DNA of 41,316 nucleotides. Source: a virus. A program made the translations under genes and the position numbers. Positions 1-41,316 of the stretch are shown here, piece by piece. Positions within the stretch are counted from its first letter, which is position 1. Each line of letters begins with the position of its first letter. The stretch is from IMG/VR virus record IMGVR_UViG_3300010157_000114, positions 1 to 41,316 of that record. One strand, 5' to 3'. The notes under the pieces were generated by a model. It was given only the letters and a program-made list of their open reading frames with translations. It ran no database searches and was not told the origin of the DNA.

Positions 1-32
1 CCGCAGTCGCGCAGACGGCAGCCGCGGTGGGG
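1..32. repeat. Terminal inverted repeat, left copy
   Basis: These 32 bases are the exact reverse complement of 41194-41225. The similarity continues imperfectly inward to about position 55 (15 further exact bases beyond a 9-base patch with 5 mismatches). It lies inside the start of a small gene present at both ends. The contig probably stopped here because the repeat continues outward. Confidence 0.9.
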
Positions 33-53
33 AGGCGTTAGGTGCGTGGGCAT
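1..53 (-). CDS. Start of a small Cys-rich protein, cut by the left edge (copy L)
   Basis: The ATG is at 53-51 and the frame stays open to the window edge, giving 17 complete residues that begin MPTHLTPPHRGCRLRDC. It overlaps the end of the 77-residue gene (stop at 40-38) in another frame, so translation may be coupled. The same N-terminus, with one Pro/Arg difference, starts at 41173 on the + strand. The DNA differs mainly at synonymous positions, which supports both as real coding sequence. Function is unknown; the Cys spacing seen in the right copy suggests a metal-binding protein. Confidence 0.5.
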   Translation of the reverse strand, partial: MPTHLTPPHRGCRLRDC

Positions 54-271
54 GGGGCGAGGGCGAGCTTTGCGGAAGCAATCTGGTTTTCGATTTCCGC
101 GATATAGGCGATGCGCTTCGCAACCTGCGCGGATGCGGCAGGCAGCTCGTTCGCGCGGGAGGAATCCATCGCTATCAGGTCGCGACAGCATTCTTCGCCA
201 AGCAACGCCATGCGCTGAGAGGATTTCCATTCAATGAGCTTTTTGATGTAGGAGAGTTTCGTCTTGTTCAT
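38..271 (-). CDS. Hypothetical 77-residue protein
   Basis: An unrecognised small protein beginning MNKTKLSYIKKLIEWKSSQR, with a helical, charged N-terminus, a CC pair near residue 28 and a second helix-prone half. No known domain is visible. It has its own promoter candidate just upstream (279-306), whose -10 box lies 7 nt from the ATG, so the mRNA may be leaderless. The stop codon overlaps the ATG of the partial gene at 53. It belongs to the leftward block with the replication-type protein but is separated from it by about 70 bp. Confidence 0.65.
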   Translation of the reverse strand: MNKTKLSYIKKLIEWKSSQRMALLGEECCRDLIAMDSSRANELPAASAQVAKRIAYIAEIENQIASAKLALAPCPRT

Positions 272-278
272 GGGGTCG

Positions 279-306
279 AATGTAGCGGGCTGCGTCCGTG
301 CGTCAA
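279..306 (-). promoter_or_regulatory. Leaderless-type sigma70 promoter for the 77-residue gene
   Basis: On the - strand, TTGACG (306-301) is followed by 16 nt and TACATT (284-279), then 7 nt to the ATG at 271. An A/T-rich stretch (307-330) lies just upstream of the -35 box, like an UP element. The expected transcription start would fall at or within a base or two of the ATG. The arrangement matches the other start-codon-proximal promoters in this window. Confidence 0.5.
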
Positions 307-341
307 TGCCTTTTTTAATTTTATTTTGTGGGGGGTGACTC

Positions 342-1067
342 TCACGGCTTGCAGGCGTTGGTTCTTTCCATTTTCACGTCCAGCGCGGTGACGTAGCTGC
401 GCCAGTCACGAATGGGAATCCATTTGTTGAGCGCGGGTCGCCAGTGGTGCCACTTCCGATCGCAAAGGTCTGAGTAAAGATTTTCCCGAAATTCATCCAC
501 GTTTTTCAGAGGCTCGGAAGCCACGAATGAATCAAACTCGCGCTGAGACGGGTAGTCCGGCACCTTCATCGTTTTGAGCTTGTCCTCTTTCGTCCGCATG
601 TCTGGCTTCCACGTTGTCGGAATTTCTTCAAAAATATTCCCGTCGGCATCGCCGATGTCCTCTTCAGACTTCTTCAGACTCTCTTTTGCATCGGATGGTA
701 CATCTTTAAGCTGGTACCTCTTAGTAGCGGCTTTCACCGTAGCCGGTGGGAACCGTAGCGGTTTTTTTCCGCTACGGTCAAAAAGGACGTAGCGAGTGGA
801 GGAAAACATGCCGCCTCGCCGCGTTTTGATTTTCTCGATGTAGCCGGAATACTCCAATTCTTTCAGGTGTTTCTGAACGCTTTCCCGGTGCCTGTCCATG
901 TGCCGCGCGAGCGTGTTCAGTGACGGGAACGGCATTTCGCACTCAGGGCCGACGTAGCCCTTGATGATGATGTAGAGCAACCGCGCCTCGACTGAGAGGG
1001 ACGTGTCGCGCACGAAACTGTTTTCAATCGGGAAGCGCCATTCGGCTTTTTGGGTGACGGTGTTCAT
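342..1067 (-). CDS. Winged-helix replication-type protein
   Basis: A 241-residue protein. Residues about 25-95 look like a winged-helix domain of the kind found in phage and plasmid replication initiators: an SLNTLARHMDRHRESVQKHL recognition-type segment followed by ELEYSGYI and a basic wing. The middle (about 110-170) is charged and probably disordered. The C-terminus, with two Trp-rich segments (WHHWRPALNKW, IPIRDW), resembles the C-terminal domain of phage replication proteins. I chose the ATG at 1067 because it overlaps the stop of the upstream gene as ATGA. The frame is open for 78 codons further upstream but has no support there. Replication initiation or host-range control is inferred. 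Confidence 0.7.
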   Translation of the reverse strand: MNTVTQKAEWRFPIENSFVRDTSLSVEARLLYIIIKGYVGPECEMPFPSLNTLARHMDRHRESVQKHLKELEYSGYIEKIKTRRGGMFSSTRYVLFDRSGKKPLRFPPATVKAATKRYQLKDVPSDAKESLKKSEEDIGDADGNIFEEIPTTWKPDMRTKEDKLKTMKVPDYPSQREFDSFVASEPLKNVDEFRENLYSDLCDRKWHHWRPALNKWIPIRDWRSYVTALDVKMERTNACKP

Positions 1068-1330
1068 TTCGCGCCCTCGATTATTGCGGTGAAGCGCGAG
1101 ATCCACGCGATGCGATTTTGCCGAGTTTTCGCGCCGGTCGGATTTGCGGCTGCGTTTTGTTCCACCCACTTGGTATTCACTCGGAACATCCGATCCAATT
1201 CGCGAAGGCAAAGCTCCTTTTCTGTCATTTCGCGGCGAGGGATTTCTTGCTGGCACCGTGGGCACGCCTTCCATGTTCCCGGCAGTTTCGCCCCGCAGCA
1301 CTCAAAGGCGTTTCGTTTGTATTCGTTCAT
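1064..1330 (-). CDS. Small zinc-ribbon protein
   Basis: An 88-residue protein beginning MNEYKRNAFECCGAKL. A CC and a CPRC pair about a dozen residues apart suggest a zinc ribbon in the first 30 residues; the rest is helical and charged. A longer frame upstream (to 1567) exists, but its extra residues look like out-of-frame translation, and the ATG at 1330 has a purine-rich GGAAGG about 14 nt upstream. That element is buried in a strong hairpin (1343-1390). The gene overlaps the winged-helix gene by four bases, so the two are probably cotranslated. Function unknown. Confidence 0.65.
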   Translation of the reverse strand: MNEYKRNAFECCGAKLPGTWKACPRCQQEIPRREMTEKELCLRELDRMFRVNTKWVEQNAAANPTGAKTRQNRIAWISRFTAIIEGAK

Positions 1331-1342
1331 GTTTGCAAAGTT

Positions 1343-1390
1343 GCCTTCCCTGTGTCGCACCCTTGGCGAATACCAAGGCACAGGGAAGGC
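1343..1390 (-). promoter_or_regulatory. Long hairpin in the leader of the zinc-ribbon gene
   Basis: The arms 1343-1354 (GCCTTCCCTGTG) and 1379-1390 are perfect 12-bp reverse complements. Inside is a second 6-bp stem (1361-1366 with 1373-1378) with a 6-nt loop. In the leftward mRNA the 3' arm contains the only Shine-Dalgarno-like bases before the ATG at 1330, so the stem could control translation. It lacks a U-tract, so it is not a classical terminator. A role as a cos or origin feature is possible. Confidence 0.65.
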
Positions 1391-1681
1391 GATGAAAAGA
1401 CTTTTGAGCCGGTGCGAATCGGCGCGTCGCCGTGATTGGCAACGCGGGGAGTATTGCACCCGCGCGGAACGCTGGCAAGGGGATTCTGCCCCGCGCCGAC
1501 ATTCGGCAAGGGCGCGCGTTGAAATCGTGCAAGCGGCTTTTCGTCGCGCTGCGTAGCTGCCCCGCAAGTCAGCACTTTACGCACGGCCTGAAAATACTTT
1601 GAGAAAATGCTTGCGTCTTTTCAACGCGGCCCTAGCTTGGCTCCAACGCAAGGCACCACGCCGAACGAACAACCCGACAAA
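1391..1681. other. Divergent intergenic region
   Basis: About 290 bp between the leftward block and the first rightward gene. I see no convincing gene here: frames on both strands are short or lack starts. The base composition is GC-rich with several short G/C inverted repeats (for example a CGCGGGG / CCCCGCG pair). Rightward transcription probably starts here. An A/T-richer patch lies at 1590-1625, but I could not fix a -35/-10 pair. Being upstream of the terminase genes, it is also a reasonable place for a cos site. Confidence 0.4.
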
Positions 1682-1882
1682 ATGAAACTCCAATCCTACT
1701 GCAAATTCTTCCAGACCAAAGACGGCGCAATGCAATTCATGCGCCTGCAAAACCGCGCCGCTGCCAGCGCAGGAAATCGCCGCGACGTGCTGTGCGTCAC
1801 AGACGGCCCGAGCGACAACTTCGCCGTGGTGGACTTGAAAACGGCAATCGAACTCGGCAACGGATATTCTTGGGAAGCCTAA
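1682..1882 (+). CDS. Hypothetical 66-residue protein
   Basis: It begins MKLQSYCKFFQTKDGAMQF and ends near AIELGNGYSWEA. I do not recognise a family. The C-terminal part, with hydrophobic residues alternating with charged ones, suggests a small alpha/beta fold. A start 25 codons upstream (1607) is possible, but that extension reads through an A/C-rich leader typical of this genome. It opens the rightward run of small genes leading to the terminase. Confidence 0.6.
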   Translation: MKLQSYCKFFQTKDGAMQFMRLQNRAAASAGNRRDVLCVTDGPSDNFAVVDLKTAIELGNGYSWEA

Positions 1883-1901
1883 TCCCTCACCACTTCATCA
1901 A

Positions 1902-2111
1902 ATGAAATTCGCATCACCAAAACACACGCGGCAGGAAATCGTCTCTCTCACGGCGCAATTCGGATATACGTTTGAAAAAGCCCGCCTCGTCGTTCTGAAA
2001 TATCGCAAGGCATGGCGCGAGCACGCAACGTATCGCGCCGCCATCGACAACCAGATTGCGGCATGGGCCGAAAAGCACGGCACGCGCCCCGTCATGTATT
2101 CAGTCGCCTAA
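1902..2111 (+). CDS. Hypothetical 69-residue protein
   Basis: An unrecognised, basic and helical protein (KYRKAWREHATYRAAIDNQI in the middle). It may be DNA-binding, but no motif is certain. Its leader is C/A-rich (1883-1901), lacks a Shine-Dalgarno sequence and nearly repeats the leader of the next gene. It sits among small genes just upstream of the terminase. Confidence 0.6.
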   Translation: MKFASPKHTRQEIVSLTAQFGYTFEKARLVVLKYRKAWREHATYRAAIDNQIAAWAEKHGTRPVMYSVA

Positions 2112-2129
2112 CCCCTCACCACTCCATCC

Positions 2130-2330
2130 ATGCCCACCGACTCCCTTATCGTTTCCGCCCTGATTGACGCCATGACCCGCCGCGAGGCGTCCGGCGACCT
2201 CTACTCAGCCCGCGACGTGCTCTCAGTGCTGCGCGGTGCCGCCGATGTTCACGACCCGGCGCTGGCCGCCAAGATCGGCGCGTATCTGAACGAATCCCGC
2301 GCGGCGCACATTGCGCTGATTTGCCGATGA
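2130..2330 (+). CDS. Hypothetical 66-residue protein
   Basis: An Ala-rich, mostly helical protein (MPTDSLIVSALIDAMTRREA at the start). No domain is recognised. The leader at 2112-2129 is C/A-rich and nearly the same as the leader before 1902. The stop codon TGA overlaps the ATG of the next gene (ATGA at 2327), which points to translational coupling towards the terminase genes. Confidence 0.6.
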   Translation: MPTDSLIVSALIDAMTRREASGDLYSARDVLSVLRGAADVHDPALAAKIGAYLNESRAAHIALICR

Positions 2331-2491
2331 CACACGGCGGCAAACGTCCCGGCAGTGGCCGCAAGCGCAAGCCGCGCCCCGTGGCGCTGTGTATGCGCCT
2401 CTCTCCGGAACTGCACGCCGCATGGCTGGCGCGCAAGGGCAACATCAGCGGGCCGAAACTTTTGAAACACCTACTCGAAAATGGCCGCTAA
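2327..2491 (+). CDS. Small basic protein with GGKRPGSGRK motif
   Basis: A 54-residue protein starting MTHGGKRPGSGRKRKPRPVA. This Gly/Lys/Arg N-terminal motif is common in small phage DNA-binding proteins, often encoded near terminase genes. After it comes a short segment (VALCMRLSPELHAAWLARKG) that looks like a ribbon-helix-helix or small HTH core. It overlaps the upstream gene by four bases and the downstream gene by eleven. A role in DNA recognition before packaging, or in regulation, is inferred. Confidence 0.65.
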   Translation: MTHGGKRPGSGRKRKPRPVALCMRLSPELHAAWLARKGNISGPKLLKHLLENGR

Positions 2492-3002
2492 AAAGAAGCC
2501 CGATGCCGCGCCGGATGCCGTGCAAGAACTCGCCGCGCCTGCGGTGCTCAAACGGCTGCAAATGTCCGCTGCAAAGTTCGCCGCGCAGGAGGACGACGCC
2601 GAGGCACGGCTTGACGCGCTCCGCTCGCTATCGCCAAACGCTGCCGAGACGCAGGAAAACAAAGGCGCGATTGCCCGCGCTGAGTGCGACCTACTGAACG
2701 CGCGGGACAACTTCAACAAGACGGCCAAGGCGCTTTTGAATTACGACCGAGGCGTTGCCATCGAGCGCAAAGAGGGAGAGAAGGCCAGCATCGAAGAATG
2801 CCGGGAGTGGATAAAGCACATTCTCGACTGTGTTCAAATCGCGCATCAAAAGTGCCGAATCACGATGGCGCAGGCAGCAGCAAAAGCGAATTCGCCGGAG
2901 GACTTTGTTGCTGCCACGGATGGCGCATTCAGCGCGGAGGTCAAAAACGCGATTAGCTCCGCGCTGGAGGACGGTGTGTTGCCGAAGTTTATTGGCGCAT
3001 GA
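2481..3002 (+). CDS. Putative terminase small subunit
   Basis: A 173-residue helical protein with a Lys-rich start (MAAKKKPDAAPDAV) and long charged helices through residues 15-110. It lies directly before the terminase large subunit and overlaps it as ATGA at 2999. I assign it as the small subunit, which binds the packaging site and loads the motor, mainly from position, size and helical character. I cannot see a clear Nu1-type HTH, so the sequence family remains open. Confidence 0.55.
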   Translation: MAAKKKPDAAPDAVQELAAPAVLKRLQMSAAKFAAQEDDAEARLDALRSLSPNAAETQENKGAIARAECDLLNARDNFNKTAKALLNYDRGVAIERKEGEKASIEECREWIKHILDCVQIAHQKCRITMAQAAAKANSPEDFVAATDGAFSAEVKNAISSALEDGVLPKFIGA

Positions 3003-4828
3003 GCACGCTTTCGTTCGCCGCAGAGAGCATCGTTTTCGAGAAGCTATCACTCTACACCGGCAAGTTTCAAATCGAGCACTACAAGCGCCTGCGTGCCCCG
3101 CTCGCTGCCAATGACGATATCCGCACGAAACGGCTCGTCATGCTCGCGGCGGCGGGCTGTATGAAAACCGTCGCACTGCAAATTTGCATCGCGCACCACA
3201 TCGCGCGCGTCGGCGGAGACTGCAAATTCTTCGCTCAGAATGACGACAAGGGCGACACATGGAGCCAAGATCGCGGACAGCCTTTCATCCTCCCGATTCC
3301 AGAATGCAAGCGGCTGCTCAAAATGAGCATCACGGAACGCGGGCGAGTCACAAAATCGAAGTGGTATTTTCGGAATTGCACGTTTCACATTTCCGGCCCG
3401 TCGAAAGCGCAACGGCAGACCGACCAACTCCAGACCGTGTGGATTGACGAGGCGCATTTGCCGGATTCGTTCGAGGACGGCGCGCTCAAGGAAATCGAGG
3501 ACCGAATCCAAAGCGCGGGCTGGCTAGGCAAGGCAGTCTACGGCACCACGGCACCGGATGACGGGCGCGAGATTGCACAGTTCTTTCTTGCCGGGCCGCA
3601 GAATGAGTATCACTGGAAATGCCCCAAGTGCGCGAAGCTCATTTGGCCGCTTTGGAGGGAAGTGACGCCGACGCAAAAGCACGCAGTGGAGGTCTATGGG
3701 AAGGACGTTTTTCTTTGGGATGAGACACCGGACAAGAAGCCGATTGTCGAATCCATCCGCGCGCGTTGCCCTCACTGCGAGGCGATATTTCACGACACGA
3801 CACAGGATCGGGAATCGCTGTGTGGCGATGATTACGTGCCGATGAACCCGAACCCGCAGCCGGGCACGGACTCGTATCGGTGGAACGTGTTTTCGGTGCC
3901 GGAGCTTGAATGGAAATCCACGCTGCAAAAATACGTCGAGGCCATCGAGTATGCTTTGCTCGGCAATCTGGACGTGATGGAGAATTTCGTGAAGAAGCAG
4001 ATTTGCGGAATCTGGACGCCGACGATGCCATCGCTCGGCGATGCCAAGGGCAATCGCGACTACCGGCTCGGCGACGTGTGGCAGCCGGGGGGTGAGACAT
4101 TGCGTGTCCTATCCTGCGACCCGCAGGCAGGCAAGGCCGGCGAGCCAGCGCACCGGCACGCGCTCGTCACCGAATGGGACAGACAGGGCAACTCTCGGCG
4201 CGTATGCTACCGGCGAATTGACACGGCGGCACAGCTTCACGAAATGGCCGCTGAGTTTGGCGTGCGCGAGGGCGTGCATGGCTCGCATTGGCCGTGCGTC
4301 ATAGTGGACTCAGGCCACGAACCGCGCCGCACGTTCCGCGAGTGCAGTCAATTCAACTGGCTGGCGTTCAAGGGCAGCGACCTTCAACAGTTTCACGTCA
4401 TTCACGACAAGGATGGGCGCACCGCGACGACGCCGATGCCATACTCCGACCCAGAGGCGCAGTCAGGCGTTGTCGGCGAAGCCCTGCCAAAGCGCATGGG
4501 AGCCAAGCGCGGGCGTTTGCCGGATGGATGGGCGTATTGCCTCACCGGGCACAATCCAGAGCTTTACAGCTACCTTTACGCGCTCATCACGGGCGCGAGT
4601 GGTCGTTACTTCGGCATCGCGATTGACATGCCGGAGTGCTACGTCAAGAATCAACCTGGCTTCATGCCCGTTCTTGAAGCTGACAAAAAGACGGCGACGG
4701 TGAAGCGGATTATTTTTAGGCGCATACGAGATGACCATTATTGGGATCTCGAAATTCTCGCTTTGGTTCTGGCTATCAGGAGCGGATTTTTCCCGCTGGC
4801 GAAACTTTCCGAAAACAACCCCGTATGA
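2999..4828 (+). CDS. Terminase large subunit, GpA family
   Basis: A 609-residue packaging motor that translocates DNA into the prohead and cuts it. Residues 50-58 hold a deviant P-loop (AAAGCMKTV), as is usual for GpA-type terminases. Residues 147-151 are the Walker B motif VWIDE. Two Cys pairs, CPKC at 208-211 and CPHC at 257-260, form the zinc ribbon typical of this family. The C-terminal half, from about 365 (LSCDPQAGK, D374), is the nuclease domain. Length is normal for the family. It overlaps its neighbours by four bases on both sides. GpA terminases usually act on cos sites, so a cos-type genome is likely. Confidence 0.93.
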   Translation: MSTLSFAAESIVFEKLSLYTGKFQIEHYKRLRAPLAANDDIRTKRLVMLAAAGCMKTVALQICIAHHIARVGGDCKFFAQNDDKGDTWSQDRGQPFILPIPECKRLLKMSITERGRVTKSKWYFRNCTFHISGPSKAQRQTDQLQTVWIDEAHLPDSFEDGALKEIEDRIQSAGWLGKAVYGTTAPDDGREIAQFFLAGPQNEYHWKCPKCAKLIWPLWREVTPTQKHAVEVYGKDVFLWDETPDKKPIVESIRARCPHCEAIFHDTTQDRESLCGDDYVPMNPNPQPGTDSYRWNVFSVPELEWKSTLQKYVEAIEYALLGNLDVMENFVKKQICGIWTPTMPSLGDAKGNRDYRLGDVWQPGGETLRVLSCDPQAGKAGEPAHRHALVTEWDRQGNSRRVCYRRIDTAAQLHEMAAEFGVREGVHGSHWPCVIVDSGHEPRRTFRECSQFNWLAFKGSDLQQFHVIHDKDGRTATTPMPYSDPEAQSGVVGEALPKRMGAKRGRLPDGWAYCLTGHNPELYSYLYALITGASGRYFGIAIDMPECYVKNQPGFMPVLEADKKTATVKRIIFRRIRDDHYWDLEILALVLAIRSGFFPLAKLSENNPV

Positions 4829-5004
4829 AAACCGCACCAATTATTATTGGAATCCTGCTAATCGCTTTGTCTTTTGCATTTCATAGGTGGGGAGTGCAAA
4901 AATGGACTTTTTACAGTTGGAAGACATTTTGGTTGGCATTCTTCTTACCTCAGATGATTTTGCTGGCTGGAATCCTACTCATTCAAAGCGTCTGCGAAAA
5001 ATGA
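4825..5004 (+). CDS. Small protein with two membrane segments
   Basis: A 59-residue protein with two hydrophobic stretches, about residues 4-20 and 35-55, separated by an aromatic, basic loop (HRWGVQKWTFYSWK). The start is fixed by an ATGA overlap with the terminase stop, and its own stop overlaps the next ATG in the same way. It lies beside a glycosyltransferase-like gene. An inner-membrane role such as superinfection exclusion or partnering the transferase is possible but unproven. Confidence 0.65.
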   Translation: MKTAPIIIGILLIALSFAFHRWGVQKWTFYSWKTFWLAFFLPQMILLAGILLIQSVCEK

Positions 5005-5849
5005 CCATCACCGAAATAAACGTCCCAAACCACATGAGCAACCCGACCGACCTGAAACCGAATCCGAATCCCGTAGGCCGATGCGAGATATTCATTGTCT
5101 CGTATTGGAAAGATTTTCCTTGGCTGGAATTGTGTCTCAAATCCATTCAAAAATTCTGCCGGGGATTTTCCGGAGTGACAGTCGCGATTCCCTCGCGCGA
5201 TTTGGAAGATGCCGCAAACCGATTCGGTCAAACAGTGATGGACACTTGCGGCTGGATTAAATTCAAAGACTATGACGAGGCAGAAGGAAAGGGCATGGTG
5301 CAGCATATGGAGATCATGGCCCGCGCCGATGAGTTTGTCCCGCACGGCACGGAATACGTGTTGCATCACGACAGCGACGGCATCTTCAACGTGCCGACAA
5401 CGCCGGAGGATTTATTCCGGCACGACAAGCCGGTGTACCTTTACCGCACATGGGAGTCACTGACCGGGCATGATGGCGTCGTGAGCGATTGCGCGCAGTG
5501 GCGCGAGCCGACAGACGCGCAGCTTGGATTTGCCAGCGAGGTTTATTCAATGTGTACCAACACGCAGATGATGCCGATTTGGTTCTATCAGCATTACCGA
5601 CACTGCCTCGAATCGGTTCACGGCGACTTGCACAAATACTTCATCAGCGGGAAAAACAGCTTTCCACAGGACAGAACCGATTTTAATGCAATGGGCGCAT
5701 TCGCTCACAAACGCTGGCACGGCGCGTTTGCATGGTATGATGTGGAGAATGGCCAGCCGCACCCGCGCGACCCCAAAAAAGCATTTTGGAGTCACGGTTC
5801 CATCACCCCAGAAATCCGCGCCGAAATCGAGTCCATCCTTTCGGTTTGA
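5001..5849 (+). CDS. GT-A type glycosyltransferase-like protein (1 of 3)
   Basis: A 282-residue protein. The core starts near residue 28 with CEIFIVSYWKDFPWLELCL, a typical first strand and helix of a GT-A nucleotide-sugar fold. It carries a DxD-like metal site at D124-S-D126 in YVLHHDSDGIF. The C-terminal part is rich in Trp, His and Tyr. The ATG at 5001 overlaps the upstream stop as ATGA; an in-frame ATG at 5034 would still leave the core intact. It probably transfers a sugar to a virion protein or to a host surface glycan. The substrate is not visible from sequence. Confidence 0.7.
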   Translation: MTITEINVPNHMSNPTDLKPNPNPVGRCEIFIVSYWKDFPWLELCLKSIQKFCRGFSGVTVAIPSRDLEDAANRFGQTVMDTCGWIKFKDYDEAEGKGMVQHMEIMARADEFVPHGTEYVLHHDSDGIFNVPTTPEDLFRHDKPVYLYRTWESLTGHDGVVSDCAQWREPTDAQLGFASEVYSMCTNTQMMPIWFYQHYRHCLESVHGDLHKYFISGKNSFPQDRTDFNAMGAFAHKRWHGAFAWYDVENGQPHPRDPKKAFWSHGSITPEIRAEIESILSV

Positions 5850-5874
5850 CACTTGCGACTAAAACGGTTAAACG
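5846..5874 (+). promoter_or_regulatory. Leaderless-type promoter before the 56-residue gene
   Basis: TTGACA (5846-5851), 17 nt, TAAACG (5869-5874), then 6 nt to the ATG at 5881. The -35 box overlaps the stop codon of the glycosyltransferase gene. The expected transcription start coincides with the ATG. The spacing is identical to the promoter at 30965-30993. A motif AACGGTTAAACGC over the -10 box resembles the palindrome at 10072-10086. Confidence 0.6.
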
Positions 5875-5880
5875 CACGCA

Positions 5881-6051
5881 ATGCCATACTTCATTCCAGA
5901 AAACCGCCGAGAAGATGCCTCAGAATACATCCGCGAGCGCAGGGATGATGAAAAGAAATTCGTGAAGGAAATCGAATCGCGCATCAAAAAAGCGGACATC
6001 AAAAACCCTACTTGGGATGATGCACTTCGCGCAATACTAGGACAGATTTAA
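5881..6051 (+). CDS. Hypothetical 56-residue protein
   Basis: A short charged, helical protein (MPYFIPENRREDASEYIRER at the start) ending in LRAILGQI. No family is recognised. It directly precedes the gpW-like gene by one base. Its own promoter candidate, whose -10 box ends 6 nt before the ATG, suggests that it starts a new head-gene transcript and is made from a leaderless mRNA. Confidence 0.6.
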   Translation: MPYFIPENRREDASEYIRERRDDEKKFVKEIESRIKKADIKNPTWDDALRAILGQI

Positions 6052-6052
6052 C

Positions 6053-6310
6053 ATGCCATCACCGGGATTAGAATTTCGCTCATTCACCGCTGCCGAACTC
6101 GCGTCGGCGCTCACGACCGCCAAGGCGCGACTCGTCGCAGGAGACTGGACATCGGTGAGCGGCGGCGCGAAAAGCGGCACCAAGACGACGATGACGCCGC
6201 AGGAAATGATCTGCGCAATCACCGCCGAAATGCGATTCCGTGGGCTGCTCGCGCCGCTGGCGAATGTGGTTTATTCTGACTTCCGCACCTCTCAACTTGA
6301 TGGCTTCTAA
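6053..6310 (+). CDS. gpW-like head-tail joining protein
   Basis: An 85-residue protein with a helix-strand-helix pattern: FTAAELASALTTAKARLVAG, then a polar beta region (about 32-48), then MTPQEMICAITAEMRFRGLL. This order and the position between terminase and portal match lambda gpW, which seals the packaged head under the portal. The C-terminal 20 residues are extra. It overlaps the portal gene by 11 bases. The family assignment rests on pattern and context. Confidence 0.55.
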   Translation: MPSPGLEFRSFTAAELASALTTAKARLVAGDWTSVSGGAKSGTKTTMTPQEMICAITAEMRFRGLLAPLANVVYSDFRTSQLDGF

Positions 6311-8882
6311 CACCGCTCCCTCCACCTTTTCACCGCAGATGCAAAGCCGCATTCTGCGAAGCTACTCAGCCCTGCAATCGCCGTGGAAAACGGCGGTGCT
6401 TGCGGGATACGAGGGCGCACGGCAGAACAAATCCTTCAACTCGCCGACACGCGTGGGCAGCAATCCGAACAGCACGATTGCGCAGTTGCAGAGATCGAAG
6501 TTGAGCCTCCAAGGGGAAGAAATCGTGAAGAACACCAGCTTCGGGCGGAACCTGATCAACCGCAGGAGGGCCTACTGCTCATCCGGCATCACGTATCACC
6601 CAGACACGGGCGACTCCGCGCTCAACAAGCTCGTCACCGACTACTGCGTTGACCAGTGGAAGCGCATGGGAGTCAACCAATCCATGCAACAGGCATTCGG
6701 GATTTGCGCGGATGCCATGCTCCCGCAATACGGTGACTGCGCGTTGCGCTGGATTCGCAGCGAGCCGGGAAATCCCGAATCCGAATTGCGCTTGCTCGCG
6801 ATTACCGGCGACCGCATCGGCGAGGTTTATCGGTACGTCGCGCCCGTGGTGAAGGACGGTATCACGTATTATTGCGGCCTGTTTTTCAACGGGCCGAATA
6901 TCACGCATTACCGCATTTATGAGCGGTGGTATGACACGACCTACACGCGTCCTGAGAACGTGGAAGCGGCGGACGTGATTTTCTTCATTGACCCGATTGA
7001 CACCGGCGTGCGCGGAGTCTCGCTTTTCTCCGCAGCCGTGGACGACATCCGCAGCAGCCATGAGATTTTGAAGGCTACCAAGGACACGATGCAACAGCAG
7101 TCCAAGATGGCCGCGATTGCCTCGAACAATTCCGGCAGCGCGATGGATTACAGCTACGACAAGCAAACGAACGCGGACGGCACGATTGAATATCAGGAAA
7201 GCTACGCGGACGGCGCGGTGGTGAAGTATCAGTTCAACGGCGACTCGTATCAGGTGCTACGCGCTGAACATCCCTCGCAAGATTTCGTGGCCGCGTTGCG
7301 CTACCTCGACCAGCGTGGAAGCCTCGCGTGCGGATTCCCGTATGAGTTTCTGTTTTCCGGCAGCGAGAGCGGCGGCGCACCTTTCCGTGGCGCATTCGAG
7401 ATTGCAGGCCGCGAGATTGAACGGCTGCGCAATCAGGTTCATGGCCCACGCCTGGACGTGATCGCATACGTCACGATCATGGACGGCGTAGAGCGCGGGC
7501 TTCTGCCGGCAAAGGCGGGCATCACGCGGGGAAGCTGGCAGTTCACTACGTTGCCCTCAAGTGACGCCTTCCGCGATGCCAAGAGCGACATTGACCAGAT
7601 CCGCGCGGGCATCACCTCGCCGCAGCGCGTGATCGCGAACAACCTTGGCACCACGGCGGATGCGATTCTGAGCGAGACGCGGGAGTGGGCAATCATGGTG
7701 AGCAAGACGGTGGAGGATGCAAACAGGGAGCTTGTAAAACAGGGCTACAAGCCCACGGTGACCGCGCAGGACGTGGCGCAGGTGAGCGACAATCCTCAAG
7801 CGGCGGCGCAGGCCGAGAATCTCACGCAGGGCAAGCCCACGACCATTAGCGATTCCAGCACGAAGTCTGACACGGTGGAGAAAACAGGCGCGGCACCAAA
7901 GCCCGCTGCGATGGCAGACTTTGACGAATCGAAACACCCGCGCGCAAAGGACGGCGAGTTTGGCGAAGGCGAAGGCCACGGCAAGGCAAGCGCGGACGCA
8001 AACGAGGCGAGCAAGAAAACTTCCGAACAGGAACACTCATTCAGTCCATCCGCGCACGCAGACGCGGCAAAGGCGCACACGGATGCAATCGGCCACAAGC
8101 AGGCAAGAATTGAGGCTGTGAAATCCAACCCGCATTTGAATGAAGGCGAAAAGAAATCGCTCATTGCTGGCTACAAGAAAGACATCAAATTTCACGGCGC
8201 AATGGCCGCGCGGCACACCGGAACAGCGGAGCACTTGGACAAGTTTTGGAAGGAGCAGGAAAAGCGCGAGGGAACAACCGCAAAGCTGGCAGACTTTGAA
8301 GAATCAAAACACCCGCGCGCAAAGGACGGCGAGTTTGGCAGCGGAGGGGGTTCAAGCCCAAACGAACCAGCCGATAAGACCGGCAATTCCAATAGTGACG
8401 TTCACGAAGTTGTTGCGAACTTTGAAAAAGAAAACCGAAATGTTTCCACGCACGAAAAGATGCTCGTTCATTTGAGTGATGGAACATCTATACAGTCCGA
8501 AGGAAAGGCGGGCGCAGTTACTATTTCAGGGCATCAAATACGCCACATGAGGGAAGATGGAAATGCAACAATGACGCACAATCATCCATTCGTTGCCTCT
8601 CTTTCTAGTAGTGACCTAGGGATGGCCTGCAAAGCGAACTTGAAGGAAATCCGCGCGGCGGACTCTCAATTTATCTACACGGCGAAACGCCCCGAATCTG
8701 GATGGCCCAAAGATTCCACAGTCAAGGCTCAGTGGACGAAGCTATTCAACGTGAAAGCCAAGGAAGCGCGCGAAAAGATTCAATCGGGAACGATGACGGT
8801 AAAAGACGCCAACCGAGATGTGACTCACGAAGTAACGAAAGCGGTTTGCGAACAATTCGGGATTATTTATGCCAGACAATGA
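6300..8882 (+). CDS. Portal protein (lambda type) with C-terminal JAMM-like domain
   Basis: An 860-residue protein, far longer than usual for a lambda-type portal (roughly 500-550). Residues 1 to about 530 are the portal, with the family pattern LQRSKLSLQGEEIVKNTSFG near residue 60 and a conserved mixed core. After it come two nearly identical linkers (KHPRAKDGEFG, about 538-556 and 664-681) flanking an Ala/Lys/His-rich helical stretch. The last 160 residues form a separate domain with H760-N-H-P and S769-S-S-D772, which resembles the metal-binding HxH...SxxD motif of JAMM/MPN proteins. The ATG at 6300 was chosen because the earlier in-frame start at 6240 reads through the gpW-like gene. The C-terminal domain could be a protease, deubiquitinase-like enzyme or injected effector; this is inference. 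Confidence 0.85.
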   Translation: MASNTAPSTFSPQMQSRILRSYSALQSPWKTAVLAGYEGARQNKSFNSPTRVGSNPNSTIAQLQRSKLSLQGEEIVKNTSFGRNLINRRRAYCSSGITYHPDTGDSALNKLVTDYCVDQWKRMGVNQSMQQAFGICADAMLPQYGDCALRWIRSEPGNPESELRLLAITGDRIGEVYRYVAPVVKDGITYYCGLFFNGPNITHYRIYERWYDTTYTRPENVEAADVIFFIDPIDTGVRGVSLFSAAVDDIRSSHEILKATKDTMQQQSKMAAIASNNSGSAMDYSYDKQTNADGTIEYQESYADGAVVKYQFNGDSYQVLRAEHPSQDFVAALRYLDQRGSLACGFPYEFLFSGSESGGAPFRGAFEIAGREIERLRNQVHGPRLDVIAYVTIMDGVERGLLPAKAGITRGSWQFTTLPSSDAFRDAKSDIDQIRAGITSPQRVIANNLGTTADAILSETREWAIMVSKTVEDANRELVKQGYKPTVTAQDVAQVSDNPQAAAQAENLTQGKPTTISDSSTKSDTVEKTGAAPKPAAMADFDESKHPRAKDGEFGEGEGHGKASADANEASKKTSEQEHSFSPSAHADAAKAHTDAIGHKQARIEAVKSNPHLNEGEKKSLIAGYKKDIKFHGAMAARHTGTAEHLDKFWKEQEKREGTTAKLADFEESKHPRAKDGEFGSGGGSSPNEPADKTGNSNSDVHEVVANFEKENRNVSTHEKMLVHLSDGTSIQSEGKAGAVTISGHQIRHMREDGNATMTHNHPFVASLSSSDLGMACKANLKEIRAADSQFIYTAKRPESGWPKDSTVKAQWTKLFNVKAKEAREKIQSGTMTVKDANRDVTHEVTKAVCEQFGIIYARQ
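7914..7964 (+). repeat. Linker repeat in the portal gene, copy 1
   Basis: A 51-bp block encoding ADFDESKHPRAKDGEFG. It is repeated at 8289-8339 with 49 of 51 bases identical and in the same frame. Recombination between the two copies would remove 375 bp (125 codons) without breaking the frame, so the linkers may act as swap points for C-terminal modules. Confidence 0.85.
8289..8339 (+). repeat. Linker repeat in the portal gene, copy 2
   Basis: The second copy of the 51-bp linker, 2 mismatches from copy 1 (one changes Asp to Glu). It directly precedes a Gly/Ser-rich spacer and the HNHP domain of the portal fusion. Confidence 0.85.
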
Positions 8883-9018
8883 CGCAATAACGCTGGACGA
8901 AGATTTACAGAAACCAGACTTCGCAAATGCCGATTGGATTGACCTTGCGATTAAGGAACCGGAAGCGCACGCGATGCAATACGAGCGTGAACATCCTGAG
9001 TCCGCGCCCGCGAAATGA
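8869..9018 (+). CDS. Tiny acidic protein after the portal fusion
   Basis: A 49-residue, strongly acidic protein (MPDNDAITLDEDLQKPDFAN at the start). It overlaps the 3' end of the portal-JAMM gene by 14 bases and the next gene by four. No family is recognised. Its size, acidity and position directly after a possibly toxic or proteolytic C-terminal domain would fit an immunity or inhibitor protein, but nothing in the sequence proves this. Confidence 0.55.
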   Translation: MPDNDAITLDEDLQKPDFANADWIDLAIKEPEAHAMQYEREHPESAPAK

Positions 9019-9719
9019 TTCACGCCCTCACAAGCATCGCACCGAATCGCATCGAAGAACAACAGCGGTGCGTCGAATCATGGCTGCGCGCTGGCTTGCG
9101 CGTGACTTCGCTGAACTGCGCGAAGGAAATTGACATTCTCGATGAACAATTCCCCGGCGTGATTTTCCACGAAGCGCACCACACCACTGAGCTTTTCTTC
9201 GGCAAGCCATACGTGGCGATTGACGCGGCGCTGCGATACGCAACGGAACTCAGCGCGAATGTGCTGCTTCTCAACTCGGACATCGAGCTACGGTGCGAAG
9301 CTGCGCAACTTGAGCGGCTCGCGGAGGCGAATGACAGCGGCCTCGTCACGCTCCACCGGCACGACCACGGCGGCGACTACACGAACGGCGGCGCATACTG
9401 GGATGGCATTGACGGCTTCATGCTTCATGGCAGGGACGCTCACGTTGTCCCGTGTTCGTTTCTGAGCTTCGGGCAGTGCTTTTGGGACTACTTGCTCCCC
9501 TTGGCGTTTGCAAAGGCAGGTCGGCCCGTTTACGGTTGCACAGAGCCGCTTCTATGGCACCGTTCGCATCGCCAAAACTGGGACTGGAACGACTGGCACA
9601 AGACTTCGCTGGAAATTGACCGCGCACTCGGCCAGACGGAACGGCTCACGCTTGGCCGGCGCGTGGCGAGGGCGCAAAAGATGCGCGGGGAGATTTTCGA
9701 TTTCAGCATTGCAATATGA
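9015..9719 (+). CDS. Glycosyltransferase-like protein (2 of 3)
   Basis: A 234-residue protein. Its N-terminus (MIHALTSIAPNRIEEQQRCV) and the segment VLLLNSDIEL (84-92, D89 as metal ligand in an SDIE motif) follow the pattern of GT-A type transferases. It also has a GIDGFMLHG loop and a Trp/His-rich C-terminal region near residue 180 that could form the acceptor site. The start is fixed by an ATGA overlap with the 49-residue gene. It lies between portal and scaffold genes, where most related phages have nothing, so it looks like an inserted cargo gene. Confidence 0.65.
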   Translation: MIHALTSIAPNRIEEQQRCVESWLRAGLRVTSLNCAKEIDILDEQFPGVIFHEAHHTTELFFGKPYVAIDAALRYATELSANVLLLNSDIELRCEAAQLERLAEANDSGLVTLHRHDHGGDYTNGGAYWDGIDGFMLHGRDAHVVPCSFLSFGQCFWDYLLPLAFAKAGRPVYGCTEPLLWHRSHRQNWDWNDWHKTSLEIDRALGQTERLTLGRRVARAQKMRGEIFDFSIAI

Positions 9720-9874
9720 ACGCACGCTTTCCGCTCGCACCTTCCGAACACATGAATCCGACGCCTGAACAAATCAAGAAGCTAAAAAACACTCTCCGCG
9801 ATATACGCGCAGCTCGGAAAGCATTTTCCGATGTTACACACCGATACCTGTTTCCAAAGGGGAAAAAGACTTAA
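9716..9874 (+). CDS. Hypothetical 52-residue basic protein
   Basis: A small basic helical protein (TPEQIKKLKNTLRDIRAARK in its centre), ending in PKGKKT. The start overlaps the glycosyltransferase stop as ATGA, and the stop shares one base with the ATG of the next gene. It could be a partner of the HTH protein or a structural accessory. No family is recognised. Confidence 0.55.
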   Translation: MNARFPLAPSEHMNPTPEQIKKLKNTLRDIRAARKAFSDVTHRYLFPKGKKT

Positions 9875-10077
9875 TGAAACACGAACCGAAAACAAAACTG
9901 GCGTTGGCGATGATGAGCGCGGGAGTGCGCGACGTGATCCGCAAAAAGGAACTGGCGGCAGCGTGCGATGTTTCGCGCGTGCATTTGTCATACGTAATGC
10001 ACGGGCATCGTGAATCTCCAAAGCTATTGGAGAAGGCAATGCGGATAGTGGCAGAGCGGTGCAAAGGGAAAGCGTAA
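9874..10077 (+). CDS. Small helix-turn-helix regulator candidate
   Basis: A 67-residue protein with a Cro/LacI-like HTH at about residues 24-45: KKELAAACDVSRVHLSYVMH. It is short, with no dimerisation domain beyond a C-terminal helix. It lies within the head genes, which is unusual for a regulator. A perfect 15-bp palindrome overlaps its stop codon (10072-10086), just before the scaffold gene, and is a plausible operator. It probably adjusts local transcription of the inserted cargo or head genes. Confidence 0.65.
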   Translation: MKHEPKTKLALAMMSAGVRDVIRKKELAAACDVSRVHLSYVMHGHRESPKLLEKAMRIVAERCKGKA

Positions 10078-10086
10078 CGGTTACGC
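10072..10086. promoter_or_regulatory. Perfect 15-bp palindrome, candidate operator
   Basis: GCGTAACGGTTACGC is a perfect palindrome about a central G. It overlaps the stop of the HTH gene and lies 45 bp before the GTG of the scaffold/protease gene. A related half-site occurs over the promoter at 5861-5876. An HTH dimer encoded next door could bind it. Confidence 0.45.
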
Positions 10087-10130
10087 GGCGGTAATTTACA
10101 ACAGCGGCAACTGCGCGCAATACGTGCGCC

Positions 10131-11174
10131 GTGCCAAAAGTCGCATCACTGCAAGCCTCGCTCAAATCCACTGAGAAAGTGGACGGTGACACTATCTTCG
10201 GTTGCCAACTCGCCCGGCTTGGAAAGCTGGCGCGCTTTGCCAACCCGCACACCGGAAAGACCGAGGAGCTTCTTTGCACGCCCAAGCTAGTGGATTCCCT
10301 ACTCGCGCTGTGCAGCGAAGATCAGCGCCTCTCCGCGCATTGGACGCACAAGTGGATCGAGGGCAACGAAGGCATCGACAGCCGCGTTGCTACGTGGCGC
10401 AACTTCCGCAAGGACGGCGACGGCAACCTTGTCGCAGACGCTTTCCTTTGGCCGACTCCGCACAAGGAAGCCATCCTGCACGCCGCGCTGAATGACCCGC
10501 AGGGCATCATGGTGAGCATGGTGTTCAACTACGAGGGAACCAGAGACAACGCCGTTGCAACCGGCGTGATGGCTGGCGACTTCGTTGGCAAGGGCGCGAT
10601 GACGACCGCGTTGCTCGCGGCACTTTCAGCAGAAGACTCAACCACAACCTCACAACCAATGGACATCAACGAACTCATCGAAGCACTCAAAGACGAAAAG
10701 GTGCAAGCCGCCGTTTCCGCAATCATCAAATCCCACAAGGCCGACGCGCCCGTTGAACCGGACGGCGACGAAGCCGCGATGGAAGACACCGACGCCGCTG
10801 CCACGATGGAAGCCTCCGCTGGCGTTGCCGATGGCGACAAGAGCGACGCTGACAAGGATAAGCCCGCCGTGCTCCGCGCGGTGCTCAACTCTGTGCGCGC
10901 TCTCAAACGCCAGCTTGACGGCAATCAGGACGCCGTGAGCGAAAAGGCCGCTGTGCTCGCCGAGGCGAAATTCACCAAGGCCATCGGCACGGGCGCATTC
11001 AAGATTCCCGCGCCCGCTGAGAAGCCGGAATTGCCTTTCGTCGCGGTGCTCAAAAAGCATCTCGGAACCGGCGTCACTCGCCCGCTCGCAATTATGCGCG
11101 CCAAGAACGACGCCAAGCCCGGCGAATTTAACCAATGGGAAGTCGCAGGACGCCCGATGCCCGTCACCGCCTAA
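10131..11174 (+). CDS. Putative prohead protease/scaffold protein
   Basis: A 347-residue protein starting at a GTG. Residues 1 to about 165 form a compact alpha/beta domain (DTIFGCQLARLGKLARF, then WPTPHKEAILHAALNDPQG). Residues about 178-270 are acidic, Ala-rich and helical, as in scaffolds; the C-terminal 80 residues are more ordered. An internal ATG before MDINELIEALKDEKVQ (about 10660) could give a separate scaffold, as with lambda C/Nu3. I cannot identify catalytic residues, so protease activity is inferred from its place between portal and capsid genes. Confidence 0.5.
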   Translation: MPKVASLQASLKSTEKVDGDTIFGCQLARLGKLARFANPHTGKTEELLCTPKLVDSLLALCSEDQRLSAHWTHKWIEGNEGIDSRVATWRNFRKDGDGNLVADAFLWPTPHKEAILHAALNDPQGIMVSMVFNYEGTRDNAVATGVMAGDFVGKGAMTTALLAALSAEDSTTTSQPMDINELIEALKDEKVQAAVSAIIKSHKADAPVEPDGDEAAMEDTDAAATMEASAGVADGDKSDADKDKPAVLRAVLNSVRALKRQLDGNQDAVSEKAAVLAEAKFTKAIGTGAFKIPAPAEKPELPFVAVLKKHLGTGVTRPLAIMRAKNDAKPGEFNQWEVAGRPMPVTA

Positions 11175-11193
11175 CACCTAACCACCTAACACA

Positions 11194-11577
11194 ATGGCCG
11201 TTCAAAACACCTACAACATCGGTAGCGCACTGCGCTCCGTCAATAACGACACAACCGCGATTGCAAGCTCCGGCCTGCGTCTCACAGTTGGCGCAACCGG
11301 ACTCACCACGCTCTCGCTCATCAGCTCGCGCGGTTCGTTCGTTTCGCTCGAATCCATCGAAGCATCCAAGCCCGGTGCCGCAGCCGCATACTTCCAAGGC
11401 GGCGAAGTTCCCGCCATCGGAACCGGCGCGACCAGCATCGGTGATACCGCTTACACCGCCGCCTCCGGCCAGTTCGCCAACACCTCCGGCGCGAATGCCC
11501 TTATCATGGGCATCTGGACGCAGGCCTGCCCCGGTGCCGGCCAAGTCGGCGCAGTTGAACTCAACGTCTCGATCTAA
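11194..11577 (+). CDS. Putative head decoration protein
   Basis: A 127-residue beta-rich protein with many Ser, Thr, Gly and Ala and few charges. It directly precedes the major capsid gene, the usual place for gpD-like decoration proteins that bind and stabilise the expanded capsid. The leader is C/A-rich (TAACACCTAACCACC) and nearly the same as the one before the capsid gene, with no Shine-Dalgarno sequence. Family assignment is by position and composition. Confidence 0.6.
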   Translation: MAVQNTYNIGSALRSVNNDTTAIASSGLRLTVGATGLTTLSLISSRGSFVSLESIEASKPGAAAAYFQGGEVPAIGTGATSIGDTAYTAASGQFANTSGANALIMGIWTQACPGAGQVGAVELNVSI

Positions 11578-11596
11578 CACCTAACCACCACACACC

Positions 11597-12673
11597 ATGC
11601 CCGTATTTACACCCACAGTCGGAACCGGCCCTCGCGAGGAGTTGGCGCAAGCCATCGTCGAAGGAGAAGGCGCAGTATCAAATCTCATCGGCGATAAGCT
11701 GATGCCTGACCTGCCGCTCACGAAGCGGACGGCGCATCTGCCCAAGCTCACGCTGCAAGGCGTCGAAGCCATGCGGACGCTGACTGACCAGAAGTTCCTC
11801 CGCGCGCCCGGCACTCGTTACGAGCGCATCACGGCGCAGGTGAACGACTTCACGTTCTCGACCAATCTCATCGGTCAGGAAATCGTGATTCCGAATGAAA
11901 CGAAGATGGAATGGGACGAGTATCTGGATCTCGTCGCGTTCTTCTCCGCGCAATTCGGCACGCAGATTTCCGGTCTGACCAAGGAACTGCTGAAAGCCAA
12001 TATCCTGTTCAATCCTGCGCAGACCTTCCGCGCCACGGCGATGACGCCTGTTGCTAGCTACACCGCTGCGAATCGCGACCTCGCCTTCCCCGGCGCTGGC
12101 ATGAATCCGATTCAGGACATCATCGCCGCAGCCCGTTACATCAAGGGGCTCGGCGAAATCGCCGACTGCGCTTGGATGAGCGGTCAAGTCTGGGAGCGCG
12201 TTCGCACCTGCCAGAGCACGCTCCAGTTCATCAAGGGCATTTACGGCCCGATGGCGGAAGTGAACGAAGGCAACTTCACGACGGCTCTCGCTGCCATGTG
12301 CGGCGTCAAAAATCTCTACATCGGAGATTGCTACATCAACACCGCCGCGAGCGGTCAGTTGCCAAGCCTCACTCCGGTTTGGAGCACAGCATACATCGGC
12401 GTCGGACGCGCGGGACTTTCCAAAGTCGCCAGCGAGAAAGACGGCGTTGGCGTTCCTACCATCTCCGGCCTCGGCGTTACGCCTTTCTGGACGGGATTTG
12501 AGAACGGCGGCAAGCCCGTTGTGGACGGCCCGCTCTACATGGAAGGCGGCAACTACGTCGAGACTTATCCGAGCCTCGAAATCAACTCCCTCGTCGTGCG
12601 TGTCGGCATGAGCCAGAATCCGACCGTCACGAACAACCGCGCGTTCGTGCTCATCGCAACCAGCTACAGCTAA
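11597..12673 (+). CDS. Major capsid protein (HK97 fold, gpE-like)
   Basis: A 358-residue protein. The N-terminal segment (residues 5-60) has the helical arm and PLTKRTAHLPKL strand typical of gpE-like capsid proteins. The middle carries EMDEYLDLVAFFSAQFG-like helices and the P-domain helix; the C-terminus ends in a set of beta strands (SLEINSLVVRVG, AFVLIATSYS). Size, position after the decoration gene and lack of enzymatic motifs support it as the shell subunit. The leader is C/A-rich, so abundant translation seems not to need a Shine-Dalgarno sequence. Confidence 0.85.
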   Translation: MPVFTPTVGTGPREELAQAIVEGEGAVSNLIGDKLMPDLPLTKRTAHLPKLTLQGVEAMRTLTDQKFLRAPGTRYERITAQVNDFTFSTNLIGQEIVIPNETKMEWDEYLDLVAFFSAQFGTQISGLTKELLKANILFNPAQTFRATAMTPVASYTAANRDLAFPGAGMNPIQDIIAAARYIKGLGEIADCAWMSGQVWERVRTCQSTLQFIKGIYGPMAEVNEGNFTTALAAMCGVKNLYIGDCYINTAASGQLPSLTPVWSTAYIGVGRAGLSKVASEKDGVGVPTISGLGVTPFWTGFENGGKPVVDGPLYMEGGNYVETYPSLEINSLVVRVGMSQNPTVTNNRAFVLIATSYS

Positions 12674-12678
12674 CCGAT

Positions 12679-12915
12679 ATGCCAATCGAGTTTCCAGACG
12701 TTGACGTTGCGGAATCGCAGGCGGACAGGCTCACGCTTTTCCCGCTGGATGAACAGTTCACCGACGTTGCTTACAAGCACGTCGAGACCGGGCACCTGTT
12801 TTTCCTCGCCGTCACGGAGCCGAACATCTATGGCCGGACGCACTTCATGAAAAACAAGAAGGAAGTCTGGGAAGGCACCATCAAAGCATTCCGCGAGACG
12901 TTCGAGAAGGTCTAA
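12679..12915 (+). CDS. Hypothetical 78-residue protein
   Basis: A small protein after the capsid gene, beginning MPIEFPDVDVAESQADRLTL, with beta strands in the middle (HLFFLAVTEP) and a helical C-terminus (VWEGTIKAFRETFEKV). No family is recognised. It may be a head completion or capsid-associated protein. It lies five bases after the capsid gene and just before a glycosyltransferase-like gene. Confidence 0.6.
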   Translation: MPIEFPDVDVAESQADRLTLFPLDEQFTDVAYKHVETGHLFFLAVTEPNIYGRTHFMKNKKEVWEGTIKAFRETFEKV

Positions 12916-12919
12916 GCCA

Positions 12920-13588
12920 ATGAGCGAAAAGTTGTTCATCCCGTTCATGTCCAACGGCAGTGGATCAGTGACGGCGTGTAACCATTTCTCAATGGTTTAC
13001 GCCGCACTGACCGCGCTGAAAGAACGCGATTGCGCCATTGGCAGCTTTTCGCATCCGTGTCCCGCCGCAACGGGCAACTTCGCAACGCACCAGTTCCTCG
13101 AAAGCAACTGCGACCGCATGGTGATTGTGGACTTGGACATCATGTTCACGCCCGCGCAGCTTGAGCTTCTAATCAGCCATGAAGTGCCGCTAGTCGCGGG
13201 CGTCTATCCCAAGAAGCAACTCGGCCTGACACTCAATATGCAGGTGCTCGACAAGAACGCATTTGCCGAGGACGTGGAAGGCCAGAACGCAAACCCGCTC
13301 GTCGAAGTCGAATGGGTGGCGCGCGGATTCATGACCATCCATCGCAGCGTTTTTGAGGCGATGGAGGATGAGTCACCGATTGTGGACATCGAAGGCAGCA
13401 TCATGCGCGAATACTGGCGCACGCTCCCCGGTGGGCACAGTGAGGACAAGGAGTTTTGTCAGCACTGGCGCAAGCTCGGCGGCAAGATTCTCGTGGATCA
13501 ACGGCTGTGCGTGCAACACGAAGGCAGCGTTCTCTATCCCATTCCCGGCACTTTCAAACTCAAAGACGACAACCAAAAAGCAGCATAA
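12920..13588 (+). CDS. Glycosyltransferase-like protein (3 of 3)
   Basis: A 222-residue GT-A type protein. The N-terminus (KLFIPFMSNGSGSVTACNHF) forms the first nucleotide-binding strand and loop. D71-L-D73 in MVIVDLDIMFTP is the DxD motif. A conserved-looking PLVAGVYPKK loop (around 95), GFMTIHRSVFEAM (around 136) and a C-terminal SEDKEFCQHW catalytic-type segment follow. It lies between capsid and cement protein genes, which suggests that its target may be a capsid or decoration protein. That link is inferred from position only. Confidence 0.75.
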   Translation: MSEKLFIPFMSNGSGSVTACNHFSMVYAALTALKERDCAIGSFSHPCPAATGNFATHQFLESNCDRMVIVDLDIMFTPAQLELLISHEVPLVAGVYPKKQLGLTLNMQVLDKNAFAEDVEGQNANPLVEVEWVARGFMTIHRSVFEAMEDESPIVDIEGSIMREYWRTLPGGHSEDKEFCQHWRKLGGKILVDQRLCVQHEGSVLYPIPGTFKLKDDNQKAA

Positions 13589-13600
13589 CCACTCACGAAC

Positions 13601-14035
13601 ATGGCCGCAATTTCACAGACTCCCGCCAACGTAGCGCAACTCACGACATCCGGCATCACGAACAATGTCACCAATGGCTTCGCAGCCGCTGGCGTGACCA
13701 TTGTTGCTGGCAATATGGTATCACTCGCGGATGCCAGCGCGCAGACATACAGCCTCGCCGACGCGGACGTTTCCGGCGTCAAGGTGCCCGCAGGAATGGC
13801 GCTTGGCGGGGCAGGGCCGGGGCAACCTTTCTTCATTCAGACGAAGGGCACCGTCAACCCCGGCAGTGTTTCGATGACCTCCGGCTCCATGATTTATCTC
13901 AGCGTCACATCGGGTGGCATCACCGAGACTTTTGCGGACATCGCAAGCGGATTCTGGAGCGTGTCCATCGGGCAGGCACTCACGAACGGATCGCTCTACA
14001 TCAACCTCACCGGGCAGGCCATCGCGAAGCCCTAA
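13601..14035 (+). CDS. Putative capsid cement/decoration protein
   Basis: A 144-residue Gly/Ser/Thr/Ala-rich beta protein. The segment VKVPAGMALGGAGPGQPFFI followed by a short beta repeat and YLSVTSGGI resembles the fold of capsid cement proteins (DUF2190-type), which bind outside the shell. It follows the third glycosyltransferase gene. With many surface Ser/Thr it would make a reasonable glycosylation target. The leader is C/A-rich. Confidence 0.6.
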   Translation: MAAISQTPANVAQLTTSGITNNVTNGFAAAGVTIVAGNMVSLADASAQTYSLADADVSGVKVPAGMALGGAGPGQPFFIQTKGTVNPGSVSMTSGSMIYLSVTSGGITETFADIASGFWSVSIGQALTNGSLYINLTGQAIAKP

Positions 14036-14038
14036 CGT

Positions 14039-14380
14039 ATGAGCTGGGCCGATTCAATGGCGGCGCTCAACGCGGCACTGTTGGAAATCTTCCCCGATTC
14101 CATCACGTTCAACGGCGCGACCATTGCGTGCATCGCGCCGCCGCTGCAAATCTTCAAAACGCTGAACCCGTCAACTTATGATGGGAAAGTGACATTCACA
14201 TTCCAAATGCTCGAAAGCGACCGCGCAACCGCTGGCATCGGGCTTCGGTCTGTGATTCGATACGCCACGCCCTACGGCGAGGCGTTTAACCGCGACGGGC
14301 ATTTGAATTTCGAGATTTACCAATTCGAGCCGGACAAAAACGATTCAAACGTGCGGCTGATTTGCAACCTCAAGCAATGA
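14039..14380 (+). CDS. Putative head-tail connector protein
   Basis: A 113-residue protein (MSWADSMAALNAALLEIFPD at the start) with beta strands in its second half (DGKVTFTFQMLESD, HLNFEIYQFE). Its position as the first gene after the head module, and its size, fit a head-tail attachment protein. No family motif is certain. The stop overlaps the next ATG as ATGA. Confidence 0.5.
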   Translation: MSWADSMAALNAALLEIFPDSITFNGATIACIAPPLQIFKTLNPSTYDGKVTFTFQMLESDRATAGIGLRSVIRYATPYGEAFNRDGHLNFEIYQFEPDKNDSNVRLICNLKQ

Positions 14381-14973
14381 GAAACTCCGGCTTCAAAATG
14401 GACATGAGCGGGATTCGTCGCAAGCAGCGCGAGCTTGCGGCTATTCCCGCGCGCATTTTCAAGCCGGAAATCAGCAACTACCTTCTCCGTCCTTCGCTCA
14501 ACAAAGCCAAGGCCGCGACTCCCGTGCGTGACCTTGCTACAATCCGCGAGAATCAAGTCGGCAAGCCAAACAGCCAATATGCCAAATGGAAGGCAAGGGG
14601 AGGCGGACAGGGCGTTACAAAGGCGCAATTCTTGGCAGACCGCGCGCCCGCGCGTTTCCTGTTCCAACTGCAATGGGTGCAGGTTGGCTATTCGCTCGGC
14701 GTGAATGTGACCGCATCGGCGGCGGTGCTTTCTGCGACCACTCGCAACCACAATGAGCCGGACATTCCGCAAGGGCGCGGGCAATGGCACGGCGGCGAAA
14801 CGAAGCTTACCGCGAGCATCAGCGTCCCGTTTCTCGACGCTCCAGAGCGCAAATACAAGCCCTTCACCGGGCAAGGCATCCTGACGCCTATCATGGCCGC
14901 GCAGTTCCCGGTATTCAACCGCGCGTGTGAGCGCAAAATGAAGCGCGTTGTCGCTGCAATCGCGAGGAGCTAA
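14377..14973 (+). CDS. Putative tail completion / neck protein (gpZ or HK97 gp10-like)
   Basis: A 198-residue basic protein. It starts with a helix (GIRRKQRELAAIPARIFKPE) and contains a long K/R-rich region with RAPARFLFQL, then beta strands to the C-terminus. The N-terminal helix, basic nature and place before a tail terminator candidate resemble minor tail protein Z or HK97 gp10. The ATG at 14377 is chosen for the ATGA overlap. Confidence 0.5.
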   Translation: MRNSGFKMDMSGIRRKQRELAAIPARIFKPEISNYLLRPSLNKAKAATPVRDLATIRENQVGKPNSQYAKWKARGGGQGVTKAQFLADRAPARFLFQLQWVQVGYSLGVNVTASAAVLSATTRNHNEPDIPQGRGQWHGGETKLTASISVPFLDAPERKYKPFTGQGILTPIMAAQFPVFNRACERKMKRVVAAIARS

Positions 14974-14974
14974 C

Positions 14975-15475
14975 ATGACGCTTTCCGAGATACTCCAGTT
15001 GGAAAAAAACACGGAAGCCGTGATGATTGGCGTGCTGTCCGATGCGTGCGAGTTTGTCTATCACTCGCGGCAGACAGACACTAATCAAAGCCCTCGCATC
15101 GCCTGTAAGACAATCGTCGGCGCGCAGTTTCAAGACCAGAAGCTCACGATTGGCGTTGCGCCGTTCTACATTTACCAGTGCTACGAATGCACAATGCGGG
15201 TGATTGTCAGCACGAACCGGACGACAGAGGAAACATCCGGCGCGCATGATGATTTGCTCGGCCAAGTGCGGATGCGCCTTTCTCAGTATTTCGTGGATGA
15301 CTGGCAGAATACGCAGCTTACCATTTCCGAGGATAACGTGCCGAACCTCGTCACGCAGGTAAAGCCCGCAGAGAGTGACGACGACCAAGCCGACACGGAA
15401 AACCTCGACAACACGACGCTCGCCATCGCTTTCATTCTCGTCATAAATCCCGCAGCACTAACCACACTCAACTAA
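14975..15475 (+). CDS. Putative tail terminator-like protein
   Basis: A 166-residue protein with an N-terminal helix (LSEILQLEKNTEAVMIGVLS) and a beta core (KLTIGVAPFYIYQCYECTMR). An acidic stretch (SDDDQADTE, about 140) precedes a hydrophobic C-terminal strand. Size and position just before the tail tube gene match tail terminators that cap the tube. No diagnostic motif is seen. Confidence 0.5.
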   Translation: MTLSEILQLEKNTEAVMIGVLSDACEFVYHSRQTDTNQSPRIACKTIVGAQFQDQKLTIGVAPFYIYQCYECTMRVIVSTNRTTEETSGAHDDLLGQVRMRLSQYFVDDWQNTQLTISEDNVPNLVTQVKPAESDDDQADTENLDNTTLAIAFILVINPAALTTLN

Positions 15476-15484
15476 CACACCATC

Positions 15485-15883
15485 ATGTCCAGTCCCAACC
15501 GCGTTCTTGTCCTCGCACCCGGCTACGGCGTCGCGCCTATCACGACTTCCGAAGCCGTCACCTACAATGTGAACACCGAGGAAATCACTCCCAATATCGA
15601 GGAGGATCACAATAAAGACCAATACGGCAACCCGAACCAGTCGCTCTACCAGAAAGGGCTGTATGACTACAAGGGCGAATGGCAGCTTGCCAGCAGCGGC
15701 ACGCTTCCGCCGACGCTAGGCTCGACCTTCACGCGCACCGTGGAAAACGAGGCGAGCAGCATCACGTTCGTCGTCCTCAAGGCACCGATTGCCAAGACCG
15801 CCGACACGAAGATCCGCACTTGCAGCGTTGAAGCGAAACAAGCCAACGGCGGCGCTGGCAACGTGACGACCTCCAACTCCTAA
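15485..15883 (+). CDS. Putative major tail (tube) protein
   Basis: A 132-residue beta-rich protein (MSSPNRVLVLAPGYGVAPIT at the start). It lies where the major tail protein is normally found, before a tail assembly protein and the tape measure. It is short for that role, but small tube proteins are known. The leader TAACACACCATC lacks a Shine-Dalgarno sequence. The N-terminal MSxPNRV resembles the start of the distal tail gene at 19102. Confidence 0.5.
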   Translation: MSSPNRVLVLAPGYGVAPITTSEAVTYNVNTEEITPNIEEDHNKDQYGNPNQSLYQKGLYDYKGEWQLASSGTLPPTLGSTFTRTVENEASSITFVVLKAPIAKTADTKIRTCSVEAKQANGGAGNVTTSNS

Positions 15884-15888
15884 GGCAT

Positions 15889-16629
15889 GTGTCGGACTCC
15901 ACACTCGACGAACATGCGGACGCGCTAGACAGCGAGCGAAAGGATCGCGCCGTGGCGATGCTTGGCTTGCCAGAGCTAATCGCAGGCGTTCAGGTGGAGC
16001 CGCTGACACCGCGCCGGCTGGAATGGCTGCGCGCAATGGGCAACCCGTTCGTGTGCGGCGGGGAGTGCCCGATTGCGGCCATTCCCGACTTCCTTTGGTA
16101 TGTCACCAAAGATTTCGCGTTTGGCGACGATGAGCGGCGGCGGGCGTTTCTCGCGGCCATCCTCGACCTCGACGTGGATGATGCGCGCGAGGGGATTGAC
16201 GAATACCTCGACCGCGCCTTCCTCGACGCCGGGCCGGGGCGCGAAGGCGTGTCGTTCTATGGCAGCACGGCTGGCCTCTACTGTTCGCTGAACACGGCTT
16301 ATCCCGGCGCTGGGTGGCACCTAGAGCGCGTGATGGATACTCCGCTGCGCGTTCTCTACCAGTTGATCAAAGCGGCGGACGACGCGCGCGGATGCACCAT
16401 GCAAAATCGCCGCTCATCGCCGCTCATCAGCAAGTTTCTTTGCGAGATCGAACACTTCGAGCTTTCCATCGTGGCAGACTTTGACGCCGAAATGGACGCA
16501 TTCGTTGACGCGAAGTGTGCGGAGGGCTATAAGCTGTGCAGTGAACCGATTCAGAAAATCAACCTCGCGATCCCGGCAGCTTGCCAGCCGGATGCGCCGT
16601 GGATTATCCCGATGCGAAAGGTGAACTGA
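15889..16629 (+). CDS. Putative tail assembly chaperone
   Basis: A 246-residue acidic protein starting at a GTG that overlaps an out-of-frame ATG. It contains IPDFLWYVTKDFAFGDDERR near residue 65 and acidic helices throughout. Its place between tube and tape measure genes is the standard place for tail assembly chaperones (gpG/GT type). I see no frameshifted second product within the gene. Function is inferred from position. Confidence 0.5.
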   Translation: MSDSTLDEHADALDSERKDRAVAMLGLPELIAGVQVEPLTPRRLEWLRAMGNPFVCGGECPIAAIPDFLWYVTKDFAFGDDERRRAFLAAILDLDVDDAREGIDEYLDRAFLDAGPGREGVSFYGSTAGLYCSLNTAYPGAGWHLERVMDTPLRVLYQLIKAADDARGCTMQNRRSSPLISKFLCEIEHFELSIVADFDAEMDAFVDAKCAEGYKLCSEPIQKINLAIPAACQPDAPWIIPMRKVN

Positions 16630-16630
16630 C

Positions 16631-19102
16631 ATGGGTAAGAACGATTTCACAGCAACAGCGGGCATCAGTTTGGAGCAATGGCAGAAGGACATTGCCAATA
16701 TGGATGCTTCCATAGCTAAGATTGAAGCGCGCAGCGAGCAGCTTGAATCGAAGTTGGGAAAAGTTGGAAGCGCGTTGAAAAGCGGAGCCGTATTAGCTGC
16801 GCTTGGCAGCTTTGGGGACGCTCTCGCAAAAGGCGGAGCAGATGCAAGCGAGATGACGAGCGCGTTGAAAGCACTGGACAAGGAAGGATTTGGAAGCGGG
16901 CCGGAAAAGCATCTTCACAACTACACAAGTGGATTGCTTGATATTGCTGGAGCCGTGGATTCAACGATAAGCAGCATTCCAATTCTTGGAAAAGTGTGGA
17001 ACACAATAACCGCTCCGATAACAGCTACGGCAAAATACACTGCTTTAATGAGGGAGACCGATGTGTTGATCAATACGCAGGCCGAAGGAACTCAGGATTT
17101 ATCCGCGAAATACAAGGCACTAAGTGAACAACGCGCAAAAGTTTTCGGAAAGTCCACAATGTTTGTGTTTCAGGGAGAAGACAAAAAAGCGGACAAACTT
17201 AAAAACTTAGACGCCGAGCGCGCTAGAACTGCGGAAAAATACATTGCGTATGTTGACCGCGAAAAAATCGCAGGCAATGCGATATTGGCTGGATCTCAAA
17301 AAGAATCGGACTTGATGCGCCTTCGCGTCAATAGGGAAAAGGAGTTGACGCAACTTCGCGAAGAAGCCAAAGACAAGCACGGTGATGTAAGCCCAGATAG
17401 ACAGCGCGCTCTGAACGCAGCCGAAAAAGCCGTGCAGGAGAAATACGCTGCAAATAAAAGCGAAGTTGAGGCACATGAGAAAATCAGAAAAATCGACATT
17501 CAGGGTGCGCTTCAAACCGCGAAGACAAGATTTGACGGCCTAAAGGGCGCGGCGGACGCGGCGGACATTGCGTTAGATGTTGCTGAAAAAGAGGAAGCCG
17601 CATCGCAGGGACTCACCAAGGAAGCCAAAGAACAAGCATCAGTAAAAACAGCAGAGGCGCGCGCTAATAAGCAAATAGCTGACAGGTCTCTCGCCGTCGC
17701 GAAAATACAGAACACCTACGACGCCGATTTAATTGAAGCAAGACAGGACGGCTTAGGCGTAGAAATTAAAGCAGCGGACGCCGCAATCAAAGCAGCCAAA
17801 GCCAAGCAACTAAGTTTCAGGGCAGGAACTACCGAGAGCGATGCTGCTGTAAATGAAGAAGCATCCGCAAGGGTGGCAAAGCGCGACGCCGAAAGCAAAT
17901 TCAGACTGGAGCAGCAAAACCTCGGAATAGCTATGCAGGTTGCCAGCATTCGCGATGATTCTGTTGAAAAGGAGCGCGTTGAAATCGCATTGCGAAAAGG
18001 TTCAATAGCATCAGAACTGACTCAGAACATCAGCGGAGAAAAGCGCGCTCAGTTGATCGCAGAGCAATCAGCGATTGCGGAGCGTGAATGGAAAAACCAG
18101 ACCGCTCAATCTCAGTATCGAATAGACAAGGGCGGGCTCGCAATAGCGGGTGAAGTTGCAGACTTGCGCGACGATTCGGTTGTGAAACAAATTAAATCCA
18201 CAGACGCGCAAATTGCATTGCTTGAAAAAGAAAGCAAGCAAGGCAACCGCACGCCGATGGAAAGGCTGAAAATTGAAACAGACATCAAAAAGCTAAAAGA
18301 GCAGCAATGGAACAATGAGCTAGCGCACATAAATAAAATACATGCCGTTGTGCAGGCTAACGCTCAGGCAGGTCAAGGCATTGGCGCACGCGCAGGGCGT
18401 GAAGTGAACCTGAAAATTCTCGCGGATGAGCAAAAGAAATTGGAGGACTTGAAAAACGCTAGGCGGCCCGCTGCTGAAATAGCTGCACAAGAAGCAATCG
18501 TGAACCAGAAGCAACGCGGAGTTGAGCAAGACCGGCACGGCGTGGACTTGGCGCTTGAGGCAATGGACATCCAGCTTCGCACGGCGGGAATCAAAATGAC
18601 CGCGAGCGACCGTGTTGCAAAGCTCGCAGAAAACGAGGCTAACTATCAGCAAAAAATCGCGCAGGCATTGCGAGATCAGGACTCAGCAATGGCTAACCGT
18701 TTGTCGAAAGAGAAAGCAATGAAGGCGTTGCAAATTGAAGCCGACGAGCTTTTGAAATCGCCGAAACAAAAGGCAGACGAGGCAAAGGAACAGCGCAAGA
18801 AAAACAAAGCCCTTGACACAGCAAGGGCTCAGAAAAAGGCCCGCGATGAATCGGCGGCAAGGGAGAAGGCAAAATTCATGGCTGATAACGCCTTGCGAGT
18901 GGCGCACGGATTTGCACCACTTCCAATGCCAGCCCACTTCGGGCCGGTGCGCGCAGGGGATGCATTAGGTGAAGCAGCGCGCAAGGGGATTGACGACGCC
19001 GTTGAACGCGAAGCAATTCCAATCAAACCCGGCGAAAAGAAAGCGGACGTGATGGAAATGAAAGTGGTGAACCTAATCGTCAAAGCATTGAAATCCGACT
19101 AA
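16631..19102 (+). CDS. Tape measure protein
   Basis: An 823-residue protein that sets tail length and enters the cell on infection. Residues 10-60 are a coiled coil. About 95-130 is hydrophobic and Gly-rich (LLDIAGAVDSTISSIPILGK), as in the membrane-active segments of tape measures. The rest is long charged helices. Three related units of about 70 residues start near 17733, 17939 and 18155 (each with a (I/L)R/QDD/G motif). The codon use is more A/T-rich than in the head genes, which suggests separate origin or recent exchange. Confidence 0.88.
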   Translation: MGKNDFTATAGISLEQWQKDIANMDASIAKIEARSEQLESKLGKVGSALKSGAVLAALGSFGDALAKGGADASEMTSALKALDKEGFGSGPEKHLHNYTSGLLDIAGAVDSTISSIPILGKVWNTITAPITATAKYTALMRETDVLINTQAEGTQDLSAKYKALSEQRAKVFGKSTMFVFQGEDKKADKLKNLDAERARTAEKYIAYVDREKIAGNAILAGSQKESDLMRLRVNREKELTQLREEAKDKHGDVSPDRQRALNAAEKAVQEKYAANKSEVEAHEKIRKIDIQGALQTAKTRFDGLKGAADAADIALDVAEKEEAASQGLTKEAKEQASVKTAEARANKQIADRSLAVAKIQNTYDADLIEARQDGLGVEIKAADAAIKAAKAKQLSFRAGTTESDAAVNEEASARVAKRDAESKFRLEQQNLGIAMQVASIRDDSVEKERVEIALRKGSIASELTQNISGEKRAQLIAEQSAIAEREWKNQTAQSQYRIDKGGLAIAGEVADLRDDSVVKQIKSTDAQIALLEKESKQGNRTPMERLKIETDIKKLKEQQWNNELAHINKIHAVVQANAQAGQGIGARAGREVNLKILADEQKKLEDLKNARRPAAEIAAQEAIVNQKQRGVEQDRHGVDLALEAMDIQLRTAGIKMTASDRVAKLAENEANYQQKIAQALRDQDSAMANRLSKEKAMKALQIEADELLKSPKQKADEAKEQRKKNKALDTARAQKKARDESAAREKAKFMADNALRVAHGFAPLPMPAHFGPVRAGDALGEAARKGIDDAVEREAIPIKPGEKKADVMEMKVVNLIVKALKSD

Positions 19103-19761
19103 TGAGCACTCCAAACAGAGTAATGGTGGGCACGCTCTCATCCGTCACCTTTGACGGGCCGGGCCGCTACGTGCGCCCGTTTCAGGACAAAGGCGACACA
19201 TGGAGCTTCGAGTGGCATATTGACTGCTACCAGCTAGCCGCGAACTTCACGCCGTTCCAAAACAATCGCTTCTACTCGCCGGGCTTCGTCTCGCCAGTGG
19301 AGCAGATGCAAGCCGTCACGACTCCGCTCGGCACGGCATACCTTGTGCATGAGGAGCAGCCGGAATACACGGCGTGCAGGGGCTGGCTGAAATTCAAGCG
19401 CGTGTATGCCAGCCTGCCAATCACTCGGCAGGAAGGCACTTCCGTAACGCATTCGTTCCAGTATTACTCTACATCGGCAAGCTATGACTGGACGAATCCG
19501 CCGCCCGCGCCGGAGGTTGCCGAGTGGCCGCTTGTGTGTGCCGGATACTACCTTTACGAGTATTTCCTTTCCTATTGGCCGGACGTGATTCGTGCGCCGA
19601 AAATCACTTCGATCTTCGGAATTTTGCTCAAGACCAACTGGCCTCCGCCAACCAGCGGGCCGTTTGTTTCCAAGGATTCTGAGATCAGCATTTACAAGGG
19701 CAGCATCATTGAGCGCAAAACGCTCTACGTGAACCCGCCGACACTGGCGCAACTCGTCTAA
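19102..19761 (+). CDS. Putative distal tail protein
   Basis: A 219-residue protein with many aromatic residues (FSYWPDVIRAP, YYLYEYFLSYW). It shares one base with the tape measure stop and with the start of the next gene. Its place after the tape measure suggests a distal tail or hub protein that connects the tube to the baseplate. No motif identifies it further. Confidence 0.5.
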   Translation: MSTPNRVMVGTLSSVTFDGPGRYVRPFQDKGDTWSFEWHIDCYQLAANFTPFQNNRFYSPGFVSPVEQMQAVTTPLGTAYLVHEEQPEYTACRGWLKFKRVYASLPITRQEGTSVTHSFQYYSTSASYDWTNPPPAPEVAEWPLVCAGYYLYEYFLSYWPDVIRAPKITSIFGILLKTNWPPPTSGPFVSKDSEISIYKGSIIERKTLYVNPPTLAQLV

Positions 19762-20774
19762 TGGAACCCGTCAAACTAGCCAACGCGGAAAACGCTTTCG
19801 ATGGCGGAGTGCTCGACAAGAAATGGATGTTCAACGTGGTGGGGCACTTGAACCTTTGGCACGCTGGCGAGGTGAAGCTACCCTCGACCGAGTGGGGCAG
19901 CGGCAGAATACTTGTGAGCAACACCGGATGGGTGGTTGATCTCACGCGGCTAAAGGTGCCCGCGTCGTCGCAGGTGCAATCGCAGCGCGAGTTTCAGATT
20001 GTCGCAGACGGGGCGAACACGGTGAAGATTTACAACGGCACTCTTTTCGGGCAACTGCCAACGGGATTCTCTGTTGGAAACAGCCCGATTTTCACGCTGA
20101 CCGTCGCAAACGGGGATAAGATTTACGCAAAGGTGACGTGGAACAGGACGCTGAATATCACTGGCAACATCGTGAGCACTATCACCACCCGCACAATCGA
20201 AGCGGCGGCGACGGTGCCAGCAAACGACCCGCAAGCCGGGACGCGGCATTACTTACTCGCGAGCGTAACCCTCGGCACTGGAAACATTCCCGTCATTGCG
20301 CAGAGTCGATGGGGGCCGATTGACGACTTGCCGGGGACGGCGAGGTATAACTACGTCATGAACAGCGCCAGCACGTCCGCTCAGACGGACTACTGGGACT
20401 TGCTCGCGACAGGCAAGGGCAAACAGGCGGGCGGCGTGACCGATCTAGCGCCGGATTACGATTCTGTTCAAGTGTCAGGATATGGCGGATGGTTGCGATT
20501 TATTCAGGATGGCACCAACCTCAAGATTTTCGCTCGCGGAACTACAATGAACTCCGTCGGGCAAATTACTTATATCGCGCCCGAGTATGTAGTTTTCGAC
20601 AAGCCGGTTGTTTGCGAAACCACTGTTGACGTGCTAGTGGGGCTGCGACTAAACGGCGGATACTTGGAGGGGCAGTATCGAACGATCAAGGTGAACGCTG
20701 TGGCAACCCCGTCCCCTGAGTGGGTAAGCACCGGCATCCCGGTGACGGCTGGCACCACGATTAAGTGCGTGTAA
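19761..20774 (+). CDS. Putative tail tip/receptor-binding-associated protein
   Basis: A 337-residue beta-rich protein. Strand-like stretches alternate with polar turns, with a KVTWNRTLNITGNIVSTITT region near residue 125. No catalytic motif is seen. It lies between the distal tail candidate and the fibre and probably forms part of the tail tip. Assignment is positional. Confidence 0.5.
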   Translation: MEPVKLANAENAFDGGVLDKKWMFNVVGHLNLWHAGEVKLPSTEWGSGRILVSNTGWVVDLTRLKVPASSQVQSQREFQIVADGANTVKIYNGTLFGQLPTGFSVGNSPIFTLTVANGDKIYAKVTWNRTLNITGNIVSTITTRTIEAAATVPANDPQAGTRHYLLASVTLGTGNIPVIAQSRWGPIDDLPGTARYNYVMNSASTSAQTDYWDLLATGKGKQAGGVTDLAPDYDSVQVSGYGGWLRFIQDGTNLKIFARGTTMNSVGQITYIAPEYVVFDKPVVCETTVDVLVGLRLNGGYLEGQYRTIKVNAVATPSPEWVSTGIPVTAGTTIKCV

Positions 20775-20781
20775 AACCAAT

Positions 20782-20810
20782 TTGACAACCGCACCCGCAA
20801 ACCCTAAAAG
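20782..20810 (+). promoter_or_regulatory. Promoter before the tail fibre gene
   Basis: TTGACA (20782-20787), 17 nt, TAAAAG (20805-20810), then 9 nt to the ATG at 20820. The predicted leader is only 2-3 nt. It lies in the 45-bp gap after the tail tip gene, one of the few gaps in the tail module. Confidence 0.55.
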
Positions 20811-20819
20811 ACCACCGAA

Positions 20820-23800
20820 ATGCTGACACTCCTCATCAACGAAAGCAAACCGCTCGACGGGCTTTTTGCAAACGCGACTACGGGCGGCATCGGCAGCGTG
20901 CCGGATATTTCCGTTGCCGACGATGGGCAGGCCGTTTCGGTGCAGACATTCACGCGCGCGGCGGGAGTCATTACCGATTCGTTCGTTGCTGGCGACGTGC
21001 TGCACATCGGCATCGGCGACGGCGTGAATGCGCCCGTGTGCTACATCGCACTTGCCAGCGCATCGCCCGCTACGGGCACGATGGCGATCAATACCGATGG
21101 CATGGTTGCGCTATTCGCGGCGACCTCGGCGAATCAGTTGACGCTAAACGTCGGCGTCGTCCGCACGCGCGGAGCTTACACGAACACGATTTTCTCCGCG
21201 CCTATCGTCATTCACCGCAGCGTGATTGATCCCGATACAGCGGTGCCAACGCCTTCCATCCTCGGCACCGGAGTCTATGCTGCGCTGCAAGTCGCGATCA
21301 ACACCGCGCTTGGCTTCGTGCGGCTGGATAGCTCGGCACGGCTCCCGGCAGTGGACGGCTCGCAGCTAACCAACGTGCCGAATGAACTGCCCTCGCAAAC
21401 CGGCAACTCTGGCAAATATCTCACCACGAACGGCACGGCTACTTCGTGGGGCACCGTCAGCACGGGCCTCACAGTCGGCACCACGGCCATTGCCAGCGGC
21501 ACGACGGGACGCATCCTCTACGACAACGCGGGCGTTCTTGGGGAGCTACCAGTCGGCACCGGAGTCGCGACGGCGCTGGCGGTCAACGTGGGCAGCGCTG
21601 GGGCGTTCATCACGTTAAACGGAGACGCTGGCACGCCGTCCACGCTCATCGGCACGAACATTAGCGGCACAGCGGCCAGCCTCACAGCGGGGCTTGTATC
21701 GAGCATCGGCAACCTTACCGGCGACGTGACGAGCAGCAACCGCTCGACCACGCTCGCGACGGTGAATGCCAACGTGGGCGCTTTCACGAATGCCAGCCTG
21801 ACCGTGAATGCCAAGGGGCTTGTGACGGCTGCAAGCAGCGGCACCTCGGCTGTGACCTCCATCACCGGCACGGCGAACGAGATCACCGTGACCGGCACGA
21901 CGACGCCGACGCTCTCGCTACCCTCGGCGATTACTTTCACGGGCAAGACAGTGACAGGCGGGACGTTCAATTCGCCGACGCTATTCGAGCCTAGTTCCAA
22001 AACTTACAATATTCTCAATAACCAAGACGGAACCATGAAAGGCCGTTTTACTAACGATTTTACGCACGTATATTTAGACAGCGGTGGTGATGTATTTTTG
22101 CGGTCAACCGATTTTGTAAGCAGCTATCTCACCCTTGCTCATTTCTCCGCTTCAACGGGGCGCATGTCATTGGGCTACTCAGCATTTTTATCTGGAAAAA
22201 TCGGGTTCAAAAACGCTACCTCGACGGGAACTACAACACTCGACTCCGCAAACGCTTCTGCGAACGACTACACGGCTACACTGCAAGCTGCGACGGGCAC
22301 GCTCGCGCTCGTCAGCGGCAACCTCGGCACGCCGTCTGCAATCGTCCTCACGAACGCCACCGGCACCGCCGCGAGCCTCACCGCGGGCAACGCGACGAAA
22401 TGGACGACGGGACGCACCATCGCGCTGACTGGCGACGTGACTTATACCAGCGGCGCATTGGACGGCAGCGGCAACGTGACAGGTACGGCGACGCTGGCGA
22501 ACATCCCGGCCATCAGCGGCGCGAACCTCACCGGCACCGCAGCCAGCCTCACAGCGGGCAACGTCACGACGAACGCGAACCTGACCGGCCACGTCACCAG
22601 CGTCGGCAACGCAGCCGTGCTTGGCAGCTTCACGATGGCGCAACTCAGCACCGCAGTGAGCGACGGCGACCCGGCCTATGTCGGCGCGGCGAATACGTTC
22701 ACGACAGGGCAGACCATTTCCGCCACCACTAGCCTCCTCCTCGGCACCGCAGGCAGCGCCGTGGGCAACGTGGGCTTTCGCAACGCCACATCGGGCACCA
22801 CGACGCTGGCACCGCCCACGGGCGCGCTTGGCACGGGCACTGTCACTCTGCCGCTGAGTGGCACGCTGGCGACGCTCGACGGCACGGAAACGCTCACGAA
22901 CAAGAGCATCGTCGCCACGCAGCTTACCGGCACCATTGCGGATGCGCGCAACACCGTCTCCAACACGACCACGACCAGCCTCGCGAACCTCGTAACGGTG
23001 GGCACGCTCACGGGCGGCGCGACCGGCGCTGGATTCACCGTGGCTCTCTCGACTTCGACGATCACGGGCAACTTGCCCGACGCGCGCAACACCGTGAGCA
23101 ACAGCACCACCACGACGCTGAGCGGGCTGACCTCCGAGACCATCACGACGACCCCGGCTGCGAACACGGCAGGCACCGCACTGCTCATCACCGACACGAC
23201 AGCCGCAACGAGCGGCAACCAGCAATATAGCGGCGCGATTCGGTGGACAGGGCAAGGGTGGAAAACGACCGCGACGGCGGCGAGTCAGGCGGTGGACTGG
23301 AGAGCTTATGTGGTGCCGGTTCAGGGTGCAGCGAATCCAACGAGCATCCTGGCCTTCGATGTTTCCGCAAACGGCGGGGCATTTGCGAACGCCCTCACAG
23401 TCACAAGCACGGGCACCTTGACGACTGCGCGACTGAACGCGCTTTCGGGAAGTTTCGACACCATCTATACACAGGGCAGCACGCTCAACGATTGCGTAGT
23501 CTCACTCGGCAGCTCGGCGGCGGACGGCGTTTGCGTTCGTTCTCTGGGAAATTATTGCTTCACGAGCACAAGCGTCCATTCGCAATTTTCTGCTAGGGAT
23601 ACTAGCATCAGCCGTTCCTCCGCTGGAGTTATCAGCTTCGATACGACGACGAACAATAATAAGGCGGGTAGTTGGACAGCCACGAACGGCACACTGAGCG
23701 GCACCCTCGCCGTGACCGCCGCGACGACGCTCTCTGCCGCGCTCATCACCACGCCCGAAGCCCTCGCTCCCGCGCTGAATGCCGGGGCCGCGTGTGGCGT

Positions 23801-24050
23801 CACCACGGTTGCCACAGGCTTCGCGCTGAACGGCGTGAATGCGCTCACGCTGGCCAACGGCACGAACGGGCAAATCAAGACCATCGTTTGCACGGCAGTC
23901 ACCGCCGCTGGCACGGCTACGCTCACGCCGACGACGTGCTCAGGATTTACTACGGTGGCATTCACCGCAGCGGGGCAGACGCTCACGCTCCAGTATTTCA
24001 CCACGGGCGGATGGGTAATCCTCTCCGTGCGCGGTGCCACTCCAGCCTAA
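20820..24050 (+). CDS. Long repetitive tail fibre protein
   Basis: A 1076-residue protein rich in Gly, Thr, Ser, Ala and Asn. Short motifs recur, such as GTAASLTAGN, LTGDVT and ADARNTVSNxTTT, as in trimeric fibre shafts. The N-terminal 100 residues are less repetitive and probably attach to the tail. Two A/T-richer segments interrupt the GC-rich repeats: about 21990-22215 and 23440-23680. They look like inserted receptor-type modules. The C-terminus (AGQTLTLQYFTTGGWVILSV) is a beta cap. It has its own promoter candidate. Confidence 0.82.
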   Translation: MLTLLINESKPLDGLFANATTGGIGSVPDISVADDGQAVSVQTFTRAAGVITDSFVAGDVLHIGIGDGVNAPVCYIALASASPATGTMAINTDGMVALFAATSANQLTLNVGVVRTRGAYTNTIFSAPIVIHRSVIDPDTAVPTPSILGTGVYAALQVAINTALGFVRLDSSARLPAVDGSQLTNVPNELPSQTGNSGKYLTTNGTATSWGTVSTGLTVGTTAIASGTTGRILYDNAGVLGELPVGTGVATALAVNVGSAGAFITLNGDAGTPSTLIGTNISGTAASLTAGLVSSIGNLTGDVTSSNRSTTLATVNANVGAFTNASLTVNAKGLVTAASSGTSAVTSITGTANEITVTGTTTPTLSLPSAITFTGKTVTGGTFNSPTLFEPSSKTYNILNNQDGTMKGRFTNDFTHVYLDSGGDVFLRSTDFVSSYLTLAHFSASTGRMSLGYSAFLSGKIGFKNATSTGTTTLDSANASANDYTATLQAATGTLALVSGNLGTPSAIVLTNATGTAASLTAGNATKWTTGRTIALTGDVTYTSGALDGSGNVTGTATLANIPAISGANLTGTAASLTAGNVTTNANLTGHVTSVGNAAVLGSFTMAQLSTAVSDGDPAYVGAANTFTTGQTISATTSLLLGTAGSAVGNVGFRNATSGTTTLAPPTGALGTGTVTLPLSGTLATLDGTETLTNKSIVATQLTGTIADARNTVSNTTTTSLANLVTVGTLTGGATGAGFTVALSTSTITGNLPDARNTVSNSTTTTLSGLTSETITTTPAANTAGTALLITDTTAATSGNQQYSGAIRWTGQGWKTTATAASQAVDWRAYVVPVQGAANPTSILAFDVSANGGAFANALTVTSTGTLTTARLNALSGSFDTIYTQGSTLNDCVVSLGSSAADGVCVRSLGNYCFTSTSVHSQFSARDTSISRSSAGVISFDTTTNNNKAGSWTATNGTLSGTLAVTAATTLSAALITTPEALAPALNAGAACGVTTVATGFALNGVNALTLANGTNGQIKTIVCTAVTAAGTATLTPTTCSGFTTVAFTAAGQTLTLQYFTTGGWVILSVRGATPA

Positions 24051-24056
24051 GATTCT

Positions 24057-24428
24057 ATGCACACACTCGCCGAAATAAACGCCGCCCTCGTCTCTGCCGG
24101 AATTGACCCGGCAGACCTCACGCAAATCATCGCCGACATCAAAGCCTCCGTGCGCGCCAGCGACGCAGGCGTGATTGCGGAACTGGAAGCCAAGCTCGCA
24201 ACGCTCCCGGCCATCACCGCCGAGCGGGACGCGCTGAAAAAGACCATCGCGGACTTCGTGGCCGCAGACGACGCGGGCAAGGCGCAGATGCTCGCCGACG
24301 CTGCCAAGAGTGCCGATGAAAAGGAGCGCGACTCGGCGCAGGCCAAGCTCGACGCGGCGCAGGCTGATGTTGTTGCGGCGCAGGCTGAACTCACCGCAGC
24401 GGTGGAGAAAGTTGAGGCGAAGAAATGA
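24057..24428 (+). CDS. Coiled-coil protein
   Basis: A 123-residue Ala/Lys/Glu-rich helical protein. A short N-terminal domain (EINAALVSAGIDPADLTQII) is followed by coiled coil from about residue 35 to the end (KLDAAQADVVAAQAELTAAV). It has no membrane segment. Between fibre and holin candidates, it may be a fibre chaperone or a lysis accessory. Its stop overlaps the next ATG as ATGA. Confidence 0.55.
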   Translation: MHTLAEINAALVSAGIDPADLTQIIADIKASVRASDAGVIAELEAKLATLPAITAERDALKKTIADFVAADDAGKAQMLADAAKSADEKERDSAQAKLDAAQADVVAAQAELTAAVEKVEAKK

Positions 24429-24712
24429 GCAGCGAACTGGACGACCGAACCGAGCTTGAAAAACTGCGCGACGAATCCCGGCATCGTGTAGCGATGGACA
24501 CCGCGACGACGCGCGAAGCTGTCATGCGGGTCGAGCGCCACATTTCCGCAATCCAACTTCAAATGGCGCAATTTGAACAACTGCGCGGACTGCCTGAACG
24601 TGTTGCGAAACTTGAGCTGTCAGGCGCGAAACTGTGGGGCGGAATCATCACGGCTCAGGTTATCGTCGGGGCCATTTTCACCATCATCGCAACACTCATC
24701 AAACACCCATGA
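24425..24712 (+). CDS. XhlA-like holin-associated membrane protein
   Basis: A 95-residue protein: an N-terminal coiled coil (TREAVMRVERHISAIQLQMA) and one hydrophobic segment near the C-terminus (about 70-92, GGIITAQVIVGAIFTIIATL). This layout matches the XhlA/hemolysin-type partner of holins. It overlaps genes on both sides by four bases within the lysis cassette. Confidence 0.6.
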   Translation: MSSELDDRTELEKLRDESRHRVAMDTATTREAVMRVERHISAIQLQMAQFEQLRGLPERVAKLELSGAKLWGGIITAQVIVGAIFTIIATLIKHP

Positions 24713-24930
24713 ACAAACGCATCCTCGACCTACTTGCCGCCATCACCGCAATTTGCACCGCAGTCGCGGGCATGTCCTATGACAAGGACATCCTCCAGCT
24801 TCTACCGCCGAAGTGGACGCCCTACATTACATATGCATCGGCAATCGCGACCATCATCTTGAAGGTGCTCGCCTTCTACGCTCCGCCGACACCTTCGCCC
24901 GCGCCTGACTCAACCAAAAAACCCCAATGA
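24709..24930 (+). CDS. Putative holin
   Basis: A 73-residue protein with two hydrophobic segments (about 6-22 and 40-58) separated by a short loop with DKDIL, and a Pro/Ser-rich polar tail (APPTPSPAPDSTKKPQ). Size, topology and position before the lipoprotein and endolysin genes fit a class II holin, which forms the inner-membrane lesion at lysis. The start is set by the ATGA overlap. Confidence 0.65.
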   Translation: MNKRILDLLAAITAICTAVAGMSYDKDILQLLPPKWTPYITYASAIATIILKVLAFYAPPTPSPAPDSTKKPQ

Positions 24931-25307
24931 AAAAGCAACTCATCCTACTCGCCATCCTCGCCACGCTCATCAACGCCCTCGCCGGCTGCGCGGGCACCAA
25001 CTGGCCCGGCGTGCGCCGTGACGCCGCTGCCATCCTCGGCAAGATCGCCGTCGCTGAATTGCGCGGCCTCGTCGCCGACAACCTCGGCAGTGACTACGGG
25101 CACGCGGCTGCCAGTGCGGCGTGGTCCGCGGTGGACGTTGCTGACATCGGGCAGCTTGTGCGCGACGCTACGGGGCATCCTATCGCCGCCAAAGCGGTGC
25201 AGACCATCGCAGCGGAGGCGCTGGCGAAGGGCAGCGTGAGCAAGAGCACCGTGATTAACGCGGTGGCAGCGGCACTTAGCGAGGCGGCGTTTGCCGGTGG
25301 TAAGTGA
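24927..25307 (+). CDS. Lipoprotein of the lysis cassette
   Basis: A 126-residue protein with a clear lipoprotein signal: KKQLILLAILATLINALAGC, lipobox LAGC with Cys21 to be lipidated. The mature part is Ala-rich and helical. Its place between holin and endolysin suggests an outer-membrane spanin component or an anti-superinfection lipoprotein. It is longer than most o-spanins and lacks their Pro-rich spacing, so the role is open. It implies a host with lipoprotein sorting, probably a diderm. Confidence 0.65.
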   Translation: MKKQLILLAILATLINALAGCAGTNWPGVRRDAAAILGKIAVAELRGLVADNLGSDYGHAAASAAWSAVDVADIGQLVRDATGHPIAAKAVQTIAAEALAKGSVSKSTVINAVAAALSEAAFAGGK

Positions 25308-25924
25308 ACCTCGACGCTGACAAGGTGCGGCAGTTCCAACGCGCTGTTGGAGCGCAGCCGGATGGCATTTTCGGGCCTGCGACTCTCAACTTGGGACTGG
25401 CATGGATAGCCGCGCACGGCGGCACGGAAGCGCCGGAGCCATCCGCGCCAGCGCAGCCGCCCACGGGCCTCGCAGACCCGCGCAGCGAGGCGACCATCGC
25501 AACACTACACCCGCAGGTGCAGCAGCCATTCCGCGACCTGTTGCGCTCCATCAACGCAGCCGTCGCGCCGGACATTGGCAAGTGGATCTCCGGCTACCGT
25601 GGCGAGGCAGAGCAGAACCAAGCCGTAGCGAACGGCGCGAGCAAGGCACCGTGGCCGCACAGCGCGCACAATGGCGGCGGCGGCAAAGTCGGCTTCGCGT
25701 GTGACATCGGATTTTTCTCGGCTGGCGGCACCTACCTGGACGAAGGGCCGCAATACGACGTGGCCGGGAAGCTCGCGCTAGCCGCTGGCTTTCACTGGGG
25801 TGCGGACTTCGGTGACCGCCCGCACATTTGCCTGCGTCCGCCAAGCCTAGACAGCATGACGGAAACGGCTTTTATCAACGCGCTCATCTACCGCGTGAAC
25901 AACGGCCTCGCCGTCTGGCCGTGA
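25304..25924 (+). CDS. Endolysin: peptidoglycan-binding plus M15 peptidase
   Basis: A 206-residue enzyme starting at a GTG that overlaps the upstream stop. Residues 5-35 (VRQFQRAVGAQPDGIFGPAT) are a peptidoglycan-binding domain 1 repeat, followed by a Pro-rich linker. Residues about 75-180 are a VanY/M15-type peptidase: SGYRGEAEQN (96-105), the zinc ligands H122 in SAHN and D134 in CDIG, and H174 in DRPHICL. It probably cuts the peptide stems of peptidoglycan. No signal peptide is seen, so it depends on the holin for export. Confidence 0.82.
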   Translation: MNLDADKVRQFQRAVGAQPDGIFGPATLNLGLAWIAAHGGTEAPEPSAPAQPPTGLADPRSEATIATLHPQVQQPFRDLLRSINAAVAPDIGKWISGYRGEAEQNQAVANGASKAPWPHSAHNGGGGKVGFACDIGFFSAGGTYLDEGPQYDVAGKLALAAGFHWGADFGDRPHICLRPPSLDSMTETAFINALIYRVNNGLAVWP

Positions 25925-26010
25925 ACTTCGCAGCCGCAATGGGCATCCTTGTCGTGTTCATCCTCGCCGGCATCGTCGTGATTTGCGCGGGCTTTGGCGG
26001 GAAGCGGTAA
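25921..26010 (+). CDS. Tiny single-span membrane protein
   Basis: A 29-residue frame starting at GTG (overlapping the endolysin stop as GTGA). Almost all of it is a hydrophobic segment (GILVVFILAGIVVI) followed by a basic end (GGKR). The overlap and composition suggest that it is translated and sits in the inner membrane. It could be a small lysis regulator. Shortness keeps confidence low. Confidence 0.4.
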   Translation: MNFAAAMGILVVFILAGIVVICAGFGGKR

Positions 26011-26228
26011 TCGTTTTCGCTGCGAGGCTGCGATTTGTAAGCGTTTTTCCCGCGCGGTAACTGAATTTCCGCTAAACTCGGAGCGGACGATACACTGGCC
26101 AAGTTTATCGTCCGCGTGGAACAATTCTGCGCTCTCAATTCAGCGGGCGGGCCGCGTGCCTCATCTGGCGGACTCCGCAGGGGACGTTAGCAAGGCTACC
26201 CCTAGCGCGCTGAATGGAGAGCGCAAAA
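26011..26228. ncRNA. Structured convergent intergenic element
   Basis: No gene is visible. The region holds several inverted repeats. 26068-26073 pairs with 26082-26087 (6 bp). 26083-26092 pairs with 26106-26115 (10 bp, GCGGACGATA), so these two stems compete. A 17-bp stem with one mismatch closes 26129-26145 with 26208-26224. Inside it are small stems at 26165-26180 and 26179-26203. No U-tracts follow, so simple terminators are unlikely. It lies between the end of the lysis operon and the end of the leftward zinc-protein pair (4 nt from its stop). It may be a bidirectional terminator or a structured RNA. Confidence 0.5.
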
Positions 26229-26444
26229 TTATTCCGGCGCGTGACCAGCGATGCGCCGATCCTGCGGCGACACGGGCCGCACAGCGCGGGAGCAGGCGCG
26301 GCATTTCTTCGCCCGCTTGTCAGGCACGCCAGTCGCGCCGTGCGCTGCGTAGCCGCATGGCACCAGGTGCATCGGGCCGCTCATGCCGGTGACGACGTGT
26401 GTTCTCTCTCCCGCGCGGAATCGCAGCCAGTTCGGTGTGTTCAT
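26229..26444 (-). CDS. Small Cys/His protein, second of a leftward pair
   Basis: A 71-residue protein beginning MNTPNWLRFRAGERTHVVTG. A Cys/His pattern (PCGYAAHGA... KKCRACSRAV) suggests zinc binding. The ATG at 26444 overlaps the stop of the upstream leftward gene as ATGA, the strongest reason to call both genes real. The frame continues upstream, but that extension overlaps the other gene. Function unknown. Confidence 0.55.
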   Translation of the reverse strand: MNTPNWLRFRAGERTHVVTGMSGPMHLVPCGYAAHGATGVPDKRAKKCRACSRAVRPVSPQDRRIAGHAPE

Positions 26445-26665
26445 AGGCCGCACTGAGAAGGTGTCGCTTCGACCATGCGCTGCCCAAGTCTGCCGCATTT
26501 CGGGCACATGAAATGGCCGTCCTTTTCCACCTCGCGCTCGGAAAATAACATGCACAGAACCTCATCGCTGCAAGTGATGACGAGGGAGCCGGTGGAATCG
26601 CGGACGTGGCCGCGCTCGGCTTTGCGGAATGGAGGGCTGGCCAGTTGGGTGATCGTGTCGCTCAT
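26441..26665 (-). CDS. Small zinc-ribbon-like protein, first of a leftward pair
   Basis: A 74-residue protein beginning MSDTITQLASPPFRKAERGH and ending with HFMCPKCGRLGQRMVE and a last Cys near the C-terminus. One CPKC knuckle plus the distal Cys suggests a zinc ribbon. It is transcribed leftward from the A/T-rich region at 26700-26735, opposite to the gene at 26764, with which it shares a divergent promoter region. Confidence 0.55.
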   Translation of the reverse strand: MSDTITQLASPPFRKAERGHVRDSTGSLVITCSDEVLCMLFSEREVEKDGHFMCPKCGRLGQRMVEATPSQCGL

Positions 26666-26727
26666 GGCCGCGCACGTTGCCGCGCGACGGCGGCGATGGC
26701 AAGCGCAAAAAAGAATTTATTTTAAAT

Positions 26728-26756
26728 TTGACACAAGTCGCCGATGAGCTTATCGG
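26728..26756 (+). promoter_or_regulatory. Leaderless-type promoter before the 68-residue gene
   Basis: TTGACA (26728-26733), 17 nt, TATCGG (26751-26756), then 7 nt to the ATG at 26764. An A/T-rich stretch lies upstream (26706-26727). A small inverted repeat CCGAT...ATCGG (26741-26756) overlaps the -10 box and might bind a regulator. The -10 match is only partial. Confidence 0.5.
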
Positions 26757-26763
26757 TGCGGAA

Positions 26764-26970
26764 ATGACACCTGAACTACCCACTCCATCGGCTGGTTATC
26801 CGTTGCGGTCGCTCGAGGAGTTTGCCCAACTCCTGATTAAACACAGGCTCATGCATGAGTGTGCATGGTTCGACCCGGAAGGCTACGACGGAGGGGACAC
26901 GCTCGAACGCTTGAGCCGCGCATTTCACGAGGCAACGGATGACGGGAAGCTCACCGACCGGACTCTGTAA
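26764..26970 (+). CDS. Hypothetical 68-residue protein
   Basis: It begins MTPELPTPSAGYPLRSLEEF and contains a helical, acidic C-terminus (ERLSRAFHEATDDGKLTDRT). No domain is recognised. The start at 26764 is preferred over an upstream TTG because the promoter candidate places the transcription start next to this ATG. It is the first gene of the rightward accessory region. Confidence 0.55.
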   Translation: MTPELPTPSAGYPLRSLEEFAQLLIKHRLMHECAWFDPEGYDGGDTLERLSRAFHEATDDGKLTDRTL

Positions 26971-26992
26971 CCCGCGCCCCCTAATCGAAATT

Positions 26993-27529
26993 ATGAAACG
27001 CTGCTCAGTCTATACGCTGCACGGATTCAGCTTTGCGTCGAGCGAGGCGCGGCAGGCGGCGGCGGATGGGCACCACCTCTGGACGGCGTTCATTGCGTTC
27101 ACGATCAAGCAGGGATACGACGGCGAGCCGACGATGGATGATTCGCGCGACCGCGAGCTGTTCGAGGCGTTCGTGGAGGGCGGTTGGCAGGAGGCGCAGC
27201 AGATCGCCAGCTTCGGGCACGAACCGGGATGCCCGTGGTTGGCTTGGCGGGCGTTGACGTGGTGCGCAGACAGGCCAGCAGCGGCGGGGCGATTTTGGTG
27301 GCAATCGTCGCCGCTTGATGATGCCATTGTGGTGACTGTATTTCCATCGCCGGATGGACTCTCAGTTCGCACTGAGCGCGGACACATGATGATGTTTTTG
27401 TTTTCTCGATTGTGGCCGGAACAGCGGTGGGCTGGGCCGCTGCCGGAACCACAGGAACCGTCGCCCGTAGAGTCGTCGGGGAACGGGCCAAGCTCTGCGA
27501 CCGCTGGCGAAGGAGGTCGAAATGTCTGA
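26993..27529 (+). CDS. Hypothetical 178-residue protein
   Basis: It begins MKRCSVYTLHGFSFASSEAR and has a Trp-rich middle (CPWLAWRALTWCADRP, FWWQSSP) with a beta segment (AIVVTVFPSPDGLSV). The last 40 residues are Pro/Ser/Gly-rich and probably disordered. No known family is recognised. It overlaps the next gene by eight bases. A start at 26939 is possible but overlaps the upstream gene. Confidence 0.55.
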   Translation: MKRCSVYTLHGFSFASSEARQAAADGHHLWTAFIAFTIKQGYDGEPTMDDSRDRELFEAFVEGGWQEAQQIASFGHEPGCPWLAWRALTWCADRPAAAGRFWWQSSPLDDAIVVTVFPSPDGLSVRTERGHMMMFLFSRLWPEQRWAGPLPEPQEPSPVESSGNGPSSATAGEGGRNV

Positions 27530-27812
27530 CGAGATTCGAGCCAGTGAGAGCGCGAGCGGAGAACCGCGTAGCGGTTCGCAGCAGCGCGTTGATCTGCCCA
27601 CTGCCCGGTGGGAGGAAGATGCGCGTGCGCTGCTAAAGCTGGCAATCGAACTCGCCGAGGAACTCCGCAACAGATGTGACGACCCGATACACGACGAGCA
27701 AATCGCCTCGCTGCGCGCTCTCGAAACGCAATGGGCGGGCAGTGGGCAGATCGATCAAGATCAGCGACGGGGACATGCCGCCGCTGACGCTCGGAAAACA
27801 CCAACAACGTGA
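27522..27812 (+). CDS. Hypothetical 96-residue protein
   Basis: An acidic helical protein; the central part (DARALLKLAIELAEELRNRC) is a likely amphipathic helix. The N-terminus is low-complexity, and its DNA contains a perfect 7-bp hairpin (GAACCGC/GCGGTTC near 27560). The C-terminal 15 codons lie inside the left arm and loop of a large inverted repeat (27764-27831), so the original end may have been replaced. No family is recognised. Confidence 0.5.
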   Translation: MSDEIRASESASGEPRSGSQQRVDLPTARWEEDARALLKLAIELAEELRNRCDDPIHDEQIASLRALETQWAGSGQIDQDQRRGHAAADARKTPTT

Positions 27813-27831
27813 ACGGCATGTCCCCGTTCGC
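27764..27831. repeat. Large inverted repeat, 14 bp perfect and extended
   Basis: 27767-27780 (ACGGGGACATGCCG) is the exact reverse complement of 27814-27827, and both arms extend by about four more pairs with one bulged base. The loop is 33 nt. It covers the stop of the 96-residue gene and ends just before the next gene. No U-tract follows. It could be a transcription boundary, a protein-binding hairpin, or a REP-like/mobile repeat. Confidence 0.7.
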
Positions 27832-27845
27832 TGCATCGAATTATT

Positions 27846-28124
27846 ATGCCTTGCTACGACCCTGAAACACATGACCGCCCAGTGCGGCTCGGAAAGAAAG
27901 TCCACAGTCTCACGGCAATGCTGTGTGACCTCTGCGGCAAAATCGAAAAGACCAACCCGGCACTCATCGCGGAAAACCGCGACCTCGCCGAGTGGTGGAA
28001 AGACCACAAGACGCACGATGAACGAATCGCCGCGCTCAAAGAGAAACGGCGGCTGCATGGTGATGCCGAGCTCACGCCGGAGGAACGCGGAACGCTCTAC
28101 TTCGCCGATGATGTGTCCTACTAG
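27846..28124 (+). CDS. Conserved phage hypothetical, MPCYDP family
   Basis: A 92-residue protein beginning MPCYDPETHDRPVRLGKKVH, followed by LTAMLCDLCGKIE. Small proteins with this MPCYDP start and one Cys pair are common in phage genomes with no assigned role. The rest is charged helix ending in a short beta segment (GTLYFADDVSY). Family recognition is from memory of the pattern. Confidence 0.6.
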   Translation: MPCYDPETHDRPVRLGKKVHSLTAMLCDLCGKIEKTNPALIAENRDLAEWWKDHKTHDERIAALKEKRRLHGDAELTPEERGTLYFADDVSY

Positions 28125-28134
28125 GCATAACGGG

Positions 28135-28246
28135 GAGCACAGCAACTCGCCGACACAAACCTCGTGAGCACTTGCCGCTTCCAATTCCAACGCCGCTACG
28201 CCTCGCGACAACAGGCGAGTTTGCTGCTGCGTATGGTTCTCAGACG
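28135..28246 (+). repeat. Diverged direct repeat, copy A
   Basis: About 112 bp related to 28822-28933. It keeps blocks such as GAGCACAGCAAC-CGCCGACAC and ACAGGCG-GTTTGCTGCTGCG, with a net 2-bp length difference that breaks the reading frame. In copy B the block spans the end of a zinc-ribbon gene and the start of the PP-loop gene. In copy A it is mostly non-coding and looks like a scar of the same gene junction. Confidence 0.65.
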
Positions 28247-28249
28247 CCA

Positions 28250-28540
28250 ATGAAAAGAATAGCTACGATCGTAGAGAATGGCAGGGTGGTTGGTCTGGTC
28301 CACGGGCCGGATGCCTGCGACCAACGCATCCTCGTGAACGGCAAGGAATGGCGTTTCGACTTCGACGAATATGGAGGCCCGCTGTGGCTCCGCAAAGACG
28401 GAGAGCCGCGCCAGTGCCAAAACCCGAACAAAGCGGTGTGGCGGCGGTGGGAGGGCTGGCACAAACGGTGGCGCGCACTCAAAGCTAAGTCTGAGAACGA
28501 TGGAACTCACGGACAGACCCCTCACAACCCGACCCTATGA
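28250..28540 (+). CDS. Hypothetical 96-residue protein
   Basis: It begins MKRIATIVENGRVVGLVHGP, with an early beta hairpin, then a basic, Trp-rich second half (WRRWEGWHKRWRAL). The frame is open back to a TTG at 28172, but that extension lies in the repeat scar and resembles the N-terminus of the PP-loop protein, so I prefer the ATG at 28250. No family is recognised. Confidence 0.5.
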   Translation: MKRIATIVENGRVVGLVHGPDACDQRILVNGKEWRFDFDEYGGPLWLRKDGEPRQCQNPNKAVWRRWEGWHKRWRALKAKSENDGTHGQTPHNPTL

Positions 28541-28854
28541 GCACGCCGAGAATCTGCCCCCGATGCAATAACTTCCTCTTTGACCACGAGTGTCCGAAAT
28601 GCAACTGCGCCAATAACGGTGAGTCCGAACCGGCGCGTTCGAGTGAGGGGTCTGTTACGTGCAGTGACTTGATCTGCGAACTGGAAGCCGCGCGCGTGCT
28701 GCTGCACGAACTCGAAAACGATTCGCATGGAAGCCGCGTGTGGGGCTTGCAGAAATGGAGCATTATCGAAGGTGCCATCAACAAGGCCGTCGCATCGGAG
28801 CGGGGCCGTTCGCAGATCGGTGAGCACAGCAACACGCCGACACCACGCCCATGA
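28537..28854 (+). CDS. Small zinc-ribbon protein
   Basis: A 105-residue protein. MSTPRICPRCNNFLFDHECP and the following KCNC give a CxxC...CxxC zinc ribbon in the first 24 residues. The rest is a helical region (LICELEAARVLLHELE). Its C-terminal 11 codons (GEHSNTPTPRP) lie in direct repeat copy B, and a matching remnant (GEHSNSPTQTS) is readable near 28132-28167. It overlaps genes on both sides by four bases. Confidence 0.6.
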   Translation: MSTPRICPRCNNFLFDHECPKCNCANNGESEPARSSEGSVTCSDLICELEAARVLLHELENDSHGSRVWGLQKWSIIEGAINKAVASERGRSQIGEHSNTPTPRP

Positions 28855-28933
28855 GCACGACACCTGACCTACTCACTCCGCGCGACCCCGCGACGACAGG
28901 CGTGTTTGCTGCTGCGGCTGGTTCCCCGACTCC
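28822..28933 (+). repeat. Diverged direct repeat, copy B
   Basis: The intact version of the repeat in copy A (28135-28246). It contains the last codons of the zinc-ribbon gene and the first 27 or so codons of the PP-loop gene, both in frame. This suggests that copy A arose by duplication of this gene junction followed by loss of the flanking genes. Confidence 0.65.
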
Positions 28934-29771
28934 CGTGCAAATTACCGCGGGCGCGGGATCGGCGCTGCCTCGTTGGAGCGGGGGGTCCGTGGCGAACATA
29001 TTCAGCAGCGGTGGTGGAACTCAGAGCGCCGCCATCACTGCTTTGATTGTCCAAGGCCGACTGCCGAAGCCTGACTTCGTTTGCATCGTGGACACGGAGC
29101 GCGAGCGCAAGACGACGTGGCAATATCTGGACGCCGTGATCCGTCCGGCGCTGCGAAGCGTAGGCGTGGAAGTGCATCGAATCCGAGTTGCGGAATGGGC
29201 AACGAACGGCACTTGCTTCTCGAAAGACTTGAACACGCTTTTGCTTCCGGCGTTCACAAATCAGACGGTTGGAAGCGTTGGGAAGCTGACGGGGTTCTGC
29301 TCTAACAAATGGAAGGTGGAAACACGGCAGCGGTATTGCCGGATAGTGCTCGGCGTGCCAACAAACCAGCAGCGCGCATGGATCGGATTCAGTTTGGACG
29401 AAGTGCGGCGCGCTGTGCGGATGATGGCAGGAGAGGACTACGCGGCTGGCCTGATTCGGTTCCCGCTGATTCACGATGCTCCCATGCGCCGCCAGTCCTC
29501 GATTGCGCTCGTGGAGAAAATGGGATGGCCCACGCCTCCGCGCTCGGCGTGCTGGAACTGCCCGAACCAATCGGACGGCGAATGGCGCGACTTGAAGAAG
29601 AATCACCCAGACGAATTTGCGGCGGCGTGCGCGCTCGAAATCGAAGTGCAAAAGGTGGACCCGTTCGCGTGGTTCCATGTGTCTTGCGTGCCGCTCTCGG
29701 AAGTGGACTTCACCGCGCCGGCAGACCTGTTCGCAGATCGCGCGTGCTCATCTGGAGGCTGCTTCACATGA
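28851..29771 (+). CDS. PP-loop protein, PAPS reductase-like
   Basis: A 306-residue protein of the adenine nucleotide alpha-hydrolase superfamily. The PP-loop is S52-SGGGTQS-59 after a beta strand (VANIF). DFVCIVDTERERKTTW (near 75) is the second conserved strand, and CWNCPNQSDGEWRDL (near 235) holds a Cys pair that may bind a metal or cluster. Phages often carry such PAPS reductase or DndC-like proteins. They may act in sulfur metabolism or nucleotide/DNA modification; the substrate is not visible. The first 45 residues look like a late N-terminal extension derived from the repeat. Confidence 0.75.
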   Translation: MSTTPDLLTPRDPATTGVFAAAAGSPTPVQITAGAGSALPRWSGGSVANIFSSGGGTQSAAITALIVQGRLPKPDFVCIVDTERERKTTWQYLDAVIRPALRSVGVEVHRIRVAEWATNGTCFSKDLNTLLLPAFTNQTVGSVGKLTGFCSNKWKVETRQRYCRIVLGVPTNQQRAWIGFSLDEVRRAVRMMAGEDYAAGLIRFPLIHDAPMRRQSSIALVEKMGWPTPPRSACWNCPNQSDGEWRDLKKNHPDEFAAACALEIEVQKVDPFAWFHVSCVPLSEVDFTAPADLFADRACSSGGCFT

Positions 29772-29935
29772 CCGAAGCCGAACACACCGAATACATGAAC
29801 CTGATCAACCTCTGGAACTGCTCAGAGCCGATGACGGCTGCGCAACTGACGCGGATGGACGAATTGGAGGAATGCGTGCCCGGTCTTCCGAAGGGTAACG
29901 CCGCCCCTCGGCACACTGAGTCGGGGAACCAGTAA
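29768..29935 (+). CDS. Hypothetical 55-residue protein
   Basis: A small acidic protein (MTEAEHTEYMNLINLWNCSE at the start), mostly helical with one further Cys. It overlaps the PP-loop gene by four bases (ATGA), so it is probably coexpressed with it. No family is recognised. Confidence 0.5.
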   Translation: MTEAEHTEYMNLINLWNCSEPMTAAQLTRMDELEECVPGLPKGNAAPRHTESGNQ

Positions 29936-29969
29936 TTACACGACCGAAACCGATACACGAACAGAGAAC

Positions 29970-30200
29970 ATGAGTTGGACGCACCGAAAAATTAAACAGG
30001 CATCCGAGCGAGCAAGACAGCGCGTGAACATCCGATGGAACCGCGTGCGCGCGGAGCAGGCGAAGATGGACACAGAGCCGATGCCGTCGCGCCGCATCGT
30101 GGAGCGGCACGTCGTCATTCGCGATGAGGTTCGCGTGCGGGAAGCTGTGTTTTACGCGTGCGACCGGCCATGTGATATTCGCCGGAAGATAAAGCACTGA
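29970..30200 (+). CDS. Hypothetical 76-residue basic protein
   Basis: A strongly basic helical protein (HRKIKQASERARQRVNIRWN near the start) with Arg/Lys-rich segments to the end (ACDRPCDIRRKIKH). It could bind nucleic acid. No known fold is recognised. It is the last rightward gene before a leftward pair. Confidence 0.5.
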   Translation: MSWTHRKIKQASERARQRVNIRWNRVRAEQAKMDTEPMPSRRIVERHVVIRDEVRVREAVFYACDRPCDIRRKIKH

Positions 30201-30229
30201 AATCCGTATGGTGACGAAAGCTCGAAAAC

Positions 30230-30418
30230 CTAAATCACGAACTCAGGCTCCGGCGCACGCACGGGCCGCACTTCGCGCACAGTCCGCGCAAGCTCGCGCT
30301 CGATAAGCGCGTTGCCAGCATCCACGCGCAGCCTATCCTCGGCCAAGGCACGCTCGAACGCGAGGCGCGCGAGGGCGTCCCGTTGCTCAATAGTGTCGGC
30401 GGAGAGTTGCATTGTCAT
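30230..30418 (-). CDS. Hypothetical 62-residue protein next to RusA
   Basis: A helical protein beginning MTMQLSADTIEQRDALARLA, rich in Ala, Arg and Glu, ending in VRAPEPEFVI. It is read leftward, 26 bp downstream of the RusA gene, in the same direction. No domain is seen. A start at 30469 would overlap the RusA gene and is less likely. Confidence 0.5.
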   Translation of the reverse strand: MTMQLSADTIEQRDALARLAFERALAEDRLRVDAGNALIERELARTVREVRPVRAPEPEFVI

Positions 30419-30444
30419 AGTGCAAGCAGATTTTGCGCGGCGAG

Positions 30445-30957
30445 TCAATCTAAAAATGTAATGGTGCAACCCGGCGCGGCCTTGTCATAGCTGCGCGAGG
30501 ACTGCGCGGGCCACAGTAGCGTGTCGTCCGCAACCACGCCGGCCCGTTCGAGCGCGTGCCAAAGTGCATCACAGATTGCCGGGAAGTCGCGCCGCCGTCT
30601 GTCCTCGGCAACGTAGTCAATCCGCACGTTGCACGGCACCGCGATTGGATCGCCGTGGAACTGCGTCTTGATTTGCCGGATGGCCTCCGCGCGCCAGTCG
30701 GCAAACGATTTCTTCGGGAAGCTCTTGCCCGTCTTGGTTCGCCCCATGTTATTCTTGCCTCCTCGCACCTGCCCTGTCAGCCGAAGGACGAGATTCGGCA
30801 CGTCCGCACCGCGCGGCGCAACCGGAGCCGCTGGCGGGGCGCTGGCGAGCGCAGGCGCGGCATTCGCATCGCGCGTGCTCTTACTCATGCCGGGAAACAT
30901 CGCAGCGAGAATCTGCGCGTCGCTGGCTTCACGGCGAATTTGTGCGGCGGTTTTCAT
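30445..30957 (-). CDS. rusA: RusA-type Holliday junction resolvase
   Basis: A 170-residue protein. After about 45 residues of helical, Ala/Pro-rich N-terminus comes the RusA core: LVLRLTGQVRGGKNN strand, SFPKKSFADWRAEA helix, NVRIDYVAEDRRRRDFPAIC and ALERAGVVADDTLL. The Asp residues in DYVAED, RRDF and VADD are the metal-binding set of this family. It resolves recombination or replication intermediates before packaging. The ATG at 30957 is chosen; the frame is open to 31272, but that would read across the gene on the other strand and its promoter. Confidence 0.85.
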   Translation of the reverse strand: MKTAAQIRREASDAQILAAMFPGMSKSTRDANAAPALASAPPAAPVAPRGADVPNLVLRLTGQVRGGKNNMGRTKTGKSFPKKSFADWRAEAIRQIKTQFHGDPIAVPCNVRIDYVAEDRRRRDFPAICDALWHALERAGVVADDTLLWPAQSSRSYDKAAPGCTITFLD

Positions 30958-30964
30958 GCGAGTC

Positions 30965-30993
30965 TTGACAAAAGCACAGCAGCGAAATAAAGT
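30965..30993 (+). promoter_or_regulatory. Leaderless-type promoter before the 104-residue regulator
   Basis: TTGACA (30965-30970), 17 nt, TAAAGT (30988-30993), then 6 nt to the ATG at 31000. The spacing is the same as at 5846-5881. On the other strand a TTGACT starts at 30996, 17 nt from a weak TTTTGT, which may drive rusA. The two promoters would overlap almost completely. Confidence 0.6.
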
Positions 30994-30999
30994 CAAAAC

Positions 31000-31314
31000 A
31001 TGAATTGGAAAAAATACATCACCGACCCGCTCACGAAACGCCCGCGACGCGGCGCGATCTCCCGCATCGCTGCGCTGCTCGGCACGCACTACGGCTGCGC
31101 GCGGCGCATGTTTGACGGCGTATGGAATCCCACGGCAGCGGAGGCGCTGCGACTGAAAAACATGGCGCTTGTGCGCGCGGCGCTGATGCCGAAAAAGCGC
31201 AGCGACGCGGGAAAAAAGCGCGGTGAATATCGGAAAAGAGCGGTGGTGAAATCCTGCGCAGTTCCCCCGCAACTCAAGGCTTTACGAAGTGCTAAAAAGA
31301 CTGCACGAAAATAA
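31000..31314 (+). CDS. Putative DNA-binding regulator
   Basis: A 104-residue basic protein. Residues about 17-45 (RGAISRIAALLGTHYGCARR followed by MFDG) look like a helix-turn-helix. The second half is Lys/Arg-rich and probably disordered (KKRSDAGKKRGEYRKRA). It is divergent from rusA across a 42-bp shared promoter region, which would let it control both genes. Its mRNA may be leaderless. The role is inferred. Confidence 0.6.
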   Translation: MNWKKYITDPLTKRPRRGAISRIAALLGTHYGCARRMFDGVWNPTAAEALRLKNMALVRAALMPKKRSDAGKKRGEYRKRAVVKSCAVPPQLKALRSAKKTARK

Positions 31315-31411
31315 ACTTAAAAAATATGTTGCGCGATTCGGCGGCGTGCGCTCTACTGATTTCCAGCAAGGCACCCGCCGAGCGAAACCAAACCAAACCT
31401 CATCCCGACAA

Positions 31412-31612
31412 ATGAACACCATCAAAATCACAGACGGCAACGAAACCCTCATCCTCGACGGTGACGCAATCCCCTCCATTGACGACATGAACTGTATCAT
31501 CCGCAGCGTCGCGAATAACGACGCGGATTTCATGCGTATCTGCGAACTCTCGACGGGCTTCGCGGACGATCTGACCTGCGAACAATTCGAGGCCGCCTGC
31601 CTCGCCGCCTAA
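31412..31612 (+). CDS. Hypothetical 66-residue protein
   Basis: An acidic protein starting MNTIKITDGNETLILDGDAI, with a beta hairpin followed by helices (EQFEAACLAA at the end). No family is recognised. The leader (31380-31411) is A/C-rich with AAACCAAACC, as for other genes of this genome. An upstream start at 31289 would overlap the previous gene. Confidence 0.55.
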   Translation: MNTIKITDGNETLILDGDAIPSIDDMNCIIRSVANNDADFMRICELSTGFADDLTCEQFEAACLAA

Positions 31613-31622
31613 CTCTCCTTGT

Positions 31623-31662
31623 CGGGTGACGCTCGCCTCGGCAACGGGGCGGGCGATACCCG
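31623..31662 (+). promoter_or_regulatory. Strong GC hairpin in the leader of the 46-residue gene
   Basis: CGGGT (31623-31627) pairs with ACCCG (31658-31662), and CGCTCGCC (31630-31637) pairs with GGCGGGCG (31648-31655, one G-U pair), with a 2x2 internal loop and a 10-nt apical loop. The arm at 31632-31637 could alternatively pair with GGCGAG (31662-31667). It lies 15 nt before the ATG at 31677. It may control translation. Confidence 0.5.
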
Positions 31663-31676
31663 GCGAGAATCCTACC

Positions 31677-31817
31677 ATGTCCTACGCACCAAAGCCCTGC
31701 ACCTGCTCGGAATGCCGCGCCAATCGCCGACGCAATGCGCGGCTCACCATGCGCCTCGCGCCGCTGCTCGTCGCTGTCAGCATCGTCACTGGCTGGCTCA
31801 TCCTCCGCTGCAAATGA
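31677..31817 (+). CDS. Small Cys-motif membrane protein
   Basis: A 46-residue protein: a short Cys motif (CTCSEC at residues 8-13), a basic stretch (RANRRRNARL) and a single hydrophobic segment (APLLVAVSIVTGWLIL) near the C-terminus. This predicts a small membrane protein with a cytoplasmic metal-binding or basic head. It overlaps the next gene by four bases. No family is recognised. Confidence 0.5.
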   Translation: MSYAPKPCTCSECRANRRRNARLTMRLAPLLVAVSIVTGWLILRCK

Positions 31818-32026
31818 GCAACCCAAACCCTATCAAAATTTCCAGCCGGGCGATACAATGCCGCGCCGACGCCACTGGCGCGACGGAATACGCCATCCGC
31901 TGCGGCGGGCGCGACTTCCTCGTGACCGCGCACAGCAAGGCCGAGGCCGAGCACGCGGCTGAGTATTACCGGCCTGAACCGGACAGCGCAGAAACACTTT
32001 TGCCCGGCATTCCGCCGAGCGAATAA
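31814..32026 (+). CDS. Hypothetical 70-residue protein
   Basis: It begins MSNPNPIKISSRAIQCRADA. A small alpha/beta protein with a strand-helix stretch (GRDFLVTAHSKAEAEHAAEY) that suggests a ferredoxin-like or swapped-strand fold, and an acidic tail. No family is recognised. It overlaps the 46-residue gene by four bases (ATGA). Confidence 0.55.
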   Translation: MSNPNPIKISSRAIQCRADATGATEYAIRCGGRDFLVTAHSKAEAEHAAEYYRPEPDSAETLLPGIPPSE

Positions 32027-32075
32027 CAACCGGCCAAGCTCTAAGCATACGGCCAAACACACAACACAACACACC

Positions 32076-32480
32076 ATGCAACTCAGCGAAGCGTATCCAT
32101 CCAACTACCTCAAAGCATCCGACCTCCAGGGCCGCGATATTGTCGTTACCATCGAAACCGTCACGCTCGAAGAAATCGGGCAGGGCGCAGACAAGGAAAA
32201 GAAGCTCATCATCGGCTTCAAGGGCAAAGACAAGTCGCTTGTCTGCAATCGCACGAACGCACAGACAATCGCGGAAGTGACCGGCCAGTCCGACACTGAT
32301 GATTGGCCGGGGCACCGCATCATCCTGACCTCCCGTGACGTGGACTTTCAGGGCCGCACGATGCTCGCCATCCGCGTGAGCCTCAAGAAGCCCGCCACGG
32401 CAGCGGCAGCGCCCGCAAAGCCCGCGCCTGCCTCGCCGGTTGACGACATTGACATGGGGGCCGACAACACTCCCTTCTAA
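32076..32480 (+). CDS. SSB-like phage protein with acidic C-terminal tail
   Basis: A 134-residue protein of a family widespread in phages. It starts MQLSEAYPSNYLKASDLQGR, then a beta-rich core (DIVVTIETVTLEEI, SLVCNRTNAQTIAE, VDFQGRTMLAIRVSL) that fits an OB-like barrel. A Pro/Ala linker leads to an acidic end, DDIDMGADNTPF, which resembles the DDDIPF tail that bacterial SSB proteins use to recruit partners. I infer single-stranded DNA binding; the family is often left unassigned. Confidence 0.65.
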   Translation: MQLSEAYPSNYLKASDLQGRDIVVTIETVTLEEIGQGADKEKKLIIGFKGKDKSLVCNRTNAQTIAEVTGQSDTDDWPGHRIILTSRDVDFQGRTMLAIRVSLKKPATAAAAPAKPAPASPVDDIDMGADNTPF

Positions 32481-32543
32481 CCACCCCGCCACCCCGTCGC
32501 GTCTCGGCACTTTGGCCGGGGCGCGGCGGACGCGGACGACATT

Positions 32544-32900
32544 ATGAGCACGCCACTTAAAGCACTTCACATCGTCAACTGCGAGATGGGCATCATTACC
32601 AGCCGCGCAGACTACTCGGTGAAGTTCAGCGTAGTCACGCCAGAGCTTCGCGCATCAGAATCGGGCGAACTCATCCGACTTCACGGCAAGGCAGTGTCGG
32701 TGCTTATCACGCCTCTGGACGGTGCCGACGCGGACGTGGTGGAAGTAACCACCGAAGCCGAGCGCAAGACGCCATCACACCGGCTGCGCGCCTGCCTTCA
32801 CGTATGGTGGCAGCAACTCGGCAAGAATGGATCGTTCAGCCACTTTTATGACGACCAGATGGAACGTCTCATCACGTTCGTAAAGACCAAACTCCAATGA
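32544..32900 (+). CDS. Conserved phage hypothetical, 118 residues
   Basis: It begins MSTPLKALHIVNCEMGIITS and includes YSVKFSVVTPELRASESGEL, an N-terminal beta region recurrent in phage genomes beside SSB-like and recombination genes. The C-terminal half is helical (SHRLRACLHVWWQQLGKNGS, FYDDQMERLITFVK). The role is unknown; a replication or recombination accessory is plausible from context. Confidence 0.6.
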   Translation: MSTPLKALHIVNCEMGIITSRADYSVKFSVVTPELRASESGELIRLHGKAVSVLITPLDGADADVVEVTTEAERKTPSHRLRACLHVWWQQLGKNGSFSHFYDDQMERLITFVKTKLQ

Positions 32901-33032
32901 CTGAACCTAGCACAGAAAAACAAATTTGACAAGAACCGCTTGTTGACGCAAGCCGCTGATGTCGCAAAGAAAGATAGCAAAACTATTCAAAATCACACAA
33001 AGTCACGTCGGAAGAATAATCCGCAGGGAATC

Positions 33033-33182
33033 ATGGAAATACTCAATATGAGCGCCGAAAAATCATCTGAAGAAACCAACCCGCGCGACACCGTGCGCCC
33101 GGAGCCGGTGCCTGCCGGTGGAGAGCAGGAGCCGTCCTCACCATTTTCCGACGCGTCGCAGGTGCCGCCGTGGGAACTCTAG
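33033..33182 (+). CDS. Hypothetical 49-residue acidic protein
   Basis: It begins MEILNMSAEKSSEETNPRDT and is acidic, Pro/Ser-rich and probably disordered, ending in VPPWEL. An AGGGAA lies 5 nt before the ATG at 33033. A TTG at 32940 would add a Lys-rich N-terminus of 31 residues, and an ATG at 33048 is also possible. The 130-bp gap before it (32901-33032) is A/T-rich with two TTGAC boxes but no clear -10. Confidence 0.45.
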   Translation: MEILNMSAEKSSEETNPRDTVRPEPVPAGGEQEPSSPFSDASQVPPWEL

Positions 33183-33195
33183 CCAAATCAATACC

Positions 33196-33588
33196 ATGAA
33201 ACCACTGACCAAAGAACAACTCCGCGACAACGCAGCCGCAATGCTCGCCTTCGCGGACGGCAAGCCGATTGAGCTTTTTACACAAGACAGATGGAGTGAA
33301 TCCCTATTCCTCAAAGGAGACGCGCATCTGCTTCTTGATTGCATGGGACAAGGAAATCACTACCGCCCCAAGCCGCAGACGGTCTCGCGTCCGTGGAGTA
33401 AGCCCGAGGACGTGCCGGCGTATTGCTGGCTTCGTAATCCCAGATACGCAAATATGCACCTCGTCACACAGCTAGTGAATGAGGGCACTTGTGGACACAC
33501 TTTGGGTCTTAAGGTTTGGAGTGAACTCAACGAATACGAATACTCCACCGACCGCGTGACTTGGAAGCCCTGCACCGTTGAGGAATAG
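33196..33588 (+). CDS. Hypothetical 130-residue protein
   Basis: It begins MKPLTKEQLRDNAAAMLAFA, followed by a mixed region with GQGNHYRPKPQTVSRPW and a C-terminal beta segment (EYEYSTDRVTWKPCTVEE). The short repeat-like strands recall small proteins of unknown function in phage early regions. No catalytic motif is seen. Confidence 0.55.
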   Translation: MKPLTKEQLRDNAAAMLAFADGKPIELFTQDRWSESLFLKGDAHLLLDCMGQGNHYRPKPQTVSRPWSKPEDVPAYCWLRNPRYANMHLVTQLVNEGTCGHTLGLKVWSELNEYEYSTDRVTWKPCTVEE

Positions 33589-33590
33589 CC

Positions 33591-33947
33591 ATGATGCACT
33601 CAGGAGACTGGCCTAACAGCATTAGCGAGCGCGACCTGCGCGTGACCGCCTCGCAGCTACGCGCCGACGAAAACGACGCACGCGAAGCGACGCGCGGCGA
33701 GGTTACGTTCGACGAGATCGACCGTCGCTACGCAGACCCTATCAGCCGCGAAGAAATGATTCCTCTGCTAAATTTTATCACCGCATTTTGCTATGGCCGC
33801 ACAGTGTGGGCATACGAGCTAAAGGAACGCTACGGCAGGCCGCTTCCTACGTGGACGCCCATAACTGAATGGGACGCGCACTTTCAGCCGCAATGCCTCT
33901 CGCTCACCTATCGCACGGACAACCCATTTGTCACTGAGCAGCCATGA
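33591..33947 (+). CDS. Hypothetical 118-residue protein
   Basis: It begins MMHSGDWPNSISERDLRVTA, an acidic helical N-terminal half followed by a more ordered part (MIPLLNFITAFCYGRTVWAY, YGRPLPTWTPITEWD). No family is recognised. Its stop overlaps the ATG of the ASCH gene as ATGA. Confidence 0.55.
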   Translation: MMHSGDWPNSISERDLRVTASQLRADENDAREATRGEVTFDEIDRRYADPISREEMIPLLNFITAFCYGRTVWAYELKERYGRPLPTWTPITEWDAHFQPQCLSLTYRTDNPFVTEQP

Positions 33948-34216
33948 AAATCCTCAAGCTCACCCTAAAGAGGGGGTGGTTCGACCTCATCGCCAGCGGC
34001 GAGAAAAAGGAGGAATACCGCACGCCTGGGAAGTGGATAGTCAGCCGATTGGAGGGCCGCGAGTATGACGCGGTGGAGTTTCGCAACGGCTACTCGCGGA
34101 CATCGCCGACCGTCACGCTGGAATACCTCGGCCACTGTCTCGGACACGGGCGACCTGAATGGGGTGCTCCAGCGACTCCGGTTGTCATTATCAAGCTCGG
34201 CAAAATCCTGACCTAG
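33944..34216 (+). CDS. ASCH-domain protein
   Basis: A 90-residue PUA-like (ASCH) protein: MKILKLTLKRGWFDLIASGE with KKEEYRTPGKW, then YDAVEFRNGYS, and a C-terminal WGAPATPVVIIKLGKI. This is the standard order of the small phage ASCH family, in which the GEKxxEYR segment lines the nucleic-acid or nucleotide-binding cleft. It probably binds RNA or modified nucleotides. The exact role is unknown. Confidence 0.8.
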   Translation: MKILKLTLKRGWFDLIASGEKKEEYRTPGKWIVSRLEGREYDAVEFRNGYSRTSPTVTLEYLGHCLGHGRPEWGAPATPVVIIKLGKILT

Positions 34217-34249
34217 CCAACAACTTTCCCGTGCCATGCACGCGATTCG

Positions 34250-34342
34250 ATGAAATCACTGGTAAGAATGGAACTCAAACCGATGACGGAGAATCGCGCG
34301 GGCTGCACTTACGCAAGCCGGGGAATAACTTTCACAAACTGA
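34250..34342 (+). CDS. Possible 30-residue peptide
   Basis: A short frame (MKSLVRMELKPMTENRAGCT at the start) in the 130-bp gap between the ASCH gene and the coiled-coil gene, ending four bases before the next ATG. Tight spacing is the only support. It could be a translated leader or chance. Confidence 0.25.
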   Translation: MKSLVRMELKPMTENRAGCTYASRGITFTN

Positions 34343-34346
34343 ACCA

Positions 34347-34718
34347 ATGAGCACAAAAATTGACGAACTATTCGCAACCCTGCGCGGCCTAATCGCCGAC
34401 CAGTCGCGCGACCTCGCGCTGGCAATGGCCGAGCTTGCCAACGTCGCAGCCGAGCGGGACAGGCTCTTTAATCAGCAGGAAGAATACGCCAGCGCGCTGC
34501 ACTGGGCGAGCGTGGCAGTCACCAAAGCGGATGAAGTGCGTGACAAGCTCAAAGCGGAACTCGACAACGCCCGCCAAAGCCTGCGCGCTGCCGAAGCCGA
34601 CGCGGACGAGACGGAGAGCGTCAACAGCGACCTGCGCACCGTCAATGCGCGCCTCGTCGCAGACCTCGCCGCCGCGATGGAGCGGCTGAACCATGCCGAG
34701 AGCATCATCATGCAATGA
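34347..34718 (+). CDS. Coiled-coil protein
   Basis: A 123-residue protein that is almost all coiled coil (AELANVAAERDRLFNQQEEY, then LKAELDNARQSLRAAEADAD). It is rich in Ala, Asp and Arg. No membrane segment or catalytic motif. It overlaps the next gene by four bases. It may be a scaffold for other early proteins. Confidence 0.6.
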   Translation: MSTKIDELFATLRGLIADQSRDLALAMAELANVAAERDRLFNQQEEYASALHWASVAVTKADEVRDKLKAELDNARQSLRAAEADADETESVNSDLRTVNARLVADLAAAMERLNHAESIIMQ

Positions 34719-35005
34719 GCACGGCCCTCGCCATATTCAAGCGCGACAACGGCATCGCCACGCATCGGCTGGCAGGCGCGGGGCATCGCTATCCGTGGAT
34801 GGCCTTCTTCACGACCATCACGATGAATGACGGTACGCATCGAGGCTTCACGGACGTTGCGGCTGAGTATTCTATGGCCGCGCTAATCGGGCGCAACAAG
34901 GTGGTGGAGCGCGAGGACGAACTCAGCGCGTGCAAGATACTCGCCGAGCGCAATGGCATCCCGTGGCCGGCGAACGAACCCAAGACACGCAAATCAAGGC
35001 CATGA
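34715..35005 (+). CDS. Hypothetical 96-residue protein
   Basis: It begins MSTALAIFKRDNGIATHRLA, with beta strands in the first half (WMAFFTTITMNDGTHRGF) and a helix (AAEYSMAALIGRNKVVERED) in the second. No family is recognised. It overlaps its neighbours on both sides by four bases, so it belongs to the same translated unit. Confidence 0.55.
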   Translation: MSTALAIFKRDNGIATHRLAGAGHRYPWMAFFTTITMNDGTHRGFTDVAAEYSMAALIGRNKVVEREDELSACKILAERNGIPWPANEPKTRKSRP

Positions 35006-35217
35006 CCACACCCACCGTTGACGACATCATCGCAGACCTAGAATCGCGCGGCCTAGGCTGGAGCCTCGACCACACAGGCCGACTCATCGAAGCCCGCGTG
35101 TGGGACTGGCCCACCGTCATTGGCCGCTACCGACCGCACACGACGGAGCCGCTGGCCAAGATGCTCGCCACAGCCGCATTCGAGGTGGACTGGACGAAAT
35201 ACCCGGTGAAGCCATGA
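35002..35217 (+). CDS. Hypothetical 71-residue protein
   Basis: It begins MTTPTVDDIIADLESRGLGW and contains a beta hairpin with many aromatic residues (WSLDHTGRLIEARVWDWPT). Small proteins of this type are common in phages before helicase genes. No function is assigned. Four-base overlaps on both sides. Confidence 0.55.
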   Translation: MTTPTVDDIIADLESRGLGWSLDHTGRLIEARVWDWPTVIGRYRPHTTEPLAKMLATAAFEVDWTKYPVKP

Positions 35218-35423
35218 ACACCTGCCCATCATGCGGAGCCGCTGCGGCCCGCGCCGCTGAGACATCACGACGCACGGACTACGTATGCGGAAGTTACGCA
35301 ACGGACAACCACACCACGCGCCAGTCAGACCTATGCGTAGCCCGCCAGCGCATCCGCGACGTGCGGGACATCGTGACCACGGACAGCGAATCCAAGGAGC
35401 AACTCATCGCCCGCGTGCGGTAA
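35214..35423 (+). CDS. Small zinc-finger protein
   Basis: A 69-residue protein. MNTCPSCGAAAARAAETSRR followed by YVCGSYATDNHTTRQSDLC gives three or four Cys and His ligands, a likely zinc ribbon. The C-terminus is helical (RQRIRDVRDIVTTDSESKEQ). It ends 20 bp before the helicase gene. Confidence 0.55.
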   Translation: MNTCPSCGAAAARAAETSRRTDYVCGSYATDNHTTRQSDLCVARQRIRDVRDIVTTDSESKEQLIARVR

Positions 35424-35431
35424 CTTTTGCA

Positions 35432-35437
35432 GGAGTA
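35432..35437 (+). promoter_or_regulatory. Shine-Dalgarno before the helicase gene
   Basis: An AGGAG element (about 35431-35435) lies 7 nt before the ATG at 35443. It is one of the few clear Shine-Dalgarno sequences in the window and suggests that this gene is translated independently of its neighbours. Confidence 0.55.
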
Positions 35438-35442
35438 ACTTT

Positions 35443-36867
35443 ATGAATCAGACCTACGAACAGTTCCTTGACGCAAAATCTCAACTCGGAGGCGAGTTTG
35501 GATTTGAACCTACATTCATGCCGGATTTCCTTTTTCCATTTCAGCGCGCACTTATCGAATGGGCCTGCCGAAAAGGACGCTCCGCAATTTTCGCGGACTG
35601 CGGACTCGGCAAGACGCTCATGCAGCTTGTGTGGTGCCAAAACATCGTGGAGAAAACCAACGGCAACGTGCTCATTCTCACGCCGCTGGCAGTCGGCGGA
35701 CAGACGCTCAAAGAGGCTGCGCGCTTTGGCATAGCTGCGGGCCGCTCACGCGACGGAAAGCCAGCCGGGAAAATCACGATTTCCAATTACGAAAAGCTTC
35801 ACCTTTTCAACGCCTCTGATTTCGTGGCCGTCGCGTGCGATGAAAGCAGCATCATCAAACACGCCACAGGCGCGACACAGAAGGCCGTCACGCGCTTTAT
35901 GTGCAAGCTGCCTTACCGCTCTCTCTGGACGGCAACAGCGGCACCGAATGATTTCACGGAACTCGGCACATCATCCGAGGCTTTAGGTGACCTGAACAAC
36001 TCAGACATGCTTTCCCGATTCTTTAAGCAGATGGATCAAAAGACTACTGACCAATACGAGAAAAAGATCAACAACCTCGAAAAGCAGGCGAACCATTTCG
36101 GGAAAATCTCATTCCGTGTCTCGCAGGCAATTAACGGCTGGCGATTGAAGGGACACGCGCATGACCATTTTTGGAAATGGGTTTGCTCATGGGCGCGAGC
36201 GTGCCGCAAGCCGTCTGATATCGGGTTTGCCGATGATGGCTACGAACTCCCGGCGCTGAATGAGCGCGAGCATATCGTGAAGCCGACAACGCCACCGGAC
36301 GGAATGCTTTTCACGATGCCTGCCTTCGGGCTTGCCGAGGAAAGGGATGAGCGCAAGCGCACGCTAAAAGAGCGGTGCGAAATGGTTGCGCAGCTTGTGT
36401 CTCACGACCGCCCCGCCGTGGCATGGTGCCACACAAACGCCGAGGGCGAGGCGCTGGAATCCATGATTCCCAACAGCGTGCAAGTGAAGGGGCCGATGAG
36501 TGACGACGAAAAAGAGGCCGCGTATGATTCGTTCCTGAATCAGGAAAAGCGCGTGCTAGTTATCAAGCCGAAGATCGGCGCTTGGGGACTCAACTGGCAA
36601 TTCTGCAATCACGTTGTCACGTTCGCCTCGCACTCTTACGAACAGTATTACCAGTCAATCCGCCGATGCTGGCGCTTTGGCCAGAAAAACCCAGTCACCG
36701 TGGACATCATCGCCAGCGAAGGCGAACAGCGCGTGCGCGATAATATGAGCCGCAAGGCCGCGCAAGCTGAGAAGATGTTTGAGGAGCTTGTGAAGCACAT
36801 GAATGACGCAATCAAATCTGAAAGAAAAACACACACCATAACCCCGACACTGCCAAGCTGGATTTAA
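35443..36867 (+). CDS. SNF2/DEAD-type helicase
   Basis: A 474-residue superfamily 2 protein. Motif I is ADCGLGKT (51-58), motif II is DESS (133-136) in VACDESSIIK, and motif III is LWTATAAPND (161-170). The C-terminal RecA lobe carries motif VI, QSIRRCWRFGQ (404-414). Such proteins are common in phage early regions and probably move on or remodel DNA during replication or recombination. A Shine-Dalgarno sequence precedes it. It is followed after four bases by the methyltransferase gene. Confidence 0.88.
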   Translation: MNQTYEQFLDAKSQLGGEFGFEPTFMPDFLFPFQRALIEWACRKGRSAIFADCGLGKTLMQLVWCQNIVEKTNGNVLILTPLAVGGQTLKEAARFGIAAGRSRDGKPAGKITISNYEKLHLFNASDFVAVACDESSIIKHATGATQKAVTRFMCKLPYRSLWTATAAPNDFTELGTSSEALGDLNNSDMLSRFFKQMDQKTTDQYEKKINNLEKQANHFGKISFRVSQAINGWRLKGHAHDHFWKWVCSWARACRKPSDIGFADDGYELPALNEREHIVKPTTPPDGMLFTMPAFGLAEERDERKRTLKERCEMVAQLVSHDRPAVAWCHTNAEGEALESMIPNSVQVKGPMSDDEKEAAYDSFLNQEKRVLVIKPKIGAWGLNWQFCNHVVTFASHSYEQYYQSIRRCWRFGQKNPVTVDIIASEGEQRVRDNMSRKAAQAEKMFEELVKHMNDAIKSERKTHTITPTLPSWI

Positions 36868-36871
36868 TAAC

Positions 36872-37828
36872 ATGAACACTACACCGAAAGAACTACTGAC
36901 CAAGAAATATGCGTTATACAAGGGGGATTGTATATCCGTGATGAAACAACTCCCGGCGAGCATCGTTGATCTCTCGCTTTACTCGCCGCCATTCGCGGGA
37001 CTCTACCAATACAGCAGCGACGAACAGGATTTGTCCAACTGCATTTCTAAGGATGAGTTTTACAGGCATTACGAGTTTGTGATTCAAGAACTCCACCGCC
37101 TTACAAAGCCGGGCAGGATGAGCGCCGTGCATTGCATGGACATCCCAACCGGCAACTCAGGCAATGACGCACTCACGGACTTCCCCGGTGACGTTATTCG
37201 GCTGCACGAAAAGAACGGATTCCGTTTCACTCATCGGTATTTCATCTGGAAAGAGCCGCTAACGGTTCGCAACCGCACGATGATGAAATCTCTGGCTCAT
37301 CGGCAAATGTGTGAGGACTCCTCGCGGTGCTCTATGGCAAACGCCGATCAGCTTCTTATCTTCCGCCGTAGCGGAGAAAACGCGGTGCCCGTCTCGCACC
37401 CTACCGGGCTGCATCGCTACGCTGGCGAGGAGCAAATGCCTGCCGACATCCGGCACCTCAAGGGCATGGATGGCGACCAAAAGAAAAACCGATTCTCTCA
37501 CTGGATTTGGCGGCGCTACGCGGACGCCTTCTGGGATGACATCCGCATTGACGAGGTATTGAAGCATCGCGAGGCCAAAGAAAACGACGATGAGCGGCAC
37601 TGTCATCCGCTTCAACTCGACGTTATCGAGCGCGCTTGCGTGCTTTGGAGCAACCCCGGCGAAGTCGTATTCACGCCATTTATGGGCGTTGGAAGTGAAG
37701 TCTTTGGTGCCGTATTGAACGGGCGCAAAGGAATGGGATGCGAACTAAAAGAATCGTATTTCAAACAGGCCATTGCCAACCTCGCGGACGTTGAAAACCA
37801 CGTAGAGCAGGAGCTTATTCCGGTATGA
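36872..37828 (+). CDS. DNA methyltransferase (N4/N6 type)
   Basis: A 318-residue adenine-N6 or cytosine-N4 methylase. The catalytic motif IV SPPF is at 38-41, early in the protein, and the SAM-binding FMGVGSE (270-276) lies near the C-terminus, as in beta-class enzymes with the order IV then I. CHPLQLDVIERAC (244-256) precedes it. No cognate endonuclease is adjacent, so it probably protects phage DNA from host restriction. The target sequence cannot be read from sequence. Confidence 0.88.
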   Translation: MNTTPKELLTKKYALYKGDCISVMKQLPASIVDLSLYSPPFAGLYQYSSDEQDLSNCISKDEFYRHYEFVIQELHRLTKPGRMSAVHCMDIPTGNSGNDALTDFPGDVIRLHEKNGFRFTHRYFIWKEPLTVRNRTMMKSLAHRQMCEDSSRCSMANADQLLIFRRSGENAVPVSHPTGLHRYAGEEQMPADIRHLKGMDGDQKKNRFSHWIWRRYADAFWDDIRIDEVLKHREAKENDDERHCHPLQLDVIERACVLWSNPGEVVFTPFMGVGSEVFGAVLNGRKGMGCELKESYFKQAIANLADVENHVEQELIPV

Positions 37829-37905
37829 CTACGCCCCCCGCCCCGCCACGCCCGCGCATGAGCACGCGCGAGATTGCGCTTGCAAGGGGCGCGGGGATGC
37901 GGTAG
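37825..37905 (+). CDS. Possible 26-residue peptide
   Basis: A short frame overlapping the methyltransferase stop as ATGA (MTTPPAPPRPRMSTREIALA at the start). It is Pro/Arg-rich. The overlap supports translation, but size and composition leave it uncertain. Confidence 0.25.
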   Translation: MTTPPAPPRPRMSTREIALARGAGMR

Positions 37906-37959
37906 AGAGAAGGTGCGCCGAAAGGCCGGTCCTGAGAAAACCGTAAGAAGCAGCAGAAC

Positions 37960-38088
37960 ATGACACACAACAACCAACAAATTGACCCTCGTTTTGCGGG
38001 GGCGGTGCGAATCACACGGGCGTCATGTCCCGCGCTTCACTCTCATCGCCCGCCTTCGCAGAACGGGGGTTTGTTTTTGTACCTATGA
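37960..38088 (+). CDS. Possible 42-residue protein before HNH
   Basis: A short frame beginning MTHNNQQIDPRFAGAVRITR whose stop overlaps the HNH gene's ATG as ATGA (38085). It is basic, with no domain. The overlap pattern, the same as for most genes here, is the reason to list it. Its leader follows a 54-bp gap after the 26-residue frame. Confidence 0.35.
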   Translation: MTHNNQQIDPRFAGAVRITRASCPALHSHRPPSQNGGLFLYL

Positions 38089-38516
38089 GCCGACGAATAC
38101 CATATCAGCAACAGCTTCGCGATCCGCGATGGCAGAAGAAACGCCTTTTAGTTCTGGCGCGCGACGGATGGAGGTGCATGTCGTGCGGAGACTCGAAAAC
38201 CGAGCTTCATGTCGATCACATCAAATACCGCACAAGGCGGATCAAGGCGTGGGAATACCGGATGGACGAACTGCAAACGCTGTGTCGCCCGTGCCATGAA
38301 GAAAAGCACACGCCAAAAGAACGGCCTTCCGCGATTGAACCGACGCCAGACATGACGCCAGTTCCGCCAGAAAGGGCGGCGCTAAAATTCGCCGAGATTC
38401 TTGAAATGATAAAAGCGGCAGAAAGCAATCCCGCCCATACTGCTGCGGTAAAAATTGCACAGCCTAGCCCGCAAGGTGGATTTGAAAAACTTCTAAAAAT
38501 ACTCGAACAACAATGA
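38085..38516 (+). CDS. HNH endonuclease
   Basis: A 143-residue protein. Residues about 15-75 hold the HNH core: VLARDGWRCMSCGDS (first Cys pair), ELHVDHI (catalytic His), LQTLCRPCHEEKH (second Cys pair and His). The tail is Pro-rich then helical. With the helicase and methyltransferase genes it forms the DNA metabolism block. As a free-standing HNH it may be a homing-type nuclease or an accessory in packaging or host DNA breakdown. The ATG at 38085 is preferred over 38025. Confidence 0.85.
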   Translation: MSRRIPYQQQLRDPRWQKKRLLVLARDGWRCMSCGDSKTELHVDHIKYRTRRIKAWEYRMDELQTLCRPCHEEKHTPKERPSAIEPTPDMTPVPPERAALKFAEILEMIKAAESNPAHTAAVKIAQPSPQGGFEKLLKILEQQ

Positions 38517-39295
38517 AGCCATTTATTGACCAATCTTTTTGGAGCGACCCCGACATCGAGGCCGCAAAGACCGGGGTGAAGCTGGCGGCACTTTGGCTCA
38601 TCACGAACACGCAGACCTCGCTTCTCGGCATTTGCGGAGCGTCGGCGGCGCGGTTCACCTTCGAGACGGGACTTCCGCCGGAAGCCCTTGACGCGACACT
38701 GCAAGCCCTTCCAAAGTCCTTCCAGCGGTTCGGTGGAGTCATTTTCCTGCGGAACTACATGCGGCACCAGTTCGGAAGCGGGGAGACTTTGACGAAAAAC
38801 AACTTCTTTAAGGCACTGAAAACATTGTTTCGAGCGATCAAAGACGATGATTTGAAGGCTGCGGTGTTGTCTGAATATCCTGAATTTGATTCTTCAACAA
38901 CCCCTTCCCAAGGGCTTCCTAAGCCCAAGGAAGGGAAGGAAGGGGAAGTACAGGAAAGGGAAGGGAAGATCCGCGCGAGGCGGAAAAGAACACCGCTCGC
39001 CTGCCCTGCCTTTGCCGAGTTTTGGGCGGCGTATCCGAAAAGGGAGGCCGTCGCCGACGCTGAACAGGCATGGATTGCCAACGGATGCGCAGCATTACTG
39101 CCTCAGATTCTCGCCAGCGTGCTCGCCCGCAAGTCGTCTGCCGGATGGACAAAGGACGGGGGCCAGTTCATTCCGCTTCCTGCGACATGGCTAAACCGGC
39201 GCGGATGGGAAGATCAGCCCACAGTTACCACCAACGGAACCAAACCCGCCGCCAGCTACTACCTGCCCGGCGTGGGCATGGTGAACGCGAAATAA
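38513..39295 (+). CDS. Putative replication initiator / helicase loader
   Basis: A 260-residue protein. The N-terminal 110 residues (WSDPDIEAAKTGVKLAALWL, AARFTFETGLPPEALDATLQ) look like a winged-helix domain, followed by a charged linker (KPKEGKEGEVQEREGKI). The C-terminus (FAEFWAAYPKREAVADAEQA, and later LPATWLNRRGWEDQ) is the domain found at the end of phage replication initiators and DnaD-like proteins. It directly precedes the DnaB-type helicase gene, so it probably recruits that helicase to the origin. Confidence 0.75.
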   Translation: MKPFIDQSFWSDPDIEAAKTGVKLAALWLITNTQTSLLGICGASAARFTFETGLPPEALDATLQALPKSFQRFGGVIFLRNYMRHQFGSGETLTKNNFFKALKTLFRAIKDDDLKAAVLSEYPEFDSSTTPSQGLPKPKEGKEGEVQEREGKIRARRKRTPLACPAFAEFWAAYPKREAVADAEQAWIANGCAALLPQILASVLARKSSAGWTKDGGQFIPLPATWLNRRGWEDQPTVTTNGTKPAASYYLPGVGMVNAK

Positions 39296-39298
39296 TCC

Positions 39299-40612
39299 AT
39301 GCAACCAGCCTTTAATCTCGCAGTCCCGTTCGATTCTGACGCGGAAAAGGGCATTCTCGCCTCAATCCTGCTCGCGCCGGTTGCCGTGCTTTCCCTTTGC
39401 GCTTCGGCCTGCATCACGAAATCCTCGTTTTACGCTCCATCGCACGGCGTTATTTTCGAGACTATCACGGAAACGCAGGCCGCATCGAAGCCGCTCGACT
39501 TCATCGTGCTGGCATCCGCCTTGCGGGAATCGGGGAGGCTAGAGGAAGTTGGCGGAGCGGCGGCGCTCAACGAGCTTTTCGTTTTCCTGCCCACCGCTGC
39601 GAACGCCTCGCACTACATCGGCATTGTCGCGAAAGCCGCCCTTGCACGCCGCGCATACTCACTTGGGGAGAAACTACGCACCGCAGCGTTCGACGCCGAA
39701 TTTGACCCCGTGGCGGCGCTTGCCGAGGCACAGCAGGAGATTGTCGCGATGCTCACGCGCAACCGGGCAGGCGCGAAATCCACGAAGGAAATCATCCGCG
39801 AAATCTGCTTTGAAGTCATCAACGGCAAAACCAACAGCGATGTGCTTCCCACCGGCATCGCGGGGATGGATGCGATGCTTCAACTCAACCGCTCCGATTA
39901 CCTCGTCATCCCCGGCCCTACGTCATCGGGTAAGTCGGCGCTTGCCGCGCAAATCTGCATCGCGATGGCAAAGCAGGGGGCGCGCGTGCTTTACGTGCCG
40001 CTGGAAATGAGTGCAAAGCAAGTGCTCACCCGCGCCATAGCCAGCGAGAGCGGATGGAACGCAGACCGCGTGCGCGGAATCACCATCGCCGCCAGCCGCC
40101 AGAACAACCCAGACCTCGACGAGGAAGCGCGCGAAGCGCAGGTGAAATTCTCCGAGGGCGCTTACAAAATCGCCAACCTTGACATTGCCGTGCGGGACGA
40201 CATCACCGACCTCGACGGCATCCTCGCGATGGCTCGCGCGCACGCGGCAGAAAAGCCGCTGGACGTGCTGTGCGTGGATTATCCGGCGCTAATGTCCATG
40301 CGTGGCACGTTCGAGCGGCGGCAACTCGCGCTGGCGCACGCTTCGCAATCGTTTAAGCGGTTCGCAACTGAGATCCGCGGACTCGTCATCACGCCCTCCC
40401 AAGTGAACAAAGACGGCGGCACACGCGAGGCGGCAGACTTCGAGAACGACGCCAATGCCATCCTCGCAGTGAGCTTTGACCCTGACAACGAATCCAAGCG
40501 CATCGTGCGAATTGCCAAGCAGCGCGACGGCGAACGCGGGCAGGCATTACCGCTGGAATGGCACGGCTCTACCACATGCTTTCACGACACATCAAAACAC
40601 ATCCCGCAATGA
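39299..40612 (+). CDS. DnaB-type replicative helicase
   Basis: A 437-residue protein with an N-terminal DnaB-like domain (residues 8-120), then the RecA-type helicase domain. Walker A is GPTSSGKS (206-213), Walker B is VLCVDY (323-328), and a SQVNKDGG segment (367-374) and KQRDGERG (408-415) are the usual DnaB motifs. It forms a hexamer that unwinds the phage replication fork. No phage DNA polymerase is visible, so host replisome use is likely. Confidence 0.92.
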   Translation: MQPAFNLAVPFDSDAEKGILASILLAPVAVLSLCASACITKSSFYAPSHGVIFETITETQAASKPLDFIVLASALRESGRLEEVGGAAALNELFVFLPTAANASHYIGIVAKAALARRAYSLGEKLRTAAFDAEFDPVAALAEAQQEIVAMLTRNRAGAKSTKEIIREICFEVINGKTNSDVLPTGIAGMDAMLQLNRSDYLVIPGPTSSGKSALAAQICIAMAKQGARVLYVPLEMSAKQVLTRAIASESGWNADRVRGITIAASRQNNPDLDEEAREAQVKFSEGAYKIANLDIAVRDDITDLDGILAMARAHAAEKPLDVLCVDYPALMSMRGTFERRQLALAHASQSFKRFATEIRGLVITPSQVNKDGGTREAADFENDANAILAVSFDPDNESKRIVRIAKQRDGERGQALPLEWHGSTTCFHDTSKHIPQ

Positions 40613-40920
40613 CCGGCCAACCAACACCTGAGACAGTCACGACCGGCGTGCACAACGACGCGCTGCTGCGCCTGCACATCACGACCGCCGAGCGGGACGA
40701 CGCCCGCGCCGAGCAGGACATCGCCTTCAGCCTCGGCGAACACGCCATGCTCTGCGTGCATCACACGGACGCCGAGCGTGTCGCGAACACCGTTGGCGGG
40801 AATTGCCCGATCTGCAACAAGGCGCAGATTCGCCAACTCCGCGCCGAGCGGGACGCGCTCGCAAAGGAGCGGGACGCACTCCTTACCGAACTCGACGAAG
40901 CCGCGAAGGGGAACGCATGA
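40609..40920 (+). CDS. Hypothetical protein with CxxC and coiled coil
   Basis: A 103-residue protein. The N-terminal half is helical (TTAERDDARAEQDIAFSLGE), a CPIC knuckle lies near residue 65, and the C-terminus is a coiled coil (RQLRAERDALAKERDALLTE). It overlaps the helicase stop as ATGA. No family is recognised. Confidence 0.55.
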   Translation: MTGQPTPETVTTGVHNDALLRLHITTAERDDARAEQDIAFSLGEHAMLCVHHTDAERVANTVGGNCPICNKAQIRQLRAERDALAKERDALLTELDEAAKGNA

Positions 40921-41048
40921 GCGGACGCCCGAGATCGAGGCAGCGAGAGGAGGACGAGTACGCGAACGTGCAGCCGCCGCCGGAAGCGCCCGGGCAGGCG
41001 CTCACCGCTCTCACCACCCTATGCGACCAATGGGAGGCCACCCGATGA
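40917..41048 (+). CDS. Hypothetical 43-residue protein
   Basis: It begins MSGRPRSRQREEDEYANVQP, a basic-acidic N-terminus followed by a helix (GQALTALTTLCDQWEATR). Overlaps on both sides as ATGA support translation. Function unknown. Confidence 0.45.
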   Translation: MSGRPRSRQREEDEYANVQPPPEAPGQALTALTTLCDQWEATR

Positions 41049-41167
41049 CGCAGGTGGACATGTTCCCTGCCCTCCCGCGCCGCCTCACGCACGCGGAGAT
41101 CCTCGCCGGGTTTGCCGAGCTTTTGCGCGCGGTGGAGGCGATGACGTTTTGGCACCCCTACCCGTAA
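41045..41167 (+). CDS. Hypothetical 40-residue protein
   Basis: It begins MTQVDMFPALPRRLTHAEIL and is mostly one amphipathic helix followed by a short hydrophobic end (MTFWHPYP). It overlaps its upstream neighbour as ATGA. It is the last complete gene of the window. Confidence 0.45.
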   Translation: MTQVDMFPALPRRLTHAEILAGFAELLRAVEAMTFWHPYP

Positions 41168-41172
41168 CTCCC

Positions 41173-41316
41173 ATGCCCACGCACTTGACCCGCCCCCACC
41201 GCGGCTGCCGTCTGCGCGACTGCGGTGCCCCTGACTGCCCTACGTGCGCCGGCGCCGAGGCCGCGCGGATCTACCGCGAGCAGCAGGAATGCGACCACGA
41301 GGAGCACGACCACGGC
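41173..41316 (+). CDS. Start of a small Cys-rich protein, cut by the right edge (copy R)
   Basis: The frame starts MPTHLTRPHRGCRLRDCGAP and continues 48 residues to the edge with DCPTCAG and a His/Asp/Glu-rich end. The spaced Cys residues (C12, C17, C22 and C25) suggest a zinc site. The first 17 residues match those of the partial gene at 53-1 on the other strand, apart from one Arg/Pro difference. Downstream codons are absent from the left copy because that copy is cut sooner. Confidence 0.6.
   Translation, partial: MPTHLTRPHRGCRLRDCGAPDCPTCAGAEAARIYREQQECDHEEHDHG
41194..41225. repeat. Terminal inverted repeat, right copy
   Basis: These 32 bases are the exact reverse complement of 1-32. 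The match continues imperfectly to about 41170. It lies within the start of the small Cys-rich gene. The window continues 91 bases past it. Confidence 0.9.

Follow-up and report, generated by a model that had tools for sequence, protein, structure and literature searches.

A small Cys/His-rich gene that probably lies twice, head-on, at the edges of an inverted repeat on the two arms of a tailed-phage genome

Chloroplast inverted repeats and poxvirus terminal repeats are large, have boundaries that slide and are kept identical by recombination. The repeat described here resembles them in that unrelated sequence gives way at a sharp boundary to inverted identity and in that the position of this boundary varies by genome, although it is much shorter where it can be measured and belongs to a tailed-phage lineage. 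The inverted terminal repeats of the linear phages of the PRD1 group and of phi29-like phages provide a second comparison, with inverted copies at the outer ends of the assembled genome. In contrast to these, the repeat of the window (the whole stretch of DNA analysed here, an IMG/VR record that is 41,316 bases long and classed as linear) carries genes, its inner boundary slides, its right-hand part falls short of the contig end, and the phage encodes a GpA-type terminase and a DnaB helicase rather than a protein-primed polymerase. A further likeness is to lambda-like early-region cassettes, where small variable genes are swapped between conserved flanks, here a promoter-like element (element E) and the small gene itself. 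In the present case, however, the same flanks are found on both arms and, in inverted orientation, cassettes can lie on one arm or the other. The open-access literature searched contained no description of tailed phages with long inverted repeats that matches this case. CheckV places viral contigs in an inverted-terminal-repeat class when a repeat of 20 bp or longer occurs at both the start and the end of the contig (PMC8116208). The window has an inverted match that is long enough for this class and involves its start, but the other half of the match (41170-41225) stops 91 nt before the end of the 41,316-base contig, which is thus not to be called complete.

The window comprises a left, terminase-side arm and a right, replication-side arm, and the features relevant to the comparison are as follows.

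1..53, minus strand: left copy of the small Cys/His-rich gene, 5' end; 17 codons, runs off the contig
1..32, no strand: exact inverted repeat, left arm; equals the reverse complement of 41194-41225
38..271, minus strand: P0003, a small cassette gene (77 aa) that lies upstream of the left copy and overlaps its start by 16 nt
258..345, minus strand: promoter-like element E, conserved, A-rich upstream
342..1301, minus strand: replication-initiator-like winged-helix protein (HTH_36, 2e-10; phrog_270, replication initiation, 1.5e-11)
2999..4828, plus strand: GpA-type terminase large subunit (PF05876, 5e-18); left arm, defines the type-1 group
38513..39295, plus strand: replication initiator-like protein, right arm (phrog_9474, 2.9e-17; phrog_270, 2.4e-16)
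39299..40612, plus strand: DnaB-like replicative helicase, right arm
41045..41167, plus strand: 40-aa ORF, last gene of the right arm, conserved in relatives
41173..41316, plus strand: right copy of the small gene, first 48 codons; runs off the contig, pN/pS 0.23 in frame
41194..41225, no strand: exact inverted repeat, right arm; start of the common, apparently homogenised part

The ORF at 342..1301 is the last conserved gene of the left arm, and the 40-aa ORF of the right arm ends 5 nt before the right copy. A lambda-family portal is also encoded (PF05136, 3e-9); the combination of GpA-type terminase and lambda-family portal assigns the window, as judged from these profile matches, to a tailed phage of lambda-like packaging type. 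Four ORFs of the window exceed 500 aa, namely the terminase, the portal and two without a Pfam match, and neither a protein-primed family B DNA polymerase nor a terminal protein was seen in the assembled window. Rfam and tRNA scans of the window gave no match and its GC skew displays no clear origin or terminus signal. With respect to host or prophage, the small protein and the terminase profile had no match in GTDB genomes, and there was no match among 50,697 phage records. An auxiliary metabolic gene that resembles phosphoadenosine phosphosulfate reductase lies at 28851-29771 (phrog_424, 1.1e-28), and the window also contains a 62-nt direct repeat, 90% identical, at 7903-7964 and 8278-8339 inside the portal-like ORF 6240-8882. 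In one relative, a single ORF of about 3,906 codons extends over G018:23474-35194 of the oriented contig.

The sole inverted repeat of at least 25 nt in the window is formed by positions 1-56 and the reverse complement of 41170-41225 (91% identity), and a search of the window's own IMG/VR record recovers this match with an E value of 2.5e-17. The exact part, positions 1-32 against the reverse complement of 41194-41225, comprises 32 nt, and the estimated chance of an exact inverted match of this length in 41 kb is about 5e-11. The left copy occupies the minus strand from 53 to 1 (MPTHLTPPHRGCRLRDC) and the right copy the plus strand at 41173-41316 (MPTHLTRPHRGCRLRDCGAPDCPTCAGAEAARIYREQQECDHEEHDHG), the latter remaining open at the contig end. 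The inverted copies are thus near both ends and asymmetrically placed, with the right match 91 nt short of the end, the right copy running 91 nt beyond the matching segment and the left copy cut at gene nt 53. The two copies differ at five positions, all within gene nt 13-21, of which four are synonymous and one is nonsynonymous (Pro/Arg) by the Nei-Gojobori method. The original prediction, made from the letters alone, had described an inverted match in which both window ends form the 5' part of one small gene reading outward, with mostly synonymous mismatches, and all of this is borne out.

The small gene is carried by 24 further viral contigs of IMG/VR, or 25 with the window, and a profile search together with a 37-nt degenerate DNA pattern revealed no further carriers. 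Full-length copies in relatives encode about 75 aa, in which C12, C17, C22, C25 and C40 are invariant, H42 is nearly invariant and a CxxC at 50-53 is present throughout. This Cys/His pattern is zinc-ribbon-like and the product is probably a small zinc-binding accessory factor. The small protein has no match in Pfam or PHROG, and its predicted structure (pLDDT 63, low confidence) has no fold match in the PDB. In the proposed frame pN/pS is 0.23 over 20 copies, while the antisense frames are unconstrained or contain stops, which identifies a real protein-coding gene under purifying selection, again as predicted. The antisense ORF at 41158-41316 was rejected as a true gene with pN/pS values of 1.8 and 2.8 in two antisense frames, and the third antisense frame was rejected with stops in 19 of 20 sequences.

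In some relatives the gene is interrupted. An endonuclease VII-family gene (Pfam PF02945, 2e-20) is located inside the small Cys gene at L046:13681-14491 (G009) and also in G011 and G020, with remnants in G010 and G018. Upstream, the interrupted gene has a different 3' end (CLHCGAELD...), and its original 3' portion forms a fusion with the endonuclease. This arrangement looks like a homing-type insertion and is comparable to F-CphI (PMC6083498). Separately, in G012, G013 and G018 differing small genes downstream finish in the same codons as the Cys gene (ADAAQDR followed by the stop), which suggests that cassettes join at a short 3' motif they have in common.

Comparison of the alleles divides the window copies into two parts. 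Over gene nt 1-21 five sites distinguish the copies; the left one is a single change away from G017/G018 and the right one two changes away from G008/G009/G010/G016, and codons 1-7 of the two belong to different lineages. From nt 22 to nt 53 there are no differences between the window copies and at least three to each of 21 relatives, and the His codon at position 9 is present in both window copies and absent from the 21 relatives. Within a single contig, the copies are therefore closer to each other than to relatives from nt 22 on. The differing 5' ends followed by a private, identical remainder define a recombination boundary, and the window copies fit a homogenised inverted repeat with such a boundary rather than slowly diverging paralogs. 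The earlier proposal of two diverged copies under selection is retained for purifying selection and abandoned for simple divergence, since the sequence from nt 22 on is identical and private to the pair.

Relatives were compared after orienting all contigs along the small gene. Six opposing-arm contig pairs display 19-31% identity before a sharp boundary and then exact identity over 75-127 nt to the contig end. G022 (left) and G021 (right), which are elsewhere 99.97% identical over 7.7 kb, share 124 identical nt from the start codon, with 19% ungapped identity upstream. Exact identity to the contig end extends over 127 nt in G011 (right) and L120 (left), 120 nt between G021 and both G015 and G019, 89 nt in G009/L121, 76 nt in G024/G008 and 75 nt in G001/G025. 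Identity before the boundary is 22-27% in G009/L121, G001/G025 and G011/L120, and the first two of these are same-metagenome pairs as judged by the sample number in their names. Depending on the genome, the boundary is positioned at the start codon, at nt 22, in the 3' part of the gene or just before a neighbouring gene, Y, and the common side is always the outward one.

The terminase-side arm runs leftward into the small gene in six relatives (G006, G008, G015, G016, G019 and G022), which thereby carry, at the same arm end, the counterpart of the left window copy. The replication-side arm runs rightward into the gene in G003, G004, G009, G011, G021 and others, and in independent relatives the genes that precede it at the left-arm end are unrelated. 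The left-arm set includes contigs picked by the terminase or the left-arm initiator gene, not by the small gene. All terminase-selected contigs whose left arm extends beyond the initiator gene (4/4) end in the small gene or traverse it, and G021, the sole terminase-selected contig reaching the right end, also ends in it. A single copy is read through in the type-2 relatives G007 and G012, where the right arm continues through the gene directly into structural genes, and also in G010/G018. No relative with both copies is present among the 24 IMG/VR contigs, all relatives being fragments; no single contig holds both full copies and the gap, the left copy of the window comprising only 53 nt.

Cassettes are similarly distributed over the two arms. 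Homologues of P0003, which precedes the left copy in the window, precede the small gene on the right arms of G001 and G007. A 0.4-kb stretch including the small gene is 98.8% identical between G022 (left arm) and G024 (right arm), and another stretch is 95% identical between G006 and G001. The presence of P0003 on either arm and these near-identical stretches across arms indicate that small genes move between arms. Element E consists in the window of a -35 TTGACG (306-301), 16 nt and a -10 TACATT (284-279), and in relatives of TTGACG, 16 nt and TACATT or TAGATT. On left arms and right arms alike it lies directly upstream of the variable cassette gene that precedes the small Cys gene.

Outward of the small gene comes gene Y, of 69 aa, then non-coding sequence that contains short direct repeats, and after it a variable gene and finally c103. 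The order is the same on the right arm (G003) and on left arms (G015, and from Y on G025 and L121). The direct repeats measure 24 nt in G003 and L121 (TGCAATGCGATAGCTTATGCACGC) and 18-23 nt in G015, and this repeat-rich stretch is, as a reasonable guess, a putative origin. Four contigs extend as far as c103, and each of them terminates 140-325 nt past it, at positions that differ by 25-100 nt, two of them in repeat-rich sequence, and neither c103 nor the tested tail sequence was found in any other viral contig. TGAGA/TCTCA motifs occur 13-17 times per 300 nt in two c103 tails against a background of about 0.4. These clusters, at the outer end of the module (L067:10130-10454 and L073:10985-11159), are possibly an origin or a protein-binding cluster.

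The positions of the contig breaks support the suggestion, made from the window alone, that the contig ended at the repeat. Ten of the 25 gene-bearing contigs stop 81-157 nt past the start codon and exact 127-nt overlaps recur at contig ends, 127 being a common assembler k; the window itself stops, at its left end, only 32 nt into the common part. Exact 127-nt overlaps are also observed between strains in ordinary genes, and thus breaks alone reveal repetition in the sample, not in one genome. It is the unbranched runs of 75-127 nt, the private shared sequence and the terminase-selected arm ends that favour two copies per genome.

Near-identical copies reading outward at both window ends, together with the same arrangement in relatives, most likely mean that the gene is present twice, head-on; the two copies would probably form the inner edge of an inverted repeat on both arms, around an unassembled piece. 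One copy would close the terminase-side arm and the other the replication-side arm. Arm-specific sequence would halt at a sharp boundary near the gene start, beyond which both arms would continue through the rest of the gene, gene Y and the repeat-rich origin-like stretch. We infer that gene conversion between the copies keeps both identical, and recombination between them would cause the boundary to slide among genomes and allow cassettes to pass between arms. Short-read assembly would then halt within the repeat. A circular map is probable, in which the module would occupy the gap of this genome; such a map is favoured by the GpA-type terminase, the lambda-family portal, the DnaB helicase and the read-through in G007 and G012. 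The original prediction had placed convergent paralogs in the gap of a circular map, which is kept here as the best reading, although that the copies converge within one molecule is something we infer.

The main rival is a mixture of strains, in which each phage would carry one copy, left or right by strain, and a contig end would have been extended into the junction of the other variant. The occurrence of cassettes and gene on either arm in relatives, the frequent strain-level branching of these assemblies and the existence of single-copy relatives would all be expected from such a mixture, yet it predicts branching at the arm's own boundary, whereas the contigs run unbranched 75-127 nt into the common part. 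Moreover, every readable terminase-selected arm end enters the gene, and the window copies have in common a sequence absent from 21 relatives, which makes a mixture unlikely. Inverted matches at contig ends are also a known artefact pattern, and a fold-back chimera from library preparation or assembly was considered as a further reading. The 5' alleles, however, differ at 5 of 21 nt, the upstream sequences are unrelated and the left-arm junction is reproduced in independent relatives, whose left-arm ends enter the same gene. The differing alleles and the recurring junction rule out a fold-back, to which we assign practically no probability, in agreement with the original prediction.

A linear genome with long inverted terminal repeats, in which the module would be the terminal repeat and contigs would stop at a physical end, would account for the termination of all four c103 contigs 140-325 nt past c103, for the lack of c103 or tested tail sequence in any other viral contig and for the same module outward on both arms. 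It is less likely than a circular map and, by our estimate, improbable: GpA-type terminase, lambda-type portal and DnaB suggest circular replication with cos or headful packaging, the ends differ by 25-100 nt with two in repeat-rich sequence, and in G007 and G012 the gene is followed directly by structural genes. The copies could also serve as crossover sites at which either the 41-kb arm unit or the small module is inverted, with both orientations coexisting. Each of these units would have inverted repeats longer than 100 nt on its two sides, and the same module is found on either arm, but no recombinase adjoins the repeats among the genes examined. Flipping in any case needs two copies and would be a consequence of the head-on arrangement, not an alternative to it; as a separate explanation it is very improbable.

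The head-on arrangement also admits a broader statement, which we make tentatively and consider on balance doubtful: a lambda-type tailed-phage lineage would bear on both arms an inverted repeat that exceeds 1 kb, carries genes and includes an origin-like region; its inner boundary would slide, cassettes would swap arms across it, and it may represent physical termini or a 41-kb flip site. If two copies are indeed present, short-read assembly would systematically break the genomes of a whole environmental phage group at a single inverted repeat. These genomes would in consequence pass for linear fragments, and databases would lack the probable origin region. The group would also offer a natural setting in which to follow gene conversion, and the exchange of cassettes, from one end of a tailed-phage genome to the other.
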